Below are positions 1-64,000 of a stretch of 64,000 nt of DNA, in pieces. The notes under the pieces were generated by a model that was not told the origin of the DNA, searched no databases, and saw only the letters and a program-made list of their open reading frames with translations. This DNA is from Pseudomonadota bacterium (GTDB lineage: Bacteria > Pseudomonadota > Gammaproteobacteria > CALCKW01). Numbering within the stretch: the stretch's first letter is position 1; each line of letters starts with the position of its first letter. A program made the translations under genes and the position numbers. Location of the stretch: the NCBI GenBank assembly GCA_039196715.1, contig JBCCUP010000005.1:1-64000 (forward strand), in the 5' to 3' direction.

Positions 1-373
1 CTTGAGCGCGCGAAGCCGACGCAATCTGACAGTGAGCCAGGCGCTTGAAGCGCCACGCGGCAAACCGGTTGTACAGTCGATCGGCCACCGGCTGGATCAC
101 CGGCAGGGCCACGATCCTGGCCAGCACACGCCACCGGTGCAGTGGTTTCCAGATCGCGATAAACGCTGCGACGCCCACGTGCAGCACACCGTCAGCGTCC
201 TTCACGTGTAACCGCTCGAGCCCGTCGGCCAGGGAGACGCCTTCGCGCTCCAGGGCCTCACTGGATGACGTGATGTCCTGCCAATCGAACACACCGTCCG
301 GCGCTATCTTCCGATAGTGTTCGATTTCCTTTGAACACAGGCCGCATTTGCCGTCGTAAAACACCGTGATCAT
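1..373 (-). CDS. DUF393 (DCC family) thiol-redox protein, 3' end cut by window
   Basis: The reading frame starts at an ATG preceded by a good GGAGG ribosome binding site and stays open for 124 codons to the window edge, so the C-terminus is missing. The N-terminus reads FYDGKCGLC, the signature of the DUF393/DCC family ('thiol-disulfide oxidoreductase DCC family'), with the paired cysteines at residues 10 and 13. The remainder (an acidic stretch, then a Trp/Arg-rich segment such as WKPLHRWRVL) also suits that family. Members are small proteins of about 120-140 residues with a thioredoxin-like fold, and their substrates are mostly unknown. It lies downstream of the tRNA-Ser and repeat field on the same strand, with no sign of an operon. 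Family assignment is confident; the function is not known. Confidence 0.8.
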   Translation of the reverse strand, partial: MITVFYDGKCGLCSKEIEHYRKIAPDGVFDWQDITSSSEALEREGVSLADGLERLHVKDADGVLHVGVAAFIAIWKPLHRWRVLARIVALPVIQPVADRLYNRFAAWRFKRLAHCQIASASRAQ

Positions 374-507
374 GAACGCCTCCGAGGGCCTGCCGCGCGC
401 CCGATGCACGCCGTACCGAGGGATTCGTCTGCCAGCGGTGTGGAGAGTTCCGCACAGGGTGCGATCTGTTTTCAGACGGCTCCGCAGCGAACCGCCAGGG
501 CCTTTTC

Positions 508-610
508 CACACGCCGCTGGCGTGTGATCAACTCGAAACCGCTCAGGCGGTTTCTCGCCCTGCGGGCGGCGCTCTGCGCCGTCTCCCACGCCGCTGGCGT
601 GTGATCGAAC
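508..610. repeat. Multi-hairpin repeat, unit A
   Basis: A run of inverted repeats. An isolated hairpin CACACGCC-GCT-GGCGTGTG (508-526) is followed by four closely spaced stems: AAACCGC/GCGGTTT (536-553), GCCC-TGC-GGGC (557-567), GGCGC-TCT-GCGCC (568-580) and CACGCC-GCT-GGCGTG (587-601). Immediately after the last stem comes GATCGAACCCTC, which resembles the T-arm of the neighbouring tRNA-Ser; a second T-arm-like palindrome GGGTTCGAACCC follows at 619-630. The same four-stem order recurs in units B, C and D. The 374-700 gap holds this unit and no gene that I can support. Confidence 0.8.
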
Positions 611-700
611 CCTCTGCTCGGGTTCGAACCCTCTCTCGGGAAAGTACGTCGTGCTTCTCTGGCTCGGCGGCGGCTCACACCGACGCGATATTCTGGGATA

Positions 701-793
701 TGGCGGAGAGAGAGGGATTCGAACCCTCGATGGAGCTATAAACCCCATACTCCCTTAGCAGGGGAGCGCCTTCAGCCACTCGGCCACCTCTCC
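701..793 (-). tRNA. serV: tRNA-Ser (anticodon GCU)
   Basis: Read on the minus strand this is a full class II cloverleaf. The 7-bp acceptor stem (GGAGAGG with TCTCTCC, one G-U pair) is followed by discriminator G and an encoded CCA. The anticodon stem is CTCCC/GGGAG around the loop CTGCTAA, giving anticodon GCU for AGC/AGU codons. A long variable arm and a T-arm GAGGG-TTCGAAT-CCCTC complete it. The position just downstream of csrA on the same strand matches the csrA-serV arrangement of E. coli. The tRNA-Arg genes that commonly follow there are absent from the window. Confidence 0.96.
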
Positions 794-802
794 GTGCCCG
801 AA

Positions 803-808
803 ATTATA
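803..808 (-). promoter_or_regulatory. -10 element of the tRNA-Ser promoter
   Basis: On the minus strand a perfect TATAAT lies nine bases upstream of the first tRNA nucleotide, followed by a GC-rich discriminator, as is usual for stable-RNA promoters. I see no convincing -35 hexamer. The corresponding position in the duplicated copy (1063-1068) reads CATGGA, so that copy has lost its -10. Confidence 0.6.
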
Positions 809-892
809 CACTATGGAACACGGCTGACGCTGGCTACGACACTGGATTTTCGACGTCACAATGACGTGTGCTGGCTATCCACGGCGGGATGG

Positions 893-964
893 ATTCGCAA
901 TCGCTTGAAGCGATTCCTCACCCTGCGGGCGCTGCTGCGCAGCGTCTCCCGCGCGCTGCGCGGG
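893..964. repeat. Multi-hairpin repeat, unit B
   Basis: Begins with GATTCG and carries four stems in the same order as unit A: AATCGC/GCGATT (899-915), CCC-TGC-GGG (921-929), CGCTGC-TGC-GCAGCG (930-944) and CCCGCGC-GCT-GCGCGGG (948-964). The last stem runs straight into ATCGAACCCTCGATGGAGC, which is the T-arm and variable-arm sequence of the decayed tRNA-Ser copy. The hairpin block therefore sits exactly where that tRNA's acceptor stem should be. Confidence 0.85.
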
Positions 965-1053
965 ATCGAACCCTCGATGGAGCTATAAACCCCATCTCTC
1001 TTAGCTGGGGGACGCCGAGTCGGGAGCGCCTTCAGCCACTCGGCCGCCTCTCC
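965..1053 (-). pseudogene. Decayed tRNA-Ser copy
   Basis: The 5' half (GGAGAGG acceptor strand, D-arm GCCGAGTGGCTGAAGGC) and the variable arm (GGGGTTTATAGCTCC) match the intact tRNA-Ser 260 bp away. The anticodon stem is interrupted by extra bases around GACTCGGCGTC, so a normal stem cannot form. The 3' strand of the T-arm and the acceptor stem are gone: after TTCGATCC the sequence enters hairpin unit B instead of TCTCTCCGCCA. The -10 box is also lost. I see no way this could give a functional tRNA. Confidence 0.85.
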
Positions 1054-1150
1054 GTGCGCAGATCCATGCACTGTGTCACACGGCTGACGCTGGTTACGGC
1101 GGTGGGTTTTCAGCCTCGGAATGACACGCGCTGGCCATTCATGGCGGGAG

Positions 1151-1306
1151 TGATTCGGGATCGCTTCAGGCGATCCCTCACCCTTCGGGCGCGACTTCGT
1201 CGCGTCCTCACACCTACCGGTGTGGGTGATTCGCAATCGCCTCGGGCGATCCCTCACCCTTCGGGCGCGACTTCGTCGCGTCCTCACACCTACCGGTGTG
1301 GGTGAC
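1151..1306. repeat. Multi-hairpin repeat, tandem units C and D
   Basis: Two near-identical units with a 76-bp period. Stem 1 is GGGATCGC/GCGATCCC (1157-1177) in C and ATCGCC-TCG-GGCGAT (1236-1250) in D. Stem 2 is CCC-TTC-GGG (1181-1189; 1257-1265), stem 3 CGCGAC-TTC-GTCGCG (1190-1204; 1266-1280) and stem 4 CACACC-TACC-GGTGTG (1209-1224; 1285-1300). The order matches units A and B, but stems 3 and 4 use different bases with pairing kept. Each unit is preceded by GATTCG. Confidence 0.88.
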
Positions 1307-1469
1307 GTGAATTCCCACACGACGACGCCCGCTCTGCAGGCACGACACGGCGCCGGCGAGACACCGGGCCTGTCCGGGATTCGGGTGGCGTTTGGGGGGG
1401 ATGAGCGCGCTGCGTCGCGTAGGTCACGCGATGCAGCACCGCTGGTGTGCTGTGCGTCCGGCGGGGAAA
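1307..1469. other. No gene seen
   Basis: Together with the repeats, this fills the long gap between the tRNA-Ser and csrA. I see no protein-coding signal, tRNA or further hairpin unit here. Short open frames through 856-1498 are translations of the repeats. Confidence 0.5.
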
Positions 1470-1486
1470 GCTGCCTGTGCGGCAGC
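1470..1486 (-). terminator. Possible csrA terminator hairpin
   Basis: GCTGCC and GGCAGC pair across a five-base loop 13 bases beyond the csrA stop. On the minus strand the hairpin is followed by TTTCCCC, a poor U-tract, so termination is uncertain. Confidence 0.3.
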
Positions 1487-1499
1487 CCGAGGGATTGAG

Positions 1500-1709
1500 T
1501 CAGCTGGCTTGTGAGACGTCGTTGGACGCGTCGTCCGAGTCCGCTTGCTCCTGTTTGATCCGATCGTAGATTTCCTGCCGGTGCACTGAGACTTCCTTCG
1601 GCGCGTTCACGCCGATACGCACCTGGTTGCCTTTGACGCCGAGCACGGTCACGGTGACTTCGTCACCGATGACCAGCGTTTCACCGACCCGCCTGGTCAG
1701 AATCAACAT
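1500..1709 (-). CDS. csrA: Carbon storage regulator CsrA/RsmA
   Basis: A 69-residue protein beginning [12 protein letters not shown] and containing [18 protein letters not shown], the core of the CsrA family. CsrA binds GGA-containing hairpins in mRNA leaders and alters translation and stability of carbon-flux, motility and biofilm genes. Both the N-terminal LTRR strand and the VHR(Q)EIY segment that make the RNA-binding face are present. Length is normal; the C-terminal tail is acidic and Ser-rich. An AAAGGAGA site lies at good distance before the ATG. The order alaS-lysC-csrA-tRNA-Ser is typical of many gammaproteobacteria. A roughly 220-bp gap to lysC leaves room for its own promoter. Confidence 0.97.
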
Positions 1710-1929
1710 ATCCGTATTCTCCTTTATCGTTCTTTTTTCAGCAGCGCAGAAGTCCTCTACGGATCGCTGGACCGCCGCTCACGGAAATGCGGTTTACAGA
1801 AATTATTCGTTCGCAGTCTAAAGACCTTGTCGGACAAGATCCGCTGACCTTTAGCTGAACAACCGGACCACCGTGAGCCCAGAACCGAATGCAGGGCGAC
1901 AAGCACGCCTAAGTGTATACCACGTTACG

Positions 1930-3159
1930 TCAGTTGCCGCCTTTCTCATCCAGATCAAAGGCCGTGTGTAGGGTGCGCACCGCCAACTCCAGGTAGCGCT
2001 CATCGATGACCACCGAAATCTTGATTTCGGAGGTCGAAATCATGAGGATGTTGATCCCCTCTGCCGCCAGCGCGGAGAACATGGTGCTGGCCACACCGGC
2101 GTGCGAGCGCATGCCGACGCCGACGATGGACACCTTGACGATCTCCTCGTTGACGTTCACTGCTCCAGCGTTCAGATCCACTGCGCATTGTTGCAATATG
2201 GACTGGGTTTGCTTGAACGCGCTGCGGTGGACCGTGAAGGTAAAGTCCGTGGTGTCGGCGATGCCGGCGTTCTGCACAATCATGTCCACTTCGATGTTGG
2301 CGTCGGACACCGGCCCCAGAATGCGTGCGGCAACGCCCGGTTGATCCGGTACGCCCGCCAGCGTCAACTGCGCCTCGTCTCGGTTGAACGCAATGCCCGA
2401 CACCAGCACATCTTCCATCGAATCTTCCTCGTCGTAAGTGATCAACGTGCCGTCGTCGGGTTCGAACGACGAGAGTACGCGAAGCGGCACATTGTATTTT
2501 CCAGCGAACTCGACGGCCCGAATCTGCAAGACCTTGGAGCCGAGTGACGCCAGTTCGAGCATTTCCTCGAACGTGATCTTCTCCAGGCGTCTCGCGCGCG
2601 GTTCGACCCGCGGATCGGTCGTGTACACGCCGTCCACGTCGGTGTAAATGCGGCACTCGTCCGCCTCGAGCGCAGCCGCAATGGCCACAGCCGAGGTGTC
2701 CGAACCGCCACGACCCAAGGTGCTGATGTCGCCGCCTTCGGTGACACCCTGGAAACCGGCAACCACCACAACCCGGCCGGCATCCAGATCCCGACGAATG
2801 GCAGCCTGCTCGATGTGCTGGATGCGTGCTTTGGTGTGCGACTCGTCCGTCAGCATCCGGATTTGCCAACCGGTGTACGACCTCGCGGGCACCCCGTTGC
2901 GGTTCAGAACCATCGACAGCAGTGCGATGGTGACCTGCTCCCCTGTCGAGAGCAGCACATCCATTTCGCGCGACGATACGCTGTCGCTGACGTCCTCAGC
3001 GAGTGCAACGAGCCGGTTGGTTTCGCCCGACATCGCCGACACCACGACAACGACCTGGTGCCCCGCTGACACATCGGCGGCGACGAGCTTCGCCACGTGT
3101 TCGATGCGTTCGACCGAGCCGACGGAGGTGCCGCCGTACTTATGTACATATAAAGCCAT
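1930..3159 (-). CDS. lysC: Aspartate kinase
   Basis: Catalyses ATP-dependent phosphorylation of aspartate, the first step to lysine, threonine, methionine and diaminopimelate. The chosen ATG gives 409 residues, the size of the monofunctional Pseudomonas-type enzyme, and starts MALYVHKYGGTSVGS with the KYGGTSV nucleotide/aspartate motif at once. Longer upstream in-frame starts would add an Arg-rich, non-conserved tail. The C-terminal third carries two ACT domains (e.g. LTLAGVPDQPGVAARIL and VSIVGVGMRSHAGVAS), the usual site of lysine/threonine feedback. It lies 22 bp after alaS on the same strand, probably co-transcribed. Confidence 0.96.
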   Translation of the reverse strand: MALYVHKYGGTSVGSVERIEHVAKLVAADVSAGHQVVVVVSAMSGETNRLVALAEDVSDSVSSREMDVLLSTGEQVTIALLSMVLNRNGVPARSYTGWQIRMLTDESHTKARIQHIEQAAIRRDLDAGRVVVVAGFQGVTEGGDISTLGRGGSDTSAVAIAAALEADECRIYTDVDGVYTTDPRVEPRARRLEKITFEEMLELASLGSKVLQIRAVEFAGKYNVPLRVLSSFEPDDGTLITYDEEDSMEDVLVSGIAFNRDEAQLTLAGVPDQPGVAARILGPVSDANIEVDMIVQNAGIADTTDFTFTVHRSAFKQTQSILQQCAVDLNAGAVNVNEEIVKVSIVGVGMRSHAGVASTMFSALAAEGINILMISTSEIKISVVIDERYLELAVRTLHTAFDLDEKGGN

Positions 3160-3181
3160 GAGTCTTCTCGCGCCCGCCCGC

Positions 3182-5803
3182 TCAGCTCGACGCCAACGTC
3201 TGTTCGACACTGGCCGCGACGGCGGCCAATGCGGCAGGCAGTGCAGCGGGGTTGTCTCCGCCCCCCTGGGCGAAGTCCGGGCGCCCGCCCCCCTTGCCGC
3301 CGACGTCGGCGGCGACGCGTTTGACGATGTCACCGGCGGACAGCCGCTTGCTCAGCGACTTGGAGACACCCGCAGCCACCCGAACGGCACTGCCGTCGAC
3401 CACGGCGAGCACGACAACGGCCTCGCCGAGCCGGTTCTTGAGGTCGTCGACGTTGTCACGCAGCGCCTTTGGGTCGACGCCGTCCACCACGGTGGCCAGC
3501 ACCTTGACGCCCGCCACCTCAACGGCGTCGTCAACCAGGCCCTGCCCCGACAGCAGGGCGAGTTTGGACCGTGTTTGGTCGAGGTCTTTCTCGAGCGACC
3601 GTATCCGGCTTTGCATGGCCCTGACTCGTTCCGCCACCGCGGCGCGCGGCACGTTGAAATCCTGCGCCAACCCGGCGAGCGTCGATTCGCCCTCCAGCAC
3701 GTGTTCAATCGCTGCTGCACCCGTCAGCGCCTCGATGCGGCGAATGCCAGACGCAACAGCGCCTTCTGACACGATCCTGAACGCGCCGATCTCACCGCTG
3801 CGCGCGACGTGCGTGCCACCGCAGAGCTCGGTGGAATCCGGGCCGAGCGTCACCACGCGCACGACCTCGCCATACTTCTCACCGAACAGCATGGTGGCCC
3901 CGAGTGCCTTCGCGGCGTCGATCGGCATTTCGCGGATGTCGGTGACGTGGTTGGCACGCACCTCGGCGTTGACGTGGCGCTCGATGGTCGCGAGCGTGTC
4001 GGCGTCAACAGGCTGGTCGTTGGAGAAATCGAAGCGCAGGTGCTCCGGCGACACCAACGAGCCGCGCTGCTGCACGTGGTCGCCGACCGCCTGGCGCAGG
4101 GCTTCGTGCAGCAGATGGGTCGCCGAGTGGTTCGCCTGGGTGGCTTCTCTACGGGCGGTGTCGACTGCGGCCAACACACTCTGCCCCACGCGCAGGCTGC
4201 CCTCGACCACTTCGATCGCGTGCAGGAAGGCCGAGCCACTCTTGCGTGTGTCGTGCACGGTGACGGACACGCCGTCGGCGTCCAGACGCCCCTGATCGCC
4301 CACCTGCCCGCCCGATTCGGCGTAGAACGCGGTACGGTCGAGCACGGCGACACCTGTGGCGCCGTCGTTCAGGCTGTCCACAGCCTCACCGTCACAATAC
4401 AGCTCAAGCACCGTCGCATCGACACTCAACGTGGTGTAACCGTCAAACGCGGTCGATGCGCTCGAGAGCACCCCTTCACTCTGCTCGACTGAAAACTGAC
4501 TCGCCGCACGGGCCCGAGCCCGTTGGTTTTCCATCGCCGCGTCGAAGCCCGCCTCGTCCACGGACAGCTCCCGCTCGCGGGCGATGTCCGCGGTCAGGTC
4601 AAGTGGAAAGCCGTACGTGTCGTACAGCCGGAATGCGAGTTCCCCCGGGATTTCGCACCCGTCGAGCGTTTCCAGTGCCGAATCGAGCAACTTCATGCCG
4701 TTGTCGAGCGTCTCGGCAAAGCGCTTCTCCTCCTGCAGCAGCAGCCGCTCGACACGTTCCTGTTGTGCCACCAACTCCGGGTACGCTGCGCCCATCTCGT
4801 CGACCAGGGCCGAAACCAGGGTGTGGAAGAACGGCGTGGTGCAGCCGAGCTTGTAGCCGTGGCGCACAGCTCGCCGAATGATCCGCCGCAGCACATACCC
4901 GCGCCCCTCGTTACCCGGCACCACCCCGTCAACAATGAGAAACGCGCACGAGCGGATGTGGTCAGCGACCACTTTCAGCGAGGCATCACCGTGCGCCGTC
5001 GTGCCCACCGCCTTGGCACTCGCGGCCAGCAGACGCTCGAACAGGTCGATCTCGTAATTCGAGTGCACGTGTTGCAACACAGCAGCAATCCGCTCCAGCC
5101 CCATGCCGGTGTCGACCGACGGTTTCGGCAAGGGCGTCAGGGTGCCGTCCGCCGACCGGTCAAACTGCATGAAAACGAGATTCCAGATCTCGATGTACCG
5201 GTCGCCGTCCTCCTCCGGCGTGCCCGGCGGCCCTCCCCACACATCGGGCCCGTGATCGAAAAAGATCTCCGAGCACGGCCCGCAGGGCCCGGTGTCACCC
5301 ATCTGCCAGAAGTTATCCTTGGCACCGATGCGCGCAATTCGCTCGCGCGGCACGCCGATCCGGTTCTCCCAGATGTCGAACGCCTCATCGTCTTCCTCGA
5401 ACACCGTGATCCAGAGCTTGTCCTCCGGCAACCCGAGGCACCCGTCGGCCTGGTCGCCGGTCAGGAACTGCCAGGCAAAGCGAATCGCCTCGGTTTTGAA
5501 GTAATCGCCGAAGCTGAAATTGCCCAGCATTTCGAAAAAGGTGTGGTGCCGTGCGGTGTACCCCACGTTCTCGAGGTCGTTGTGTTTGCCGCCGGCGCGC
5601 ACGCAGCGTTGCGACGTGGTCGCCCGCAGGTAGTCGCGTGTCTCCGTGCCCAGAAACAGGTCCTTGAACTGCACCATGCCGGCGTTGGTAAACAACAAGG
5701 TGGGGTCGTTCCCGGGCACCAGCGGGCTGGAGGAGACGATCGTGTGTCCCTGGGTTTCAAAAAAGCGCAGATAGCGCTCGCGGATGTCCGACGTGGTCAG
5801 CAT
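3182..5803 (-). CDS. alaS: Alanine--tRNA ligase
   Basis: Charges tRNA-Ala and edits mischarged Ser/Gly. The start [16 protein letters not shown] gives 873 residues, close to the usual 875; longer frames upstream lack conservation. The class II aminoacylation core includes the N-terminal [14 protein letters not shown] and [10 protein letters not shown] segments. The editing domain shows the zinc motif [11 protein letters not shown] (HxxxH, around residue 560) and CGGTHV (around residue 660). The C-Ala region ends with a Gly-rich [14 protein letters not shown]. It is separated from recX by about 65 bp on the same strand. Confidence 0.98.
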
Positions 5804-5868
5804 GTTTCGTGTACTCGACTGGGCGCCGCGCCAACGTACGTTGGCGCGAAATAACGACATCGAGAAGT

Positions 5869-6354
5869 CTAGCGCTGCCCGCCCTGAAATTCGGCGATGG
5901 CCGCACGTGCCGCGGAGGCCGCGAACCCCCGTTGTTCCAGGGTACGGCGCAGCTTGGCATACCCGTCTGACGGCGCGCATTTCGCGAGGAGCACGTTGAG
6001 CGCCGCTCCGGACCAGTCCGCGTCCAGTGCGTCAACCGCGTGCTGGGCTTGCCCGCTGTCTACGCCGCGGGACACGAGGTCGGCCTTGACCCTCAGGGGG
6101 CCAAAACCCTTCGCAACACGTTGTTCGGCATACAGCTCGGCAAAGCGTGCGTCACTCAGATACCCTTCGTCGGCGAGGCGATCGAGCGCAGCTTCGATAT
6201 CCCCGCCATGATACCCGCGTTTGTCGAGCTTGTGTCCCAATTCCGAGCGCGAATGCTCTCGCCGCACCAACAGGCGCAAGGCGTTCGCATACACCGCCTG
6301 TCGTCGCTCCGCCGGCGTCAACCCACCTTCACCGTCGGCATCATCGTCAAACAC
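5869..6354 (-). CDS. recX: Regulatory protein RecX
   Basis: A 161-residue protein of the RecX family, which caps and limits RecA filaments. Recognisable blocks are the N-terminal [19 protein letters not shown], the central [21 protein letters not shown] with [16 protein letters not shown], and a third helical repeat near [11 protein letters not shown]. The three-helix repeats are in normal order and the length is typical. It follows recA on the same strand with about 100 bp between them, as in most proteobacteria, so read-through from the LexA-controlled recA promoter is expected. Confidence 0.95.
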
Positions 6355-6455
6355 GGCTGCTGTGCCCGCGCGCAGCCGCTGACCACAGGCCTCGTGTTAC
6401 CGCACAGTCGCCACTGGCAGAGACGCCACCCGCCTTGGCTCCCTTGCAGCCCGTG

Positions 6456-7499
6456 TTACTCAGCGGGCTCGAGATCGTCAACATCGTCGGAGAGGTCTTC
6501 CGGCTCGGCCGTGACCAACAGCTTGGCCCTGAGGGCCCGGTCGAGCTCGTCCGCAACCTCGGGGTGGTCCTTGAGGAACTGCCGCACGTTTTCCTTGCCC
6601 TGACCCACGCGGTCGCCGTTGTAGCTGTACCACGCACCGGCCTTGTCGAGCAGGCCCTGCTTGACCCCCAGGTCGATGAGCTCGCCCTCACGGGAGCTGC
6701 CTTCACCGTAGAGAATTTCGAATTCAGCCTGCCGAAACGGCGGCGCCATCTTGTTCTTGACGACTTTGACACGGGTCTCGTTGCCGACGACCTCGTCGCC
6801 TTTCTTGATTGCGCCGATGCGGCGGATGTCGAGCCGGACGGACGAGTAGAACTTGAGCGCGTTGCCGCCCGTCGTGGTTTCCGGGCTGCCGAACATCACA
6901 CCGATTTTCATGCGGATCTGGTTGATGAAGATCACGAGCGTGTTGGAACGCTTGATGTTGGCCGTGAGCTTGCGCAGTGCCTGCGACATGAGGCGCGCGT
7001 GCAAGCCGACGTGCGAGTCGCCCATGTCGCCTTCGATTTCGGCCTTCGGTGTCAGCGCAGCAACCGAGTCGACCACGACGAGGTCCACTGCACCCGAGCG
7101 CACCAGCATGTCGGTGATCTCCAGTGCCTGGTCGCCGGTGTCGGGCTGCGAGATCAGCAGGTCGTCGACGTCCACGCCAAGCTTGCGCGCGTAGGTCGGG
7201 TCGAGCGCGTGCTCGGCGTCGACGAACGCGGCAGTGCCACCGGCCTTCTGGCATTCGGCGATGGCCTGCAAGGTCAGGGTGGTTTTGCCCGACGATTCCG
7301 GGCCGTAGATTTCCACGATGCGACCCTTCGGCAAGCCGCCGATGCCGAGGGCGACGTCGATGGCGAGCGAGCCGGTCGAAATCACCTCGATCTGGTTGTC
7401 GACGTTCGCGTCACCCATGCGCATGACCGCGCCCTTGCCAAACTGTTTTTCGATCTGGCCGAGTGCGGCTGCGAGCGCTTTCTTGCGGTTGTCGTCCAC
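6456..7499 (-). CDS. recA: Recombinase RecA
   Basis: A 347-residue RecA with Walker [10 protein letters not shown] at residues 66-74, the [18 protein letters not shown] Walker B region, the [12 protein letters not shown] motif and the DNA-binding loop around [15 protein letters not shown]. It forms ATP-dependent filaments on single-stranded DNA for strand exchange and stimulates LexA self-cleavage. The C-terminal tail is strongly acidic ([14 protein letters not shown]), as expected for autoregulation. A good LexA box lies upstream. Order cinA-recA-recX on one strand is standard. Confidence 0.99.
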
Positions 7500-7557
7500 G
7501 GTGGTCTCCGGGGTCAGGGGTTGGGGGTGCGCTGGAATGCGTCAAATTCTCCCACAC

Positions 7558-7563
7558 ATATTA
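7558..7563 (-). promoter_or_regulatory. Possible -10 element of the recA promoter
   Basis: On the minus strand TAATAT lies between the LexA box and the recA start. A good -35 is not visible; the position 17 bp upstream reads CAGTAA and is part of a small palindrome (7574-7586, CAGTAA-T-TTACTG) next to the LexA box. Confidence 0.4.
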
Positions 7564-7581
7564 ACGCATCCGCCAGTAATT

Positions 7582-7601
7582 TACTGATTTTTTATCCAGT
7601 A
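7582..7601 (-). promoter_or_regulatory. LexA (SOS) box of recA
   Basis: On the minus strand the site reads TACTGGATAAAAAATCAGTA, an almost perfect match to the CTG-N10-CAG gammaproteobacterial SOS operator including the outer TA bases. It lies about 80 bp upstream of the recA start and overlaps the last codons of cinA. The AT-rich centre stands out from the GC-rich surroundings. Confidence 0.9.
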
Positions 7602-8119
7602 TTTCTGGTTCGGTCCAACAGGCCGTGTATCGCGACCGACGCAGCGGCTGCACGCACCGCGGCCCGATCGCCCGGCAGCTGCACGCATTCGGTGTCGACG
7701 GTCACCGCCGAGCCACCCGGCACGGTGACCAGGTACCCGACCCAGACCGTGCCGACCGGCTTGCTTGCGCTGCCTCCGTCTGGCCCGGCGACACCGCTGA
7801 CCGACACCGCCACCGCCGCATGACTGCGGGCGATGGCACCGGCCACCATCGCACGCACCACCGCCTCGCTGACGGCACCGTGCGCCTCGATCACGGACGG
7901 CGGGACACCGAGCAGACCGGTTTTCGCGGCGTTGCTGTAGGTCACGAAACCGCGTTCCAACCAACGCGAGCTGCCGGCGATGTCGGTGCATCGGGCGGCG
8001 ATCAGTCCGCCGGTGCACGACTCTGCCGTGGCCATCATCTGCCCGCGTCGCACGAGCTGCTGTCCCAGCCGCGCAACATCCTCGTCCACGCACTTCACGT
8101 CACGTTCTCCCGGGGGCAC
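7592..8119 (-). CDS. pncC: CinA-family nicotinamide-nucleotide amidohydrolase (PncC)
   Basis: A 175-residue stand-alone CinA C-terminal domain. Family members deamidate nicotinamide mononucleotide to nicotinate mononucleotide in pyridine-nucleotide salvage. The key blocks are [37 protein letters not shown] and [22 protein letters not shown], including the catalytic serine in the ESCTGG motif. The N-terminal MoCF/ADP-ribose domain of long CinA proteins is absent, as in E. coli YgaD/PncC. It is divergent from mutS, with a 41-bp gap. The first 15 residues are poorly conserved, so a downstream start is possible. Confidence 0.92.
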
Positions 8120-8160
8120 CGCCCCAAGTCAGCCCGATATTGGCTGGTATCATCGCAGCG

Positions 8161-10731
8161 ATGAGCCACGCCAACCAAACGCCGATGATGCGCCAGTACC
8201 TGCGCATCAAGGCCGAGCACCCGGACACGCTGCTGTTCTACCGTATGGGCGATTTCTACGAGCTGTTCTTCGACGACGCGAAGCGCGCTGCGGAGCTGCT
8301 CGGCATCACCCTGACCAAGCGCGGCCACGCCGGTGGGCAACCCATTCCGATGGCCGGCGTGCCGGTGCACGCTGTCGAAAGCTACCTCGCCAAGCTGCTC
8401 CGCCGTGGCGAGTCGGTGGCTGTCTGCGAACAGATCGGCGACCCGGCCACCACCAAGGGCCCGGTCGAACGCAAGGTGGTGCGCGTCCTCACACCCGGCA
8501 CGGTGACAGACGAAGCCCTGCTGCCCGAACAGGGCTCGGCCCTGCTGGTCGCACTGGTCCGCGACGGCCAGCGCGTCGGGTTGGCCTCGCTCGAGCTCGC
8601 GGCCGGGCGCTTCGCTCTGCTCGAGGTTGACGGTGAGGGCGCCCTCGCCAGCGAATTGGACCGGTTGCAACCCGCCGAGATTCTCTACCCCGAGGACTGG
8701 CCGGCCGCGCCACAAACGGGGATTTCAACGCCCCGCCCGGTGTGGCATTTCGACCGTGCTTCGGCCGAGGAGCAACTCTGCCAGCTGTTCGGCACGCGCG
8801 ACCTGGTCGGCTTCGGTGCGAGCACCCTGTCGCTCGCCATCGGGGCGGCAGGGGCTGCCTTGCAATACGTCAAGGACACCCAGCGCGCAGCCCTGCCGCA
8901 CCTCACGGGGCTGACCGTCGAGTCGCGCGCCGACACCTTGATCCTCGACGCCGTAAGCCGACGCAACCTGGAGATCGACCAAACGCTCTCGGGCGCCCGC
9001 GACAACACCCTGCTTGCGACCCTGGACACCACCGTGACGGCGGGCGGCGCAAGGCTGCTTGCGCGCCGGCTCAACCGACCACTTCGCCAGGGCAACGCGC
9101 TCGAGGCGCGGCTGACCGCGCTGGATGCCGTGATAGCGAGCGACGGCTGCCACACGGTCCGCGAGCACTTGCGTGGCAGCGCGGACGTCGAGCGCATCTG
9201 CGCCCGTATCGCCCTGCGCAGTGCGCGACCGCGCGACCTCACCGGGTTGCGCGACAGCCTCGCACGTGGTCCGGACTTGCACCAGGCGTTGTCGACAGCC
9301 GGACTGCTCAACGCGCTCGCAGCCACCGTGTCGCAGCTCGGCGACCATGCCGACACGCTCGATCTGCTGCAGCGCGCTGTCATAGCCGACCCACCGGTGT
9401 TGGCCCGCGACGGCGGTGTCATCGCGGAGGGCTACGACGACGAACTGGACACGCTGCGTCAGCTGCAGACCGATTCGAGCGGCTACCTCGACGCGCTCGA
9501 GGCGCGTGAAAAGGCCGAAACCGGCCTGGCCAACCTCAAGGTCGGTTACAACCGGGTGCACGGGTACTTCATCGAACTCCCCCGCAGTCAGGCCGCGGCT
9601 GTGCCGACTCACTACACGCGCCGCCAGACCCTGAAGAACGCCGAGCGGTACATCACCGAGGAGCTCAAGGCCTGGGAGGACAAGGTTCTGTCCGCCAAGG
9701 ACCGCGCGCTGGCGCGCGAGCGACGCCTCTACGACGCGCTGATCGACACGCTGGTGGCCCGCCTCGCGCCGCTACAAGCCTTCGCCGCGGCGCTCGCCGA
9801 ACTGGACGTGCTCGGCACGCTCGCCGAGCGCGCCACGGCACTGCAGTGGAGCCGACCCCACTTTGTCGACAACCCGGGCCTCGCGATTGATGCCGGCCGC
9901 CACCCGGTGGTCGAACCCCTGCTCGACACCCCCTTTGTCGCCAACGACCTGGTCTTCACGGCGGAACGGCGCATGGTGCTGATCACGGGGCCGAACATGG
10001 GCGGCAAGTCCACCTACATGCGCCAGACGGCCCTGATCACGCTGCTCGCGCATGTCGGCAGCTACGTGCCCGCGGACCGCGCCGTCATTGGCCCCCTCGA
10101 CCGCATCTTCACCCGCATCGGCGCGTCCGACGACCTGGCATCGGGCCGGTCCACGTTCATGGTCGAGATGACCGAAGCGGCCAACATCCTGCACAACGCC
10201 AACGAGAACAGCCTGGTGCTGATGGACGAGATCGGTCGCGGCACCAGCACGTACGACGGTCTCGCACTCGCCTGGGCCTGCGCCGAACGTCTGGCCAGGC
10301 ACAACCGGGCACTGACCCTCTTTGCCACCCACTACTTCGAGCTGACCGCGCTGGCTGATGCCGAGCCCGGCGTCGAGAACGTGCACCTGGACGCGAGTGA
10401 GCACCGCGGCGAAATCGTCTTCATGCACCGCGTCAAATCCGGCCCGGCCAACCGCAGCTACGGCCTTCAGGTCGCCAAGCTTGCCGGTCTGCCGGCCCCG
10501 GTCGTCAACGTGGCTGCAGCCAAGCTGCGCGAACTCGAATCACCGGGCCAGAGCAGCACCGCCAACACGTCACCTGCGGCGGCCGAGGACGCGCAACACC
10601 AACTCGGATTGTTCAGTGCGTTGGGCGAAGGGCCACTGCAGAGTCGGCTCGGCGAGGTCGATCCAGACGCCCTGACGCCCCGGCAAGCACTCGATCTGGT
10701 CTACCAATTGGTCGAGATGGCACGCGATTGA
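8161..10731 (+). CDS. mutS: DNA mismatch repair protein MutS
   Basis: Recognises mismatches and small loops and starts methyl-directed repair with MutL. The chosen ATG gives 856 residues (E. coli 853). The mismatch-reading motif GDFYELF holds the Phe-x-Glu pair at residues 32-34. The ATPase carries Walker [10 protein letters not shown] near residue 610, a [15 protein letters not shown] Walker B/signature and FATHYFELT. The C-terminal end shows [13 protein letters not shown] and a helix-turn-helix-like tail. An in-frame upstream ATG at 8140 would add seven residues that are not conserved. Its partner mutL is 9 kb downstream in the same window. Confidence 0.98.
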
Positions 10732-10753
10732 CACGGCGTGGTACGGTAGAAAA

Positions 10754-11614
10754 ATGACCGCTTTCTCTCACGTGGGGCTGGTGGTGCGGCAGCAGGATCA
10801 CTCGGTCGCCGACACCCTCCACGACATTCACGGGTTGCTCACACGCAAAGGCTGCACCGCGCTGTTCGAACACAGCACGAGCGGCATGGTGTCAGGCGTC
10901 GAGACCCTGGGCTTCGACGACATCGGCGCGCGTGCCGACCTCGCGATCGTGGTCGGCGGCGACGGCACGCTTTTGTCCACGGCCCGTGAACTCGTCGATT
11001 CGGGGGTGCCACTGGTCGGTGTGAACCGCGGGCGGCTCGGCTTTTTGACCGATGTCCACCCCGATGAAAAGCTGTTGCAACTCGCGGCCATCCTCGACGG
11101 CGACTACGTCCCCGACGAGCGGCTGATGTTGCGCATGGACGTCGAACGCGACGGCGAAGTGCTCTACACCGATTCGGCCTTCAACGACGTTGTGATCCGC
11201 AACACCCAGATGTTGCGGATCGTCGATTTCGAGGTGTACATCGACGGGTCTTTCGTCAACCACCAGCGCGCCGACGGGATCATCGTCAGCACGCCCTCGG
11301 GCTCGACGGCGTATGCGCTCTCTAACGGCGGCCCCATCGTGAACCCGCAGTTGCAAGGCATCATCCTGCAACCGATCTGCCCCCACACCTTGAGCAGCCG
11401 CCCGCTCGTGGTGCCCGAAGACTGCACGATCGAAATCGTCGTCTGTGATGACGGCGCACCCAACGCACAAGCGGTCTGCGACGGCCAGCTCTACCACCAC
11501 GTGCAACGCGATGACATCGTCCGCGTGCGCCGCAAGCGGCGCCACCTCACGCTGCTGCACCCGAGCGACTACGACTACTTCCAGATCCTGCGAGCGAAGC
11601 TCAACTGGCGCTGA
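10754..11614 (+). CDS. nadK: NAD kinase
   Basis: Phosphorylates NAD+ to NADP+. A 286-residue protein with the family's GGDGT motif at residues 68-72, VNRGRLGFLTD at 90-100, and the downstream STPSGSTAYALSNGGPIVNPQL block that completes the active site. Length is normal. It lies 22 bp after mutS and 18 bp before recN. The nadK-recN-bamE order is a common gammaproteobacterial arrangement. Confidence 0.97.
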   Translation: MTAFSHVGLVVRQQDHSVADTLHDIHGLLTRKGCTALFEHSTSGMVSGVETLGFDDIGARADLAIVVGGDGTLLSTARELVDSGVPLVGVNRGRLGFLTDVHPDEKLLQLAAILDGDYVPDERLMLRMDVERDGEVLYTDSAFNDVVIRNTQMLRIVDFEVYIDGSFVNHQRADGIIVSTPSGSTAYALSNGGPIVNPQLQGIILQPICPHTLSSRPLVVPEDCTIEIVVCDDGAPNAQAVCDGQLYHHVQRDDIVRVRRKRRHLTLLHPSDYDYFQILRAKLNWR

Positions 11615-11632
11615 CTCGCCAGATCACCTGCC

Positions 11633-13294
11633 ATGCTCGACTACCTCCGCGTCCAGGACTTCGCCATCATCGACAGCGTCAGCACGCCGTTCGCCGACGG
11701 CATGACGGCCCTGACGGGCGAGACCGGCGCGGGCAAGTCCATTCTGCTCGACGCCATCGGGCTGGTGCTCGGTGACCGTGCAGAGCGCCACAGTGTGCGT
11801 GACGGCGCGGCACGCGCCGAGATCGAAGCGAGCTTCAGTGTCGCCGCCGACAGCGAAGCTGCACGCTGGCTCACCGCGCACGACCTCGACGACGACGGGG
11901 TGTGCACCTTGCGACGGGTCGTGCGGCGCGACGGCCGCTCGCGGGCATACGTCAACGGCCGAAGTGTGTCCTCACAGGCCCTGCGCGAGCTCGGCGAGAT
12001 GCTGGTTCACATCCACGGTCAGCACGAGCACCAGCACCTGTCCGACACCGATCGACAACGCCAGATTGTCGATGCACGCGCTGGCGTTGACGCCGAGCTG
12101 GATGCCCTGGCGAGCTTGCACGCCGACTGGCGTCTTGCCCTGTCGGCGGTGCGCGACGCCGAGGGCCAGCGCAACGAGCGCACCGACCGACTCGACCTCT
12201 TGCAGTTCCAGTTGCGCGAACTGCAGGCCGTGCAACTCGATGCCGACGGCATCGACGCCCTGTTCACGGAACACCGTCGCTTGAGCAACGCGGAACAGCT
12301 GATCGCCTCGATCAACGCGCTGATCAGCGACACCTTCGACGACGACGGCTCGGCGCACGAGCGCCTCAGTCGCGCCCTCCGAGTTGCCGAGAGCCTCGCC
12401 GACACCGACGCTGCACTGGCGCCACTGACCCAACTCGTCGGTGATGCGTTGATCAATCTCGACGAAGCTGCAAGCCTGGCGCGCGGCTACGTGTCCGGGC
12501 TCGACCTCGACCCATCGCGCCTCGCCGAGGTAGACGCCGAGATCGCCATCGTGCACGGCCTCGCGCGCAAACACCGGGTCGAGGCGCGCGATTTGCCCGC
12601 AGTGCGAGCCCAGTTCGAGACCGAGCGCGCAGCGCTTGAGGCAGCCGTGTCCGACCCGGCAACCCTCGAGGCCGCGGCAGCGGACGCACACAGCCGTTTT
12701 CTCGCGTGCGCCCGACGCGTGAGCCGTGCGCGTCGCACAGCTGCGAAGGCGCTCTCCAGCGACGTGACAGCCGAATTACAGACCCTCGGCATGGGCGGTG
12801 GGCAGTTCAGGGTCGAGGTCAGCGAGGACCCGGAGCACGCCACCGCGCACGGCATCGACCGCATCGAACTGCGGGTGAGTGCAAATCCGGGCCAACGGCC
12901 CAAGCCCTTGGCAAAAGTCGCCTCGGGCGGCGAACTCTCACGCATCAGCCTCGCGATCCAGTTGATCGCGTCACGCTACGCCGCCGTGCCCTCGTTGGTG
13001 TTCGACGAGGTCGACGCCGGCATCGGCGGTGGCACCGCGGAGATCGTCGGCAAGCAGCTTCGCGAGCTGGGCGAGCGCTGTCAGGTGATGTGCGTGACGC
13101 ACCTGCCCCAGGTTGCAAGTCAGGCACATCACCACATCGCCGTTCGAAAAACCGTGGTTGATGGCGAAACCCACACCGCCCCGACGGCGCTCAAGGGCAA
13201 GGCCCGCGTGGACGAAATCGCGCGCATGCTCGGCGGGGTCAAGTTGACGTCAAAGGTGCGGTCCCACGCCCGCGAGATGCTCGGTGAGGCCTGA
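11633..13294 (+). CDS. recN: DNA repair protein RecN
   Basis: An SMC-like ATPase for double-strand break repair. The N-terminal Walker A is GETGAGKS at residues 29-36 in the family context ALTGETGAGKSILLDAIGL. A central coiled-coil region separates it from the C-terminal ASGGELSRISLAIQL signature and VFDEVDAGIGG Walker B, then QVMCVTHLPQVAS. Length 553 is typical. In E. coli recN is strongly LexA-controlled. I did not find a clear LexA box in the 18-bp gap behind nadK, so here any SOS control would have to come from within nadK or further upstream. Confidence 0.97.
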   Translation: MLDYLRVQDFAIIDSVSTPFADGMTALTGETGAGKSILLDAIGLVLGDRAERHSVRDGAARAEIEASFSVAADSEAARWLTAHDLDDDGVCTLRRVVRRDGRSRAYVNGRSVSSQALRELGEMLVHIHGQHEHQHLSDTDRQRQIVDARAGVDAELDALASLHADWRLALSAVRDAEGQRNERTDRLDLLQFQLRELQAVQLDADGIDALFTEHRRLSNAEQLIASINALISDTFDDDGSAHERLSRALRVAESLADTDAALAPLTQLVGDALINLDEAASLARGYVSGLDLDPSRLAEVDAEIAIVHGLARKHRVEARDLPAVRAQFETERAALEAAVSDPATLEAAAADAHSRFLACARRVSRARRTAAKALSSDVTAELQTLGMGGGQFRVEVSEDPEHATAHGIDRIELRVSANPGQRPKPLAKVASGGELSRISLAIQLIASRYAAVPSLVFDEVDAGIGGGTAEIVGKQLRELGERCQVMCVTHLPQVASQAHHHIAVRKTVVDGETHTAPTALKGKARVDEIARMLGGVKLTSKVRSHAREMLGEA

Positions 13295-13384
13295 CGTGCC
13301 AGCCGCTGCAACGCCCGTGTCGGACAGGTGCGCCTGGACTACACTCCGCGTCAGTCGAGACTGCCCGCAACCCTTGGAGATCCG

Positions 13385-13765
13385 ATGGCCGTGAGAGCAA
13401 TGGCGATGGCCGCGTGGTGTGTGTTCACGCTGCAGGCGTGCACGACCGCCTTGTTGCCCAGTGCCCACCGCCACCCTATGCAGCAGGGCAACCTCATCGA
13501 CCTCGAGCAGCGCGCGCAGCTGCAGGTGGGCATGACGCAGGACCAGGTGCGCTTCCTGGTTGGCGATCCCGCGTTGTCCAACCTGGTTCAGCCCAACACC
13601 TGGTTGTACATATACAACAGCGGTGAGTTGCTCGAGCCTGGCATCAACCACCTGCTTGCGCTCGCCTTCGACAGCGAGGGCACGCTGCTCTCGATCGACA
13701 ACCGCTATGCCCCGGAGCGCGCGCAGAGCGCCTTCCGACGCGACACACGGCGCGACTTCGACTGA
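13385..13765 (+). CDS. bamE: Outer membrane assembly lipoprotein BamE
   Basis: A small lipoprotein of the BAM complex that supports beta-barrel insertion. The chosen ATG gives 126 residues with a short signal peptide and lipobox FTLQAC, Cys19 being the lipidated residue. The SmpA/OmlA fold is recognisable in the QGNLIDLEQRAQLQVGMTQDQVRFLVGDP helix-turn and the PNTWLYIY strand. An in-frame start at 13328 would bury the signal peptide. It sits 90 bp after recN. In pseudomonads fur is the divergent neighbour of bamE; here fur is about 21 kb away. Confidence 0.92.
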   Translation: MAVRAMAMAAWCVFTLQACTTALLPSAHRHPMQQGNLIDLEQRAQLQVGMTQDQVRFLVGDPALSNLVQPNTWLYIYNSGELLEPGINHLLALAFDSEGTLLSIDNRYAPERAQSAFRRDTRRDFD

Positions 13766-13799
13766 ACGCACTCGACTGCCCAGGTCGGCTGCCGGGGCA

Positions 13800-14228
13800 T
13801 CAGGCGTAGAGTTGCTTCGCACGGCGCACGAAGGCGTCCACCATCGCGCGATTGACCTCCTTGAAGACGGGCCCCGCCGTCATGTCGAGCAAGCGGCTGC
13901 TGAATTCGAACGCAAGCGCCAGAGTGACCTCGCAGCCCGCATCACGGGACGCGAAGCGCCACTCACCCTGCAGTGACTTGAACGGCCCCTCAACCAGCTC
14001 GATGCCCAGACGCTCGACGGGCTGGAGTTGGTTGCGCGTGGTGAAGCGCTGTCTGAGCGGGCCCTTGCTGACCGTGATTTCGGCGACTTGTGCGGTGTCA
14101 CTGCGCTCGATCAGTCGGGATGCACGGCACCACGGCAGGAACGTGCTGTAGTGTTCGACCTCGGCCACCAGGCGGTACATCTGCTCGGCAGTGAAGGGCA
14201 CGCGAGTGCGTTCAGTGAATCGTTGCAT
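13800..14228 (-). CDS. ratA: START-domain protein RatA / Coq10 family
   Basis: A 142-residue SRPBCC/START-like protein with the family blocks [25 protein letters not shown], a [14 protein letters not shown] strand and [25 protein letters not shown]. Homologues are annotated either as ribosome-association toxin RatA or as ubiquinone-binding Coq10-like proteins; the second role is better supported in several organisms. It is divergent from smpB, as in E. coli, but the usual ratB partner does not follow; the next gene is the convergent bamE. Confidence 0.93.
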
Positions 14229-14347
14229 GGGGACGCAGCTGGCACGGGTTGGCGGGAGGCATCTGCCTAGTATGGCGCATGCAGCTGGGCGTTGCTGTCG
14301 GAGCCCTTCGAGCTCGGCATCCGGGCCTACGGTATACTTGTCTGGCT

Positions 14348-14827
14348 ATGGCCAAGAAAAAGAAGCCAGCCGGACACGGTGGCGCGACCATCGCGCTGAA
14401 CCGCAAGGCGAAGTTCGACTTCCACATCGAAACGCGCTACGAAGCGGGCTTGTCGCTGCTCGGCTGGGAAGTGAAAAGCCTGCGCGCGGGCAAGGTCCAG
14501 TTGAACGAGAGCTATGTGTTCGTCCGCGCAGGCGAAGCCTATCTGATCGGCTGCCACATCTCACCGATGGCCTCGGCGTCGACGCACGTCGACACCTCAC
14601 CGATGCGGTCACGGAAGTTGCTGTTGCATCGCCGTGAACTGGATGCGCTTATCGGTTCGGTTGAGCGCAAGGGCTACACCCTCGTCCCGATGGCGCTCTA
14701 TTGGAAACGCGGCCGGGTCAAGCTCGAGATCGGATTGGGCAAGGGCAAGAAAACGCACGACAAGCGTGCAACAGAGAAGGAGCGCGACTGGCAGCGCGAC
14801 CGCCAGCGCGCGTTGCGCCGCGGTTGA
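14348..14827 (+). CDS. smpB: SsrA-binding protein SmpB
   Basis: Binds tmRNA and brings it to stalled ribosomes for trans-translation. The start MAKKKK gives 159 residues. Conserved blocks are [35 protein letters not shown] and the C-terminal [21 protein letters not shown] followed by the basic tail that reads the empty decoding channel. An in-frame upstream start adds a non-conserved leader. The gap to convergent dnaQ is only 10 bp, so no ssrA gene lies beside it. Confidence 0.97.
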
Positions 14828-14837
14828 ACCCACCCGT

Positions 14838-15536
14838 TCAGGGCATCAGGGCGTGCCAACGCGCGGGTCCGCCGGACTCCCTTTCAATCATCTCGAGGTA
14901 TGCCGCGTGCGCAGTGCGTTCGACGTCGCTCGCGCGCGGGATGGCATTGAGGCCCGCCGTCTCCACACGAACCTGCACGGCGCCATGGGTGCCGGCGACC
15001 TCGCTGGCGAGGTCGAGTGCGGTCTGGCCGCCGGTCATCAGCAGGTAGACGTCTGCCAGGATTTCCGAGTCGAGCAAGGCGCCGTGCAACTCGCGGCCGG
15101 AATTGTCGACATCGAGCCGCTTGCACAAGGCATCGAGGCTGTTGCGCTGGCCCGGGTACATGCGTCGCGCCAATGCCAGGGTGTCGAGCACGGTACAGTG
15201 TGCCGAGATGTCCGGTCGATCCAGTCGCGCGAGCTCGGCATTGAGGAAGCCAACATCGAACGGTGCGTTGTGAATCACGAGCTCGGCGCCGTCGACAAAC
15301 GCCAGAAAGGCATCGACCACCGCGTCGAAGCGCGGCTTGTCGGCCAGAAAGGCGTCGGTGATGCCGTGCACGGCGAGCGCACCGGCATCCACCTCGCGAT
15401 CGGGCTTGAGGTACGCGTGAAAGTGTCGCCCGGTCAACCGCCTGTTGACGACTTCAACGCCGCCGATCTCGATGACCCGGTGTCCGAGGCCGGGGTCGAT
15501 GCCGGTCGTCTCGGTGTCCAGTACGATCTGTCGCAT
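14838..15536 (-). CDS. dnaQ: DNA polymerase III epsilon subunit (3'-5' exonuclease)
   Basis: The proofreading subunit of the replicative polymerase. The 232-residue protein opens with the ExoI motif LDTETTG (Asp7, Glu9). ExoII is IHNAPFDVGF and the ExoIII-epsilon motif is around HGALLDSEILADVY, giving the His-x4-Asp arrangement. The C-terminal clamp/alpha-binding tail is present. It lies 9 bp after rnhA on the same strand. In E. coli the two are adjacent but divergent; here they are co-oriented. Confidence 0.96.
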   Translation of the reverse strand: MRQIVLDTETTGIDPGLGHRVIEIGGVEVVNRRLTGRHFHAYLKPDREVDAGALAVHGITDAFLADKPRFDAVVDAFLAFVDGAELVIHNAPFDVGFLNAELARLDRPDISAHCTVLDTLALARRMYPGQRNSLDALCKRLDVDNSGRELHGALLDSEILADVYLLMTGGQTALDLASEVAGTHGAVQVRVETAGLNAIPRASDVERTAHAAYLEMIERESGGPARWHALMP

Positions 15537-15545
15537 GCCCGCCCT

Positions 15546-15980
15546 CTAGAGTTCGTCGATGCCGCGGTTCGCCAACGCGTCGGCGCGCTCGTTCTCCGGG
15601 TGCCCGGCGTGGCCCTTGACCCAGCGCCAGTCGACCGTGTGGCGTGACGCCGCCTCGTCGAGCGCTTGCCACAACTCGGCGTTCTTGACCGGTTTTCGTG
15701 CGGCTGTGCGCCAGCCGTTGCGTTTCCAGCCGCCGAGCCACTCGGTGATGCCTTTGCGCACATACTGGGAATCCGTGGTCAGCACCACGTCGCAGGGCCG
15801 AGTCAGCGTCGTGAGCGCGTTGATGGCCGCAGTCAGCTCCATTCGGTTGTTGGTGGTCTGCGCTTCGCCACCGTACAACTCCCGCTCCTGGCCTGCGGAC
15901 CGCAGCACGGCGCCCCACCCGCCGGGCCCCGGGTTGCCGCGGCAGGCGCCGTCCGTGAAGATTTCTACCGAATCTGACAT
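15546..15980 (-). CDS. rnhA: Ribonuclease HI
   Basis: Removes RNA from RNA-DNA hybrids. All catalytic residues of the 144-aa protein are visible: Asp10 in [13 protein letters not shown], the Glu of [10 protein letters not shown], the Asp of TTDSQYV and the Asp/His around [12 protein letters not shown]. The basic protrusion ([18 protein letters not shown]) that grips the hybrid is present. It is upstream of dnaQ and downstream of the methyltransferase on the same strand, resembling the yafS-rnhA-dnaQ neighbourhood of E. coli. Confidence 0.97.
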
Positions 15981-16085
15981 GGCAAGTCAGGCACTCACAT
16001 GAACTCAATGTGTGTCAATGATACCGCAGACGGCTGACACGGCGACCGGCGGCTCGCGCGCCCGCCTTCCCGGGCACGCAGTCGC

Positions 16086-16874
16086 TCAGGCTGTCGGGTC
16101 CTGACTGCGTGCGCTGCGATCGCTCGAGTGATGTGCAAAGGCGCCGGCGACGACGGCCTTGCGCCCACGCTGGCGAGCACGCTCCAGGTGCGCCGGGTTG
16201 AGCGGGATGGATTGCTTGCGGGCCAGCAGGACGTAGACCGGCGCACCGAGCTCGCGCAGCGCACGCACGCCGCGGCGCACCCGGCTGCCCGCCGGCAGCG
16301 TCCCGTAAACCGAGGCCGGCCCGACGCCGACGCGTTCGAGCACGTTGAAATCCAGCACCGACAGCCAGTCGACAACCCGGCTCGCACTGAAGAAGTGGCC
16401 GCGCCACGGCATGCCCTTGCGCCACTGGAAAAGCGCCCGCCGCGCACCCCAGGCACTCCACAGGTTGAAGCCCATGAGCACCAGGAAACCGTCGTCGGTC
16501 AACACGCGGTTTGCCTCACGCAGCACCTGATGCGGCACATCGCAGTAGTCCAGGGTGTGCGGCAGGTAGACGACGTGGAGCGAATTGTCGGCAAAGGGCA
16601 ACTGCTGTGCGTCGCCGACCACGTCTGCGCCGACGGCCGCGCCGCGCGGGTCCAGCACCAGGCGCCGCAACGTCGCCGTGTCGTCGAGCAGCTGCCCGTC
16701 GGGCCCGAGCGCGCCGACCTGCAGCGCCCGGTGGCCAAAGACCTTGGGGAGTTGTTCCTCGAGCCGCTGACGGGTGTGCCGCAGCACCGCTCGGCCCACC
16801 GGCGCCGCGTACCAGCGGGCCAGCAGCGGCTGGTCGCGCGACCAGTCGAGGCGGTTGGCAGTCAGGTTTTCCAT
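16086..16874 (-). CDS. YafS-like class I SAM-dependent methyltransferase
   Basis: A 262-residue protein with a class I methyltransferase fold, assigned mainly from GDAQQLPFADNSLHVVYLPHTLDYCDVPHQVLRE (motif II/III region) followed by NRVLTDDGFLVLMGFN. Its place next to rnhA/dnaQ is that of E. coli yafS. The glycine-rich SAM-binding motif I is weak: the expected position reads LQVGALGPDG rather than a VLDxGCGxG type, so SAM binding may be altered. The substrate is unknown. The C-terminus is basic, then Ser/Arg-rich. Confidence 0.8.
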   Translation of the reverse strand: MENLTANRLDWSRDQPLLARWYAAPVGRAVLRHTRQRLEEQLPKVFGHRALQVGALGPDGQLLDDTATLRRLVLDPRGAAVGADVVGDAQQLPFADNSLHVVYLPHTLDYCDVPHQVLREANRVLTDDGFLVLMGFNLWSAWGARRALFQWRKGMPWRGHFFSASRVVDWLSVLDFNVLERVGVGPASVYGTLPAGSRVRRGVRALRELGAPVYVLLARKQSIPLNPAHLERARQRGRKAVVAGAFAHHSSDRSARSQDPTA

Positions 16875-17074
16875 GAAAATAACTCGCCAACTTGCTGGAA
16901 AAGCTGCAGGAAATGCCCCGTATGCTAGCCTTCAATCAGGTGCGTGGCAAACCGCCGGCAAGGGAGCTGGTCGCACAGACCTGCTGGGCTCCTGTGACGC
17001 CACCACGACGACCGCGCAAGCCTGCTTAGCGACACCGGGCGCTTGAGTTGAACACCGTTGGACAGATCACAGCC

Positions 17075-17755
17075 ATGATGAAACTGATACTGACAAACGA
17101 AGAAGGTGAAGCGAAGGAGTTTCCGCTCGACAAGCCGATTACGGAGATCGGCCGCCGCAGCGGAAACGACATTCAGCTGACGGGTCGTGAAATCAGCGGA
17201 TTGCACGCGTTGATCGAAAGCGATGGGGCCCGTTTCACGCTGGTGGACCGCGACAGCACCAACGGTACCTGGATCGACGGCGAACGCATCAGCAAACCGA
17301 CCGAACTGACGCCCAACAGCGCCTTCAAGATCGGCAAATTCAGCCTGTCCTTGCGCGAGGCGCGCACGCAGCCCGTTGCGCTGCCGGCACTGAGCGGCGG
17401 CGAGGACGAGCTCGAAGACCAACCGCCCATGCACGACAGTGCGGGTGACAACTCGGTCGGGTCGGTTGCGACCAGCGGACGCGCTCAGATCACGATCAAC
17501 TCGGGCATCAAGGCCGGCAGCACGATTGATATCGTCAAGGCGGTCACGACGGTCGGTCGACCCGGTGTCCAGGTCGTCGCCATCAACCGTCAGGCCGATG
17601 GGTACTACGCGTTGCACGTCGAGACGCTGCAGTGCAACGACAAGGCCACGGTCAACGAGCGCGTGCTGGACGACATGCCGGTGAAGTTGAGCCACGGTGA
17701 CGCGCTGCGCGTGGCCGGCACGGAAATCCGATTCGAGTTCAAGGCTGCAAGCTGA
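17075..17755 (+). CDS. Tandem FHA-domain protein
   Basis: A soluble 226-residue protein with two forkhead-associated domains. The first (about residues 1-100) has EIGRRSGNDIQL, SGLHALIES and DSTNGTWIDG, which carry the usual phosphothreonine-binding Gly-Arg, Ser-x-x-His and Asn residues. An acidic linker follows (GGEDELEDQP). The second domain (about 135-226) has TTVGRPGVQVVAINR and ATVNERVLDDMPVKLSHGDALRVAG, a more degenerate copy that keeps the strand pattern. FHA proteins read phospho-Thr in kinase or secretion pathways; no kinase or secretion gene is nearby. Two ATG codons (17075, 17078) are possible starts. Confidence 0.88.
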   Translation: MMKLILTNEEGEAKEFPLDKPITEIGRRSGNDIQLTGREISGLHALIESDGARFTLVDRDSTNGTWIDGERISKPTELTPNSAFKIGKFSLSLREARTQPVALPALSGGEDELEDQPPMHDSAGDNSVGSVATSGRAQITINSGIKAGSTIDIVKAVTTVGRPGVQVVAINRQADGYYALHVETLQCNDKATVNERVLDDMPVKLSHGDALRVAGTEIRFEFKAAS

Positions 17756-17791
17756 GTTCGACAGCGCGGCGCGTCGACCCGTCGCGTGTCC

Positions 17792-18688
17792 TCAGCCGGG
17801 GAACACACCCGTCGACAGGTAGCGGTCGCCCCGGTCGCACACGATCGACACCACGGTGGCGTCGCGCAGCTCGTCACACAGACTGATCGCCACGTGCATT
17901 GCACCGCCGGATGATATGCCGGCAAAGATACCCTCTTCTGTCGCCAGGCGCCGCGACATTGTCTCGGCTGCGTCCTGTGTCACGTCGATGATCCGGTCGA
18001 CGCGTTCACGTTCGAAAAAGGCCGGCAGGTACGCTTCGGGCCAGGCACGGATGCCCGGAATCTGCGCGCCGTCGGCCGGCTGCACACCGATCAGCTGCAC
18101 CGCGGGATTCTGTTCCTTGAGGTAGCGCGACAGGCCCATGATGGTGCCCGTGGTGCCCATGGTGCAGACCATGTGGGTGATCTCACCGCCGGTGGCTCCC
18201 CAGATCTCCGGTCCCGTCGTGCGGTAGTGCGCATCCGGGTTGTCGGGGTTGGCAAATTGATTGAGGACCTTGCCCTCTCCGCGCGACTCCATAGCCAAGG
18301 CCATGTCGCGCGCTCCCTCCATGCCCTCCGCCTGCGTGACCAGAATCAGCTCGGCGCCATAGGCTTTCATCAGCTGCCGCCGCTCGAGCGACAGGTTGTC
18401 GGGCATGATCAAGACCATGCGGTACCCGAGGATGGTGGCCGCCATCGCCAGAGCGATGCCGGTGTTGCCGCTGGTCGCCTCGATCAGCCGATCACCGGGG
18501 CGGATTTCACCGCGCTCGGCAGCCCGACGGATCATGTTCAGTGCCGGCCTGTCTTTGACCGAACCCGCCGGGTTGTCGCCTTCGAGCTTGGCCAGTACCC
18601 GGTTGCCGTTCTCACCCCGATTGAGCCGTTGCAAAGCCACCAATCGCGTGTCGCCGATGCGTTGGTCGAGAGTCGGAAAGTCAGTCAC
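17792..18688 (-). CDS. cysM: Cysteine synthase B
   Basis: A PLP-dependent beta-substitution enzyme making cysteine from O-acetylserine and sulfide or thiosulfate. The PLP lysine lies in NPAGSVKDRPA, the phosphate loop in EATSGNTGIAL and the second Gly loop in GTTGTIMG. Length 298 agrees with CysM (303 in E. coli) rather than CysK. I chose the GTG at 18688, which gives VTDFPTLDQRIGDTRLV; it overlaps the miaA stop (GTGACTGA), so translation is probably coupled to miaA. Longer frames upstream run inside miaA. Confidence 0.92.
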   Translation of the reverse strand: MTDFPTLDQRIGDTRLVALQRLNRGENGNRVLAKLEGDNPAGSVKDRPALNMIRRAAERGEIRPGDRLIEATSGNTGIALAMAATILGYRMVLIMPDNLSLERRQLMKAYGAELILVTQAEGMEGARDMALAMESRGEGKVLNQFANPDNPDAHYRTTGPEIWGATGGEITHMVCTMGTTGTIMGLSRYLKEQNPAVQLIGVQPADGAQIPGIRAWPEAYLPAFFERERVDRIIDVTQDAAETMSRRLATEEGIFAGISSGGAMHVAISLCDELRDATVVSIVCDRGDRYLSTGVFPG

Positions 18689-19637
18689 GTAGGGCCTCCA
18701 GCCAGGTTGCGATCCGCTGCAGAAAGGGGTGAGTGCCATCGGCAGCGTGGTACGGGTTGTGTCGGGGTGCGGTTGGCAGGCTGCGAAGCCAGGTGAATTG
18801 CCGCTTGGCCAGCTGGCGTGTGGCCGCGACAGCGTGCGCACGGAACCGATCGAAATCGTACGCACCGTCGAGGTACTGCCACGCCTGACGGTACCCAACA
18901 CTGCGCATGGACGGCAAGTCGGCGTGCATGCGGGGGTTGCGTCTGAGCTGCTCGACCTCGTCGAGAAAACCCTGCTCGAGCATGGCATCGAAGCGGCTTT
19001 CGATGTGCCGGTGCAAGGTCGTCCGCGGCTCGGGCCAGAGCGCCAGTTGCAAGGCGCGCAAAGGCAGCGATGGCGCGCTGGGCTCGGCCTGCCACGCACT
19101 CAGCGGCCGCCCGGTCATGCGCCACACCTCGAGGCCGCGCAGAGTGCGCTGCGTGTCGTTCTCGCTCAGTCGCGCGTGCAGCTCGGGGTCGACGCGGGCA
19201 AGCTCGGCCCGCAGTGGCGCCAGGCCCGCCTCGGCGAGCGTACGCTGCAAGGCCGTCCGCACCGCCGGATCCGATGCCGGCAACACATTCAGGCCCTCGA
19301 GCAGCGCTTTGAAATACAGCATTGTGCCACCGACCAGCAGCGGCACGCGGCCCGCAGCGTGCGCCTCGCGGATGGCCTGTCCGGCGTCGCGACAGAAGTC
19401 CGCCGCCGAATAGCGCTCCCAGGGCTCGACCACATTGACCAACGCGTGCGGGTAGCGCCCGAGCGTCGCGGCGTCCGGCTTGGCGGTGCCGATGTCCAAC
19501 CCGCGGTAGACAAGGGCCGAGTCCACGCTCACGATCGCGCACCCGAAGGCCTCCGCGCATTGCAAGGCCAACTCGGTCTTGCCGGACGCCGTGGGCCCGT
19601 AGAGACAGATCACGGGCCAGCGGGTTGCCGCAGTCAT
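18681..19637 (-). CDS. miaA: tRNA dimethylallyltransferase MiaA
   Basis: Adds the isopentenyl group to A37 of tRNAs reading UNN codons. The start MTAATRWPVI gives 318 residues with P-loop GPTASGKT at 14-21, DSALVYRGLDIGTAKP, VGGTMLYFKALLEG and the tRNA-contact region SMRSVGYRQAWQYLDG. The ATG overlaps the mutL stop as ATGA, indicating coupled translation. In many gammaproteobacteria hfq follows miaA; here the following gene is cysM. Confidence 0.97.
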   Translation of the reverse strand: MTAATRWPVICLYGPTASGKTELALQCAEAFGCAIVSVDSALVYRGLDIGTAKPDAATLGRYPHALVNVVEPWERYSAADFCRDAGQAIREAHAAGRVPLLVGGTMLYFKALLEGLNVLPASDPAVRTALQRTLAEAGLAPLRAELARVDPELHARLSENDTQRTLRGLEVWRMTGRPLSAWQAEPSAPSLPLRALQLALWPEPRTTLHRHIESRFDAMLEQGFLDEVEQLRRNPRMHADLPSMRSVGYRQAWQYLDGAYDFDRFRAHAVAATRQLAKRQFTWLRSLPTAPRHNPYHAADGTHPFLQRIATWLEALRD

Positions 19638-21442
19638 TGACCGCGCAGGAACAGATGGTCGAGGTCGGACACACCGAGTCGCACCCAGGTGGGTCGACCG
19701 TGGTTGCACTGGCCACTGTTGGGCGTGGTTTCCATGTCGCGCAAGAGCGCGTTCATTTCATCGCGCGTGAGGTGTCGGTTGGCGCGCACGGACCCGTGGC
19801 AGGCCATGGTGCTGAGGACGCGATCGCTGTCTCGCGCCACGCGGTCACTGTCGCCGGTCTCGACGATGTCGCTGAGCACGTCGCGCACCATCTGCTCCGT
19901 CGGCGAACGCCGCAGCAGCACCGGCACCTCGCGCACGGTCAGCTGCTGCGGTCCGGTGCGGTCGACACCGAGTCCGACGGCCGACAAGGTCGGTGCGACC
20001 GACTCGGCAACGTCCGCTTCGGCCTCGCTCACCGCCACCACCACCGGCACCAGCAGCGGTTGACTGCGCACCCCCTGGGCCGCGTACTGCTGCTTGAGCC
20101 GTTCGTAGGTCACGCGCTCGTGCGCAGCGTGCATGTCGACGAGAATCACGCCGTCAGCGGTTTCGGCGAGGATGTAAATGCCGTGAATCTGGGCGAGCGC
20201 CAACCCGAGGGGTGGCAACGCGTCCGCGTGGTGGTCAGCACCGGTGTCAGTCGCGCGCAACAGCGACGCGTAGGCCGCCCGCTGGTCCGCCACAGCGGGT
20301 CGGCGTGCTGCCACCGTCGCGAGCCCGAAGCTCGATTGCAGCGGCGCCGTCGTCTCGGCGTCGGCTCTGTCCGGGGCAACCGCGCTTAGCATGGCCGCTG
20401 GCGAGCCCGGGGCCTCCACGACGTCGCCATCACCCGGCCGAAGCGCCGACAGTGCCCGGGTCAGCGCGCGGTGAATGGCGTCGAATACCCGCCGCGTATC
20501 GCGGAACCGCACCTCGGATTTCGCCGGGTGCACGTTGACGTCGACACGCTCGGCGTCCAGTTCGAGAAACAACGCGTAGGCCGGGTGACGGCCGTGGTAG
20601 AGCACGTCGCTGTACGCACGCTTGACCGCTGCGCTGACCAGGCGGTCGCGCACCAGTCGACCGTTCACGTAGAAATACTGCAAGTCTGCCTGGCTTCGCG
20701 AAAATGTGGGCTGTGCAATCCACCCTGACAACCGGATGCCATCGAGATCGTGCGACACGTGAAACGCATTGTCGGCGAACGCCGGCCCCAGCACCTCCCG
20801 CATGCGCACGGCGGCGAGCCCGTCGGGTACGTCAGACCAACGCTGGACCGACTTGCGGTTGTGCACCAGATCGAATGCAACATCGGGTCGCACCAGTGCG
20901 AGGCGCCGTACCACCTGCTGCACGTGATCGAACTCCGTGCGCTCTGCGCGCAGGAACTTCCGCCGGGCCGGCAGGTTGAAAAAGAGGTCAGCAACCTCGA
21001 CGGTCGTGCCCTCGTCGTGCGCAGCGGGTTTCGGTTCACTCGGCGTCCCATCGAGATCACACTCAACGGTCCAAGCGGTGTCGACGCCACGCGCCCTCGA
21101 CGTCAGCCGCAACCGCGACACCGAAGCGATGCTCGGCAAGGCCTCGCCGCGAAACCCCATCGAGGCCACGCGCATCAGGTCGTCACTGCTGCGGATCTTG
21201 CTCGTCGCGTGGCGCGTGAGCGCGAGTGCCAGTTCGTCCCGCACGATGCCGATGCCGTTGTCGCGCACACGGACGCGCCGCACACCACCCTGCTCGATCT
21301 CGACGAGCACACGGCTCGCGCCGGCATCGAGCGCGTTTTCAACGAGTTCCTTGACGATCGACGCCGGCCGTTCAACCACCTCGCCCGCGGCAATCTGGTT
21401 GACCAGCGCGTCGGGGAGCTGCTCTATGGTCATGGCCAGCAT
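19634..21442 (-). CDS. mutL: DNA mismatch repair protein MutL
   Basis: Couples MutS recognition to MutH or helicase action. The GHKL ATPase shows VNQIAAGEVVERPASIVKELVENALDAGA, DNGIGI and GFRGEALPSIASVS near the N-terminus, then the transducer domain up to about residue 330. The C-terminal dimerisation domain carries LAQIHGIYILAETADGVILVDMHAAHER and a ACHGSVRANRHL block. I see no metal-binding DQHAxxER endonuclease motif in full; HAAHER is the Gram-negative MutH-dependent style. A second ATG at 21433 is an alternative start. Part of the sppA-tsaE-amiC-mutL-miaA-cysM strand run. Confidence 0.96.
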   Translation of the reverse strand: MLAMTIEQLPDALVNQIAAGEVVERPASIVKELVENALDAGASRVLVEIEQGGVRRVRVRDNGIGIVRDELALALTRHATSKIRSSDDLMRVASMGFRGEALPSIASVSRLRLTSRARGVDTAWTVECDLDGTPSEPKPAAHDEGTTVEVADLFFNLPARRKFLRAERTEFDHVQQVVRRLALVRPDVAFDLVHNRKSVQRWSDVPDGLAAVRMREVLGPAFADNAFHVSHDLDGIRLSGWIAQPTFSRSQADLQYFYVNGRLVRDRLVSAAVKRAYSDVLYHGRHPAYALFLELDAERVDVNVHPAKSEVRFRDTRRVFDAIHRALTRALSALRPGDGDVVEAPGSPAAMLSAVAPDRADAETTAPLQSSFGLATVAARRPAVADQRAAYASLLRATDTGADHHADALPPLGLALAQIHGIYILAETADGVILVDMHAAHERVTYERLKQQYAAQGVRSQPLLVPVVVAVSEAEADVAESVAPTLSAVGLGVDRTGPQQLTVREVPVLLRRSPTEQMVRDVLSDIVETGDSDRVARDSDRVLSTMACHGSVRANRHLTRDEMNALLRDMETTPNSGQCNHGRPTWVRLGVSDLDHLFLRGQ

Positions 21443-21479
21443 TGTGCCACGCCACGGCCCCGCACCGGGGCGAGCTCAC

Positions 21480-22757
21480 TCAGTTGGAGGCGACGTCCAG
21501 ACGGTACCGGCGGTAGAAGGCCGTGCCAAAGGGGGGGTTGGCCTTGAAGTGGTCGACCACACCGTTGCCGATCGCCGCGGCCAAGCGCTCCTGGTAGCTC
21601 GTGGTGCGCAAGCGCCGCTCTTCCTTCGGGTTCGAAATGAAGCCCAGCTCGACCAGTACGCTGGGGACGTCAGGTGCCTTGAGCACGACGAAGCCGGCCC
21701 GCTCAACCGTTTTCTTGTGCAGCTTGTTGACCTTGGCAATGCGCGAGAGCATCTGCTCGCCCACGCCTACGCTGGTCTCGCGACTCGCACTCTGCGACAG
21801 GTCGACGAGAATGCGCGCCAACGCCGCGCTCTGCTCGGACAGGTGCAAGCCGCCAAGGTTATCGCCCTTGCTGGCAAGGAACCGCCGGGCCGCGACGTCA
21901 GCACCTCGATCTGAAAGCACGTACACGGACGATCCCGATGCACTCTGCTGTTCGAACGCGTCCGCGTGCAGTGAGATCAACAAGTCCGCCTGGCTGTCGC
22001 GTGTTCGCCGGACGCGCTCCTTGAGCGACACGTACTCGTCCTGGTCACGGATCAGCACGGGTTTGATGCCGCTGACGCGGCTGAGCATCCGGTGCAGCCG
22101 TTTCGCAATCGACAGCACGACGTCCTTCTCGAACGTGTTACCGCTGCCCACCGCACCGGGGTCGTTGCCGCCGTGGCCGGCGTCGATCGCCACGACGATG
22201 TCTTCCAGACGCGGCGTGATGACCTCGTCTGGCTCGTCCACGCGTGTCGTTGCCCGGGCCGGTCGGGTCACCATGCGGCCGGTCGCGAGCGCCAGCGCGT
22301 CAGCGCCGCCAACCGGTGCGATGTCGAGCACGATGCGGTGGTGCTTGCCGTTGCCCGGTTTGAGGTACGTGGTTTTCGCCTCGGCTGCGGCGTGGGTTTC
22401 GATCACCAGTCGAAGTTCGCCGGTGTCGCGCACACCGCTGCGCAGCGACTTCAACAGCGGATCGTTGCCGAACGAGCTCGACAGTGCCCGCGCGATATCG
22501 GTGTCGGGCAGGTCGACCACGACCCGGTGCGGCGAACTCAGGCTGAAGTTTTTCTGGCGCACTGCGCGGTCGAGGTCGAGGACAACGCGCGTGTGCGTGT
22601 CGTAGGCCTTGAAGCGCAACCCGACCAGACGCGCCGCGGCGTCGGCTTCTGACACCCGGGGCCACAACAGGGCGCCACAGGCGAGCACCACGCCGGCCAC
22701 AAGCACCCAGGCAACCGCCTGTCCCTGTCCCGCTGTCACCTTGACGTTCACACCCAC
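21480..22757 (-). CDS. amiC: N-acetylmuramoyl-L-alanine amidase, AmiC type
   Basis: A periplasmic zinc amidase that splits septal peptidoglycan. The N-terminus has a hydrophobic export segment (VAWVLVAGVVLACGALLW). An AMIN domain follows (about 45-150: RFKAYDTHTRVVLDLD, KNFSLSSPHRVVVDLPDT), which targets septal peptidoglycan. The Amidase_3 domain (about 195-420) has zinc ligands in AIDAGHGGNDPGA, the Glu of NTFEKDVVL and the His of LLISLHADA, plus the catalytic Glu in VLVELGFISN. No LysM domain is present, so AmiC fits better than AmiB, although the tsaE-ami-mutL position is usually called amiB. Confidence 0.93.
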   Translation of the reverse strand: MGVNVKVTAGQGQAVAWVLVAGVVLACGALLWPRVSEADAAARLVGLRFKAYDTHTRVVLDLDRAVRQKNFSLSSPHRVVVDLPDTDIARALSSSFGNDPLLKSLRSGVRDTGELRLVIETHAAAEAKTTYLKPGNGKHHRIVLDIAPVGGADALALATGRMVTRPARATTRVDEPDEVITPRLEDIVVAIDAGHGGNDPGAVGSGNTFEKDVVLSIAKRLHRMLSRVSGIKPVLIRDQDEYVSLKERVRRTRDSQADLLISLHADAFEQQSASGSSVYVLSDRGADVAARRFLASKGDNLGGLHLSEQSAALARILVDLSQSASRETSVGVGEQMLSRIAKVNKLHKKTVERAGFVVLKAPDVPSVLVELGFISNPKEERRLRTTSYQERLAAAIGNGVVDHFKANPPFGTAFYRRYRLDVASN

Positions 22758-23027
22758 ACTGCCCGCTCACGTTGACCTGAACGCGGGAACCGCTCTTGGC
22801 GAGCACACCCGTCGGACGCCCGAGGCGCACCGCCGTGCCCGGCCAACCCGGCCCCATTGCGTGAGATCAAGTAAAGACCGAAAACGGGATTTCGCAAGCA
22901 GCCAACACCGCCTTCGGCACCCGGGCACAGGCACACGCGAACGACCACTGGCGTTGGTCAGCTCGCTAAGCCGATGAATTCGATCGCGTTTTGTACCAGC
23001 CACCGCGCGCGCATCGCGCGTTCGACG

Positions 23028-23477
23028 TCAGTCAGCGGTCGAATCGGATGTGCGCCGCGCCAAATCCACGTCGCGTCCGGTGCCTGAGACACTCAATACC
23101 AGCCGGTGGGTCCACGGGGGCAACACCCCGGCAGCGAGCGCAGGCCACTCGATCAACCAGACACACGGTTCGCCAGCAAGGTCATCGATGCCGAGGTCAT
23201 AGAGCTCGTCCGCGCTGCCCAGCCGGTAGAGATCAAGGTGGTGCACCGTGCCGCCCGGCAAGGTGTATGACTCGATCAGGGTGTAGGTCGGGCTGCGCAC
23301 CGACCCGGTGTAGCCAAGCGCCTGTAGTACGCCACGCGTGAGGGTGGTCTTGCCCGCGCCGAGGTCGCCCTCGAGGTAGACCGTTGCGGCGCTGGTGAGT
23401 TCTCGACCGAGCCTTTCGCCGAAGTGCAAGGTGGCCGCCTCGTCTGCCAGGTGACTGCGGCTGTGTACCGTCAACAC
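23028..23477 (-). CDS. tsaE: tRNA threonylcarbamoyladenosine biosynthesis ATPase TsaE
   Basis: Partner of TsaB/TsaD in forming t6A37 on ANN-decoding tRNAs. Walker A GDLGAGKTTLTRGV, then SPTYTLIESY, HHLDLYRL and CVWLIEWP are the diagnostic blocks. I chose the GTG at 23477 (149 residues, as in E. coli's 153); a longer ATG frame from 23564 would overlap sppA by 68 bp and add a Cys/His/Arg-rich tail without conservation. It follows sppA by 19 bp. About 270 bp separate its stop from amiC. Confidence 0.9.
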   Translation of the reverse strand: MLTVHSRSHLADEAATLHFGERLGRELTSAATVYLEGDLGAGKTTLTRGVLQALGYTGSVRSPTYTLIESYTLPGGTVHHLDLYRLGSADELYDLGIDDLAGEPCVWLIEWPALAAGVLPPWTHRLVLSVSGTGRDVDLARRTSDSTAD

Positions 23478-23496
23478 ACCGGGTTCGCCATGCAAC

Positions 23497-24459
23497 TCAC
23501 CGCAGTGACACGGCGTCGCGTGTCGACAGCGCGGTGAAGAAACCTTCTCCGATCGCCGCGCCAAGTGCCCCGGTAACCCGTTCGATGAGGTCGGGTTGCG
23601 CGGTGAAGTTCACGACCGAATCCACGCCGACCACGTCGCGCGCGACGTGGTACTCGTCGCCGAAGCCGTCGGCCAGGCCGAGTGCCACGGCTTGCTCACC
23701 GGTCCAGAAGGTGCCACTGAACAGACTGGGTTCGTCGGCCAGCCGGTCGCCCCGGCCGTCGCGGACAGCCGTCTTGAACTGCTCGTGTATTTGCGCCATC
23801 AGCACCCGCATGTGCGCCACGTCGTCCTCGTTGACCGGCGAGAAGGGATCGAGCATGGCCTTGCTCTCGCCGGACGTGATCAGCCGACGCTCGACGCCGA
23901 GTTTCTCCATCGTGCCTGTGAAGCCAAAACCGTTGCTCACCACCCCGATCGAGCCGACCAGGCTGGACGGATTGACGAAGATGTCATCGGCTGCCGACGC
24001 AATGAAATACCCGCCCGACGCCGCCACGTCGTGAACGACAGCGATCACAGGGGTGTCCGGGTGTTCAGCACGAAGCCGCCGAATCTCGTCGTAGATCAGC
24101 GAAGACTGCACCGGGCTGCCGCCCGGGCTGTTCAGGCGCAACACGACGCCTGCCGTGGCTTCGTCTTCAAACGCCGCAACCAGCGCCCCGCGCACTGACG
24201 CAAGCGACAGGCCATCCGACTGAATGGTGCCGGACAGGTCAATCAGGGCTGTGTGCTGCTCGGCACCACCCGCGCGCCAGGCCTCGAACTGGCCGCGGAA
24301 GGACATCGCCGTGACGAACGCTATGTAGGCGACCAACAGGAACCGGAAAAAGATGCTCCACCGTCGCGCGCGCCGTTGTTCAACCAGGCCGGCCGTGGCC
24401 AGCCGTTCGATCGTGCGTCGTTCCCAACTGGAGGTGCGAGTGCTGGTGCTTTGGTCCAT
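23497..24459 (-). CDS. sppA: S49 family signal-peptide peptidase (SppA type)
   Basis: A short-form, 320-residue membrane-anchored peptidase that digests cleaved signal peptides. One transmembrane segment (about 36-54) follows a basic N-terminus, so the catalytic part is periplasmic. The S49 domain has LRLNSPGGSPVQSSLIYDEI, the catalytic Ser in VAASGGYFIASAADDIF and the catalytic Lys in ITSGESKAMLDPF. The duplicated N-terminal half of E. coli SppA (618 aa) is missing, which is normal for this subfamily. It heads the run ahead of tsaE. Confidence 0.93.
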   Translation of the reverse strand: MDQSTSTRTSSWERRTIERLATAGLVEQRRARRWSIFFRFLLVAYIAFVTAMSFRGQFEAWRAGGAEQHTALIDLSGTIQSDGLSLASVRGALVAAFEDEATAGVVLRLNSPGGSPVQSSLIYDEIRRLRAEHPDTPVIAVVHDVAASGGYFIASAADDIFVNPSSLVGSIGVVSNGFGFTGTMEKLGVERRLITSGESKAMLDPFSPVNEDDVAHMRVLMAQIHEQFKTAVRDGRGDRLADEPSLFSGTFWTGEQAVALGLADGFGDEYHVARDVVGVDSVVNFTAQPDLIERVTGALGAAIGEGFFTALSTRDAVSLR

Positions 24460-24520
24460 GGTGACAGGCAGTGTTCGTCGGCGAGGAGACAGGAATCACA
24501 ACACGGACCGTGCCACGGCC

Positions 24521-25468
24521 TCAGAGTTTCAGCGCGTCCGCCCAGTCGGCTGGCGCGGCCACCTCGAATCGACGCTCTCCGCGCCAGCAAAAGGCCAACA
24601 GCGTGCTGTGCAGATGCATCCCGCGGCACCCCGCGCCAGCAAATTGGCGGTTGGCCCGATGGTCGCCGTACTTCGTGTCGCCGACGATCGGGTGCCCCAC
24701 GCCCGCCGTGTGGACGCGGATCTGGTGGGTGCGCCCGGTTTCAATGCGCAATTCGAGCCGCGTGCATCGCGTACCTGCGTCCACCCGCGTCACGTGGGTC
24801 ACGGCATCGCGACCGGCCTCGTCCACCGCGCTGACGCGCTCGCCGCCCCGCTGCCGGTTTTTCAACAACGCCTTTTCGATGCGGCGCACGTCTCGCGGCC
24901 AGCGGCCGAGCACCAGCGCGGTGTACCGTTTCTCCACCGCGCGTGAGGCGAGCAACTGCTTGAGCTCGCGGTTGGCCATCGGGTGTTTGGCGAGCAACAG
25001 GCACCCGCTCGTGTCGCGGTCGAGCCGGTGGACCAGGTCGAGTTGCCGCGCCGCGTCGTCCCGGGCCTGCCGCAGTGCGTCAATCACACCGAAGGCGACA
25101 CCAGTGCCGCTGTGAACGGCGACACCGGCGGGCTTGTTGAGCACGATCAGGTCATCGTCCTCGAACACGATAGCCTGCTCGAGCCGGTGCACGAGGGCGT
25201 CCGGCACCCGCCGTTCGCCGCTCGGGCTGATCCGCACCGGCGGCAACCGCACCTCGTCACCCTCGCTCAACCGCGTCGCCGGCTTGGCACGTCCACCGTT
25301 GACACGCACTTCACCGGTGCGACACAAGCGGTAGATGACGCTGCGCGGGACGCCGGCAAAGGCGTGCAGCAGAAAGTTGTCCAGCCGCTGTCCCGCGCGG
25401 CCGGCGTCAACGGTGACCCGCCGCACCGGGGTGCGCTGCGAGTCTGGTACGGATCGTGTGTTACCCAT
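24521..25468 (-). CDS. rluC: 23S rRNA pseudouridine synthase RluC
   Basis: Makes pseudouridines in 23S rRNA helix regions. The protein from MGNTRSV has 315 residues: an N-terminal S4 RNA-binding domain (QRLDNFLLHAF to LSEGDEVRLPP), then the catalytic RluA-family domain with HRLDRDTSG at about 147-155 (Asp150 catalytic) and RTHQIRVHTAGVGHPIVGD. It is divergent from rne, exactly as in E. coli. A longer in-frame start at 25513 lacks conservation. Confidence 0.95.
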   Translation of the reverse strand: MGNTRSVPDSQRTPVRRVTVDAGRAGQRLDNFLLHAFAGVPRSVIYRLCRTGEVRVNGGRAKPATRLSEGDEVRLPPVRISPSGERRVPDALVHRLEQAIVFEDDDLIVLNKPAGVAVHSGTGVAFGVIDALRQARDDAARQLDLVHRLDRDTSGCLLLAKHPMANRELKQLLASRAVEKRYTALVLGRWPRDVRRIEKALLKNRQRGGERVSAVDEAGRDAVTHVTRVDAGTRCTRLELRIETGRTHQIRVHTAGVGHPIVGDTKYGDHRANRQFAGAGCRGMHLHSTLLAFCWRGERRFEVAAPADWADALKL

Positions 25469-25513
25469 TCGGGTGCGCCACTGATTGGCTATTAAAGAGG
25501 AGTGGTGTACCAT

Positions 25514-26002
25514 TCTACTGGCTAACCGCAGTGATTATCACGTCAGCACCCCGGCTGGACAGGCCGCCAGATGCTGACGCTGTGCCCCGGCACGCACTCG
25601 GGCGCGTCGCACGCCGAACCGGCAACTCGAACGCCCATAGCCTACTTTCAATACAGACCCGGTGGGTCTGGCCGCTTCCAGCGGGCCGACACGGTGTCGG
25701 CCAACGGGTTCGCGGCAGCATGCGCAGGCGGTTCGCCTGCCACCATGGAAGCACTTGCCGCAGCGCCTCCGCTCGAGTCGCTGCGCACACGAAAAGCGGA
25801 TCACACCGGCGCCACGGGGCGTCGGTGGACAGACATCACACTACCCGCACCGGATACTGCATGACACCGTACGCCGAATGGTCGCGTCAGACGCCCGTCA
25901 CAGCCCCTGCTGTTGACGACGGCCGCGCGTCCGTTGCGCGAGGGCGCAACCGAGAACCCGGCGTGCAGCGCTGCCCCGTGCGGGCAACCCTGGATCTTTC
26001 AA
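25514..26002 (+). promoter_or_regulatory. Long rne leader with three strong hairpins
   Basis: The 489 bp between rluC and rne hold no convincing gene. Three perfect hairpins occur within 90 bp: CAGACCC-GGT-GGGTCTG (25654-25670), GGCCGACAC-G-GTGTCGGCC (25684-25702) and GCAGGCG-GTT-CGCCTGC (25724-25740). In E. coli the rne mRNA also has a long structured leader (about 360 nt) through which RNase E cuts its own message. Position and structure here suggest the same feedback, but sequence homology is not visible. I could not fix the promoter. Confidence 0.5.
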
Positions 26003-28756
26003 ATGAAACGAATGCTGATCAACGCGACGCACGGCGAAGAGTTGCGCGTCGCAGTGGTCGATGGCCAGCGCCTCGAAGACCTGGACATTGAACACGGAGA
26101 CCGAGAGCAACAGAAGTCCAACATCTACAAAGGCAAAGTCACCCGCATCGAGCAGAGCCTCGAGGCGGTGTTTGTCGACTACGGCGCCGAACGACACGGC
26201 TTCCTGCCGTTCAAGGAAGTCGCCCGCAGCTACCTCAGCGACGCGGGCGACGGCGGCAAACCCTCGGTCAAGGACGGCCTGAAGGAAGGCCAGGAGATCC
26301 TGGTCCAGATCGAAAAGGAAGAGCGCGGCACCAAGGGAGCCGCCCTGACCACCTACATCAGCCTCGCGGGCCGCTTCCTCGTGCTCATGCCCAACAACGC
26401 GCGGGCGGGCGGCGTTTCCCGCCGCATCGAGGGCGAAGATCGAAACGAACTGCGCCAGGTCATGGCCGAAGTCGAGGTGCCCGATGGCATGGGTGTGATT
26501 GCACGCACCGCCGGTGTCGGCCGCTCGCTCGAGGAAATGCAGTGGGACCTCGACTACCAGGCCGAGGTCTGGCACTCGATTCAGGCGGCCGCCGAATCCC
26601 GAGCGGCGCCGTTCCTGGTCTACCAGGAGAGCAACGTGATCGTGCGCGCGCTGCGCGACTACTTTCACAGTGACATCGGCGAGATCCTGATCGACCAGCC
26701 CGAGCTCTATCAGGAAGCCAAGGGCTTTGTCGAAGTCTGCATGCCGCACAACGCACGCAAACTGAAGCTCTACGAAGACAGCACACCGCTCTTCACGCGT
26801 TACCAGATCGAGCAGCAGATCGAGTCGGCGTTTCAACGCGAAGTGACCCTGCCCTCCGGTGGTGCAATCGTCATCGACCACACCGAGGCGCTGGTCTCCG
26901 TCGATGTCAACTCGGCCCGTGCGACCAAAGGCGCCGACATCGAGGAAACCGCGACCAACACCAACCTCGAAGCTGCGTCCGAACTCGCACGGCAGTTGCG
27001 TCTGCGGGATCTGGGCGGGCTGCTGGTGATCGATTTCATCGACATGTCGGCCAACCGCAACCAGAAAGCGGTCGAGAACCGACTCCGCGAGGCGCTGAAG
27101 GTTGACCGAGCGCGTGTGCAGGTCGGCCGGATTTCGCGTTTCGGGCTGCTCGAGATGTCTCGCCAACGGCTGCGTCCGTCGCTGGGCGACAGCTTTCAGG
27201 AAGTCTGCCCGCGCTGCTCTGGCCAGGGGGCAATTCGCACGGTGGGATCCCTCTCCCTGTCGATTCTTCGTTTGATCGAAGACGAGGCAATGAAGGACAA
27301 CACCGGCCAGGTCGTCGCCCAGGTCCCGATGGAAGTGGCGAGCCTTCTGCTGAACGAAAAACGCGATCAGCTCGACGTGATCGAAAGCCGCTCTGATGCG
27401 CGCGTGCTCGTGGTACCAAACCCCTACCTCGAAACGCCGCAGTACCGGCTCGAGCGGATTCGCCGCTCCGAGATGACCGAGGACACCCAGAACCAGCCGA
27501 GTTACGCGTTCGCCGAACGACCCGCAGACCCGTCACCCGAGACGGCGAGCGAGCAGCGCAAGGGCGAAACCGCCGCCGTACGCACTGTCGTGCCGCAGCA
27601 ACCCGCGCCCTCGCCCGCAAGCGACGACGTTGTCGCGTCGGTCGAGGCCGTCGACGACGCGCAACCGGGCCTCATTCGCCGAGCAGTGGCGTTGGTCGGT
27701 CGCATGATGGGCGGCGGGTCGGCCGCGGCCAACGCGCAGGACGCACCCGACAGCAGCACGCCGGCCAAGCGCCCGGCCCAACGCAACCGCAGCGACGCCA
27801 AGCGGGGTGACGGGCGGCGCGGTGACGGACGGCGTGGCGACGCCCGGCACAACAGCAACGGCCAGCGCGACGACAAGCGCCAGAACAACCGCGGCAGCCG
27901 CGCGGACGGTCGCCGCAACAGCGGCCGCCAGGACGACAAACGCCAGTCTGCCAAGGACAACGGCGAACGCAAACGTGATTCGGCAGCCCGCGACACGGCC
28001 GATTCGGCCAAGTCGTCGAACGACAGTCGCAACGGTGCCTCGCGCGGTCGCGGACGGCGCGGCGGTCGCGGGTCCGGACCAGCGAAGTCGACAGAGCCGC
28101 AACAGGCCACGAGCACGGACACAGCCGCCCCGGACAATTCAGCCCCGGCCCCAGGGCCGTCGGCAGCCGGTGCGGCAACCGCAGCCGTGACCGCTGCCGC
28201 GGCCACTGCCGCCACCTCGGTCGAGAGCCCCCGCACGGGCCCGGCTGACGCGGACAGCGCGATGCCCGACAACGTCGGTGACGTGGCCGTGGCCGACACC
28301 GTCAACGGCGACGCTGAAGCGAATCAGGATGCCGCACCGCAAAGCGGCAACGGTCGCCGTCGACGCCGCGGTGGACGCGGAAGACGCGGACGCAATCGGG
28401 GTGAGCGTGCTGCCGAGGGCACGGCTGAGCCCACCGCCGACCAGGCGGCCGACACGTCGCCGTCGACCTCGTCATCTCACGCACCCCAGGGTGCGGCTGA
28501 CGCGGCACCGGCAGCGTCCACGCCGTCTGGCGCGGATGCCTCCGACACACCGCGTGCCACCGCCCCGTCCTCGGGTCAGGCTACCGTCGCCGCCCCGCCG
28601 GTTGTGCCGCCGGCGCCAATGCCGGCACCCGCGGTGCAGGCCGTGACGCCGGACACCAAACCGCCGCTGTCGGCCCCGCCGGCCTCGGTGGCGCGCCCCG
28701 AGACCGTGGTCGCCGAACGCCAGGCCGAGCCCGGCTCCGACAGCGGCTCTGCGTGA
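26003..28756 (+). CDS. rne: Ribonuclease E
   Basis: The main endonuclease of mRNA decay and rRNA/tRNA processing. The start [21 protein letters not shown] gives 917 residues. The catalytic half (1-500) has the S1 domain ([24 protein letters not shown]), the metal-binding aspartates in [15 protein letters not shown] and LLVIDFIDM, and the zinc-link CPRCSGQG near residue 402. The C-terminal half is a disordered scaffold: basic [13 protein letters not shown]-type repeats near 595-620, then Ala/Pro/Thr-rich stretches with a second basic island [15 protein letters not shown]. Conservation is confined to the first half, as usual. Upstream in-frame starts add a non-conserved leader. Confidence 0.97.
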
Positions 28757-28767
28757 CGTCGCGGTCA

Positions 28768-28790
28768 CCGGCCGGCAGACGCCCGGCCGG
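28768..28790 (+). terminator. Strong GC hairpin after rne
   Basis: CCGGCCGG pairs with an identical 8-mer across a seven-base loop, 11 bp after the rne stop. No U-tract follows, so it is either a stabilising 3' structure or a Rho-assisted end rather than a classic intrinsic terminator. Confidence 0.3.
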
Positions 28791-28930
28791 CGACCAAACC
28801 CGGCACGGTACGTGAGTGCCATGAGCGGTTACACCGTGTGCCCCCGAGCGGCGACACACGGTCGACCGCCGGTCGATCGGGCCGGCGACCGACACGCGAT
28901 TGCACGTTTATGCCAGCCGGAGTCACCGCC

Positions 28931-29638
28931 ATGAGCACAAACACACAGCCCCACGTCAACCAGGCCCGTGACGATGACGCGGTGCAGACGGTGCAGAAGT
29001 ACCGCGAGACCGACGACAAGCTGTTCATGTCACTGGACGAAGCGGTGATACTGTGTGAAGCACTTGCGGACGAGGTGCGCAGCAGCGGCTTTGCCGCTGA
29101 CGCGGTCGTTGGCATCGCCAACGGCGCGCTGCTGCCCACGCGCGTGATCGCCGACCGTCTCGGCATGCCCTGCGAATACGTGCGCTACCGCCGCCAGGGC
29201 AGCACGATCAAGCGTCGGCTCGGCAAGGTGCCGGGCCTGCGCGAACTGGTCGTCTGGCTGTACAGCTTCAAGGCGGTGGCCAACCGGCTCGCGCCGATTA
29301 TGGACAGCTTTAACCGCTTGGACAGTGACAGCGCCAAGGACAATGACAGCACGTCCGGTTTCCCGGGGGACGGCCGTGTGTTGCTGGTCGACGACGCGAT
29401 CGACAGCGGACAATCGATCGCCATCGCCTGCGAGCAGTTGCGCGCACGCGGCGCCCAAGAGATCCGAACCGCGGTGATCACCTGGTCAGATGCGCACGAT
29501 TCGATGACAAATTTTGGCATTAAACCAGAGTACTATTTAAACCGACGCGTGCAGCACTATCCCTGGTCTGAAAACAACAAGGAAATCCAAGCGTACCGGG
29601 CTTGGCTGAGTGCGCACGATTTATACGAGTGGCAGTAG
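28931..29638 (+). CDS. Predicted phosphoribosyltransferase (COG2236-like)
   Basis: A 235-residue protein with a type I PRTase core: VVGIANGALLPTRVIADRLG near 70-90 and the PRPP loop GRVLLVDDAIDSGQSIAIACEQL near 150-170. The C-terminal HYPWSENN segment resembles the PW(S/E) element of purine PRTases, which suggests a purine or related base substrate, but the exact reaction is not known. A basic insert (RRRQGSTIKRRLGKVPG) separates the two motifs. The 3' part has lower GC and more A/T-ending codons than its neighbours. The following glycosyltransferase starts two bases after its stop, so the two form a pair. Confidence 0.75.
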   Translation: MSTNTQPHVNQARDDDAVQTVQKYRETDDKLFMSLDEAVILCEALADEVRSSGFAADAVVGIANGALLPTRVIADRLGMPCEYVRYRRQGSTIKRRLGKVPGLRELVVWLYSFKAVANRLAPIMDSFNRLDSDSAKDNDSTSGFPGDGRVLLVDDAIDSGQSIAIACEQLRARGAQEIRTAVITWSDAHDSMTNFGIKPEYYLNRRVQHYPWSENNKEIQAYRAWLSAHDLYEWQ

Positions 29639-29639
29639 C

Positions 29640-30704
29640 GTGCGAGAGCGTTCGCAACGCATTGTCTTGCTCGGCTCCTACCCGCCAAACTACGGTGGGA
29701 TCAGCGTGCACATTTGGCGTCTCCATAGATCGCTTGCGACAACTCAGTCCGTTGCCGTTTTGGACATGTTCAATGGCAAAGAGGCTCCGGCCGTTGACGC
29801 TGTACACAGGCTCGCTGGCAATCCGCTTATTTCGCTGTTCCGAGCAAGGTGGCTGTTGGACCAGCTCGACGCAGGCATCTTGCACGTTCACGTGTCAGCC
29901 TTCTCAAAGTTCTTGCTGACCGCACCGGTGTTGCTCACCGGAGGCGCCCAACGCGCCCGAATCCTGACAATCCACGGGGGCAAGCTCGGACAAAATCTCG
30001 AGGCCTTCTCACCCTGGCAGTTGCGTCTGTTCGACTGGACCCTCGCGCGCTTCAACCACATCGTCTGCGTCAGCGAGGCGCAGCGCGCGCTGTTGCTCGA
30101 GCGCGGCGTCGACGCGAAGCGCATGAGCGTGATCAACGCCTACCTGCCGCCACTGCCACACAGCAACCCGAGCCTGTTCGCCCCGCTGGAACAACGCCGC
30201 CGTGACGGCAAACGCGTTCTGCTGGTGGCCGCGCAGTTTCTGCCGCACTACGGGTTGCTCGATCTGCTCGAGGCGCTGCACCGACTGCCGTCGTCCGTGC
30301 GGTCGAGCGTGTGCCTGGCTCACGTCAGTTACCTGGACGCCGATGACCCGTACCGTGCGGCGTGCCAGGACGCGGTCGGTGACCTGGACTACGTCGCTTT
30401 CGACAACCTCGAACCGCCGGACATGGCCGCCTGGTTGGCGCTCGGCGACGTCTTCGTTCGCCCCACCTGGTGGGACGGCGACGCCGTGTCGCTCAGAGAG
30501 GCCTGCTACTTCGGCAATCGCATCGTCGCCACCGACGTCACCACACGACCGGACGGCGCCGTGCTCTGCCCGGCTCGAGACAGTGACGCCCTGTCAGCGG
30601 CGCTGCAACAGGTGCTCGAGGACGACAACGTCGGCAAGGTGAGTTTCGACCACCTTGCGTCCAAACGTCGGCTCGAAGCCGTCTACACCGACGTACTCGG
30701 CTGA
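29640..30704 (+). CDS. GT4-family glycosyltransferase
   Basis: A 354-residue retaining glycosyltransferase (GT-B fold). The N-terminal domain has IVLLGSYPPNYGGISVHIWRLHRSL, typical for acceptor-binding GT4 domains. The C-terminal donor domain has FNHIVCVSEAQRALLLERGVDAKRMSVI, FVRPTWWDGDAVSLREA (the Glu-containing donor motif) and CPARDSDALSAAL. I chose the GTG two bases after the preceding stop; an alternative GTG at 29610 would overlap the phosphoribosyltransferase. Sugar donor and acceptor are unknown; an envelope polysaccharide role is likely. The first 150 bp are lower in GC. Confidence 0.82.
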   Translation: MRERSQRIVLLGSYPPNYGGISVHIWRLHRSLATTQSVAVLDMFNGKEAPAVDAVHRLAGNPLISLFRARWLLDQLDAGILHVHVSAFSKFLLTAPVLLTGGAQRARILTIHGGKLGQNLEAFSPWQLRLFDWTLARFNHIVCVSEAQRALLLERGVDAKRMSVINAYLPPLPHSNPSLFAPLEQRRRDGKRVLLVAAQFLPHYGLLDLLEALHRLPSSVRSSVCLAHVSYLDADDPYRAACQDAVGDLDYVAFDNLEPPDMAAWLALGDVFVRPTWWDGDAVSLREACYFGNRIVATDVTTRPDGAVLCPARDSDALSAALQQVLEDDNVGKVSFDHLASKRRLEAVYTDVLG

Positions 30705-30719
30705 GCCCGCTCACGGCCG

Positions 30720-32141
30720 TCAGGCGTCGGTGCCGCTCGGGTTGGTGAACGAATCGTTGAGGTTCTGTACGAAACGCGTCGACTGTTCGAGCACGGCCTT
30801 GATCTGCTTTCTTGCACCCGCGTTCCAACCGGCAGGCCGTTTCCAGAACACACTGCGCCACCAGCGCGTATTGCGTGTCAGCGCATAGCTGTAGCGCAGG
30901 TCGTCGGCGCGCTGCATGCGCCGTTGCATCTGGCCGTGGACGAAGCCACGCAACCAGAAGTGGTAGACACCGAGTGCAATCAGCAACGCCACGACCGGCG
31001 CCCACGCCGCCGCTGAGCCACCCAGCAGGCCGAGGCTCCACCCACCGAAGTCGAAGCCGGCCCACGCCGCAAGCCCAACCGACAGCGCCAGCGACACGGT
31101 CAGAAAGACCGCGTCGCCGATCAACACCCAGCGCCGCCATTGCGCCAACAGCGAACGGATGGCCGGCACGTCCTGCTCGCCAATGTAGTGCGCCTGCTTC
31201 TCGAGCGCACCGACGATGCGGTAGCTGCGCTCCACTTCGACCTGCTTGATCCGCTCTTCAATTGCTGCCATGTCGGTCGCGCGCTTGCGCTCGAACCGTG
31301 ACCGCAGCGCCTGGTCCTCGATCGGCAGGGCCGCATCAAGGTTGTAAATCGTGAAGAACTTGCCCGCGGTCAAACCGGCACTGGCGAGGGCGCGTTGCCA
31401 GGCTGCGACCACGTCTTCGGGGTTGTCTTCGCGCGCCGTGGTGTCGAGCTGGTTCAGGACATAGAGGAATTTGTTCGAGTCCGAACGAGAGATGGTGTCA
31501 GTGACCAGGTGCTTGAGCGTGTCCTGCATCGCACCCGGCTCCGGGTGTCGGGCGTCGAAGAACACCAGCACCAGATCGGACAGATCAATGATCTGGTCTG
31601 TGAGCTTGAGCGTCGAGGTGCGCTGCTGGTCAGCGTCAAACCCGGGTGAGTCGATCAGGATCTTGCCACGCACCGCCTCGGAGTTGCTCGTCTTGAGTTG
31701 CAGGTAGGAGTCGATCCGCCGTCCCTCGCCCGACGCCACGCGTTCGATCTCGTTGCTGATCTGGAAGAACGGAAACCGCAGATCCGCGTCAAGCGCCAAC
31801 CCTGGCAAGGTCCGCGGGGTTTCATCCCGGCTGTAACAGATGACGGTGAACTTGTCGTCGACGGCCTGGTTGCCGGTGGACTGGAGGCTCGCCCCGGTGA
31901 ACCAGTTGATGAAGCTTGATTTGCCCGACGAGAAGGTGCCGAGGATCGAGACCAAAGGCCACCACGGCACCTGCGCTGCGTAGGACTCCGACGGCGACAG
32001 CAGACACATGCCGTGGCCGACGCGGTCGAGCTCTCGAAAGGACTTGACCGCGTCCACCAGCACTGGATTCTCTCTTGATAGGTGGGCTTCGAGCGACGCC
32101 AGTCGTTCGGTCAACACCGCGTCCTGTACGGCTTCTGGCAT
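30720..32141 (-). CDS. Dynamin-like GTPase with two C-terminal membrane segments
   Basis: A 473-residue GTPase with G1 GTFSSGKSS at 68-76, G3 DSPGFD at 164-169 and G4 NQLDT at 230-234, preceded by an alpha-helical stretch and followed by a helical region rich in charged residues. Two hydrophobic segments lie near 339-363 and 375-396, then a basic amphipathic tail. This layout fits bacterial dynamin-like proteins that bind and reshape membranes. The gene stands alone: a partner DLP, common for paired systems, is not adjacent. The start MPEAVQDAVL was chosen because upstream in-frame codons lie in the intergenic region. Confidence 0.82.
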   Translation of the reverse strand: MPEAVQDAVLTERLASLEAHLSRENPVLVDAVKSFRELDRVGHGMCLLSPSESYAAQVPWWPLVSILGTFSSGKSSFINWFTGASLQSTGNQAVDDKFTVICYSRDETPRTLPGLALDADLRFPFFQISNEIERVASGEGRRIDSYLQLKTSNSEAVRGKILIDSPGFDADQQRTSTLKLTDQIIDLSDLVLVFFDARHPEPGAMQDTLKHLVTDTISRSDSNKFLYVLNQLDTTAREDNPEDVVAAWQRALASAGLTAGKFFTIYNLDAALPIEDQALRSRFERKRATDMAAIEERIKQVEVERSYRIVGALEKQAHYIGEQDVPAIRSLLAQWRRWVLIGDAVFLTVSLALSVGLAAWAGFDFGGWSLGLLGGSAAAWAPVVALLIALGVYHFWLRGFVHGQMQRRMQRADDLRYSYALTRNTRWWRSVFWKRPAGWNAGARKQIKAVLEQSTRFVQNLNDSFTNPSGTDA

Positions 32142-32364
32142 GGGGGTGCAGCTTCCACATGAATCGGTAGATCGCAAAGTATACCCTGTCGAAACCGCGT
32201 CACCGGGCCCCGATTTCGAAGCCGCAACGTCCCATTCCGGTGGCGTGAGGGTCACGTATTCGCCGGGCGTGCGCACAGGGATGGGGCACACGCTGACAGC
32301 AATACGGTGGCACTGAGCGTGTTGAACCGACTGCCAGTGCGACGGTCTGATCGCTGAGGCTCAC

Positions 32365-32392
32365 TTGACAGTGATTCTCATTTGCATACACT
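32365..32392 (+). promoter_or_regulatory. fbpA promoter with overlapping Fur box
   Basis: A perfect -35 TTGACA (32365-32370) and a -10-like TACACT (32387-32392) are 16 bp apart. Between and across them GACAGTGATTCTCATTTGC (32367-32385) matches the 19-bp Fur consensus at 13 positions. Repressor binding here would block RNA polymerase directly, as expected for an iron-uptake operon. The ATG of the binding protein is 28 bp downstream of the -10. Confidence 0.75.
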
Positions 32393-32419
32393 CCGCCCTT
32401 TTTGGCCAACGGAAGCACC

Positions 32420-33433
32420 ATGCTATCGAACATCAAACGCCTGTCTTGGCTGCTCGGGCTCTCCGTCGTACTCACGACCGTCAACGCCGCCGAGGTCAAC
32501 GTCTACTCAGCCCGCAAAGAGGCGTTGATCCGCCCGCTGCTCGACACCTTCAGCGAGCGCACGGGGATCACGGTCAACCTGCTGACCGGCAAGTCGAACG
32601 CGCTGATCCAGCGCATGAAGGCCGAAGGCCGCAACACCCCTGCCGATCTGATGATCACAGTCGACGCGGGTCGACTCGCGTTTGCGAGTTCACTGGGGCT
32701 GTTCCAACCGCTCGAGAGCGACACCCTGGCCTCCCGCATTCCCGCGTCCCTGCGGTCTCCGGACAACCTCTGGTTCGGCCTGTCCCAGCGTGCTCGGATC
32801 ATTGTCTATCACCCCGATCGGGTGAGTTTGGACGAGCTTGCCGACTACGAGGACCTCGCTGATGCCGCGTGGGCCGGGCGTATTTGCGCCCGATCGTCCG
32901 TCAACATCTACAACCAGTCGCTGCTGGCATCCATCATCGAGTACGCCGGGACCGACGACGCCACGGCGTGGGCGAAAGCGGTCCGCGAGAACATGGCGCG
33001 CGATCCGCAAGGCAACGACAGCGCGCAGATCAAGGCGGTGGCAGCCGGGGAGTGCGACGTGGCTCTCGTGAACACGTACTACCTTGGCGGCATGCTGAGC
33101 AACCCGGAACTCAGAGACACCGCGGCCGCGGTTCGCGTCCACTTCCCCAACCAGTCCAATCGCGGCGCCCATGTCAACATCAGCGGCGCAGGCGTGACCA
33201 AGTACGCAAAGAACGTCGCCGAAGCGCGCCAGCTCCTGGAGTTTCTGGTCAGCGACGATGCGCAAGCCTGGTATGCACAAACCAACCACGAATACCCCGT
33301 GGTGGAGGGTGTTCCACCGAGCGACCTCGTCGCGTCCTTCGGCGACTTCAAACGTGACGCGCTCAACGTGTCGCGTCTGGGCGCACGCAATGCCGAAGCA
33401 GTCCAGGCTTTCGACAACGCCGGATGGGAGTAG
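32420..33433 (+). CDS. fbpA: Periplasmic Fe(III)-binding protein, FbpA/FutA type
   Basis: Delivers ferric iron to an ABC permease. The 337-residue precursor has a signal peptide ending near VNAAEVNVYSARKEA. The mature part is a cluster-D/F type binding protein with LLDTFSERTGITVNLLTGKSNALIQRM and the paired iron-ligand tyrosines of NTYYLGG at about 219-220, followed by GAHVNISGAGVTKYAKN. Strong iron control is supported by the Fur-boxed promoter just upstream. The permease gene starts about 60 bp downstream. Confidence 0.92.
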   Translation: MLSNIKRLSWLLGLSVVLTTVNAAEVNVYSARKEALIRPLLDTFSERTGITVNLLTGKSNALIQRMKAEGRNTPADLMITVDAGRLAFASSLGLFQPLESDTLASRIPASLRSPDNLWFGLSQRARIIVYHPDRVSLDELADYEDLADAAWAGRICARSSVNIYNQSLLASIIEYAGTDDATAWAKAVRENMARDPQGNDSAQIKAVAAGECDVALVNTYYLGGMLSNPELRDTAAAVRVHFPNQSNRGAHVNISGAGVTKYAKNVAEARQLLEFLVSDDAQAWYAQTNHEYPVVEGVPPSDLVASFGDFKRDALNVSRLGARNAEAVQAFDNAGWE

Positions 33434-33493
33434 CGCGACGCCGTGCGGGTGCGGACAACGCTCGTCTGACGGTTTCACACTGCACCGCAGACG

Positions 33494-35188
33494 ATGTCCG
33501 CGCGCGCGCTTGACCTGGGCCGGCGCCCAGCCGTCACCGGGCGAAACAGTCGAAGGGCGTCGCGCCTTGGCTGGACTCTCATCAGTGTGTTGATCGGGGC
33601 CTGCGTGTCGATACCGTTGGTGACGGTGGTTGGACACGTTTTCGCCGAGGGCAACGGCAATTGGACACACCTCGCCAACACCGTGTTGCCGGGGTACGTT
33701 TCGAACTCGCTCATTCTGATGGTCGGTGTCGGGACGCTGAGCACCGTGTTGGGTGTGGGCACCGCCTGGTGTGTGAGCACCCTGGCGTTTCCCGCACGAA
33801 AGACCTTGGCGTGGGCTCAGCTGCTGCCGCTGGCTGTGCCGTCATACATCCTCGCCTACTGCTACACGGATCTGCTCGAGTTTGCCGGGCCGGTGCAGAC
33901 CACAATCCGGACCCTGTTCGACCTCGACCCGAGACACTTCGGGTTCCCGGAGATACGGTCGCTCGGCGGCGCAATCGTCGTGCTGTCCCTCGTGCTCTAC
34001 CCCTACACCTACCTGTTGACTCGGGCGGCCTTCAACAACCGTTCGATCTCCGCCCTTGAGGCGGGCCGCACGCTGGGCTGCAGCACCGTGGCCGTGTTCT
34101 GGCGCGTCGCCCTGCCTCTGGCAAGACCGGCGATACTCGCGGGCCTGGCACTGGTGCTGATGGAAACGTTGGCCGACTTCGGCGCGGTGGAATACTTCGG
34201 TGTCGCCACGTTCACCACCGGTATCTTTCGCACGTGGTTCGGACTCTTCGACGCCACCGCCGCCTTGCAGCTGTCCGCGGTGCTTCTGGTGTTCGTCGTG
34301 GTGCTGCTGGCACTCGAGCGATACTCGCGAAGCCAGTCACGGTTCCACGAGACGTCCGAGCGTGTGCAGAACGCCAACCTCATCCCACTGACCAAGGGGA
34401 CACGCTGGCTGGTTTGCCTGTTGTGCGCTCTGCCGGTCGTGCTCGGTTTTCTGATTCCGGCGCTGCAACTGGTGTGGCACGCATCATCCCGGTGGGCTGC
34501 GCTGTTCGAGCCGGAGTTCATCGGTCTGGTGCTCAACAGCGTCAGCCTGGCGGCTACCGCTGCCCTTGTGATCCTGGTGCCGGCTGCACTGCTTGTGATG
34601 GCGCAGCGAAGCCAGCCCAACCGCCTCGTTCAGTCCGCAATCAGGTTCAGCACCAGTGGTTACGCCATCCCCGGTACTGTCGTTGCCTTGGCCGTGTTGA
34701 TTCCCTTCGGCGCCTTCGACAACGCCGTCGACACAGCGGCAACTCGACTGTTCGGCGTGAACACCGGCTTGCTGCTCAGCGGCACCCTGTTCACCCTGAT
34801 CTTCGCCTACAGTGTCCGGTTTCTGACCGCTGCGTTCAACACGCTCGAATCCGGGCTGGCGCAAATCAAACCGAGTATCGAGGAAAGCGCGTACACGCTC
34901 GGCGCCTCGAAGCGCCGGCTGCTCACAGCCGTTTACATCCCGATCATGCGGGGAAGCGTGCTCACCGCTATCCTCATCGTGTTCGTTGACACCTTGAAAG
35001 AGCTGCCGGCCACGCTGGTCTTGCGACCCTTCAATTTCAACACGCTCGCCGTCAAGACCTACGAACTCGCGTCGGACGAGCGACTTCACGAAGCTGCCTT
35101 GCCAGCGCTCGCCATCGTTGCTGCAGGTTTGATTCCGGTCATGCTTATCAGCAAAGGAATACAGCGCACCGAGCGCGGGGTGATATAA
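33494..35188 (+). CDS. fbpB: Fe(III) ABC transporter permease, FbpB type (fused double permease)
   Basis: A 564-residue inner membrane protein with two homologous permease halves, each with about six transmembrane segments. The EAA-type cytoplasmic loops are EAGRTLGCSTVAVFWRVALPLARPAI in the first half and EESAYTLGASKRRLLTAVYIPIMR in the second, both contacting the ATPase. The N-terminus is basic. It follows fbpA on the same strand. The matching ATPase (FbpC) is not next to it and not in the window; the next gene is fur, whose -10 overlaps this stop codon. Confidence 0.92.
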   Translation: MSARALDLGRRPAVTGRNSRRASRLGWTLISVLIGACVSIPLVTVVGHVFAEGNGNWTHLANTVLPGYVSNSLILMVGVGTLSTVLGVGTAWCVSTLAFPARKTLAWAQLLPLAVPSYILAYCYTDLLEFAGPVQTTIRTLFDLDPRHFGFPEIRSLGGAIVVLSLVLYPYTYLLTRAAFNNRSISALEAGRTLGCSTVAVFWRVALPLARPAILAGLALVLMETLADFGAVEYFGVATFTTGIFRTWFGLFDATAALQLSAVLLVFVVVLLALERYSRSQSRFHETSERVQNANLIPLTKGTRWLVCLLCALPVVLGFLIPALQLVWHASSRWAALFEPEFIGLVLNSVSLAATAALVILVPAALLVMAQRSQPNRLVQSAIRFSTSGYAIPGTVVALAVLIPFGAFDNAVDTAATRLFGVNTGLLLSGTLFTLIFAYSVRFLTAAFNTLESGLAQIKPSIEESAYTLGASKRRLLTAVYIPIMRGSVLTAILIVFVDTLKELPATLVLRPFNFNTLAVKTYELASDERLHEAALPALAIVAAGLIPVMLISKGIQRTERGVI

Positions 35189-35189
35189 T
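35184..35189 (+). promoter_or_regulatory. -10 element of the fur promoter
   Basis: A perfect TATAAT overlaps the last codons and stop of the permease gene, 27 bp before the fur ATG. No good -35 is seen at 16-18 bp. Fur may therefore be expressed both from here and by read-through from the iron-regulated fbp promoter. Confidence 0.45.
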
Positions 35190-35215
35190 GCACACCACAT
35201 TGGGTATGACATGCC

Positions 35216-35656
35216 ATGCCAGTATCTGAGCTCATGAGCCAACGAGAATCAGGGTCAGCACACTTGCGCGCCGTCGGGCTGAAGGTCACGCTGCCGCGCC
35301 TGCGGGTGCTTGAGGTCATGGAACAATCCGACCGGCGGCACATGAGCGCGGAAGACGTGTACCGCAAGCTGATTGAATCCGACGCCGAAGTCGGCCTCGC
35401 AACCGTCTACCGGGTCCTCACCCAATTCGAGACGGCGGGCCTCGTCTACCGACGCCATTTTGACGGTGGGCAAGCGCTGTTCGAGCTCAACGACGAGGAT
35501 AACCACTCCCACGTGGTCTGCCTCAAAACCGGCCACGTCGAGGAATTCAGCGACCCGGTGATTGAAGCGCGGTTGCGCGAAATCAGCGAAGAACTCGGCT
35601 ACACCATGACTGAGCACACCATCGTGGTGCACGGCATCCACAAGAGTGCCAAGTAG
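35216..35656 (+). CDS. fur: Ferric uptake regulator Fur
   Basis: Iron-dependent repressor. The 146-residue protein has the winged-helix block LKVTLPRLRVLEVM, HMSAEDVYRKL and GLATVYRVLTQFETAGLVYR, then the metal-binding NHSHVVCLKTGHVEEFSD. The usual structural CxxC is reduced to one cysteine (Cys102, then Thr105) and no C-terminal cysteine pair exists, the same variant as in P. aeruginosa Fur. An ATG at 35234 (MSQRESG) is an alternative start. It lies directly after fbpB. Confidence 0.95.
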   Translation: MPVSELMSQRESGSAHLRAVGLKVTLPRLRVLEVMEQSDRRHMSAEDVYRKLIESDAEVGLATVYRVLTQFETAGLVYRRHFDGGQALFELNDEDNHSHVVCLKTGHVEEFSDPVIEARLREISEELGYTMTEHTIVVHGIHKSAK

Positions 35657-35662
35657 GCGCGA

Positions 35663-36934
35663 CTAGCGCTGCTCGGGCGACGACACCGGCGTGTCCGTGC
35701 AGGGTGTCGGCAGGGCGTACTGCCGGAGCACGTCCAGCATCTTTTTTGCCTGCGTCTCGCGGGAGTACGACGGCGCCGCTGCCAGACTCTGCCGCTTGAG
35801 CGTCTCATAGAGGGCGCTGTCCGACGCCAGCGTGCGGATGGCTGCTGCCATGGACTCGGGTGACTCGGGTTCGCACACGACGCCACAGCCCGTGTCCTCG
35901 ACAATCCCGGTCGCCTCGCCGCTGGGCAGACCCATGAGCACGGGCTGGCCCACCCCCATACTCTCGAAGAGCTTGGAGGGGATCACCGTGCGGAACACGT
36001 CGAGGTCACGCAGGTGGATCAGGGCCACGTCGCACAGGCTCCAGACCCGGTTCATCTCGGATTTCGGGAACCGGCCCAGCGACACCACGTTGTCGAGACC
36101 ACGCGCCTGAATGTCGGCATCAAGCTTGGTCTTCTCCGACCCAGAGCCGACAAGCAGGATGCGCACATGTGGCAGGTCTCGCAGCCGTTCCGCCGCCTCA
36201 ACCACCTTGTCGAGGCCGTGTGCCATGCCGTGTGTGCCGACATACCCGACGACAAAGGCCCCTTCCAGGCCGTGCGCGCGCGCCAGCTCGGCGTCTTTCC
36301 CATCGAGCGGCTTGTAGCGACTGAGCTCGACGCCGTTACGTACAACGTGGATCTTGTCGCCGTCGATACCGCGTTCCATCAGGTCGGCCTTGAACGCCTC
36401 GGTCACCGAGACAATCGCGTCCGCATGGCGGTAGAGAAACAGCTCGACTTTCTCGAGCGCCGCCAACACGCGCGGGTACTTGACCGCGCCCAGCGCGGCG
36501 ATGGATGCCGGCCACAGGTCCCGGAGCTCGAAAACGAACGGGACGCGCCGCAGCTTGGCCAACGCGAAGCCGCCGACCGCAGCAAAGAAATGCGGGGAGG
36601 TCGCCACCACAATGTCGGGCTTGCGCACAAACAGGCCACCAAAGAACGCGGTGACCATGAAGCTCATGTATGACAGGGTTCGTTTCAGGAACCCCTCGTT
36701 GGCTGTGATGTAGGTCTTGAGGCGAACGACGTCGACACCGTCCATGTCGGATCGGTCCCACCAGGCGTTTCGGTACCCCTCGAACACCACGCCTTCAGGA
36801 AAGTTCGGTGCCGAGGTCAACACGTTTACCTCCGCACCGGCGCGCAACCAGTGTTGCGCGTGCTCCGACAAACGGCTGGCCGGCGCGTTGCCCTCCGGAG
36901 GATAGTTGTCGGAAACAAACAGAATTCGCATCAC
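35663..36934 (-). CDS. WbuB-like GT4 glycosyltransferase
   Basis: A 423-residue GT-B glycosyltransferase of the WbuB/WcaI subgroup: ILFVSDNYPPEGNAPASRL, FVFELRDLWPASIAALGAV, the donor-domain VVGYVGTHGMAHGLDKVVEAA, LVGSGSEKTKL and VIPSKLFESMGVGQPVLMG, which contains the Glu of the donor motif. Homologues transfer N-acetylated amino sugars in O-antigen or capsule synthesis. A hydrophobic stretch near 95-115 (FMVTAFFGGLFV) may sit at the membrane. It is convergent with fur (6-bp gap) and stands apart from other polysaccharide genes. Two adjacent ATG codons are possible starts. Confidence 0.85.
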   Translation of the reverse strand: MMRILFVSDNYPPEGNAPASRLSEHAQHWLRAGAEVNVLTSAPNFPEGVVFEGYRNAWWDRSDMDGVDVVRLKTYITANEGFLKRTLSYMSFMVTAFFGGLFVRKPDIVVATSPHFFAAVGGFALAKLRRVPFVFELRDLWPASIAALGAVKYPRVLAALEKVELFLYRHADAIVSVTEAFKADLMERGIDGDKIHVVRNGVELSRYKPLDGKDAELARAHGLEGAFVVGYVGTHGMAHGLDKVVEAAERLRDLPHVRILLVGSGSEKTKLDADIQARGLDNVVSLGRFPKSEMNRVWSLCDVALIHLRDLDVFRTVIPSKLFESMGVGQPVLMGLPSGEATGIVEDTGCGVVCEPESPESMAAAIRTLASDSALYETLKRQSLAAAPSYSRETQAKKMLDVLRQYALPTPCTDTPVSSPEQR

Positions 36935-37073
36935 AGAGCCTTCTCGTACCCGGGTTTGCGACGAATCGCATCAAACTGGTCGCCGATGCACCTCCATGGG
37001 TGCACTGCGTCGGCGCCTCGACACTCCCCTTCTCGGCGGCTGTTGCGCGAGATTGATGGCGTACAAGCAGATA

Positions 37074-38006
37074 TCAGGGCGTGGTGTCGACATCGACACC
37101 TTCTTTCTCCACCGGCAGGAGGTCCTCGCGCTGCAGACCGAGCAACAGCGCCGACCCGGAGGCCACGTAAATGGATGAGTAGGTGCCGACCAGCACCCCG
37201 ACGATCAACGCGAAGCTGAACCCACGCAGCACTTCGCCGCCGAACAGAAAGAGCGAGATGAGCGCGAGCAAGGTCGTGCCCGAGGTGATGATCGTCCGTG
37301 TCAGCGTCTGGTTGATCGAGAGATTCATGACCTCGGTGGTGCCGCCGGCACCGCGTCGACGGAAATTCTCTCGTATGCGGTCAAACACCACGATCGTGTC
37401 GTTCAGCGAATACCCGACCACCGCCAACACCGCCGCCAGCACTGACAGGTCGAAATCGATCTGGAAGAGCGCACAGGCACCCACGACGATGCAGACATCG
37501 TGGACAAGCGCAAAAATCGATCCGGCCGCGAATTTCCACTCAAACCGCAGCCAAACGTACACCAGGATGCCCGCAAGCGCGTAAATCACGGCCAGCCCAC
37601 CCTGGTCACGCAGTTCGTCACCGATCTGAGGGCCGACGAACTCGACCCGTTTCATGGTCGGGTCGCCACCGGCACGCTCCAGCGCGGTCAACACATCACT
37701 GGAGATGTCCGCCGCTCCTTCCTCCTCTGGCGGCGCGAGCCTGACCAGCACCTCGGTGGCACTGCCGAAGTGCTGGACCTGGGCGTCCTCGAATCCGCCA
37801 CCCGCAAGCGCGCCGCGCAGCACGTCGAGGTCCGCCGGCTGCTCGTAGCCCACCTCGATGAGGAAGCCGCCGGTGAAATCGAGCCCGAAGTTGAGCCCAC
37901 GCGTTGCGATCAGGCCGATCGACAGGAGGATTGCAATGCCCGACACGATCGCCGCTTGCCGAACCCAGCGCAGGAAATCGAAGTTGAAGGAAAAAGAGCG
38001 TTTCAC
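37074..38006 (-). CDS. secF: Protein translocase subunit SecF
   Basis: Works with SecD to pull preproteins through SecYEG using proton-motive force. The 310-residue protein has TM1 near 14-31, then GLNFGLDFTGGFLIEVGYE, a periplasmic P4 domain, and five further TMs with VGYSLNDTIVVFDRIRENFRR and the signature INQTLTRTIITSGTTLLALISLFLFGGEVLRGF. It lies 8 bp after secD on the same strand. Confidence 0.97.
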   Translation of the reverse strand: MKRSFSFNFDFLRWVRQAAIVSGIAILLSIGLIATRGLNFGLDFTGGFLIEVGYEQPADLDVLRGALAGGGFEDAQVQHFGSATEVLVRLAPPEEEGAADISSDVLTALERAGGDPTMKRVEFVGPQIGDELRDQGGLAVIYALAGILVYVWLRFEWKFAAGSIFALVHDVCIVVGACALFQIDFDLSVLAAVLAVVGYSLNDTIVVFDRIRENFRRRGAGGTTEVMNLSINQTLTRTIITSGTTLLALISLFLFGGEVLRGFSFALIVGVLVGTYSSIYVASGSALLLGLQREDLLPVEKEGVDVDTTP

Positions 38007-38014
38007 GGTGGGTC

Positions 38015-39865
38015 CTAGATGGCTAACGCCTTGACGCGGCGACCGCCGTAGCGGAGGTTGACCAGCGCCCGCGTGCCGACGATGGCAGTGAACATGGAAG
38101 TGGCAATGCCAATCGACAGCGTCACGGCAAAGCCCTGGATCGCACCGGTGCCAAAGGCGAACAGCACGAGCGCCGCGATCAGGGTCGTGATGTTGGCATC
38201 TGCGATGGTGCCCACGGCCCTGTCGTAGCCGGCGTGGATCGCCTGCTGCACCGGACTGCCGTTGCGCAGCTCTTCGCGGATGCGTTCGAAGATGAGCACG
38301 TTGGCGTCAACCGCCATGCCCACGGTCAAGACCACACCGGCAATGCCCGGCAGCGTCAACGTGGCCTGAATGACCGACAGCACCGCGACAACCATCACGA
38401 TGTTGACGATCAGCGCAAGGTTCGCAAGCAGACCGAAGAAGCGGTAGTACCAGAGCATGAAGCCCATGACCAACAGCAGACCGACAACGCAGGCAGTGAA
38501 GCCGCGACGGATGTTGTCCTCGCCGAGGCTCGGTCCCACGGTGCGCTCTTCGACGATGTAGACCGGTGCGCTGAGTGAACCGGCGCGGATCAGCAGTGAC
38601 AAGTGCCGTGCTTCTTCGCTGCCGAGTCCGGTGGTCTGGAACCGATGCGAGAGCACGTCGCGGATGGTCGCGACGTTGATGACCTCCTCGTCGACCCGCG
38701 GCTCGTGCGTCACCGAGCCGTCGTCGGCCACCAGACGCTCGTAGCGGGACTCCTTGTACACCACGGCCATCGGCTCGCCGACGTTGTCGGCCGTGACCCG
38801 CTGCATGCGGTTCGCGCCGGTGCCGTTGAGGTTAACGAAGACCGCCGGCGAGCCGGTTTGCGAATCGATGCCAGACGAGGCGTCCTTGATCTCATCACCG
38901 GACACGATCACGCGGCGGTTCAGCAGGATCGGTTCGCCAGTGTCGCGCTGACGGAACAGCTTTGCCGACGCCGGGATCCGGCCAGTCTCCTCGGCCGCGA
39001 ACCAGTCGGCTGCGTCACCGTATACCAACCGGTATTCGAGGGTCGCCGTCGCGCCGAGGACTTCCTTGGCTTGCGTGGTGTCCTGCACCCCGGGCAACTG
39101 CACGACGATGCGGTCCGCGCCCTGGCGTTGAATCACCGGCTCAGCGACGCCGAGCTGGTTCACCCGGTTGCGCAACGTCGAGATGTTTTTCTCGAGCGCG
39201 GCGGTGCGCGCCTCTTCCAGGGCGAATTCGGTGAACGTGATGCCGAACGCGGCCGGGTCGGCCTCATCGACCGTGACGGTGGTCTCGGGGTACTGCCGCC
39301 GCAGGTCTGTCAGCACGGAATCGCGGTTGGCGGCGTCGCGCAGCACCACGGAAACCGACGCGGCACCGCGCCCAACCGAACGGTACCGAACCCCTTCGTC
39401 CCGCAACAGCACCCGCATGTCCTGCTCGAGCGTGGCGTAGGCCTTGTCGATCGCCGCGTCCATGTCGACCTGCATCAGGAAGTGGACGCCGCCGCGCAGG
39501 TCGAGGCCGAGGTACATCGGCTCGGCCAGCTTGAGCCAGTCAGGCGCACTCGACACCAGGTTGGGCGCGATGACCACCGCGTTGCCCAACGCGTCATCGA
39601 GCGCGCTGCGCGCGAGGCGCTGGTCGTCGAGGTTGTCGAAACGCAATTGCGCACGGCCGGAGACGAGCTTGCCGCGGACCGAGTCGACACCCGCGGATTG
39701 CACGACGCGAATCGACTCGGCCAGCAAAGCCGGGCTCGCGTTGCCGGATTCGGGGCTGACCATCACGGCCGGCGACTTGCCAAAGAGGTTGGGCAACGCA
39801 AGCACCGCCGCGGTCAACACGACCAGCAGCACGAGGGCGTTCTTCCAGAGCGGGTATTGGTTCAT
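38015..39865 (-). CDS. secD: Protein translocase subunit SecD
   Basis: A 616-residue partner of SecF with TM1 near 7-25 (LWKNALVLLVVLTAAVLALP), GLDLRGGVHFLMQVDMD, the large periplasmic P1 domain and TM2-6 at the C-terminus. The conserved IAGVVLTVGMAVDANVLIFERIREELRNG and GTIADANITTLIAALVLFAFGTGAIQGF blocks hold the proton-pathway Asp. Order yajC-secD-secF with gaps of 23 and 8 bp indicates a single operon. Confidence 0.98.
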   Translation of the reverse strand: MNQYPLWKNALVLLVVLTAAVLALPNLFGKSPAVMVSPESGNASPALLAESIRVVQSAGVDSVRGKLVSGRAQLRFDNLDDQRLARSALDDALGNAVVIAPNLVSSAPDWLKLAEPMYLGLDLRGGVHFLMQVDMDAAIDKAYATLEQDMRVLLRDEGVRYRSVGRGAASVSVVLRDAANRDSVLTDLRRQYPETTVTVDEADPAAFGITFTEFALEEARTAALEKNISTLRNRVNQLGVAEPVIQRQGADRIVVQLPGVQDTTQAKEVLGATATLEYRLVYGDAADWFAAEETGRIPASAKLFRQRDTGEPILLNRRVIVSGDEIKDASSGIDSQTGSPAVFVNLNGTGANRMQRVTADNVGEPMAVVYKESRYERLVADDGSVTHEPRVDEEVINVATIRDVLSHRFQTTGLGSEEARHLSLLIRAGSLSAPVYIVEERTVGPSLGEDNIRRGFTACVVGLLLVMGFMLWYYRFFGLLANLALIVNIVMVVAVLSVIQATLTLPGIAGVVLTVGMAVDANVLIFERIREELRNGSPVQQAIHAGYDRAVGTIADANITTLIAALVLFAFGTGAIQGFAVTLSIGIATSMFTAIVGTRALVNLRYGGRRVKALAI

Positions 39866-39888
39866 GGTGTGCCGGACGTGAGAGGGGA

Positions 39889-40215
39889 TCAGGCGTTCTT
39901 CAATGTGCCCTTGGGCAACAAGCTGGCGACCGACTGCTTCTGTACGTGCACTTCGGTGTTTTCCGCAACCTTGACGGTGACAAACGCATCGCCAACCTGC
40001 GTCACGGTGCCACCCAGCCCGCCCGCGGTGACGATTTCATCGCCCTTCTTGATGCCTTCCACCATTTCCTTGTGTTCCTTCACCCGTTTCTGCTGGGGTC
40101 GGATCAGCAGGAAGTAGAACACCACGAGGATCAGCACCGGGAAAGCCAGGCTGATCAGCCCGCCACCCGCAGGGGCCGGGCCCTCGGCCCACGCGTTCGA
40201 AATGAAGAAATCCAT
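39889..40215 (-). CDS. yajC: Preprotein translocase accessory subunit YajC
   Basis: A 108-residue single-TM protein of the SecDF-YajC complex. The hydrophobic segment FPVLILVVFYFLLIRPQQKR is followed by the conserved KEHKEMVEGIKKGDEIVTAGGLGGTV. It opens the operon. The tgt/queA genes that often precede yajC are absent; a divergent histidine phosphatase gene lies upstream instead. Confidence 0.97.
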   Translation of the reverse strand: MDFFISNAWAEGPAPAGGGLISLAFPVLILVVFYFLLIRPQQKRVKEHKEMVEGIKKGDEIVTAGGLGGTVTQVGDAFVTVKVAENTEVHVQKQSVASLLPKGTLKNA

Positions 40216-40245
40216 GGGGTTGCATCCTGTTCAGGTCAATCACGC

Positions 40246-40251
40246 ATTATG
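40246..40251 (-). promoter_or_regulatory. Possible extended -10 of the yajC-secDF operon
   Basis: On the minus strand TGCCATAAT (an extended TGn plus CATAAT) lies about 30 bp upstream of the yajC ATG. No good -35 is seen, which an extended -10 can tolerate. Confidence 0.35.
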
Positions 40252-40490
40252 GCATACGGCCCCGCGCGCTGCCGTTCCCGAGCAGGCGGTCGTTCTCAGG
40301 TTCGCGTCACGCGGGCCGCTGACGGTCCTATACTGACCGGGTGACAGAACAGAGGTTTCGTCACCGCCAGGCCGCGTGCCGCCGGCGTGCGCGAGACGCC
40401 TGCCAACCCTGCGAGACGCCACACCCGTCCGCGGCGGTCCGCCAAGTCCCTTTGCCGCGCCCTCACAGGGTTTTTCAGCCCCATCAGCCC

Positions 40491-41180
40491 ATGACAGTGT
40501 TGTATCTCGTCAGACACGGCCAAGCCGGCGAACTCACCGGTCACTACGACACCCTCTCCGACCGCGGTTGGCGACAGAGTGAGCTGTTGGGCGAGCACAT
40601 GCGCGCCTGCGACCGCCGTTTCGATGAAATCTGGTGCGGCACCCTGCAACGGCACCGGTTGACGCTCGACGCCTTTCACCAGACCTACCCACTGCCCCAC
40701 AAGGCCTGGCACGACCCGGCGTTGGACGAAATCCCCTTCGAAGCGCTGTTGGCGCAGTACCAGGCGCAGTTTCCGGAGCACGCGGCCCGACACGACGCGG
40801 GGGCGGACCAATCACACGCGGCTTTCGCCAACACGCTGCGGCACGCCATCGACCTCTGGCGGGGCGACCTGCTGGACGGGCTCGAACCCACGTGGGTGGA
40901 TTACAAGACCCCGGTCACCCGGTGGCTGGAGGGACGCACGCTCGCGGCCACGCCCGGCAAGCACGTGCTGGCCATCAGCTCGGCCGGCACCATATCCCTG
41001 TTGCTGAGCGCCGCCTTGCAACTCGACGATTCGCAGATGCACCTGTTCAACGCCCAACTGCGCAACACCGCGGTCACGGCGCTGGAGCTGAACCCGACCG
41101 GTCCGGTGCGGCTCGCGCTGTTCAACAGCGTCGCGCACCTCGACGTCCACGCACAGCCGGCGCTGATCACCTCGCTCTAG
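40491..41180 (+). CDS. Histidine phosphatase (phosphoglycerate-mutase-like) family protein
   Basis: A 229-residue protein starting MTVLYLVRHGQAGEL, with the RHG catalytic motif at once. Further family residues are the SDRGWRQSELLGEHM segment, DEIWCGTLQRHRLT, the Glu-bearing DEIPFEALLAQY and the second catalytic His in ISSAGTISLLLSA, where the expected GHG-type motif is replaced by SSAG. The missing second His leaves activity uncertain. It is divergent from yajC. Upstream frames lack conservation. Confidence 0.8.
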   Translation: MTVLYLVRHGQAGELTGHYDTLSDRGWRQSELLGEHMRACDRRFDEIWCGTLQRHRLTLDAFHQTYPLPHKAWHDPALDEIPFEALLAQYQAQFPEHAARHDAGADQSHAAFANTLRHAIDLWRGDLLDGLEPTWVDYKTPVTRWLEGRTLAATPGKHVLAISSAGTISLLLSAALQLDDSQMHLFNAQLRNTAVTALELNPTGPVRLALFNSVAHLDVHAQPALITSL

Positions 41181-41406
41181 ATGCTGAGGTCACGAGCCGG
41201 ACCATTGGCTGCAAGCCGTGCCGCCGTCGAACGGCTTGCTGCGCTTGCGCTGTTCACGTGCCAGCACGTACACCGCGCTGCGGTTCTCGCAGTTCACCGT
41301 GTTCGCTCGATTCCTCAACGCCTGACGACAGCATCCGGGGCCAGCAGACGCCTGCGAAGCGCCATGTTGTATGCTCTGACGCCCACCGAACACCCCACCG
41401 ACCGAC

Positions 41407-42600
41407 ATGAGCCAACCCGCGACTGCGCTGCAGGCCAGCCTCACAGACTTCATGAACGAACACGTCTACCCCGCCGAGCGCCTCTACCGGGCCCACACCG
41501 AGAGCGCCGCCGACCGCTGGACAATTCCGCCCGTCATGGAGGAGCTCAAGCGCAAGGCCCGCGATGCCGGCCTGTGGAACCTCTGGCGGCCACGTGACCT
41601 CGGTGGCCGGCTGAGCAACCGCGAGTACGCGCCGCTTGCCGAGATCATGGGTCGCTCGTTGATCGGACCGGAAGCCTTCAACTGCAGTGCACCGGACACC
41701 GGTAACATGGAAGTGTTGCTCAAGTACGGCACCGACGCTCAGCGCGAGCAGTGGCTCGAACCGCTGTTCGACGGCGAGATTCGCTCGGCGTTCTGCATGA
41801 CCGAACCCGACGTCGCGTCGTCCGACGCGACAAACGTCCGCTGCAGTATCGTGCGGGATGGCGATCACTACGTGATCACCGGCCGAAAATGGTGGAGCAC
41901 GGGTGCACCCGACCCGCGGTGCAAGATCCTGATCGTCATGGGCAAGACCGACCCGGACGCACCCCGCCACACGCAGCAGTCCATGATCCTGGTGCCCGCC
42001 GACACACCGGGCGTGCAGCTGATCCGCCCGCTGCAGGTGTTCGGCAGCGACGATGCCCCACACGGCCACGCCGAAATCGCGTTCAATGACGTTCGGGTGC
42101 CGGCCGAGAACCTGCTGCTCGGCGAGGGCCGGGGATTCGAAATCGCCCAGGGCCGCCTGGGGCCAGGTCGCATTCACCACTGCATGCGCTTGATCGGCTG
42201 TGCGCAACGCGCGCTCGAAATGATGTGCCAGCGTACCAGCAGCCGCGTCGCCTTCGGCAAACCCTTGTCCGAGCAGGGGACGATCCGCGCCGACATCGCC
42301 GAGAGCTGGTGCGACATTGCTCAAGCCCGCCTGCTGACGCTGCAGGCGGCAGAGCGCATCGACGACGCCGGCACCAAGGGCGCTCGCGACCTGATCGCCG
42401 CCATCAAGATCGTCGCACCGAACATGGCGCAGCGGGTGATCGATCGGGCGATCCAGGCACACGGCGCGCTCGGCGTCAGTCAGGACACGTTCCTCGCCGA
42501 CGCCTTCGCCTACGCGCGCACCATCCGACTCGCCGACGGCCCTGACGAAGTCCACCGCGCGGCGCTGGCCAAGCAGGTGTTGGGCGCCTACACGGGCTGA
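41407..42600 (+). CDS. Acyl-CoA dehydrogenase
   Basis: A 397-residue FAD enzyme that introduces the alpha-beta double bond in acyl-CoA. Domains run in order: N-terminal helical (1-120), the beta domain with [20 protein letters not shown] (FAD contact) and [19 protein letters not shown], then the C-terminal helical domain with [40 protein letters not shown]. Sequence style is that of ACAD10/11-like bacterial enzymes. It stands alone, with no electron-transfer flavoprotein or thiolase nearby. The 226 bp upstream hold no supported gene. Confidence 0.93.
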
Positions 42601-42652
42601 GGCGCCCGCGGGAGACGTGGCGCGCTCACGGTGCCGTCACGCCCGACCCGGC

Positions 42653-44173
42653 TCAGATCGGCACGTCGAACAGGTGCGCATTGAGCCTCAGGTGCACCCA
42701 GATGCTCGCCACGTAGCCGAGCGCGATGGCCCAGCTCCACTTCAGGTGGCTGAAGAAGGTGTAGCGACCACGCGCCTGTCCCATGAGCGCGACACCGGCC
42801 GCAGAGCCGATCGACAACAGGCTGCCGCCGACACCGGCCGTGAGCGTCACCAGCAGCCACTGCCCGAGCGACATGTCCGGCTGCATGGTCAGCACGGCGA
42901 ACATCACGGGAATGTTGTCGACCAACGCCGAGATCACGCCGACCGCAACGTTGGCGTAGGTCGGGTCCCAATTGACGTAGAGCGCTTCTGACATCATCGC
43001 GAGGTAGCCGATGAAGCCCAGGCCGCCCACGCACATGATGACGCCGTAGAAAAACAGCAGGGTGTCCCATTCGGCGCGTGAGACGCGGTTGAAGATGTCG
43101 AAGGGACCGATGTGCTCGAGAGACTGCAAACGCTGGGGGTCGTCGGCGTAGCGCAGGCGCTTCTTCGCCAGTGATTTCGGCAAGGTCATGCGCAGGAAGT
43201 AGCCGAAGATCTTCAACAGCGCAAGCCCGGTCATCATGCCGAGCACCGGAGGCAGGCCGAGGAAGCTGTGCATGCTGACAGCCAGCGCAATGGTCACCAG
43301 AAACAGCAGCACGATGCGACGCGCACCGCGCTTGAGTTCGACGAACTCGTGCACGGGTTCCGGCCGCTCGTTCGGAATAAACGCGGTCATGATCGCCGCC
43401 GGGATCAGGAAATTCACGACCGAGGGCAGAAACAGCACCAGGAACTGCTGCACGCTGACCAGCCCCTTCTGCCAGACCATGAGCGTGGTGATGTCGCCGA
43501 ACGGCGAAAACGCCCCGCCGGCGTTCGCCGCGACGACGATGTTGATACAGGCCAGGTTTACGAAGCGCGTGTTGCTGGCCCCGAGCGCCAACACGACCGC
43601 ACACATCAACAGTGCCGTGGTGAGGTTGTCGGCGATCGGCGAAATGAAAAACGACAACACCCCGGTCAACCAGAACAGCGCCCGGTAGGACAAGCCGAGT
43701 TTGACAAGCCATACCCGCAAACCATCGAACAGACGGCGCTCTTCCATCGCGTTGATGTAGGTCATTGCAACGAGCAGAAACAGCATCAGCTCGGCGTACT
43801 CGAGCAGGTTGTGTCGAAATGCAGCTTCGACCACGTGATCGATTTCGTGCTGCGTGTAGACCCAGCCGATTGCCGCCCAGATCGCGCCGGCCGCGAGGAT
43901 CACGGGTTTGGACTTTCTGAGGTGGATTCGCTCCTCACCGATCACGAGCGCATAGGCGACTGCGAAGATCACCAGGCACAGCGTACCGACCCAGTTGTCG
44001 GTGAGTTCGAGCCGCTGGCCGGCAGCGGCATCACCCGCAGCCAGTGCCGCGCCGGGCAAAGCGACTGCCAGGACGCACAATACTGCTCCTGCCCCGCGAA
44101 AAGCGGATGTCCAGTTCAGGCGATTCTGGGCTGTGAACACGTCGACTCCTGAAGCCGCAAACCAGCTCTCCAT
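42653..44173 (-). CDS. nhaD: NhaD-type Na+/H+ antiporter
   Basis: A 506-residue inner membrane protein of the NhaD family (ArsB/NhaD superfamily), known from marine and haloalkaliphilic bacteria. It begins with an export-like hydrophobic segment, then about 12 transmembrane stretches. Conserved blocks are NLLEYAELMLFLLVAMTYINAMEERRLFD, SFFISPIADNLTTALLMCAV, INIVVAANAGGAFSPFGDITTLMVWQ and ISALVDNIPVMFAVLTMQP. It exchanges cytoplasmic Na+ (or Li+) for protons and supports salt and pH homeostasis. It is divergent from the MarR regulator with about 245 bp between. Confidence 0.93.
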   Translation of the reverse strand: MESWFAASGVDVFTAQNRLNWTSAFRGAGAVLCVLAVALPGAALAAGDAAAGQRLELTDNWVGTLCLVIFAVAYALVIGEERIHLRKSKPVILAAGAIWAAIGWVYTQHEIDHVVEAAFRHNLLEYAELMLFLLVAMTYINAMEERRLFDGLRVWLVKLGLSYRALFWLTGVLSFFISPIADNLTTALLMCAVVLALGASNTRFVNLACINIVVAANAGGAFSPFGDITTLMVWQKGLVSVQQFLVLFLPSVVNFLIPAAIMTAFIPNERPEPVHEFVELKRGARRIVLLFLVTIALAVSMHSFLGLPPVLGMMTGLALLKIFGYFLRMTLPKSLAKKRLRYADDPQRLQSLEHIGPFDIFNRVSRAEWDTLLFFYGVIMCVGGLGFIGYLAMMSEALYVNWDPTYANVAVGVISALVDNIPVMFAVLTMQPDMSLGQWLLVTLTAGVGGSLLSIGSAAGVALMGQARGRYTFFSHLKWSWAIALGYVASIWVHLRLNAHLFDVPI

Positions 44174-44419
44174 TATACCCGTTCACCGCCGCTCAACGCT
44201 GAAATCACAGATGGGGTTGCCGTTGTGTCTGGGCCGTCTCGCGCCGAGTCGCAACGCGCGACCCGATGCCACGGCGCCGCGATCAGGGCAGCTCGCGCAC
44301 CCGTTACCGACAACCGCACACACCGACCTTGGCTGGTCCTACTCCCGACAGTCGGCTGGCGAACCACGGCAAAATCTTTTACCGTTCGGGTTGATCTGAA
44401 CGAGAACACCTGTACCACC

Positions 44420-44899
44420 ATGTCGACTCCGAAGCGGCAGCGCCCAACCATTCGCCTGCACGAGTTCGTGCCTTACCAGCTGTCCGTGACCGCCGGCCGC
44501 ATGACCCAGGCGATCAATGGCCTGTTCGAACGGAAGTACCAGTTTCAGATCCCCGAGTGGCGCATTCTGATGACGCTGGCCGAGAACGGTGCCCTGTCAG
44601 CACACGAGGTCGCGGACAAATCGTCGATGGACCGCGCGCGCGTCAGCCGAGCACAGCGCCGCATGGCTGACCTCGAGTTGATCACGGTGACCATCGACGA
44701 CGCCGACCGTCGCCGCACGATTCTGGATCTCACCGAGAAGGGCTGGGGCATCGTCGACACCATGGTGCCCGATGCCGACCGCACGGGGGAGTGGCTGCTC
44801 GACGGCCTCAGCGACGAAGAACGCACGCAGCTCAACAGCCTGTTGACGAAACTCCTGCGCCGGACCGACGAACTGCCCGATCAGGGCTTCGGCGACTGA
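44420..44899 (+). CDS. MarR-family transcriptional regulator
   Basis: A 159-residue winged-helix regulator: RLHEFVPYQLSVTAGRMTQAINGLFERKY, EWRILMTLAENGALSAHEVADKSSMDRARVSRAQRRMADLELI and DDADRRRTILDLTEKG give the helices and the wing. The effector is unknown. It is divergent from nhaD and convergent with the WecA-like gene; control of nhaD or of itself is plausible from position only. The start MSTPKRQRP was chosen because upstream sequence is not conserved. Confidence 0.9.
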   Translation: MSTPKRQRPTIRLHEFVPYQLSVTAGRMTQAINGLFERKYQFQIPEWRILMTLAENGALSAHEVADKSSMDRARVSRAQRRMADLELITVTIDDADRRRTILDLTEKGWGIVDTMVPDADRTGEWLLDGLSDEERTQLNSLLTKLLRRTDELPDQGFGD

Positions 44900-44924
44900 T
44901 CAGCGCCGACCGGTGGCCGCGGTT

Positions 44925-45983
44925 TCAGTGCTGACTGGCGCGGTTGACTCTGTGCTCAGCGCGTTTGCGCCGCCTGACCACGAGCGTTGAGACGCCCACC
45001 GACGCTGCGATCAAGGCGATGAAACCCCAGAAGCCGAGAGTTTCGAATTGCCGGTTGCTGGAAATCAGAAAGCCCACGCCCACCAGAATCGCCTGCAGCG
45101 CCGCCAGTCGGATGACCGTGGCGTTCACGGAGTAGCCGAGGTCGAGAAACACGTGGTGCACGTGCGCGCGATCGGCGCCAAACACCGGCCTGCCGCTCAC
45201 CGCGCGCTTGACGATGACCGTCATGGCGTCGAGCAACGGCACGCCGAGGATCCACGCCGCGCCCACGGGGCTGACACTGGCCTGCGGCGCCTGCGACAGC
45301 GAGATCAGCAGGAAGGCCACGATCAGCCCGAGTGTGGTCGAGCCGGCGTCACCCATGAAAATCGCGGCACGCGACCGGAACGCGCGTGCGTTGAACAGCA
45401 GGAACCCAACGAGCGCGAAGCTCACCGCAAGGCTCACCACAAACAGACCGCCGCCGTGCCCGAAGCTGATGGCCGCCAAGCCGGCGAAGGTCACGAGCAT
45501 GAGCGTTCCGCTCAAGCCGTCCACACCGTCGATCATGTTGACGGCGTTGACCACGCCTATGATGCAGAACACGGTGAAGGGCAATGCCAGCCGGCCAAGC
45601 TCCACGTCCACCCCGGGCAGCAGGGCCCCGACCGAGCTCAACTCGATACCCGTGCCCAACAGCAGGATCAGCGCCACCATGCACTGCACCAGCAAGCGCA
45701 GCGCGACGCGGATCGAGAACTTGTCGTCGATCATGCCGCACAACAGCAGCAGGTAGGCGCTCGCGCCGAGCCAGAAGACGTCGTGGAAGTGGCCGGACAC
45801 GCCCACGGCGGCAGTGATACCGAGCACCATCGCGATACCGCCGATCACGGGCACGGCGCCGCGGTGCCGCTTCCGCTGGGTGGGAACGTCGACAAGCCCG
45901 AGGCGATCAGCGAAGTGCCGAAGCGGAATAATGGCGGCCACGGTGGCCGCTAGCGCAACGAGCGCAATCATGAAATCAGTCAC
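44925..45983 (-). CDS. wecA: WecA/TagO-type undecaprenyl-phosphate GlcNAc-phosphate transferase
   Basis: A MraY-superfamily membrane enzyme with about ten transmembrane segments that transfers a sugar phosphate from UDP-sugar to undecaprenyl phosphate, the first step of O-antigen or related glycans. Diagnostic blocks are KRHRGAVPVIGGIAMVLG, CGMIDDKFSIR, VVNAVNMIDGVDGLSGTL, FMGDAGSTTLGL and RAHVHHVFLDLG (cytoplasmic HxHH). I chose the GTG at 45983 (352 residues); an ATG at 45971 and a GTG at 46031 are alternatives. The substrate sugar is not fixed by sequence. No other glycan gene is adjacent. Confidence 0.88.
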   Translation of the reverse strand: MTDFMIALVALAATVAAIIPLRHFADRLGLVDVPTQRKRHRGAVPVIGGIAMVLGITAAVGVSGHFHDVFWLGASAYLLLLCGMIDDKFSIRVALRLLVQCMVALILLLGTGIELSSVGALLPGVDVELGRLALPFTVFCIIGVVNAVNMIDGVDGLSGTLMLVTFAGLAAISFGHGGGLFVVSLAVSFALVGFLLFNARAFRSRAAIFMGDAGSTTLGLIVAFLLISLSQAPQASVSPVGAAWILGVPLLDAMTVIVKRAVSGRPVFGADRAHVHHVFLDLGYSVNATVIRLAALQAILVGVGFLISSNRQFETLGFWGFIALIAASVGVSTLVVRRRKRAEHRVNRASQH

Positions 45984-46151
45984 AAGAGGACTATAGATGT
46001 CGGATCCGGGTTTTTCAGTTACGGGCGCCACACCGTCGCGCCCGACGTACCGCAGTAACGCGGTGTGACAGAAGCCTATATGCTCCTGTGAAAAAGGGGG
46101 ATTACAAACCGGTCAAACACCCGCGTCCGGCAATACCCCTGCCCAATCGGA

Positions 46152-47528
46152 GTGACCGACGTGTTCTCGACGCTACTGAACCACTGTGACACGCTCGTGA
46201 CCATGAACGACGCCGGCGAGGAGTTGCAAAACGCCACGCTGTACGCCGAGGACGGCGTGATCGTCGCGATCGGTCCCGGCGATCAGCTGCCGCAACACGC
46301 AGACCTGGTGATTGACATGCGAGACCATGTGGTGCTGCCGGGGCTTGTCAATTGCCACCATCACCTCTACCAGAACCTGACCCGCGTGATCCCGGCCGCC
46401 CAGGACGCCAGCCTGTTCGGCTGGCTGCGGGCCCTCTACCCCCTGTGGGCGGGCCTGACGCCGGAGGCGATGCGCGTGTCGACCACCGTGGGCCTGGTGG
46501 AACTGCTGCTGTCCGGCTGTACGACGAGCAGCGACCACCACTACCTGTTCCCGCGGGGCTGCCAACTGGACGATCAGATCGAGGCCGCGTTGGCGCTGGG
46601 TGTGCGGTTCCACGCGATGCGCGGCAGCATGAGCATCGGTGAAAGCGCCGGTGGGTTGCCGCCCGATCAGGTGGTTGAAGACGAGTCCCACATCCTGGTT
46701 GACAGCCAACGACTGATTGAGCGGTGGCACAACCCCGCGCCCCACGCGTTGTTGCGGATCGGGCTCGCGCCCTGCTCGCCCTTCTCCGTATCGCGTGACC
46801 TCATGCGGGCCTCGGCAGAGCTCGCACGCCAGTACGGCGTGCGGCTGCACACCCACCTCGCCGAAAACGCCGAAGACATCCGCTACTGTGAAAACGCGTT
46901 CGGCATGCGACCAGGTGACTACGCCGCCGACTGTGGCTGGCTGGGTGAAGACGTCTGGCATGCGCACTGTGTGCATCTCGATGAAAACGAGTCCGCCACC
47001 TTCGCCAACACCGGCACCGGGGTCGCGCACTGTCCGTGCTCAAACATGCGACTCGGCTCAGGCATCGCCCCGGTTCGGCAGTGGCTGGATCAGGGGGTGC
47101 GTGTCGGCCTCGGCGTCGATGGCTCGGCATCGAACGACAGCGCCGACCTGCGCGCCGAAGCACGGCAGGCCCTGCTGTTGCAGCGTGTCCGACACGGCGC
47201 CGAGCACTTCACGGCGCGCGAGGCGCTCCGACTGGCCACGCGGGGTGGCGCCGAGGTGCTGGGGCGGGACGACATCGGCTCACTCGAGGTGGGCAAGGCC
47301 TGCGATGTCGTGGCCTGGCGGTCCGACGCGCTCGCGTTCGCCGGCTACGACGCAGACCCGGTTGCCGCGATCGCGTTGGGCAACCCGGGTCACGTCAACC
47401 ACGCCCTGGTGCAAGGTCGTGCCCGCGTGCGGGACGGCGAGCTCGTGGACGTGGATTTGCCGGACCTACTGGCGCAACACCGACGCGTCGCGGCGGCGCT
47501 GGTCAACGCCGCGCCCGTGCGGGTCTAG
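46152..47528 (+). CDS. 8-oxoguanine deaminase-like amidohydrolase
   Basis: A 458-residue metal-dependent amidohydrolase of the cytosine/atrazine-chlorohydrolase superfamily. Metal ligands appear as LVNCHHHLYQN, LHTHLAENAEDIRYCENAFG, VWHAHCVHLDENE and GLGVDGSASNDSADL. The HLAENAEDI and ENAFGMRPGDYAADCGWLG region matches the family that deaminates 8-oxoguanine and related purines. The start is GTG, preceded by a GGAG site; a later GTG at 46161 is possible. It lies about 80 bp before gabD on the same strand. Confidence 0.85.
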   Translation: MTDVFSTLLNHCDTLVTMNDAGEELQNATLYAEDGVIVAIGPGDQLPQHADLVIDMRDHVVLPGLVNCHHHLYQNLTRVIPAAQDASLFGWLRALYPLWAGLTPEAMRVSTTVGLVELLLSGCTTSSDHHYLFPRGCQLDDQIEAALALGVRFHAMRGSMSIGESAGGLPPDQVVEDESHILVDSQRLIERWHNPAPHALLRIGLAPCSPFSVSRDLMRASAELARQYGVRLHTHLAENAEDIRYCENAFGMRPGDYAADCGWLGEDVWHAHCVHLDENESATFANTGTGVAHCPCSNMRLGSGIAPVRQWLDQGVRVGLGVDGSASNDSADLRAEARQALLLQRVRHGAEHFTAREALRLATRGGAEVLGRDDIGSLEVGKACDVVAWRSDALAFAGYDADPVAAIALGNPGHVNHALVQGRARVRDGELVDVDLPDLLAQHRRVAAALVNAAPVRV

Positions 47529-47607
47529 CCGGATGGTGGCGCAACGGCGGCCTTCCTGACCATGTTAAAATTGCGAGCTTAGCCCATTGCCCTCCGGACG
47601 CGCGACC

Positions 47608-49059
47608 ATGCAACTCAACGATCAGGCCTTGTTTCGCCAGCAGTGTTACATCGACGGCGCGTGGTGCGACGCCGACTCTGGCGACGCCTTGGAGGTGCTG
47701 AACCCGGCCACGCAGGCGTCGCTCGGCACCGTGCCAAAGATGGGTGAAGCCGAGACCGCGCGGGCGATTGCGGCCGCCGAGGCGGCGCTGCCCGCCTGGC
47801 GGGGCCTGACGGCCCTGGAGCGCAGCAACCGCCTGCTTGCCTGGCACGCACTGATGATGGAGCACCAGGAAGACCTCGCGCAGCTCATGACTGCCGAACA
47901 AGGCAAGCCGCTCGGCGAGTCGCGCGGTGAAATCGCTTACGCTGCCTCATTCTTTCGCTGGTTCGCCGAGGAGGGCCGGCGCATCTACGGCGACGTGATT
48001 CCTCCGCACCAGAGCGACAAGCGCATCGTCGTGCTCAAGCAGCCGATTGGCGTCTGCGCGGCCATCACGCCCTGGAACTTCCCGGCCGCGATGATCACCC
48101 GCAAGGTCGGACCCGCGCTCGCCGCCGGTTGCACGATGGTGATCAAGCCGGCGTCGCAAACCCCCTACTCCGCGTTGGCACTCTGCGAACTGGCAGAGCG
48201 CGCGGGGATCCCCGCAGGCGTTGTCAGTTGTGTCACCGGCAGTGCCCGGGCCATCGGCGGGCAGCTCACGGGCGACCCGCGCGTGAAGAAGATCAGTTTC
48301 ACCGGTTCCACCGAGGTCGGGCGCGTGCTGCTTGAACAGTGCGCCAAAACTGTCAAGAAGGCCTCGATGGAGCTCGGCGGCAACGCGCCGTTCATCGTGT
48401 TCGACGACGCCGACCTCGACAAGGCGGTCGAAGGCGCAATGATCTGCAAATTCCGCAACGGCGGACAGACCTGCGTGTGTGCCAACCGCATCTACGTGCA
48501 GAGCGGCGTGTACGACGCCTTCAGTGAGAAGCTCGCGGCCGCGGTCGACGCGATCACGGTGGGCAACGGGGCCGATGACGGCGTGACCCAGGGCCCGCTG
48601 ATCGACGACGCGGCGGTCGCCAAGGTGGAAGAACACATCGCCGATGCCCTGTCTAAGGGCGCATCGGTGGTGACCGGTGGCGAGCGGCACGCGCTCGGCG
48701 GCACGTACTTCCAGCCTACCGTGCTCGCCGGCGTGACACCGCAGATGGCCGTGTCGCGGGAAGAGACCTTCGGTCCACTCGCACCGTTGTTTCGCTTCGA
48801 CAGCGAAGACGAGGCCATCGCGCTGGCCAACGACACCGAGTTCGGGCTCGCCGCCTACTTCTATACCCGTGACCTCGGGCGCAGCTGGCGGGTCAGCGAG
48901 GCCCTCGAGTACGGCATCGTCGGCTGCAATACCGGCCTGATCTCGACCGAAATCGCCCCCTTCGGCGGGGTAAAGGAGTCCGGCCTGGGCCGCGAGGGCT
49001 CGCACTATGGCATCGAGGACTACGTCGAAGTGAAATATTGCTGCATTGGCATCGACTGA
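47608..49059 (+). CDS. gabD: Succinate-semialdehyde dehydrogenase (NADP+)
   Basis: Oxidises succinate semialdehyde to succinate at the end of GABA degradation. The 483-residue protein from MQLNDQALFRQQ is close along its whole length to E. coli GabD (483): ITPWNFPAAMITRK, the Glu of SMELGGNAPFIVFDD and the catalytic Cys of GGQTCVCANR, then EETFGPLAPLFRF and PFGGVKESGLGREGS. A longer in-frame start adds seven residues. No gabT or gabP lies nearby; it follows the deaminase gene. Confidence 0.96.
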   Translation: MQLNDQALFRQQCYIDGAWCDADSGDALEVLNPATQASLGTVPKMGEAETARAIAAAEAALPAWRGLTALERSNRLLAWHALMMEHQEDLAQLMTAEQGKPLGESRGEIAYAASFFRWFAEEGRRIYGDVIPPHQSDKRIVVLKQPIGVCAAITPWNFPAAMITRKVGPALAAGCTMVIKPASQTPYSALALCELAERAGIPAGVVSCVTGSARAIGGQLTGDPRVKKISFTGSTEVGRVLLEQCAKTVKKASMELGGNAPFIVFDDADLDKAVEGAMICKFRNGGQTCVCANRIYVQSGVYDAFSEKLAAAVDAITVGNGADDGVTQGPLIDDAAVAKVEEHIADALSKGASVVTGGERHALGGTYFQPTVLAGVTPQMAVSREETFGPLAPLFRFDSEDEAIALANDTEFGLAAYFYTRDLGRSWRVSEALEYGIVGCNTGLISTEIAPFGGVKESGLGREGSHYGIEDYVEVKYCCIGID

Positions 49060-49162
49060 ACCCGTCCACACCGGGTCGCTGCCACCGGTTGCGGCCCCGC
49101 CACCTCGACAGGCCCCACCGCCTGCCGACCCACCCTGATGGGCCCGATCTCCCCGCCCTGAC

Positions 49163-49179
49163 GGCCCGTTTCGCGGGCC
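49163..49179 (+). terminator. Possible hairpin end of gabD transcript
   Basis: GGCCCG-TTTCG-CGGGCC lies about 105 bp after gabD and 114 bp before the pilin operon. It has no U-tract, so this is only a candidate. Confidence 0.25.
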
Positions 49180-49293
49180 CCGAACGCGCATCCCGACCCG
49201 GGCCGCCGCCCGGGGCACCACCCGCACGCTCAAATTTAGTCGCGTACTGCCGATAGGCAACCAACAGGCTCACTACGTGCTTGGCGACTGGTT

Positions 49294-49884
49294 ATGCGCA
49301 CACATCACTCCGGTTTTACCCTCATCGAGCTCCTGGTCACGGTGATGCTCATGGGCGTCCTCATGGCTGTCGGATTGCCCGCCATGAGCCACATGGTCAA
49401 GGAAAGTCGATTGAGTTCAGCAGCTTACCGACTCGCTGGCGACCTCAATCTGGCCAGGGCCGAGGCGGTTCGGACCGGCCAGACCACGGTGTTATGCCAC
49501 GCCGACGCGGCCGGGACCCAGTGTCGCACAGCCGCCGAGGCCGGGGGCTGGCAGGCGACCGGGTACCTCGTTGGCATCGACGCTGCTCCCACCAACCAGG
49601 TGATCGACAACGACCCGAACACCGGCGCGCCGAACCCGATGAGGCGTGGCGAGGATTTCGGCTTCGGCATCCAGATCAACCCGCCGACCGCAACCACCTT
49701 CGACACTGCGATCTGGTTCCGACCCGACGGCACGATCCGCGACAGCGCGGGTCGTCGCGGCAGCGCGTCATTCCAGCTGTGCTCGACTGACACCGACGCC
49801 GAGGGCCGCGTGATCGAGGTGTCGTCCACCGGTGCCGTGCGCATCGAGAAAACCGACACCGTCATACAGGCCACATCATGCTGA
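49294..49884 (+). CDS. fimT: Minor pilin FimT/GspH type
   Basis: A 196-residue type IV prepilin. The prepilin peptidase site is SGFTLIELLVTVMLMGVLMAVG, with Glu5 after the cleavage and a hydrophobic N-terminal helix. The C-terminal part has a single Cys pair candidate (CRTA... and FQLCS) and the RVIEVSSTGAVRI strand of GspH-like domains. It opens a pilin operon and overlaps pilV by 7 bp. Confidence 0.9.
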   Translation: MRTHHSGFTLIELLVTVMLMGVLMAVGLPAMSHMVKESRLSSAAYRLAGDLNLARAEAVRTGQTTVLCHADAAGTQCRTAAEAGGWQATGYLVGIDAAPTNQVIDNDPNTGAPNPMRRGEDFGFGIQINPPTATTFDTAIWFRPDGTIRDSAGRRGSASFQLCSTDTDAEGRVIEVSSTGAVRIEKTDTVIQATSC

Positions 49885-50360
49885 TCATCCGAAAAGACCA
49901 ACGCGGTGTGACCATGCTCGAAGTGCTGGTGACCGTGGCCATCCTCGCCATCGGTTTGCTGGGCGTGGCCGGCCTGCAGGTACAGGCGCTGCGCTCGACG
50001 AAGGTGAGTTTCGAACGCAGTGTGATCCTCGAACACAGCTCGCGCATCATGGAAGCGATCCGGGCCAACCCCGACATCGCCGAGAGCTTCGACATCAACT
50101 CGAACGCGTTGCCGGGCACCGCACCGGGCTGCACGACAACCTGCACCGACGTCCAGCGCGCCCAGATCGACCTCGTCGCGATTCGCGACTCGCTGCAGGC
50201 CAGCCTGAACAACTTCAACCCGTCCTGGACCGTCACCATCGCCCCGGTGGTGGGCGCTGATCCGCCCTTCGAGGTGGATCTCACCCTGCAGTGGGAAACC
50301 CGAAACGACGCCGGCAACGGCACCGACGTGTTCACCTACAACACGGTGAGTCAGATCTGA
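49878..50360 (+). CDS. pilV: Minor pilin PilV
   Basis: A 160-residue prepilin with cleavage site RGVTMLEVLVTVAILAIGLLGVAGLQ (Gly then Val-Thr-Met-Leu-Glu, Glu5 kept). It continues with the PilV block LQVQALRSTKVSFERSVILEHSSRIMEAIRANPD. PilV is one of the minor pilins that prime pilus assembly with PilW, PilX, PilE and PilY1. Its stop overlaps the pilW ATG (TGATG), indicating coupled translation. Confidence 0.92.
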   Translation: MLIIRKDQRGVTMLEVLVTVAILAIGLLGVAGLQVQALRSTKVSFERSVILEHSSRIMEAIRANPDIAESFDINSNALPGTAPGCTTTCTDVQRAQIDLVAIRDSLQASLNNFNPSWTVTIAPVVGADPPFEVDLTLQWETRNDAGNGTDVFTYNTVSQI

Positions 50361-51367
50361 TGGCCAGCCAACCGCATACCACCAGCCAACGCGCCGCACG
50401 CGGCTTCACTTTGCTGGAGCTGATGATCGCGATGACCATCGGTGTTGTCCTGATCGCCGGTGCCTTCGGCATCGTCGTGAGCAGCACCGCCACCCGGGAG
50501 AAAACCGAAGCCAGCACCGAGTTGTTGGGTTCAACCCGCCTGATCGCGGGCGTGCTCGGCGACGACATTCGCCACGCGGGCATGTTCGGCCGACTGCGCG
50601 GTGCGCTCTCGATCGAGGGCCGCACGGGCGGGACCAACGAGTTGCCGCCGGTGGCGGGCGACTGCGACGCGAATTTCTACAACGACCTCGAGCAGTACAT
50701 CTTCGCAACCAACAACGCCAACCCGTGGAACGCAACCTGTGTCGGTGCAACCTGGGTGGCTGGCACCGACATCCTCGCGGTGAAATACACCGACATTGAG
50801 GATTTGCCGTTTGCAGCGGCAACGGCGTTGCCCGAGGACAGTGTCTACCTGTTCAGTAACCCGTCCGGCGGGCGGCTGTTCTGGGAAGGCACGATCCCGC
50901 CGACCACGATCGGCTACGGCGCCGCCTTTGCCCCTGAAGCCGACCGACTGATCCAGCCGTTGCGCGTGCACATCTACTACCTGTCCGAGCCGACCGCCGA
51001 CGTACCCACCCGGTCGTTGCGCCGGATCGGCCTCTCGGGCACGGCGGGCCTGCTCTACGAGGAGGAGGTGATCGCAACCGGTGTCGAGAACTTCCAATTG
51101 CAACTCGGGATCGAGATCTGCGATGCGGCGGTGAACCCCTGCCAGGGCATCGTCACGCAGTACGTGACCGCCGACACGCTGAACTGGAACGACCCGTCGC
51201 TGGTCGACCGCATCCGCGCGGTACAGGTGCTGACGGTGTCGGGCAGCGACAACGTGGACCGGCCGTCCGCGCTGACACGCACCTACCAGTTCGCGGGTGA
51301 AAACATCACCGCCACCACCGACCTGCGGGTGTGGCAAGGCACATTCCAGGTGCGCAACAACCTATGA
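50360..51367 (+). CDS. pilW: Minor pilin PilW
   Basis: A 335-residue prepilin, the largest of the set, with RGFTLLELMIAMTIGVVLIAGAFGIVVSS at the N-terminus and Glu5 kept. The middle part contains ELLGSTRLIAGVLGDDIRHAGMFGRLRG, the typical PilW block, and several Cys residues. The stop overlaps the pilX ATG (ATGA). The start was chosen to give a short leader before the cleavage site; an earlier in-frame start lies inside pilV. Confidence 0.92.
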   Translation: MASQPHTTSQRAARGFTLLELMIAMTIGVVLIAGAFGIVVSSTATREKTEASTELLGSTRLIAGVLGDDIRHAGMFGRLRGALSIEGRTGGTNELPPVAGDCDANFYNDLEQYIFATNNANPWNATCVGATWVAGTDILAVKYTDIEDLPFAAATALPEDSVYLFSNPSGGRLFWEGTIPPTTIGYGAAFAPEADRLIQPLRVHIYYLSEPTADVPTRSLRRIGLSGTAGLLYEEEVIATGVENFQLQLGIEICDAAVNPCQGIVTQYVTADTLNWNDPSLVDRIRAVQVLTVSGSDNVDRPSALTRTYQFAGENITATTDLRVWQGTFQVRNNL

Positions 51368-51891
51368 CTCAGCCCAACGCAAGTCCCGCGATGCCGGGCC
51401 GCCAGCGCGGCGTCACGTTGATCATCGCCCTGATGGTGCTGGCAGTCCTGACCATTGCCGGCATGGGTGTCATCGGCATGTCGAGCGTGGAGATGCGCAT
51501 CGCGCAAAACGAAAAGGCCTCGCAAGTCGCGTTCGAGGCTGCCGAGTCGGGCCTGCGCCGCGTGATGCGCTCACCCACCCTGCGCCAGACCCTGCTCAAC
51601 CCCTACGCCAACGGCACGGACCCGGTGGCAGACGTGCAGACCGTGAACTTCAACAGTGCGCCAGGTGATTGGACCTCGGAAGTTGAAATCCAACCACTCG
51701 GTGCTTCGCTGCCCTGCCCGATCAGCAGCTCCGCGACTGCGACAAGCGGCGTCACCTGTGTGTTCTACGAGATCACCTCTGTTGGCCAGTACGGCGACGC
51801 CACCCAACGCGGCGCCTCGAAAACCGTGATCGGCAGCGTCTACGTGCAGGTGGGCGGCGGCCATTCGGGTACGACGTACGCGACGGAGTGA
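51364..51891 (+). CDS. pilX: Minor pilin PilX
   Basis: A 175-residue protein with RQRGVTLIIALMVLAVLTIAGMGVIGM and then EMRIAQNEKASQVAFEAAESGLR, the PilX N-terminal signature. As usual for PilX, the Glu at position 5 of the mature pilin is replaced (Ile). It has three Cys in its second half. It overlaps pilW by 4 bp and precedes pilE by 43 bp. Confidence 0.92.
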   Translation: MTQPNASPAMPGRQRGVTLIIALMVLAVLTIAGMGVIGMSSVEMRIAQNEKASQVAFEAAESGLRRVMRSPTLRQTLLNPYANGTDPVADVQTVNFNSAPGDWTSEVEIQPLGASLPCPISSSATATSGVTCVFYEITSVGQYGDATQRGASKTVIGSVYVQVGGGHSGTTYATE

Positions 51892-51934
51892 TGTCATGCC
51901 CTTCTTAACACCACAGACAAAGACAGACAGCGCT

Positions 51935-52324
51935 ATGCGAAAGGAAACCGGATTCTCTCTGATCGAATTGATCATCGTGATTGCCATTCTTGGCATATTG
52001 GCGTCGATATCCACGGTGTCCTACCGCGGCTACGTGATCAAGTCGGAGCGCAGCGAGGCGCAGGCGGTGCTGGTCAAGATCGCGGACGCTCAGGAAAAGT
52101 ACTACCTGAACAACAACCGCTACGCATCGACCGCGGAGCTCGCGCCAATCTACGCCCTGCCCGCCGGGGGCAAGTGGGCGTACGGGGTCACGCGCCAGAA
52201 CGGCAACCAACAATTCACCGCCACGGCCACCAACGCCGAAGACGCGGATTGTCCGGCGATGAACATCACCTCGGGCAACAGCCTCGGCAACGGCTCCTGG
52301 AACGCCGATTCCAGTTGCGATTGA
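51935..52324 (+). CDS. pilE: Type IV pilin-like PilE
   Basis: A 129-residue prepilin with short leader MRKETGFSLIELIIVIAILGILASIS, Glu5 kept. The core has SERSEAQAVLVKIADAQEKYYLNNNRYASTAELAPIY, the block common to PilE minor pilins. Two Cys (DADCPAMN and near the end SSCD) can form the C-terminal disulfide loop. It is encoded before pilY1, whereas pilE is often the last gene after pilY1. Confidence 0.92.
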   Translation: MRKETGFSLIELIIVIAILGILASISTVSYRGYVIKSERSEAQAVLVKIADAQEKYYLNNNRYASTAELAPIYALPAGGKWAYGVTRQNGNQQFTATATNAEDADCPAMNITSGNSLGNGSWNADSSCD

Positions 52325-52370
52325 CCTCCGGGTCGACTCCGCCCGCAGCAGACATGTCAACGAGAACGCC

Positions 52371-55300
52371 ATGAAACGATCACGTCAGCCCGAGATCAGC
52401 GCACGAACGCGCCACCTCCGTGCAACACGGCAGCGACTGAAACAGGCCGCGTGCACGCTATCGCTGTTTGCGTTGACAGTGACGAGCGCACAAGCACTCG
52501 ACACCGATATCTTCTTCGACCGAACCGTGTCAGAGCTACCCAACGTCGTGTTCTACATGGACACCTCCGGCAGCATGAACGGTTCGATGAACAATGTGCC
52601 GATTCCCTACAACCCAGCCCAAACCTATTCAGGGGCTTTCACAACCAACAGCGTCTACTACGCGCCCGGGGGCCGGGTGCCGAACTCACCCTCGAGCGTG
52701 ACCTCGGGGCAACGCATGTCGATGCATTGCGATCAGGCAAATCTGGGAATCGACGCACGGGGATTTTTTACCGGTCGGATGGTAGGCCGCCTGCCAACGA
52801 CCATTCCGGGAAACCCGACTGCAGAAGACAAGTGGTTGCCCGTCAACAAGGGCGTCTGGGGGCAGTTCGATGGCCACCTGATTGACTGCTTTGAAGACCG
52901 CGGTGTGCACGGCGAGAACGGCGTCGGTGGCGGTACATACGTGAACGCCAATACCACGACCGCTTGGACGGCCAATGCTGGAGAGGAAATCGACTGGAAC
53001 GGCGCGGGCTATGTTACCGCCTTCCTCGGCAACTACATCAACTACAAACTCAACCCCCCGATCGAAAACCAGAGCGGCACCCGCACCAACAAGTCCGAAG
53101 CGATGAAGCGGGTGATGATCAACGTGTCGCACCTGTTCCCGCAAATCAACGCGGGTGTCGCGCGGATGAACGGCAGCAGCGGTGCCACCATTGTCAGGCC
53201 CGTTCGCGACAATCGACTCGTCGCCAACCGCACCGAATTCGAGAACACCGTGAACGCGCTGCCTGCCAGCGGCGTTACGCCGCTGGCCGAGGGCCTGTAC
53301 GAGGTCTACCGCTACTACCGGGGCGAAAGCCGGTTGTTCGGCAGCTCCACTGGCACACACCCCGATGCGATTTCCGGGTCCAACTACATCAGCCCGATCG
53401 ACCACGAATGCCAGCGCAGCCACGTGATCATGTTCACCGACGGTGTGCCCTGGGCGGACAACGACCAAGAACCCATCGAAACGCTGCTCGGCGGCGGCTC
53501 CTGCCACTCGGGCAACAACCAGAGCACAGGCACCAGTTGCCTCGACGACCTTGCACTGTACATGGCGCAAACCGACTCGCGCCCCGGCATCCCCAACGTG
53601 TTCGACGACGACGGCAACGGCACCCCGGACGGGCAGACAGTGAAAGTGCATCCGGTGGGCGTGCAGATCGGCTTTCAGTTACTCGAAGACACCGCAACGG
53701 CCGCAGATACGTCCTACTTCTCGGCCCAGGATGCGATCCAGCTCGAGAACAATCTCGTCGATGTGCTGAGCAACATCGCCGGTACGGTGACAGTGGCGAG
53801 CCGCGTCGTCACGAGCTCGGATCAGTTCAGCCGCGTTGCGCACCGCAGTGAGGTCTACACCGGTGTCTATGAGCCGAATTCGAGTTACCAATGGCGCGGC
53901 AACGTCAAGAAGTACCGCATCGCTTACGACGGTCTGCGGCCGTACCTGACCGACTCGGACGAGACCAACAACCCCGAGATCCTGAACACCAACGGCGGCA
54001 TCATCCCATCGGCCCGCAGTTACTGGTCGTCCGGTGCCGACGGCAACAACGTGCTCGACGGTGGTGCACGCGAGCGACTCGCCGGTCAGAATCCCGCGTC
54101 CCGCAACATCTACGGCATCAACGTCGACCCGAGCATCGAAGGCAACCTCACCAACAGCATGCACCAGTTGTCCCTGGCTCAACCCACGGTGAACGCGGCA
54201 CTGGGCGCGGCAACGCGCCCGGCCAGCGAACGCCAGGACATACTCGACTACGCGCTCGGCTACGACACGCCAGACACCGACGATGACCTCAACACCGGTG
54301 AGCACTCGGGGCAGATCGGCGGCTTCGCACGCAACGAACCCCTTGCCATCCAGTACGGCGGCACGGAAGCCAATCCCGATGTTGTCGTGTTTGCAGCCAC
54401 GTCAGACGGCATGCTGCACGGCTTCGACGGCGAGACCGGCGACGAGATCTTCGCCGTGTCGCCGATCGAAAGTGTGCCGCACTACGCACCGCAGTTTGAC
54501 AACCCCGCAACCGGCAGCACGCGCTTCTGGGGCATCGACGGCAAGCTCTCGGCGTACGTGATCGACAAGAACCTCGACGGCATCATCACGCAGAGCGCCG
54601 GAGACCGCGTGTACCTGTACATGCCCTACGGCCTCGGTGGGCGCACCCTCTATATTTTCGACGCCACCCGCGCCAACGACCGTGTCAACCCGGTTGTGGT
54701 GGCCTTGAACAAGAAAGACCCGTCACTCGGGCGTTGGCGTGAGTACGGCCACGCGTTGAGCCAAGCCGTCCCGCTTCGGGCACGCAAGACCACCGGCGGC
54801 AAATCGCTGATGGCAATCGCCATGGGCTACGACCCGAACGCGGAGTTTGCGTACACCGGGCACGTGATGGGCCGCGGCATCGGCCTGCTCGAGCTTGAGA
54901 CCGGCTCGATGTCCTGGTCGGCCGTGTCCAACGCGAGCACCGCCACCTCGGAGATGCAGTTCAGTGACATGGACTACGCCTTTGTTGCCGAGCCCAGTCC
55001 GGTTGACACCAACGGCGACGGCTTTGCCGATCGCGTGTACGCCGTCGACCTCGGTGCACAAGTCTGGCGCTTTGATCTCGCCGACAACTTCGTCGGCAAC
55101 AGCAGCTCATCCGCCGACGGCGGCATGATCGCCGAACTTGGCCGCGATGTGGACGGCGAGCGCAGGCGAGTATTCAAACCGATCCGTACGGCGTTGGTGC
55201 GCGACGATGGCCAGGCCTGGGTTGCGCTTGCTTTTGGCACCGGCGATCGCATGAACCCGCTGACGTCGACCAACGACAACCGCCTCTACCTGATTCGTGA

Positions 55301-55823
55301 CACCCATGTCAGCATGCCCAGTGGCGGATTCCCGGTCATCGACAACGGCGACCTGTACGACGCCACGGCCAATACCCTCGGCACCACAACCAACCCTACC
55401 GCACTCGCCAACGAGTACGAGCAGCTGCGCACATCGCAAGGGTGGTACGTCAATCTGCCAAATGACCGCAAGGCGATCTCGGGTGTGTCGATCTCGAACG
55501 GCATCGTCAACTACCCGGTCTACACGATCCCATCGAGCAGTGCGCCGTGTGAGCGCGACATCGGGTCCGGCACGCTGTACCGCATGAAGCTGTACGACGC
55601 ACAGCCCGTGTTCGACTACAGCGGCAACACCACCCTCGGCACCGAAGACCGCGAGATCCCGCTGGCAGCGCCGGGCATTCCGAGTGACATGGCCGGGCAC
55701 CGCGACCCCAGCGGCAACCTGTCAGAGTGCGTGAACATGCAGTGTTTCCAGTCAGACCCGAACGCGACCGCGGGCACGATCCCGAACGTGCAGGAGAACT
55801 ACTGGTTCCAGCAACTCAACTGA
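52371..55823 (+). CDS. pilY1: Type IV pilus tip adhesin/assembly factor PilY1
   Basis: A 1150-residue secreted protein. A signal peptide spans about 1-42 (cleavage near AQA-LD). The N-terminal von Willebrand A-like part has MIDAS residues MDTSGSMNGS at 63-72 and a later HVIMFTDGVPWADND near 350-365. The C-terminal PilC/PilY1 beta-propeller (about 640-1050) includes VVVFAATSDGMLHGFDGETGDEIFAV and the calcium-binding loop DTNGDGFAD at about 879-887, the site needed for retraction control in P. aeruginosa PilY1. A second Asp-rich loop is DKNLDG near 732. It is the last gene of the minor-pilin operon. Confidence 0.94.
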   Translation: MKRSRQPEISARTRHLRATRQRLKQAACTLSLFALTVTSAQALDTDIFFDRTVSELPNVVFYMDTSGSMNGSMNNVPIPYNPAQTYSGAFTTNSVYYAPGGRVPNSPSSVTSGQRMSMHCDQANLGIDARGFFTGRMVGRLPTTIPGNPTAEDKWLPVNKGVWGQFDGHLIDCFEDRGVHGENGVGGGTYVNANTTTAWTANAGEEIDWNGAGYVTAFLGNYINYKLNPPIENQSGTRTNKSEAMKRVMINVSHLFPQINAGVARMNGSSGATIVRPVRDNRLVANRTEFENTVNALPASGVTPLAEGLYEVYRYYRGESRLFGSSTGTHPDAISGSNYISPIDHECQRSHVIMFTDGVPWADNDQEPIETLLGGGSCHSGNNQSTGTSCLDDLALYMAQTDSRPGIPNVFDDDGNGTPDGQTVKVHPVGVQIGFQLLEDTATAADTSYFSAQDAIQLENNLVDVLSNIAGTVTVASRVVTSSDQFSRVAHRSEVYTGVYEPNSSYQWRGNVKKYRIAYDGLRPYLTDSDETNNPEILNTNGGIIPSARSYWSSGADGNNVLDGGARERLAGQNPASRNIYGINVDPSIEGNLTNSMHQLSLAQPTVNAALGAATRPASERQDILDYALGYDTPDTDDDLNTGEHSGQIGGFARNEPLAIQYGGTEANPDVVVFAATSDGMLHGFDGETGDEIFAVSPIESVPHYAPQFDNPATGSTRFWGIDGKLSAYVIDKNLDGIITQSAGDRVYLYMPYGLGGRTLYIFDATRANDRVNPVVVALNKKDPSLGRWREYGHALSQAVPLRARKTTGGKSLMAIAMGYDPNAEFAYTGHVMGRGIGLLELETGSMSWSAVSNASTATSEMQFSDMDYAFVAEPSPVDTNGDGFADRVYAVDLGAQVWRFDLADNFVGNSSSSADGGMIAELGRDVDGERRRVFKPIRTALVRDDGQAWVALAFGTGDRMNPLTSTNDNRLYLIRDTHVSMPSGGFPVIDNGDLYDATANTLGTTTNPTALANEYEQLRTSQGWYVNLPNDRKAISGVSISNGIVNYPVYTIPSSSAPCERDIGSGTLYRMKLYDAQPVFDYSGNTTLGTEDREIPLAAPGIPSDMAGHRDPSGNLSECVNMQCFQSDPNATAGTIPNVQENYWFQQLN

Positions 55824-55842
55824 CGCGCTGACACGCCACGGC

Positions 55843-55856
55843 CGGTGTGCACACCG
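55843..55856. other. Perfect palindrome after pilY1
   Basis: CGGTGTG-CACACCG lies 20 bp after the pilY1 stop, without a T-tract. It may mark the 3' end of the pilus transcript or be a protein site; the rest of the 258-bp gap to phaR shows nothing that I can support. Confidence 0.3.
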
Positions 55857-56081
55857 CACCCGGCTGTCACACGGACCGCTTGTGCGTTGCACCATGCACC
55901 AAGCCTGACGCCGCACACGGGGCGGAACGTAACGAGATCGTTGCAACCAAGCGATCCAGTTTGCGGAAAACGTCGCATTTCGGCGTGCAGTGCACGACAG
56001 AGCAGAAATATAGTGCCACCGATGTTGAAGGTGGCGGTCTCGACGGTTATGCTGCGCCGCGAAAGTCAACTGGCGAGCTGC

Positions 56082-56552
56082 ATGACCACATCAGGCCCTT
56101 CCAGCGCACCCCGGACGCTCAAGAAGTACCCCAACCGACGGCTGTATGACACCCACGAGAGTGCGTACATCACCCTCGACGGCGTGCGGAAAATGGTCTG
56201 TGAGCAACAGCCCTTTCGCGTGGTCGACTCGCGCAGCGGTGATGACATCACCCGCACGATCCTGCTGCAGATCGTCTGCGAGCACGAGACCGCCTCGTCA
56301 AGCCCGTGCTTCAACACCGGCTTCCTCGAGCAACTCATCCGGTGTTCGGACGACACCATGAGCGTCATGGTCGGGGAGTTCCTCGACCGCAGCCTGGGCG
56401 CGTACGCCCGAAATCAGGATGTCTTGCGCCAGCAGATGAACAGCGTGATGAACATCGACCCGGTCGATCTCATGTCCGATGTGCAGCAGCCAAAGCCGTG
56501 GCAGGACGCCGCACAGACGGTCAACCCGCACGAGGACCGGCTGGCCAACTGA
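56082..56552 (+). CDS. phaR: Polyhydroxyalkanoate synthesis repressor PhaR
   Basis: A 156-residue regulator that controls phasin and polyhydroxyalkanoate genes. The N-terminal DNA-binding block is very clear: TLKKYPNRRLYDTHESAYITLDGVRKMV and FRVVDSRSGDDITRTILLQIV. The C-terminal PHB-accumulation part has FLEQLIRCSDDTMSVMVGEFLDRSLGAYARNQDVLRQQMN. No phaC, phaP or phaB gene is in the window. The ATG was chosen because upstream sequence is not conserved. Its last 32 bp overlap the convergent phosphatase gene. Confidence 0.92.
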   Translation: MTTSGPSSAPRTLKKYPNRRLYDTHESAYITLDGVRKMVCEQQPFRVVDSRSGDDITRTILLQIVCEHETASSSPCFNTGFLEQLIRCSDDTMSVMVGEFLDRSLGAYARNQDVLRQQMNSVMNIDPVDLMSDVQQPKPWQDAAQTVNPHEDRLAN

Positions 56553-57318
56553 TCCGCTCCCGCGCGACTGCGTGCAGCGCCGCGCTGCCGCTGGCCAGCA
56601 CGCTCGTGGTGTCGAGCCCGATCGGCTCGCCCGCCAGGTCGGTCATTTTCCCTCCCGCTTCCGCCACGATCACCGACAGGGCTGCGACGTCGAGTACGTT
56701 CACGTCCGATTCGATGACCACGTCGAGGCTGCCCTGCGCCAGCAGGTGGTAGTGCAGGTAGTCACCGTAACCGCGGTGCCGATGCACATCCCGCATCAAC
56801 TGACCGAGTGCGGTCCAACTGTCGGCGACACCGCTGAGACTGCCGACGTTGCCGGTGGACAGAATGGCGCGGTCCAGCGCAACCGGCTGGTGCGTGTGCA
56901 GGCGCTCATTACCGAACCAGGCACCCTGTCCGCGCTCGGCGCAGAACACCTCGCCCGACACCGGCGCCGAGGACACGCCAAGCACCAACTCGCCGCGGTG
57001 CATCAGGGCAATCTGCGTGGAGAAGAACGGGCACGCGCGTACAAAAGACTTGGTGCCGTCGATCGGGTCGATGAGCCAGAGGTGATCGGTGGACTGGCCC
57101 TGTCGACCGGTTTCTTCGCCGTAGAACGCGTGGTCGGGGAAACGCGCCTTCAGCACCGCGAGAATGGCGCGCTCGGCGTCGACATCCGCCGCCGTGACCG
57201 GCGAGTCATCGCCCTTGAAGTTGACGTCGACACCGGCCTCGTAGTGGCGAAGGATGACGTTGCGGGCGGCGTCAGCCGCGTCGAGTGCCGCGCGCAGGGT
57301 GTCACTGGGGACGAGCAT
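56521..57318 (-). CDS. Inositol-monophosphatase family phosphatase (HisN/CysQ-like)
   Basis: A 265-residue Mg2+/Li+-type phosphatase with FYGEETGRQG (Glu68-Glu69), LWLIDPIDGTKSF at about 81-92 and NVLDVAALSVIVAEAGGKMTDLAGEP near the C-terminus. All metal ligands are present. Substrates in this group include inositol-1-phosphate, histidinol phosphate and adenosine bisphosphate; the sequence alone does not decide. It overlaps the ampD stop by 17 bp at its start and phaR by 32 bp at its end. Confidence 0.88.
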   Translation of the reverse strand: MLVPSDTLRAALDAADAARNVILRHYEAGVDVNFKGDDSPVTAADVDAERAILAVLKARFPDHAFYGEETGRQGQSTDHLWLIDPIDGTKSFVRACPFFSTQIALMHRGELVLGVSSAPVSGEVFCAERGQGAWFGNERLHTHQPVALDRAILSTGNVGSLSGVADSWTALGQLMRDVHRHRGYGDYLHYHLLAQGSLDVVIESDVNVLDVAALSVIVAEAGGKMTDLAGEPIGLDTTSVLASGSAALHAVARERISWPAGPRAG

Positions 57319-57901
57319 GTCCGGTTTCCGAGGTGAGGGAGTCCAATTCTCGCATCAATCGCGACCACTCGAACGCCTCCCCGGGGTCTGACTTGCGGCC
57401 GGGGGCGATGTCACTGTGGCCAACAATGCGGTCGCGCGAGATGGCCGGCCAGCGGCGTTGCAACGCCAGGCACACGCGTGCGAGCACGCGGTATTGCACA
57501 GGCTCGTAGGGCGCCGCGTCTGTGCCCTCCAGCTCGATGCCAACCGAGAAGTCGTTGCACCCCGTCCGGTGGGCGAAGGTGCTGACACCGGCGTGCCAGG
57601 CACGCCGGTGCAACGGCACGTACTGTGTGCACGCGCCGTCCCGCCGAATCAACAGATGCGCTGACACCCGGAGCGACCGCAGCGCCGTGAGCGCCGGGTG
57701 CACGCCCTCAGGCAGCTCGTTGCGAAACAACCGGTCGATCCAGGGGCCGCCGAACTGCCCGGGCGGCAGGCTGATACCGTGGACAACGATCAGCTCGGGC
57801 GCCACACCCGGCGGCCGCGTGTCCGCGTTTGGTGACGGGCAGCGACGTGCCCCCGACAACCATCCGGTCTCGTTGTCGATGTCACAGTCGAATTTGGCCA
57901 T
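57302..57901 (-). CDS. ampD: 1,6-anhydro-N-acetylmuramoyl-L-alanine amidase AmpD
   Basis: A 199-residue cytoplasmic zinc amidase of cell-wall recycling that also controls AmpC-type beta-lactamase induction in some species. Family blocks are LIVVHGISLPPGQFGG (first zinc His), RRAWHAGVSTFAHRTGCNDFSVGIELEGTD and IVGHSDIAPGRKSDPGEAFEW with the last ligands. A perfect 25-bp palindrome lies under the RAWHAG region (57586-57610). The gene is divergent from rep. No ampE follows. Confidence 0.95.
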   Translation of the reverse strand: MAKFDCDIDNETGWLSGARRCPSPNADTRPPGVAPELIVVHGISLPPGQFGGPWIDRLFRNELPEGVHPALTALRSLRVSAHLLIRRDGACTQYVPLHRRAWHAGVSTFAHRTGCNDFSVGIELEGTDAAPYEPVQYRVLARVCLALQRRWPAISRDRIVGHSDIAPGRKSDPGEAFEWSRLMRELDSLTSETGHARPQ

Positions 57902-57985
57902 GCTTCACCCTATCACGTGGCGACAGGGCCGATGACAGGGCCGTCGCTGCACGGTACGCTACGCGGCCCTCGCGGTGGTCCCTCC

Positions 57986-59986
<2,001 letters not shown>

Positions 59987-60005
59987 ACCACGGTACCCCT
60001 GACGC

Positions 60006-60821
60006 ATGTTGATCGACTCGCACTGCCACCTCGACTTCGACGGACTCCGTGAAGACCTCGAAGGCACCCTGGCACGCGCCCACGACGCCGGTGTCGACCA
60101 CATCCTGTGCATCAGTGTCACGCTCGAGGATTTCCCCCGTGTGCTCGATACCGCCGGCCGATCCGACAACCTCTTCGCCTCGGTCGGTGTGCACCCGTGC
60201 TACCCGGAGGCCGAGCAGCCCGGTATCGACCAGCTGGTCGAGCTCGCCGATCACCCGAAAGTGGTGGCCATCGGAGAAACGGGCCTCGACTTCATGCGTG
60301 TGGAAGGCGACATGCAGTGGCAACGCGAGCGTTTTGTCACACACATCGAGGCCGCCGCGCGTGCCGACAAACCGTTGATCATTCACACGCGCGCGGCGGC
60401 CCAGGACACCGTCGACATGTTGGTGGCCAACCGTGCGGACCGTTCGGGTGGCGTGATGCACTGTTTCGCCGAAAACTGGGACATCGCCCGGCAGGCCCTC
60501 GATCTCGGTTTCTACATTTCGTTTTCGGGCATCGTGACCTTCAAGTCGGCCAAAGCCGTGCAGGAGGCCGCGCGCCTGGTGCCCCTGGATCGCCTGCTGG
60601 TGGAAACCGATGCGCCCTACCTCGCCCCGGTGCCGCACCGCGGTAAACCCAACGAGCCGGCGTTCGTGCGGCACACGGCGCAGTTCCTCGCCGACCTCCG
60701 TGGCATACCCCTCGACGAGCTGGCCGCCCACACCCGGCGGAACTTCTTCTCGCTGTTTGCCACAGCGCGCCCTGCCAGCACGCCGCTCCGGGCCGGCCCG
60801 CAGGGGGCCCCGCCAGGCTGA
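60006..60821 (+). CDS. TatD-family metal-dependent hydrolase (YcfH type)
   Basis: A 271-residue TatD-family protein with LIDSHCHLDF (metal His6, His8), VGVHPCYPEA, IGETGLDFMR (metal Glu), LIIHTRAAAQDT, GVMHCFAEN and LLVETDAPYLAP (metal Asp). Members are 3'-5' exonucleases or deoxyribonucleases. The closest style is YcfH/TatD-like. The C-terminus ends in a Pro/Gly/Ala-rich tail beyond the usual end. It lies after rep. Confidence 0.94.
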   Translation: MLIDSHCHLDFDGLREDLEGTLARAHDAGVDHILCISVTLEDFPRVLDTAGRSDNLFASVGVHPCYPEAEQPGIDQLVELADHPKVVAIGETGLDFMRVEGDMQWQRERFVTHIEAAARADKPLIIHTRAAAQDTVDMLVANRADRSGGVMHCFAENWDIARQALDLGFYISFSGIVTFKSAKAVQEAARLVPLDRLLVETDAPYLAPVPHRGKPNEPAFVRHTAQFLADLRGIPLDELAAHTRRNFFSLFATARPASTPLRAGPQGAPPG

Positions 60822-60853
60822 CACAACGCGCACCCAGGCCGTATACTGAGGCC

Positions 60854-61333
60854 ATGGAAACCGTTCCGACTCCGCGGCGTATGCACCCGGGCCTCACCGC
60901 CCTGGTGTTGCTGTGCGCGCTCGGACTGTCAGCCTGCGCGTCGCTGGTCGACCGGATCGTACCGGACCCGCCGGACGTCACGCTGGTGGGTGTCGACCTG
61001 GTCGAGGCCTCGCTGTTGCAGCAGACCTTCAACCTCACGCTCAACCTGCAAAACCCGAACGACCGCACGCTCGCGATCCAGGACACCCAGTTCTCGGCCA
61101 TCATCAACGGCGAGGAGTTCGCGAGCGGCATCAGCAAGACGCCGATCGACCTGCCACCCTACGGTGAAGCGGATGTGTCCGTGAGGGTGAACAGTGGTCT
61201 GCTGAAAGTGCTCGAGAACCTCGGGAAGTTGACGGGCGGTCAGGGACTCAACTACCGGCTCGAAGGGTCAGTCAAGATCGCTGGCATCCCGGTGCGCATT
61301 CCATTCAGCCAGGACGGCACCCTCTCCCCCTAG
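60854..61333 (+). CDS. LEA type 2 (WHy-domain) lipoprotein
   Basis: A 159-residue lipoprotein. The signal peptide ends in the lipobox LGLSAC with Cys28 lipidated. The mature domain has the LEA_2/WHy pattern VTLVGVDLVEASLLQQTFNLTLNLQNPNDRTLAIQDTQFSAIINGEEFASGISK, then a VNSGLLKVLENLGKL segment and an YRLEGSVKIAGIPVRIPFS end. Bacterial members are thought to help in stress tolerance at the envelope, with no defined reaction. It follows tatD by 32 bp. Confidence 0.85.
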   Translation: METVPTPRRMHPGLTALVLLCALGLSACASLVDRIVPDPPDVTLVGVDLVEASLLQQTFNLTLNLQNPNDRTLAIQDTQFSAIINGEEFASGISKTPIDLPPYGEADVSVRVNSGLLKVLENLGKLTGGQGLNYRLEGSVKIAGIPVRIPFSQDGTLSP

Positions 61334-61335
61334 CC

Positions 61336-61350
61336 GTGCAGCGGCTGCAC
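61336..61350. terminator. Possible bidirectional hairpin
   Basis: GTGCAG-CGG-CTGCAC sits just after the lipoprotein stop, in the 64-bp gap to the convergent desaturase gene. A T-rich stretch (TTGCTTTTC) comes only 22 bp later, so termination strength is doubtful. Confidence 0.3.
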
Positions 61351-61397
61351 CTCGAGCACCGCCTTGCTTTTCACCGCGCAATCTCGATGCCTGCACG

Positions 61398-62372
61398 TCA
61401 GCTCACCTGCTCACGCAATTTGATGAGCAATGACTGTGCGATTCTGAACGCGCGACGGAAGACAGACCGAAACGGGTGAAGGTAGAGCGTGATCAGCGAG
61501 TGCTCCGCTGGTGTCTGCTCCTTTTTGACACCGAATTGCAAATCGGCATCGGGCTCGGACGGGTGAAGCGTGTTCCCCATGCGATCCCAAATGGCAAGCA
61601 CAACCCCGAAATTCCGGTCGTGGTGCCGCCGCTCGATCGAGTGGTGAATGTGGTGTTGCGCGGGTGAGATCAACCACTTCTCCAACCAGCTCGGGTAGTG
61701 CACCGGCACGTTGGAATGGCGCAGGTTGGCGCCCAGTGCATTGAAGGCGAATATGACGACGTTGATACCAAGCACCGAGATCAAATCGACCTTGTTTCCG
61801 AACACGAAGACGAATATGCCGATAGAACAACCCTGCACCACGGCACTGCGCAAGACGTAGATCACACCCTCGACGGGGTGGGTTCGGAATATGGTCAGCG
61901 GTGTCAGCGTTTCCGCCGAATGGTGCACCCGGTGGAACGGCCACAACCAGGGGGAGCGGTGCATCAGCCTGTGCACCCAGTAGCGACTGGCGTCATCGAA
62001 CAGGAACAGCGTGAGTGTGAACGCCGTGAGAACCACGGCTCTGGGCACATCCGCTCCGCCGCCGGGCGCGAAGTGGCCATGCAGAAAGTGAAACCAGAAT
62101 GTGGCGATCGCGAGCTGGCCAATCAGCGCCGGTGTGATCAGGCCCATCACGCCCCGGTTGATGGCGAGCAACAGGTAGTCGGCGCGCGCAGACCTGCCGA
62201 GCCATGTTCGACGGTCGAAGGTGCGCGACATGGCGCCTCGAAGGCTGCTCCCACCGGCCCAACAGAGCCAGACGATACCGATGACCCACGCGCTGGCCAG
62301 GTAGCCGATAAAGACACGTTTCTCGGGGTTGAAGAACAGGTCGGTCACGGTGTCGGTAATCTGTTCAAACAT
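61398..62372 (-). CDS. Fatty acid hydroxylase / sterol desaturase family membrane protein
   Basis: A 324-residue membrane protein with the di-iron His motifs of the superfamily: HRLMH (about residue 145), HRVHH (about 158) and HHIHH plus HHDRNFG near 235-250. Several hydrophobic segments precede and lie between them (VFIGYLASAWVIGIVWLCW; IAFNALGAN-like stretch). Such enzymes hydroxylate or desaturate lipids or sterols in the membrane. The substrate is unknown. The chosen ATG (MFEQITDTV) lies 13 bp beyond the T-tract of the terminator that ends the upstream DUF4856 transcript, so it probably needs its own promoter. Confidence 0.88.
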   Translation of the reverse strand: MFEQITDTVTDLFFNPEKRVFIGYLASAWVIGIVWLCWAGGSSLRGAMSRTFDRRTWLGRSARADYLLLAINRGVMGLITPALIGQLAIATFWFHFLHGHFAPGGGADVPRAVVLTAFTLTLFLFDDASRYWVHRLMHRSPWLWPFHRVHHSAETLTPLTIFRTHPVEGVIYVLRSAVVQGCSIGIFVFVFGNKVDLISVLGINVVIFAFNALGANLRHSNVPVHYPSWLEKWLISPAQHHIHHSIERRHHDRNFGVVLAIWDRMGNTLHPSEPDADLQFGVKKEQTPAEHSLITLYLHPFRSVFRRAFRIAQSLLIKLREQVS

Positions 62373-62384
62373 GTCGAATCCCCC

Positions 62385-62424
62385 AAAAAAAAGGGCGACG
62401 CGAGCGTGCACGCCCGAGTCGCCC
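62385..62424 (-). terminator. Intrinsic terminator of the DUF4856 gene
   Basis: On the minus strand the stem GGGCGAC/GTCGCCC, with a mostly paired inner helix GCGTGCACGC, is followed by eight Ts (62385-62392). This is a classic Rho-independent terminator, 18 bp after the DUF4856 stop. It separates that gene from the desaturase gene that starts 13 bp further on. Confidence 0.88.
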
Positions 62425-62441
62425 TGCGATCGCGTCAGCGA

Positions 62442-63863
62442 TCAGTCGTTCTCGGCGTTGTCCTTGTTGCCGAGTTTGTCGCTCAACGCCTGCAAATCGC
62501 CTTCGATGGCGTTCTTCTTGGCGGTCAGGCCGAAGGTGTCGTCCAACAGGTGCTGCAGTTTGGCCATGTGCAGCATGTACTCGGTCAGGCCATTGCCCTG
62601 CTCGCGCACGTAGTCGCCGTTCTGGTCCACCCGAACAACCTGTTCGTCGAGCAACACAACCGGGCTGAACCCGATCAGGCGGTTCATCTTGACCGCGGTT
62701 GCACCCATGTCCTTGCCGCCCATCTGCAGGGCCAGTGAGAAGCCCTTCAGCTCACCCCAGTGCTTGGCGTACTTGCGCATGATCTTGGGGATATCGCCGG
62801 TCTCGTCAACGGCAGTCTTCAGCTCTTGCGCGTCCAGGTACACGGAACCCGCATACTTGTAGACGGCCTCGGCGAGCACCTTTTCCCAGTCGCTCTTGAT
62901 GTCGGCCGCGTAGGCCATCAACACGGCTCGCTGGCCACCGTCGAGCGCTTCACCACCCGCCTCGGAAATCAGCTTACGCCCGGCGAGAAAGTTCGCCATG
63001 ATGTCCTGGAGGTAGTTGGTCTTGCCGCTCTTGTCCGCGTCGGCCGCGTAGTAGGCGTTCGCGAAGGTCATCTCGGACTTGAGGTCGATGACACCGTCAG
63101 CGTTCGCGTCGGCCGGCGTGAACGCAGCGGACTTCATCTTCGCGATGTTGTAAACGGTTTCGGCATCGAGGCCCGTGGTGTGTGCCGGCGCACCGAAGTA
63201 GCCGAATGCCTCGTCCCAGGCGTGTTCCTTGCCGGTGTAGTGCGCGCCTTCCTTGTAGGGCGCATCGTTCGGCTTCTTGTCCGGTCCCATGAGCTCGTCG
63301 AGGTAGTTGTCGACGGCCTGGTTGTAGAACACGGCACCGATCAGGGTCTTGGAGATCAACTGGCCGTAGTCGAAGCCATTGATCTCATCGTAGCCACCCG
63401 GGACGGAGGCCGCTTTCTCGATCATGAAGTTGATGACTTCGGGGCCGGTCAACTGGCCGGGCCAACCCGGGACCAAGCCTTTGTAGGTCTTGCCCTGCAG
63501 GTCCTTGCCCTTGGAAATGTCGTCAACGCCAGCCTGCTTCACGGCGAAGCCGTCCTTGCCGGCAGGCGCAATGATCGCGCGACCTGCGTCCTTGCCGCTG
63601 TAGTAGGCCTGCATCTCCGCAAGCACCTCGGCGTTGTTGCTGCCGTCGCTCTTTGACGCGAGTTTCTTGAGCGAATCGTGCAGCACGTAGCGTGCAATCT
63701 GGCCTGTGTAGGCCACAGAGTTGGTCTTGTCGCCCGTGTACCCTTTCAGCGTGACGGGGAAATCGGCGTATACTGCCAGGTGGCCGCCGGCGGTCGCGTG
63801 CATGCCCGACAGCGCGACAGCGACGATCGCGGCGCCCGCTGCGAGTTTCATTTTGCGTCTCAT
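62442..63863 (-). CDS. Exported DUF4856 protein with EF-hand-like loops
   Basis: A 473-residue secreted protein of unknown function (DUF4856). A signal peptide (MKLAAGAAIVAVALSGMHATA) leads to FPVTLKGYTGDKTNSVAYTGQIARYVLHD, then KTLIGAVFYNQAVDNYLDELMG and GKEHAWDEAFGYFGAP, a His/Glu motif faintly like that of imelysin-type iron-regulated proteins. Asp-rich loops DANADGVIDLKSE (about 250-262) and DADKSGKTN look like EF-hand calcium sites. Several blocks are helical repeats. An upstream half-conserved Fur box and its own strong terminator suggest an independent, maybe iron-controlled, transcript. Confidence 0.8.
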   Translation of the reverse strand: MRRKMKLAAGAAIVAVALSGMHATAGGHLAVYADFPVTLKGYTGDKTNSVAYTGQIARYVLHDSLKKLASKSDGSNNAEVLAEMQAYYSGKDAGRAIIAPAGKDGFAVKQAGVDDISKGKDLQGKTYKGLVPGWPGQLTGPEVINFMIEKAASVPGGYDEINGFDYGQLISKTLIGAVFYNQAVDNYLDELMGPDKKPNDAPYKEGAHYTGKEHAWDEAFGYFGAPAHTTGLDAETVYNIAKMKSAAFTPADANADGVIDLKSEMTFANAYYAADADKSGKTNYLQDIMANFLAGRKLISEAGGEALDGGQRAVLMAYAADIKSDWEKVLAEAVYKYAGSVYLDAQELKTAVDETGDIPKIMRKYAKHWGELKGFSLALQMGGKDMGATAVKMNRLIGFSPVVLLDEQVVRVDQNGDYVREQGNGLTEYMLHMAKLQHLLDDTFGLTAKKNAIEGDLQALSDKLGNKDNAEND

Positions 63864-63937
63864 GGTGTGTCCCGAGGTGGTTGGAATGCGTGGCCGCCGG
63901 GTCGACAGCCCTCATCAGCACTAGGGTACCGAGTACG

Positions 63938-63956
63938 GCAAATGAGAACAACTCTT
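63938..63956 (-). promoter_or_regulatory. Possible Fur box before the DUF4856 gene
   Basis: On the minus strand AAGAGTTGTTCTCATTTGC shares the block TTCTCATTTGC with the fbpA operator and matches the Fur consensus at 10 of 19 positions, with the right half well conserved. It is about 75 bp upstream of the ATG. A weak TTGTTC-N17-TACCCT promoter overlaps it. Confidence 0.4.
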
Positions 63957-64000
63957 GTTTGTGTTTCGTTTTGACCCGAACGGGTTTACACCCGACTACC

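Follow-up and report, generated by a model that had tools for sequence, protein, structure and literature searches.

The DNA analysed here comprises the first 64,000 nucleotides of contig JBCCUP010000005.1 (referred to below as the window) of the gammaproteobacterial genome assembly GCA_039196715.1. A tRNA-Ser(GCT) gene on the minus strand is flanked by csrA and by the left end of the contig, and is accompanied by four repeat units (A to D), which are termed tRNA-linked repeat (TLR) cores in the list below for reasons that are given later. All four units read best on the minus strand, which is the tRNA sense, and each contains hairpins in the order P3, P4, P5 (CCCGNAGGG) and P6. Read in this sense the order of features is csrA, D, C, a tRNA-Ser pseudogene whose T-loop holds B, the live tRNA-Ser gene and A. 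Two covariance models were used: R1 was trained on this genome, with A and D among the training units, and R2 was trained on other genomes only, with the E. coli tyr repeats in its training set; the R2 values listed below refer to a search of the 4.95 Mb genome.

505–531 (about), minus strand: partial copy of the first hairpin of unit A, ATCACACGCCAGCGGCGTGTGG (direct repeat family D3; sequence).
525–611, minus strand: unit A, TLR core downstream of tRNA-Ser(GCT) (R1 95.4 bits, E = 5.4e-24, training member; R2 E = 3.6e-15).
612–642, minus strand: repeated T-arm halves before unit A, GAGAGAGGGTTCGAACCCGAGCAGAGGGTTCGA (sequence; repeat D6, inverted repeat I8).
701–793, minus strand: functional tRNA-Ser(GCT) (ARAGORN; Rfam RF00005, 57 bits).
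887–972, minus strand: unit B, TLR core in the T-loop of the tRNA-Ser pseudogene (R2 E = 2.9e-13; alignment with the tRNA).
966–1057, minus strand: tRNA-Ser pseudogene, 5′ part through TTCGA (repeats D1 and D5; alignment).
1147–1232, minus strand: unit C, TLR core in head-to-tail tandem with D, period 76 (R2 E = 2.7e-10; repeat D2).
1223–1309, minus strand: unit D, TLR core adjoining csrA (R1 E = 1.1e-15, training member; R2 E = 3.9e-6 over 1241–1302).
1500–1709, minus strand: csrA, a neighbour counted outside the element (open reading frame; same-genus orthologues 86–87% identical).

Unit A starts 90 nt behind the tRNA-Ser(GCT) gene and consists of GGTTCGA, the four hairpins and GAGTTGATC. 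The partial hairpin copy at its far end may be either a truncated further unit or a tail duplication, and the T-arm motif at 612–642 is the inverted/direct T-arm motif of TLRs that also occurs in other genomes. GGTTCGA precedes both A and B, GAATCAC (from unit D) precedes C, and unrelated sequence precedes D; B ends in GAATCC and C in GAATCA, both of which resemble the 3′ half of a T-arm. Alignment with the tRNA identified the 3′ tail of unit B (GAATCCATCCCGCCG) as a degenerate tRNA 3′ end, the only tRNA 3′ copy in the window, with none recognisable after A, C or D. The live gene lies downstream of units C and D, and B is fused to a tRNA-Ser copy in which the anticodon arm is altered and the -10 box degraded; a TATAAT-like box (GTGTATAATTTC) stands ahead of the live gene, and ARAGORN made no tRNA call for the pseudogene at 966–1057. 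No GGA was found in the hairpin loops of the four window units. A sequence-only reading of this DNA had placed four units, each with four small stems in a fixed order, at roughly these positions, and this description holds. It had overlooked the extra stem-4 copy at about 505–531 and the tRNA-Ser pseudogene fused to unit B. The GATTCG that it described before the units is present, but is really the complement of a CGAATC that comes after the last hairpin and is similar to the 3′ half of a T-arm.

Base pairing was conserved well beyond these four copies. In 12 units from this genome 91.9% of cells paired, with changes on both sides in 15 of 24 pairs; pairing at this level was reached by none of 500 shuffles and was lost when the partners were slid. 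In a wider set of 136 distinct units, drawn from many genera, 95.5% of cells paired and double changes were seen in 23 of 24 pairs. A chance origin of the units was ruled out by the shuffles, the slid partners and the models. The earlier description of a structured family, rather than of random palindromes, is borne out. R1 identified approximately 20 units in this genome, clustered on contigs C5, C56, C101, C34 and C21, and a tRNA 3′ copy is present with those on C56 and C101. Contigs stop inside TLR arrays at G000:C34:43736-44007 and G000:C21:65083-65314, which suggests that the assembly probably broke there and that the partner tRNA genes lie off the contig. When units C–D were compared with the genome by plain BLAST, one C34 unit alone stood out beyond the window and the remaining matches were short; a plasmid search with the locus returned mainly tRNA-Ser-sized stretches. 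Matches on C95 were rejected as family members, the end of this contig (L008, 1380–1773) carrying a different tandem repeat with CTCCCAC/GTGGGAG palindromes.

The sequence-only reading knew of no named family with this layout. One does exist, the tRNA-linked repeats (TLR; Rfam RtT, RF00391), to which the window units almost certainly belong. Searched against the tyrT-tyrV region of E. coli K-12 MG1655, where rttR is annotated, R1 produced exactly four matches, all of them tandem repeats behind tyrT/tyrV. R2 matched E. coli TLRs outside its training set at serX (three), in the lysT-valT cluster (five) and at rrnB behind the 5S rRNA, with E. coli rrB matched at E = 2.3e-10. At the gathering threshold Rfam reported the tRNA alone in the window and made no RtT call. 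Below the threshold, RtT gave a weak full-length match at 882–1006 (22.5 bits; gathering score 45) and a match behind tRNA-Ser(TGA) on C56 (20.1 bits), and AaHKsRNA22 (RF02902) gave weak full-length matches on C56 and C21 (25.8–28.8 bits; gathering score 39.8). The family sX4 (RF02223) was tried as a further relative and set aside: its trailer ends in GGGGGGUGAGA, the motif found before Xanthomonas TLR cores, which is suggestive but sub-threshold.

The E. coli TLRs were reportedly described by Egan and Landy in 1978 and by Rudd in 1999. They have been known since 1978 without a known function, and K-12 contains 22 of them at ten loci, each of which closes with 18–19 bp that match the 3′ end of the preceding tRNA or rRNA exactly (Stenum et al. 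2021, PMC8144298). The family resembles the units described here in the 3′-end copy of a tRNA or rRNA, the position behind that gene, the tandem copies and the four-hairpin core. In contrast, units C and D of the window have no tRNA 3′ copy and lie upstream of a live tRNA, B occupies the T-loop of a tRNA pseudogene that is nearly complete, and the 3′ copy after A has been lost; the window holds new, rearranged members of a known family. RtT and E. coli rttR share the architecture, although the window units score below the RtT threshold, do not follow tRNA-Tyr and are known here as sequence. AaHKsRNA22 of Aggregatibacter has the same four-hairpin order but is a separate Rfam family, matched below threshold. 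The RrA, RrB and RrF repeats of the E. coli rRNA operons differ from the window units in their CsrA-binding GGA loops and in their position behind 5S rRNA between two terminators. NCBI labels serX and proK copies in many E. coli genomes as RtT sRNA. The accompanying remark "processed from tyrT transcript" on copies behind serX or proK (L280, L281, L286) cannot be right there.

A common layout was apparent in the wider family: a tRNA gene is followed by a spacer, an inverted copy of the tRNA 3′ end, GGTTCGA, the four hairpins and a direct copy of the 3′ end of the same tRNA with CCA. The core measures 65–90 bp and tandem periods are about 155–182 bp. A same-strand tRNA gene was found upstream within 1 kb in 121 of 147 matches among the pattern matches listed, the pattern itself having required GGTTCGA and AATCC. 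The first copy lies most often 60–90 nt behind the tRNA, and the hosts are tRNAs for Ser, Tyr, Lys, Arg, Glu, Gln and Pro. The tail after the core was identical to the 3′ end of its own tRNA in 67 of 103 cases and at least 90% identical in 72 of 103; with tRNAs for other amino acids none (0%) reached 90%. The inverted 3′ copy, which is usually present, stands directly before GGTTCGA (for example GCTGGGGCGCCAGGATTTGAACC behind tRNA-Gln in L158), and a helix of at least 8 pairs between this stretch and the unit's own tail was found in 53%, the figure being 8% both for the tails of other tRNAs and for shuffled sequence. Hairpins are kept by shape and not by sequence. Tandem GA is flanked by a Y-R pair, formed between the Y of GGGYGA and the R of GARTC in 97 of 101 units. 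The common core defined here for the first time consists of the four hairpins, CCCGNAGGG and this Y-R pair.

A DNA pattern search of 84,980 species genomes found at least 117 stretches, and among the matches listed nearly all were from Gammaproteobacteria, including Enterobacterales, Xanthomonas and its relatives, Salinisphaera, Idiomarina, Woeseiaceae and uncultured lineages. R1 gave matches in 116 of 369 sampled genomes of this class (about a third). The sequence-only reading had proposed a covariance-model search for further copies with compensatory change; this search found both, in the genome itself and among its relatives. The four stems keep one order throughout, from Xanthomonas to Escherichia and the genus of the window. 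At E ≤ 1e-5, R1 matched 61 of 399 genomes of the phylum, some from other classes, and one family there has many copies. Outside Gammaproteobacteria (L293–L299 in G381; L300–L306 in G431) the four-hairpin core was seen dispersed inside longer repeats, in seven to eight near-identical copies per genome, mostly away from tRNA genes. We also noted a core with GGTTCGA context just upstream of a putative signal recognition particle RNA gene (L287, about 1500–1590, G386).

Copy number varies by whole repeats. At serX of E. coli the number of annotated units is zero, one or three, and the loci differ by stretches that run from tRNA 3′ end to tRNA 3′ end, with the tRNA and its terminator intact. Within the genus of the window, the csrA-tRNA-Ser(GCT) locus has no unit in one congener (G002), and two ordinary downstream TLRs in another (G003), and in the window it carries the rearranged set; in the incomplete genome of a third (G001) it was not detected. 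A role specific to csrA was dropped because a congener has the csrA-tRNA-Ser pair without units and because units follow many tRNAs. Of the two neighbours that had been remarked upon, tRNA-Ser and csrA, the latter is not part of the system. A second rearranged locus lies on C101 (L074, 620–1300, minus strand), where the live gene has ordinary TLRs downstream and, upstream, three tRNA-Ser(GGA) pseudogenes that each hold a core in the T-loop. At least one of these pseudogene copies is preceded by a TATAAT-like box. In E. coli MS20677 the end of a chromosomal rearrangement falls within the first hairpin of a serX TLR, joined to sequence beside dgcT (L283, about 990).

Homologous recombination between tRNA 3′ copies would change the copy number of such arrays and leave an intact tRNA each time. 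The unit B pseudogene may have formed by recombination between the T-arm of the tRNA and a T-arm copy within a TLR, an event that would explain the pseudogene-core fusions both in the window and on C101, and tandem duplication of the resulting stretch could have placed three units (D, C and B) in the interval from csrA to the live tRNA. The locus signal in the core-similarity matrix of the genus is weak, and movement from one tRNA gene to another is accordingly not proven.

RNA helices accept G-U pairs but not A-C mispairs, and the two were scored symmetrically in the TLR hairpins P3, P4 and P6, which contained 14 G-U and 15 A-C in 1761 cells; on the model alignment the ratio of G-U to A-C in TLR stems was 18:24. 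The controls from the same loci behaved as RNA, with ratios of 59:6 in 149 tRNAs and 28:0 in 50 terminators between tRNA and element (Fisher p = 5e-6). Hairpin P2, which holds the T-arm copy, was nearer the tRNA pattern (18:6). The loops are strand-specific, since in the tRNA sense GNA accounts for 146 of 218 triloops and its complement TNC for one, and sense-strand tetraloops are more often GNYA (32) than GNRA (16). GNA and GNNA loops are very stable in DNA, and the loop favoured by RNA would be GNRA. An intrinsic terminator was found between the tRNA and the element in 57 of 91 surveyed cases by a rough scan, which also lets through a few doubtful stems, and in none of the 16 cases behind tRNA-Tyr, where E. 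coli rttR lies. Together, the symmetry of the stem mismatches, the loops and the terminators favour folding of single-stranded DNA in the tRNA sense, or correction of DNA palindromes, over a general RNA role. On this sequence evidence it appears to be palindromes in DNA, rather than helices in RNA, that are maintained in the stems.

One alternative is that the repeats act as RNA. TLR sRNAs would be made by read-through from tRNA and rRNA operons, cut free by tRNA 3′-processing enzymes at the copied 3′ end, and serve as decoys for CsrA/Hfq or for the processing enzymes. This accords with the rttR annotation in E. coli, with the existence of AaHKsRNA22 as an Rfam sRNA family of the same layout, with the bias of the loops toward the sense strand (which fits RNA and single-stranded DNA equally) and with the CsrA motif GGA, present in other species in 20 of 95 P3 and 26 of 77 P6 loops as against 26 of 414 control hairpins, with TCC in none. 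In many species the P3 and P6 loops read C-A(N)GGA, like the CsrA consensus (L125, L153, L161, L164, L221, L228), and GNA loops take this place in others. RrA, RrB and RrF are transcribed, processed RNAs that bind Hfq and CsrA in vitro, and intrinsic terminators are leaky, rrnB T1 halting 87% of transcripts (PMC8144298). Against this stand the lack of a G-U bias in the stems, the position of the majority of copies beyond a terminator, the window units without GGA loops, the scores below 0.01 of 19 E. coli tRNA-operon TLRs as CsrA targets and the retraction of the early amino-acid-starvation phenotype (PMC8144298). RNA roles of single members, such as RrA, RrB and RrF or those with GGA loops elsewhere, are compatible with the data; as an explanation of the family the RNA reading seems to us rather improbable, and the suggestion that the window units serve 3′ processing or stability of the tRNA transcript found no general support. 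We consider it unlikely, to a greater degree, that the units are a functionless by-product, that is, palindromes in fast-changing tRNA trailers kept perfect by replication template switching and copied by unequal crossing over, with order and linkers held by descent alone. The near-perfect Watson-Crick stems with symmetric mismatches and the variation in copy number by repeat unit would be expected from such a process, but drift alone would erase the class-wide conservation of P5, the Y-R pair and the GNA loops, and the four-stem order is unchanged across distant genera.

The sequence-only reading had also suggested a REP/BIME element; elements of this kind are palindromes with a conserved head tetranucleotide that a RAYT transposase spreads, and they share with TLRs the palindromic intergenic DNA hairpins. 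Two Y1-transposase (RAYT-like, Y1_Tnp-family) genes are indeed present in the genome (G000:C1:122741-123073 and C13:55037-55300), but both lie on contigs without strong units and neither is linked to a TLR. REP hairpins are single or paired and scattered between genes, in contrast to a four-stem core bound to tRNA 3′ ends, and we regard this origin as very improbable. At proK of E. albertii and E. coli (L271, L285, L286) a REP-like sequence breaks a further TLR copy in its first hairpin, from which it follows, for E. coli proK, that REP and TLR are distinct. Least credible of all is the idea that unit B is an intron-like insert removed from the transcript of a working tRNA-Ser: it does sit precisely at the T-loop, flanked on either side by tRNA-like sequence, but the host copy is damaged in its anticodon arm, tail and -10 box and escapes ARAGORN, and the similar C101 copies lack a cognate acceptor tail. 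The account that we favour, and hold as a whole to be reasonably probable, is that the window units are TLRs whose copy number changes by recombination and whose hairpins are maintained at the level of DNA. Single-stranded DNA in the tRNA sense would fold at the GNA/GNNA loops, and either mispairs would be repaired to perfect palindromes or a DNA-handling enzyme would recognise the folded strand; the RNA that some copies yield (rttR, RrA/B/F) would be secondary. The transcription of some TLRs counts against this account, and we identified no enzyme acting on TLR DNA. A more specific version, in which the cores are substrates of a DNA-level system, a single-stranded hairpin array that enters tRNA 3′ ends at the T-loop by insertion or copying, adopts the local tRNA 3′ sequence and in other Pseudomonadota has spread genome-wide, is offered tentatively and appears to us doubtful.

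TLRs have mostly been seen as an enterobacterial oddity, and these data extend their range over Gammaproteobacteria into other Pseudomonadota. The family itself was already known; what is added is the common core, the range and evidence on the level at which the stems are maintained, with the comparison of G-U and A-C in the stems speaking against a general RNA role. A shared definition would join the Rfam families RtT and AaHKsRNA22 and would mend annotations that label every copy a tyrT-derived sRNA. An old question is thereby recast as concrete issues of DNA hairpins, copy-number change and tRNA 3′ ends, and if the reading of TLR cores as DNA-level substrates is true, TLRs would be a mobile or recombination element and not an RNA gene family.
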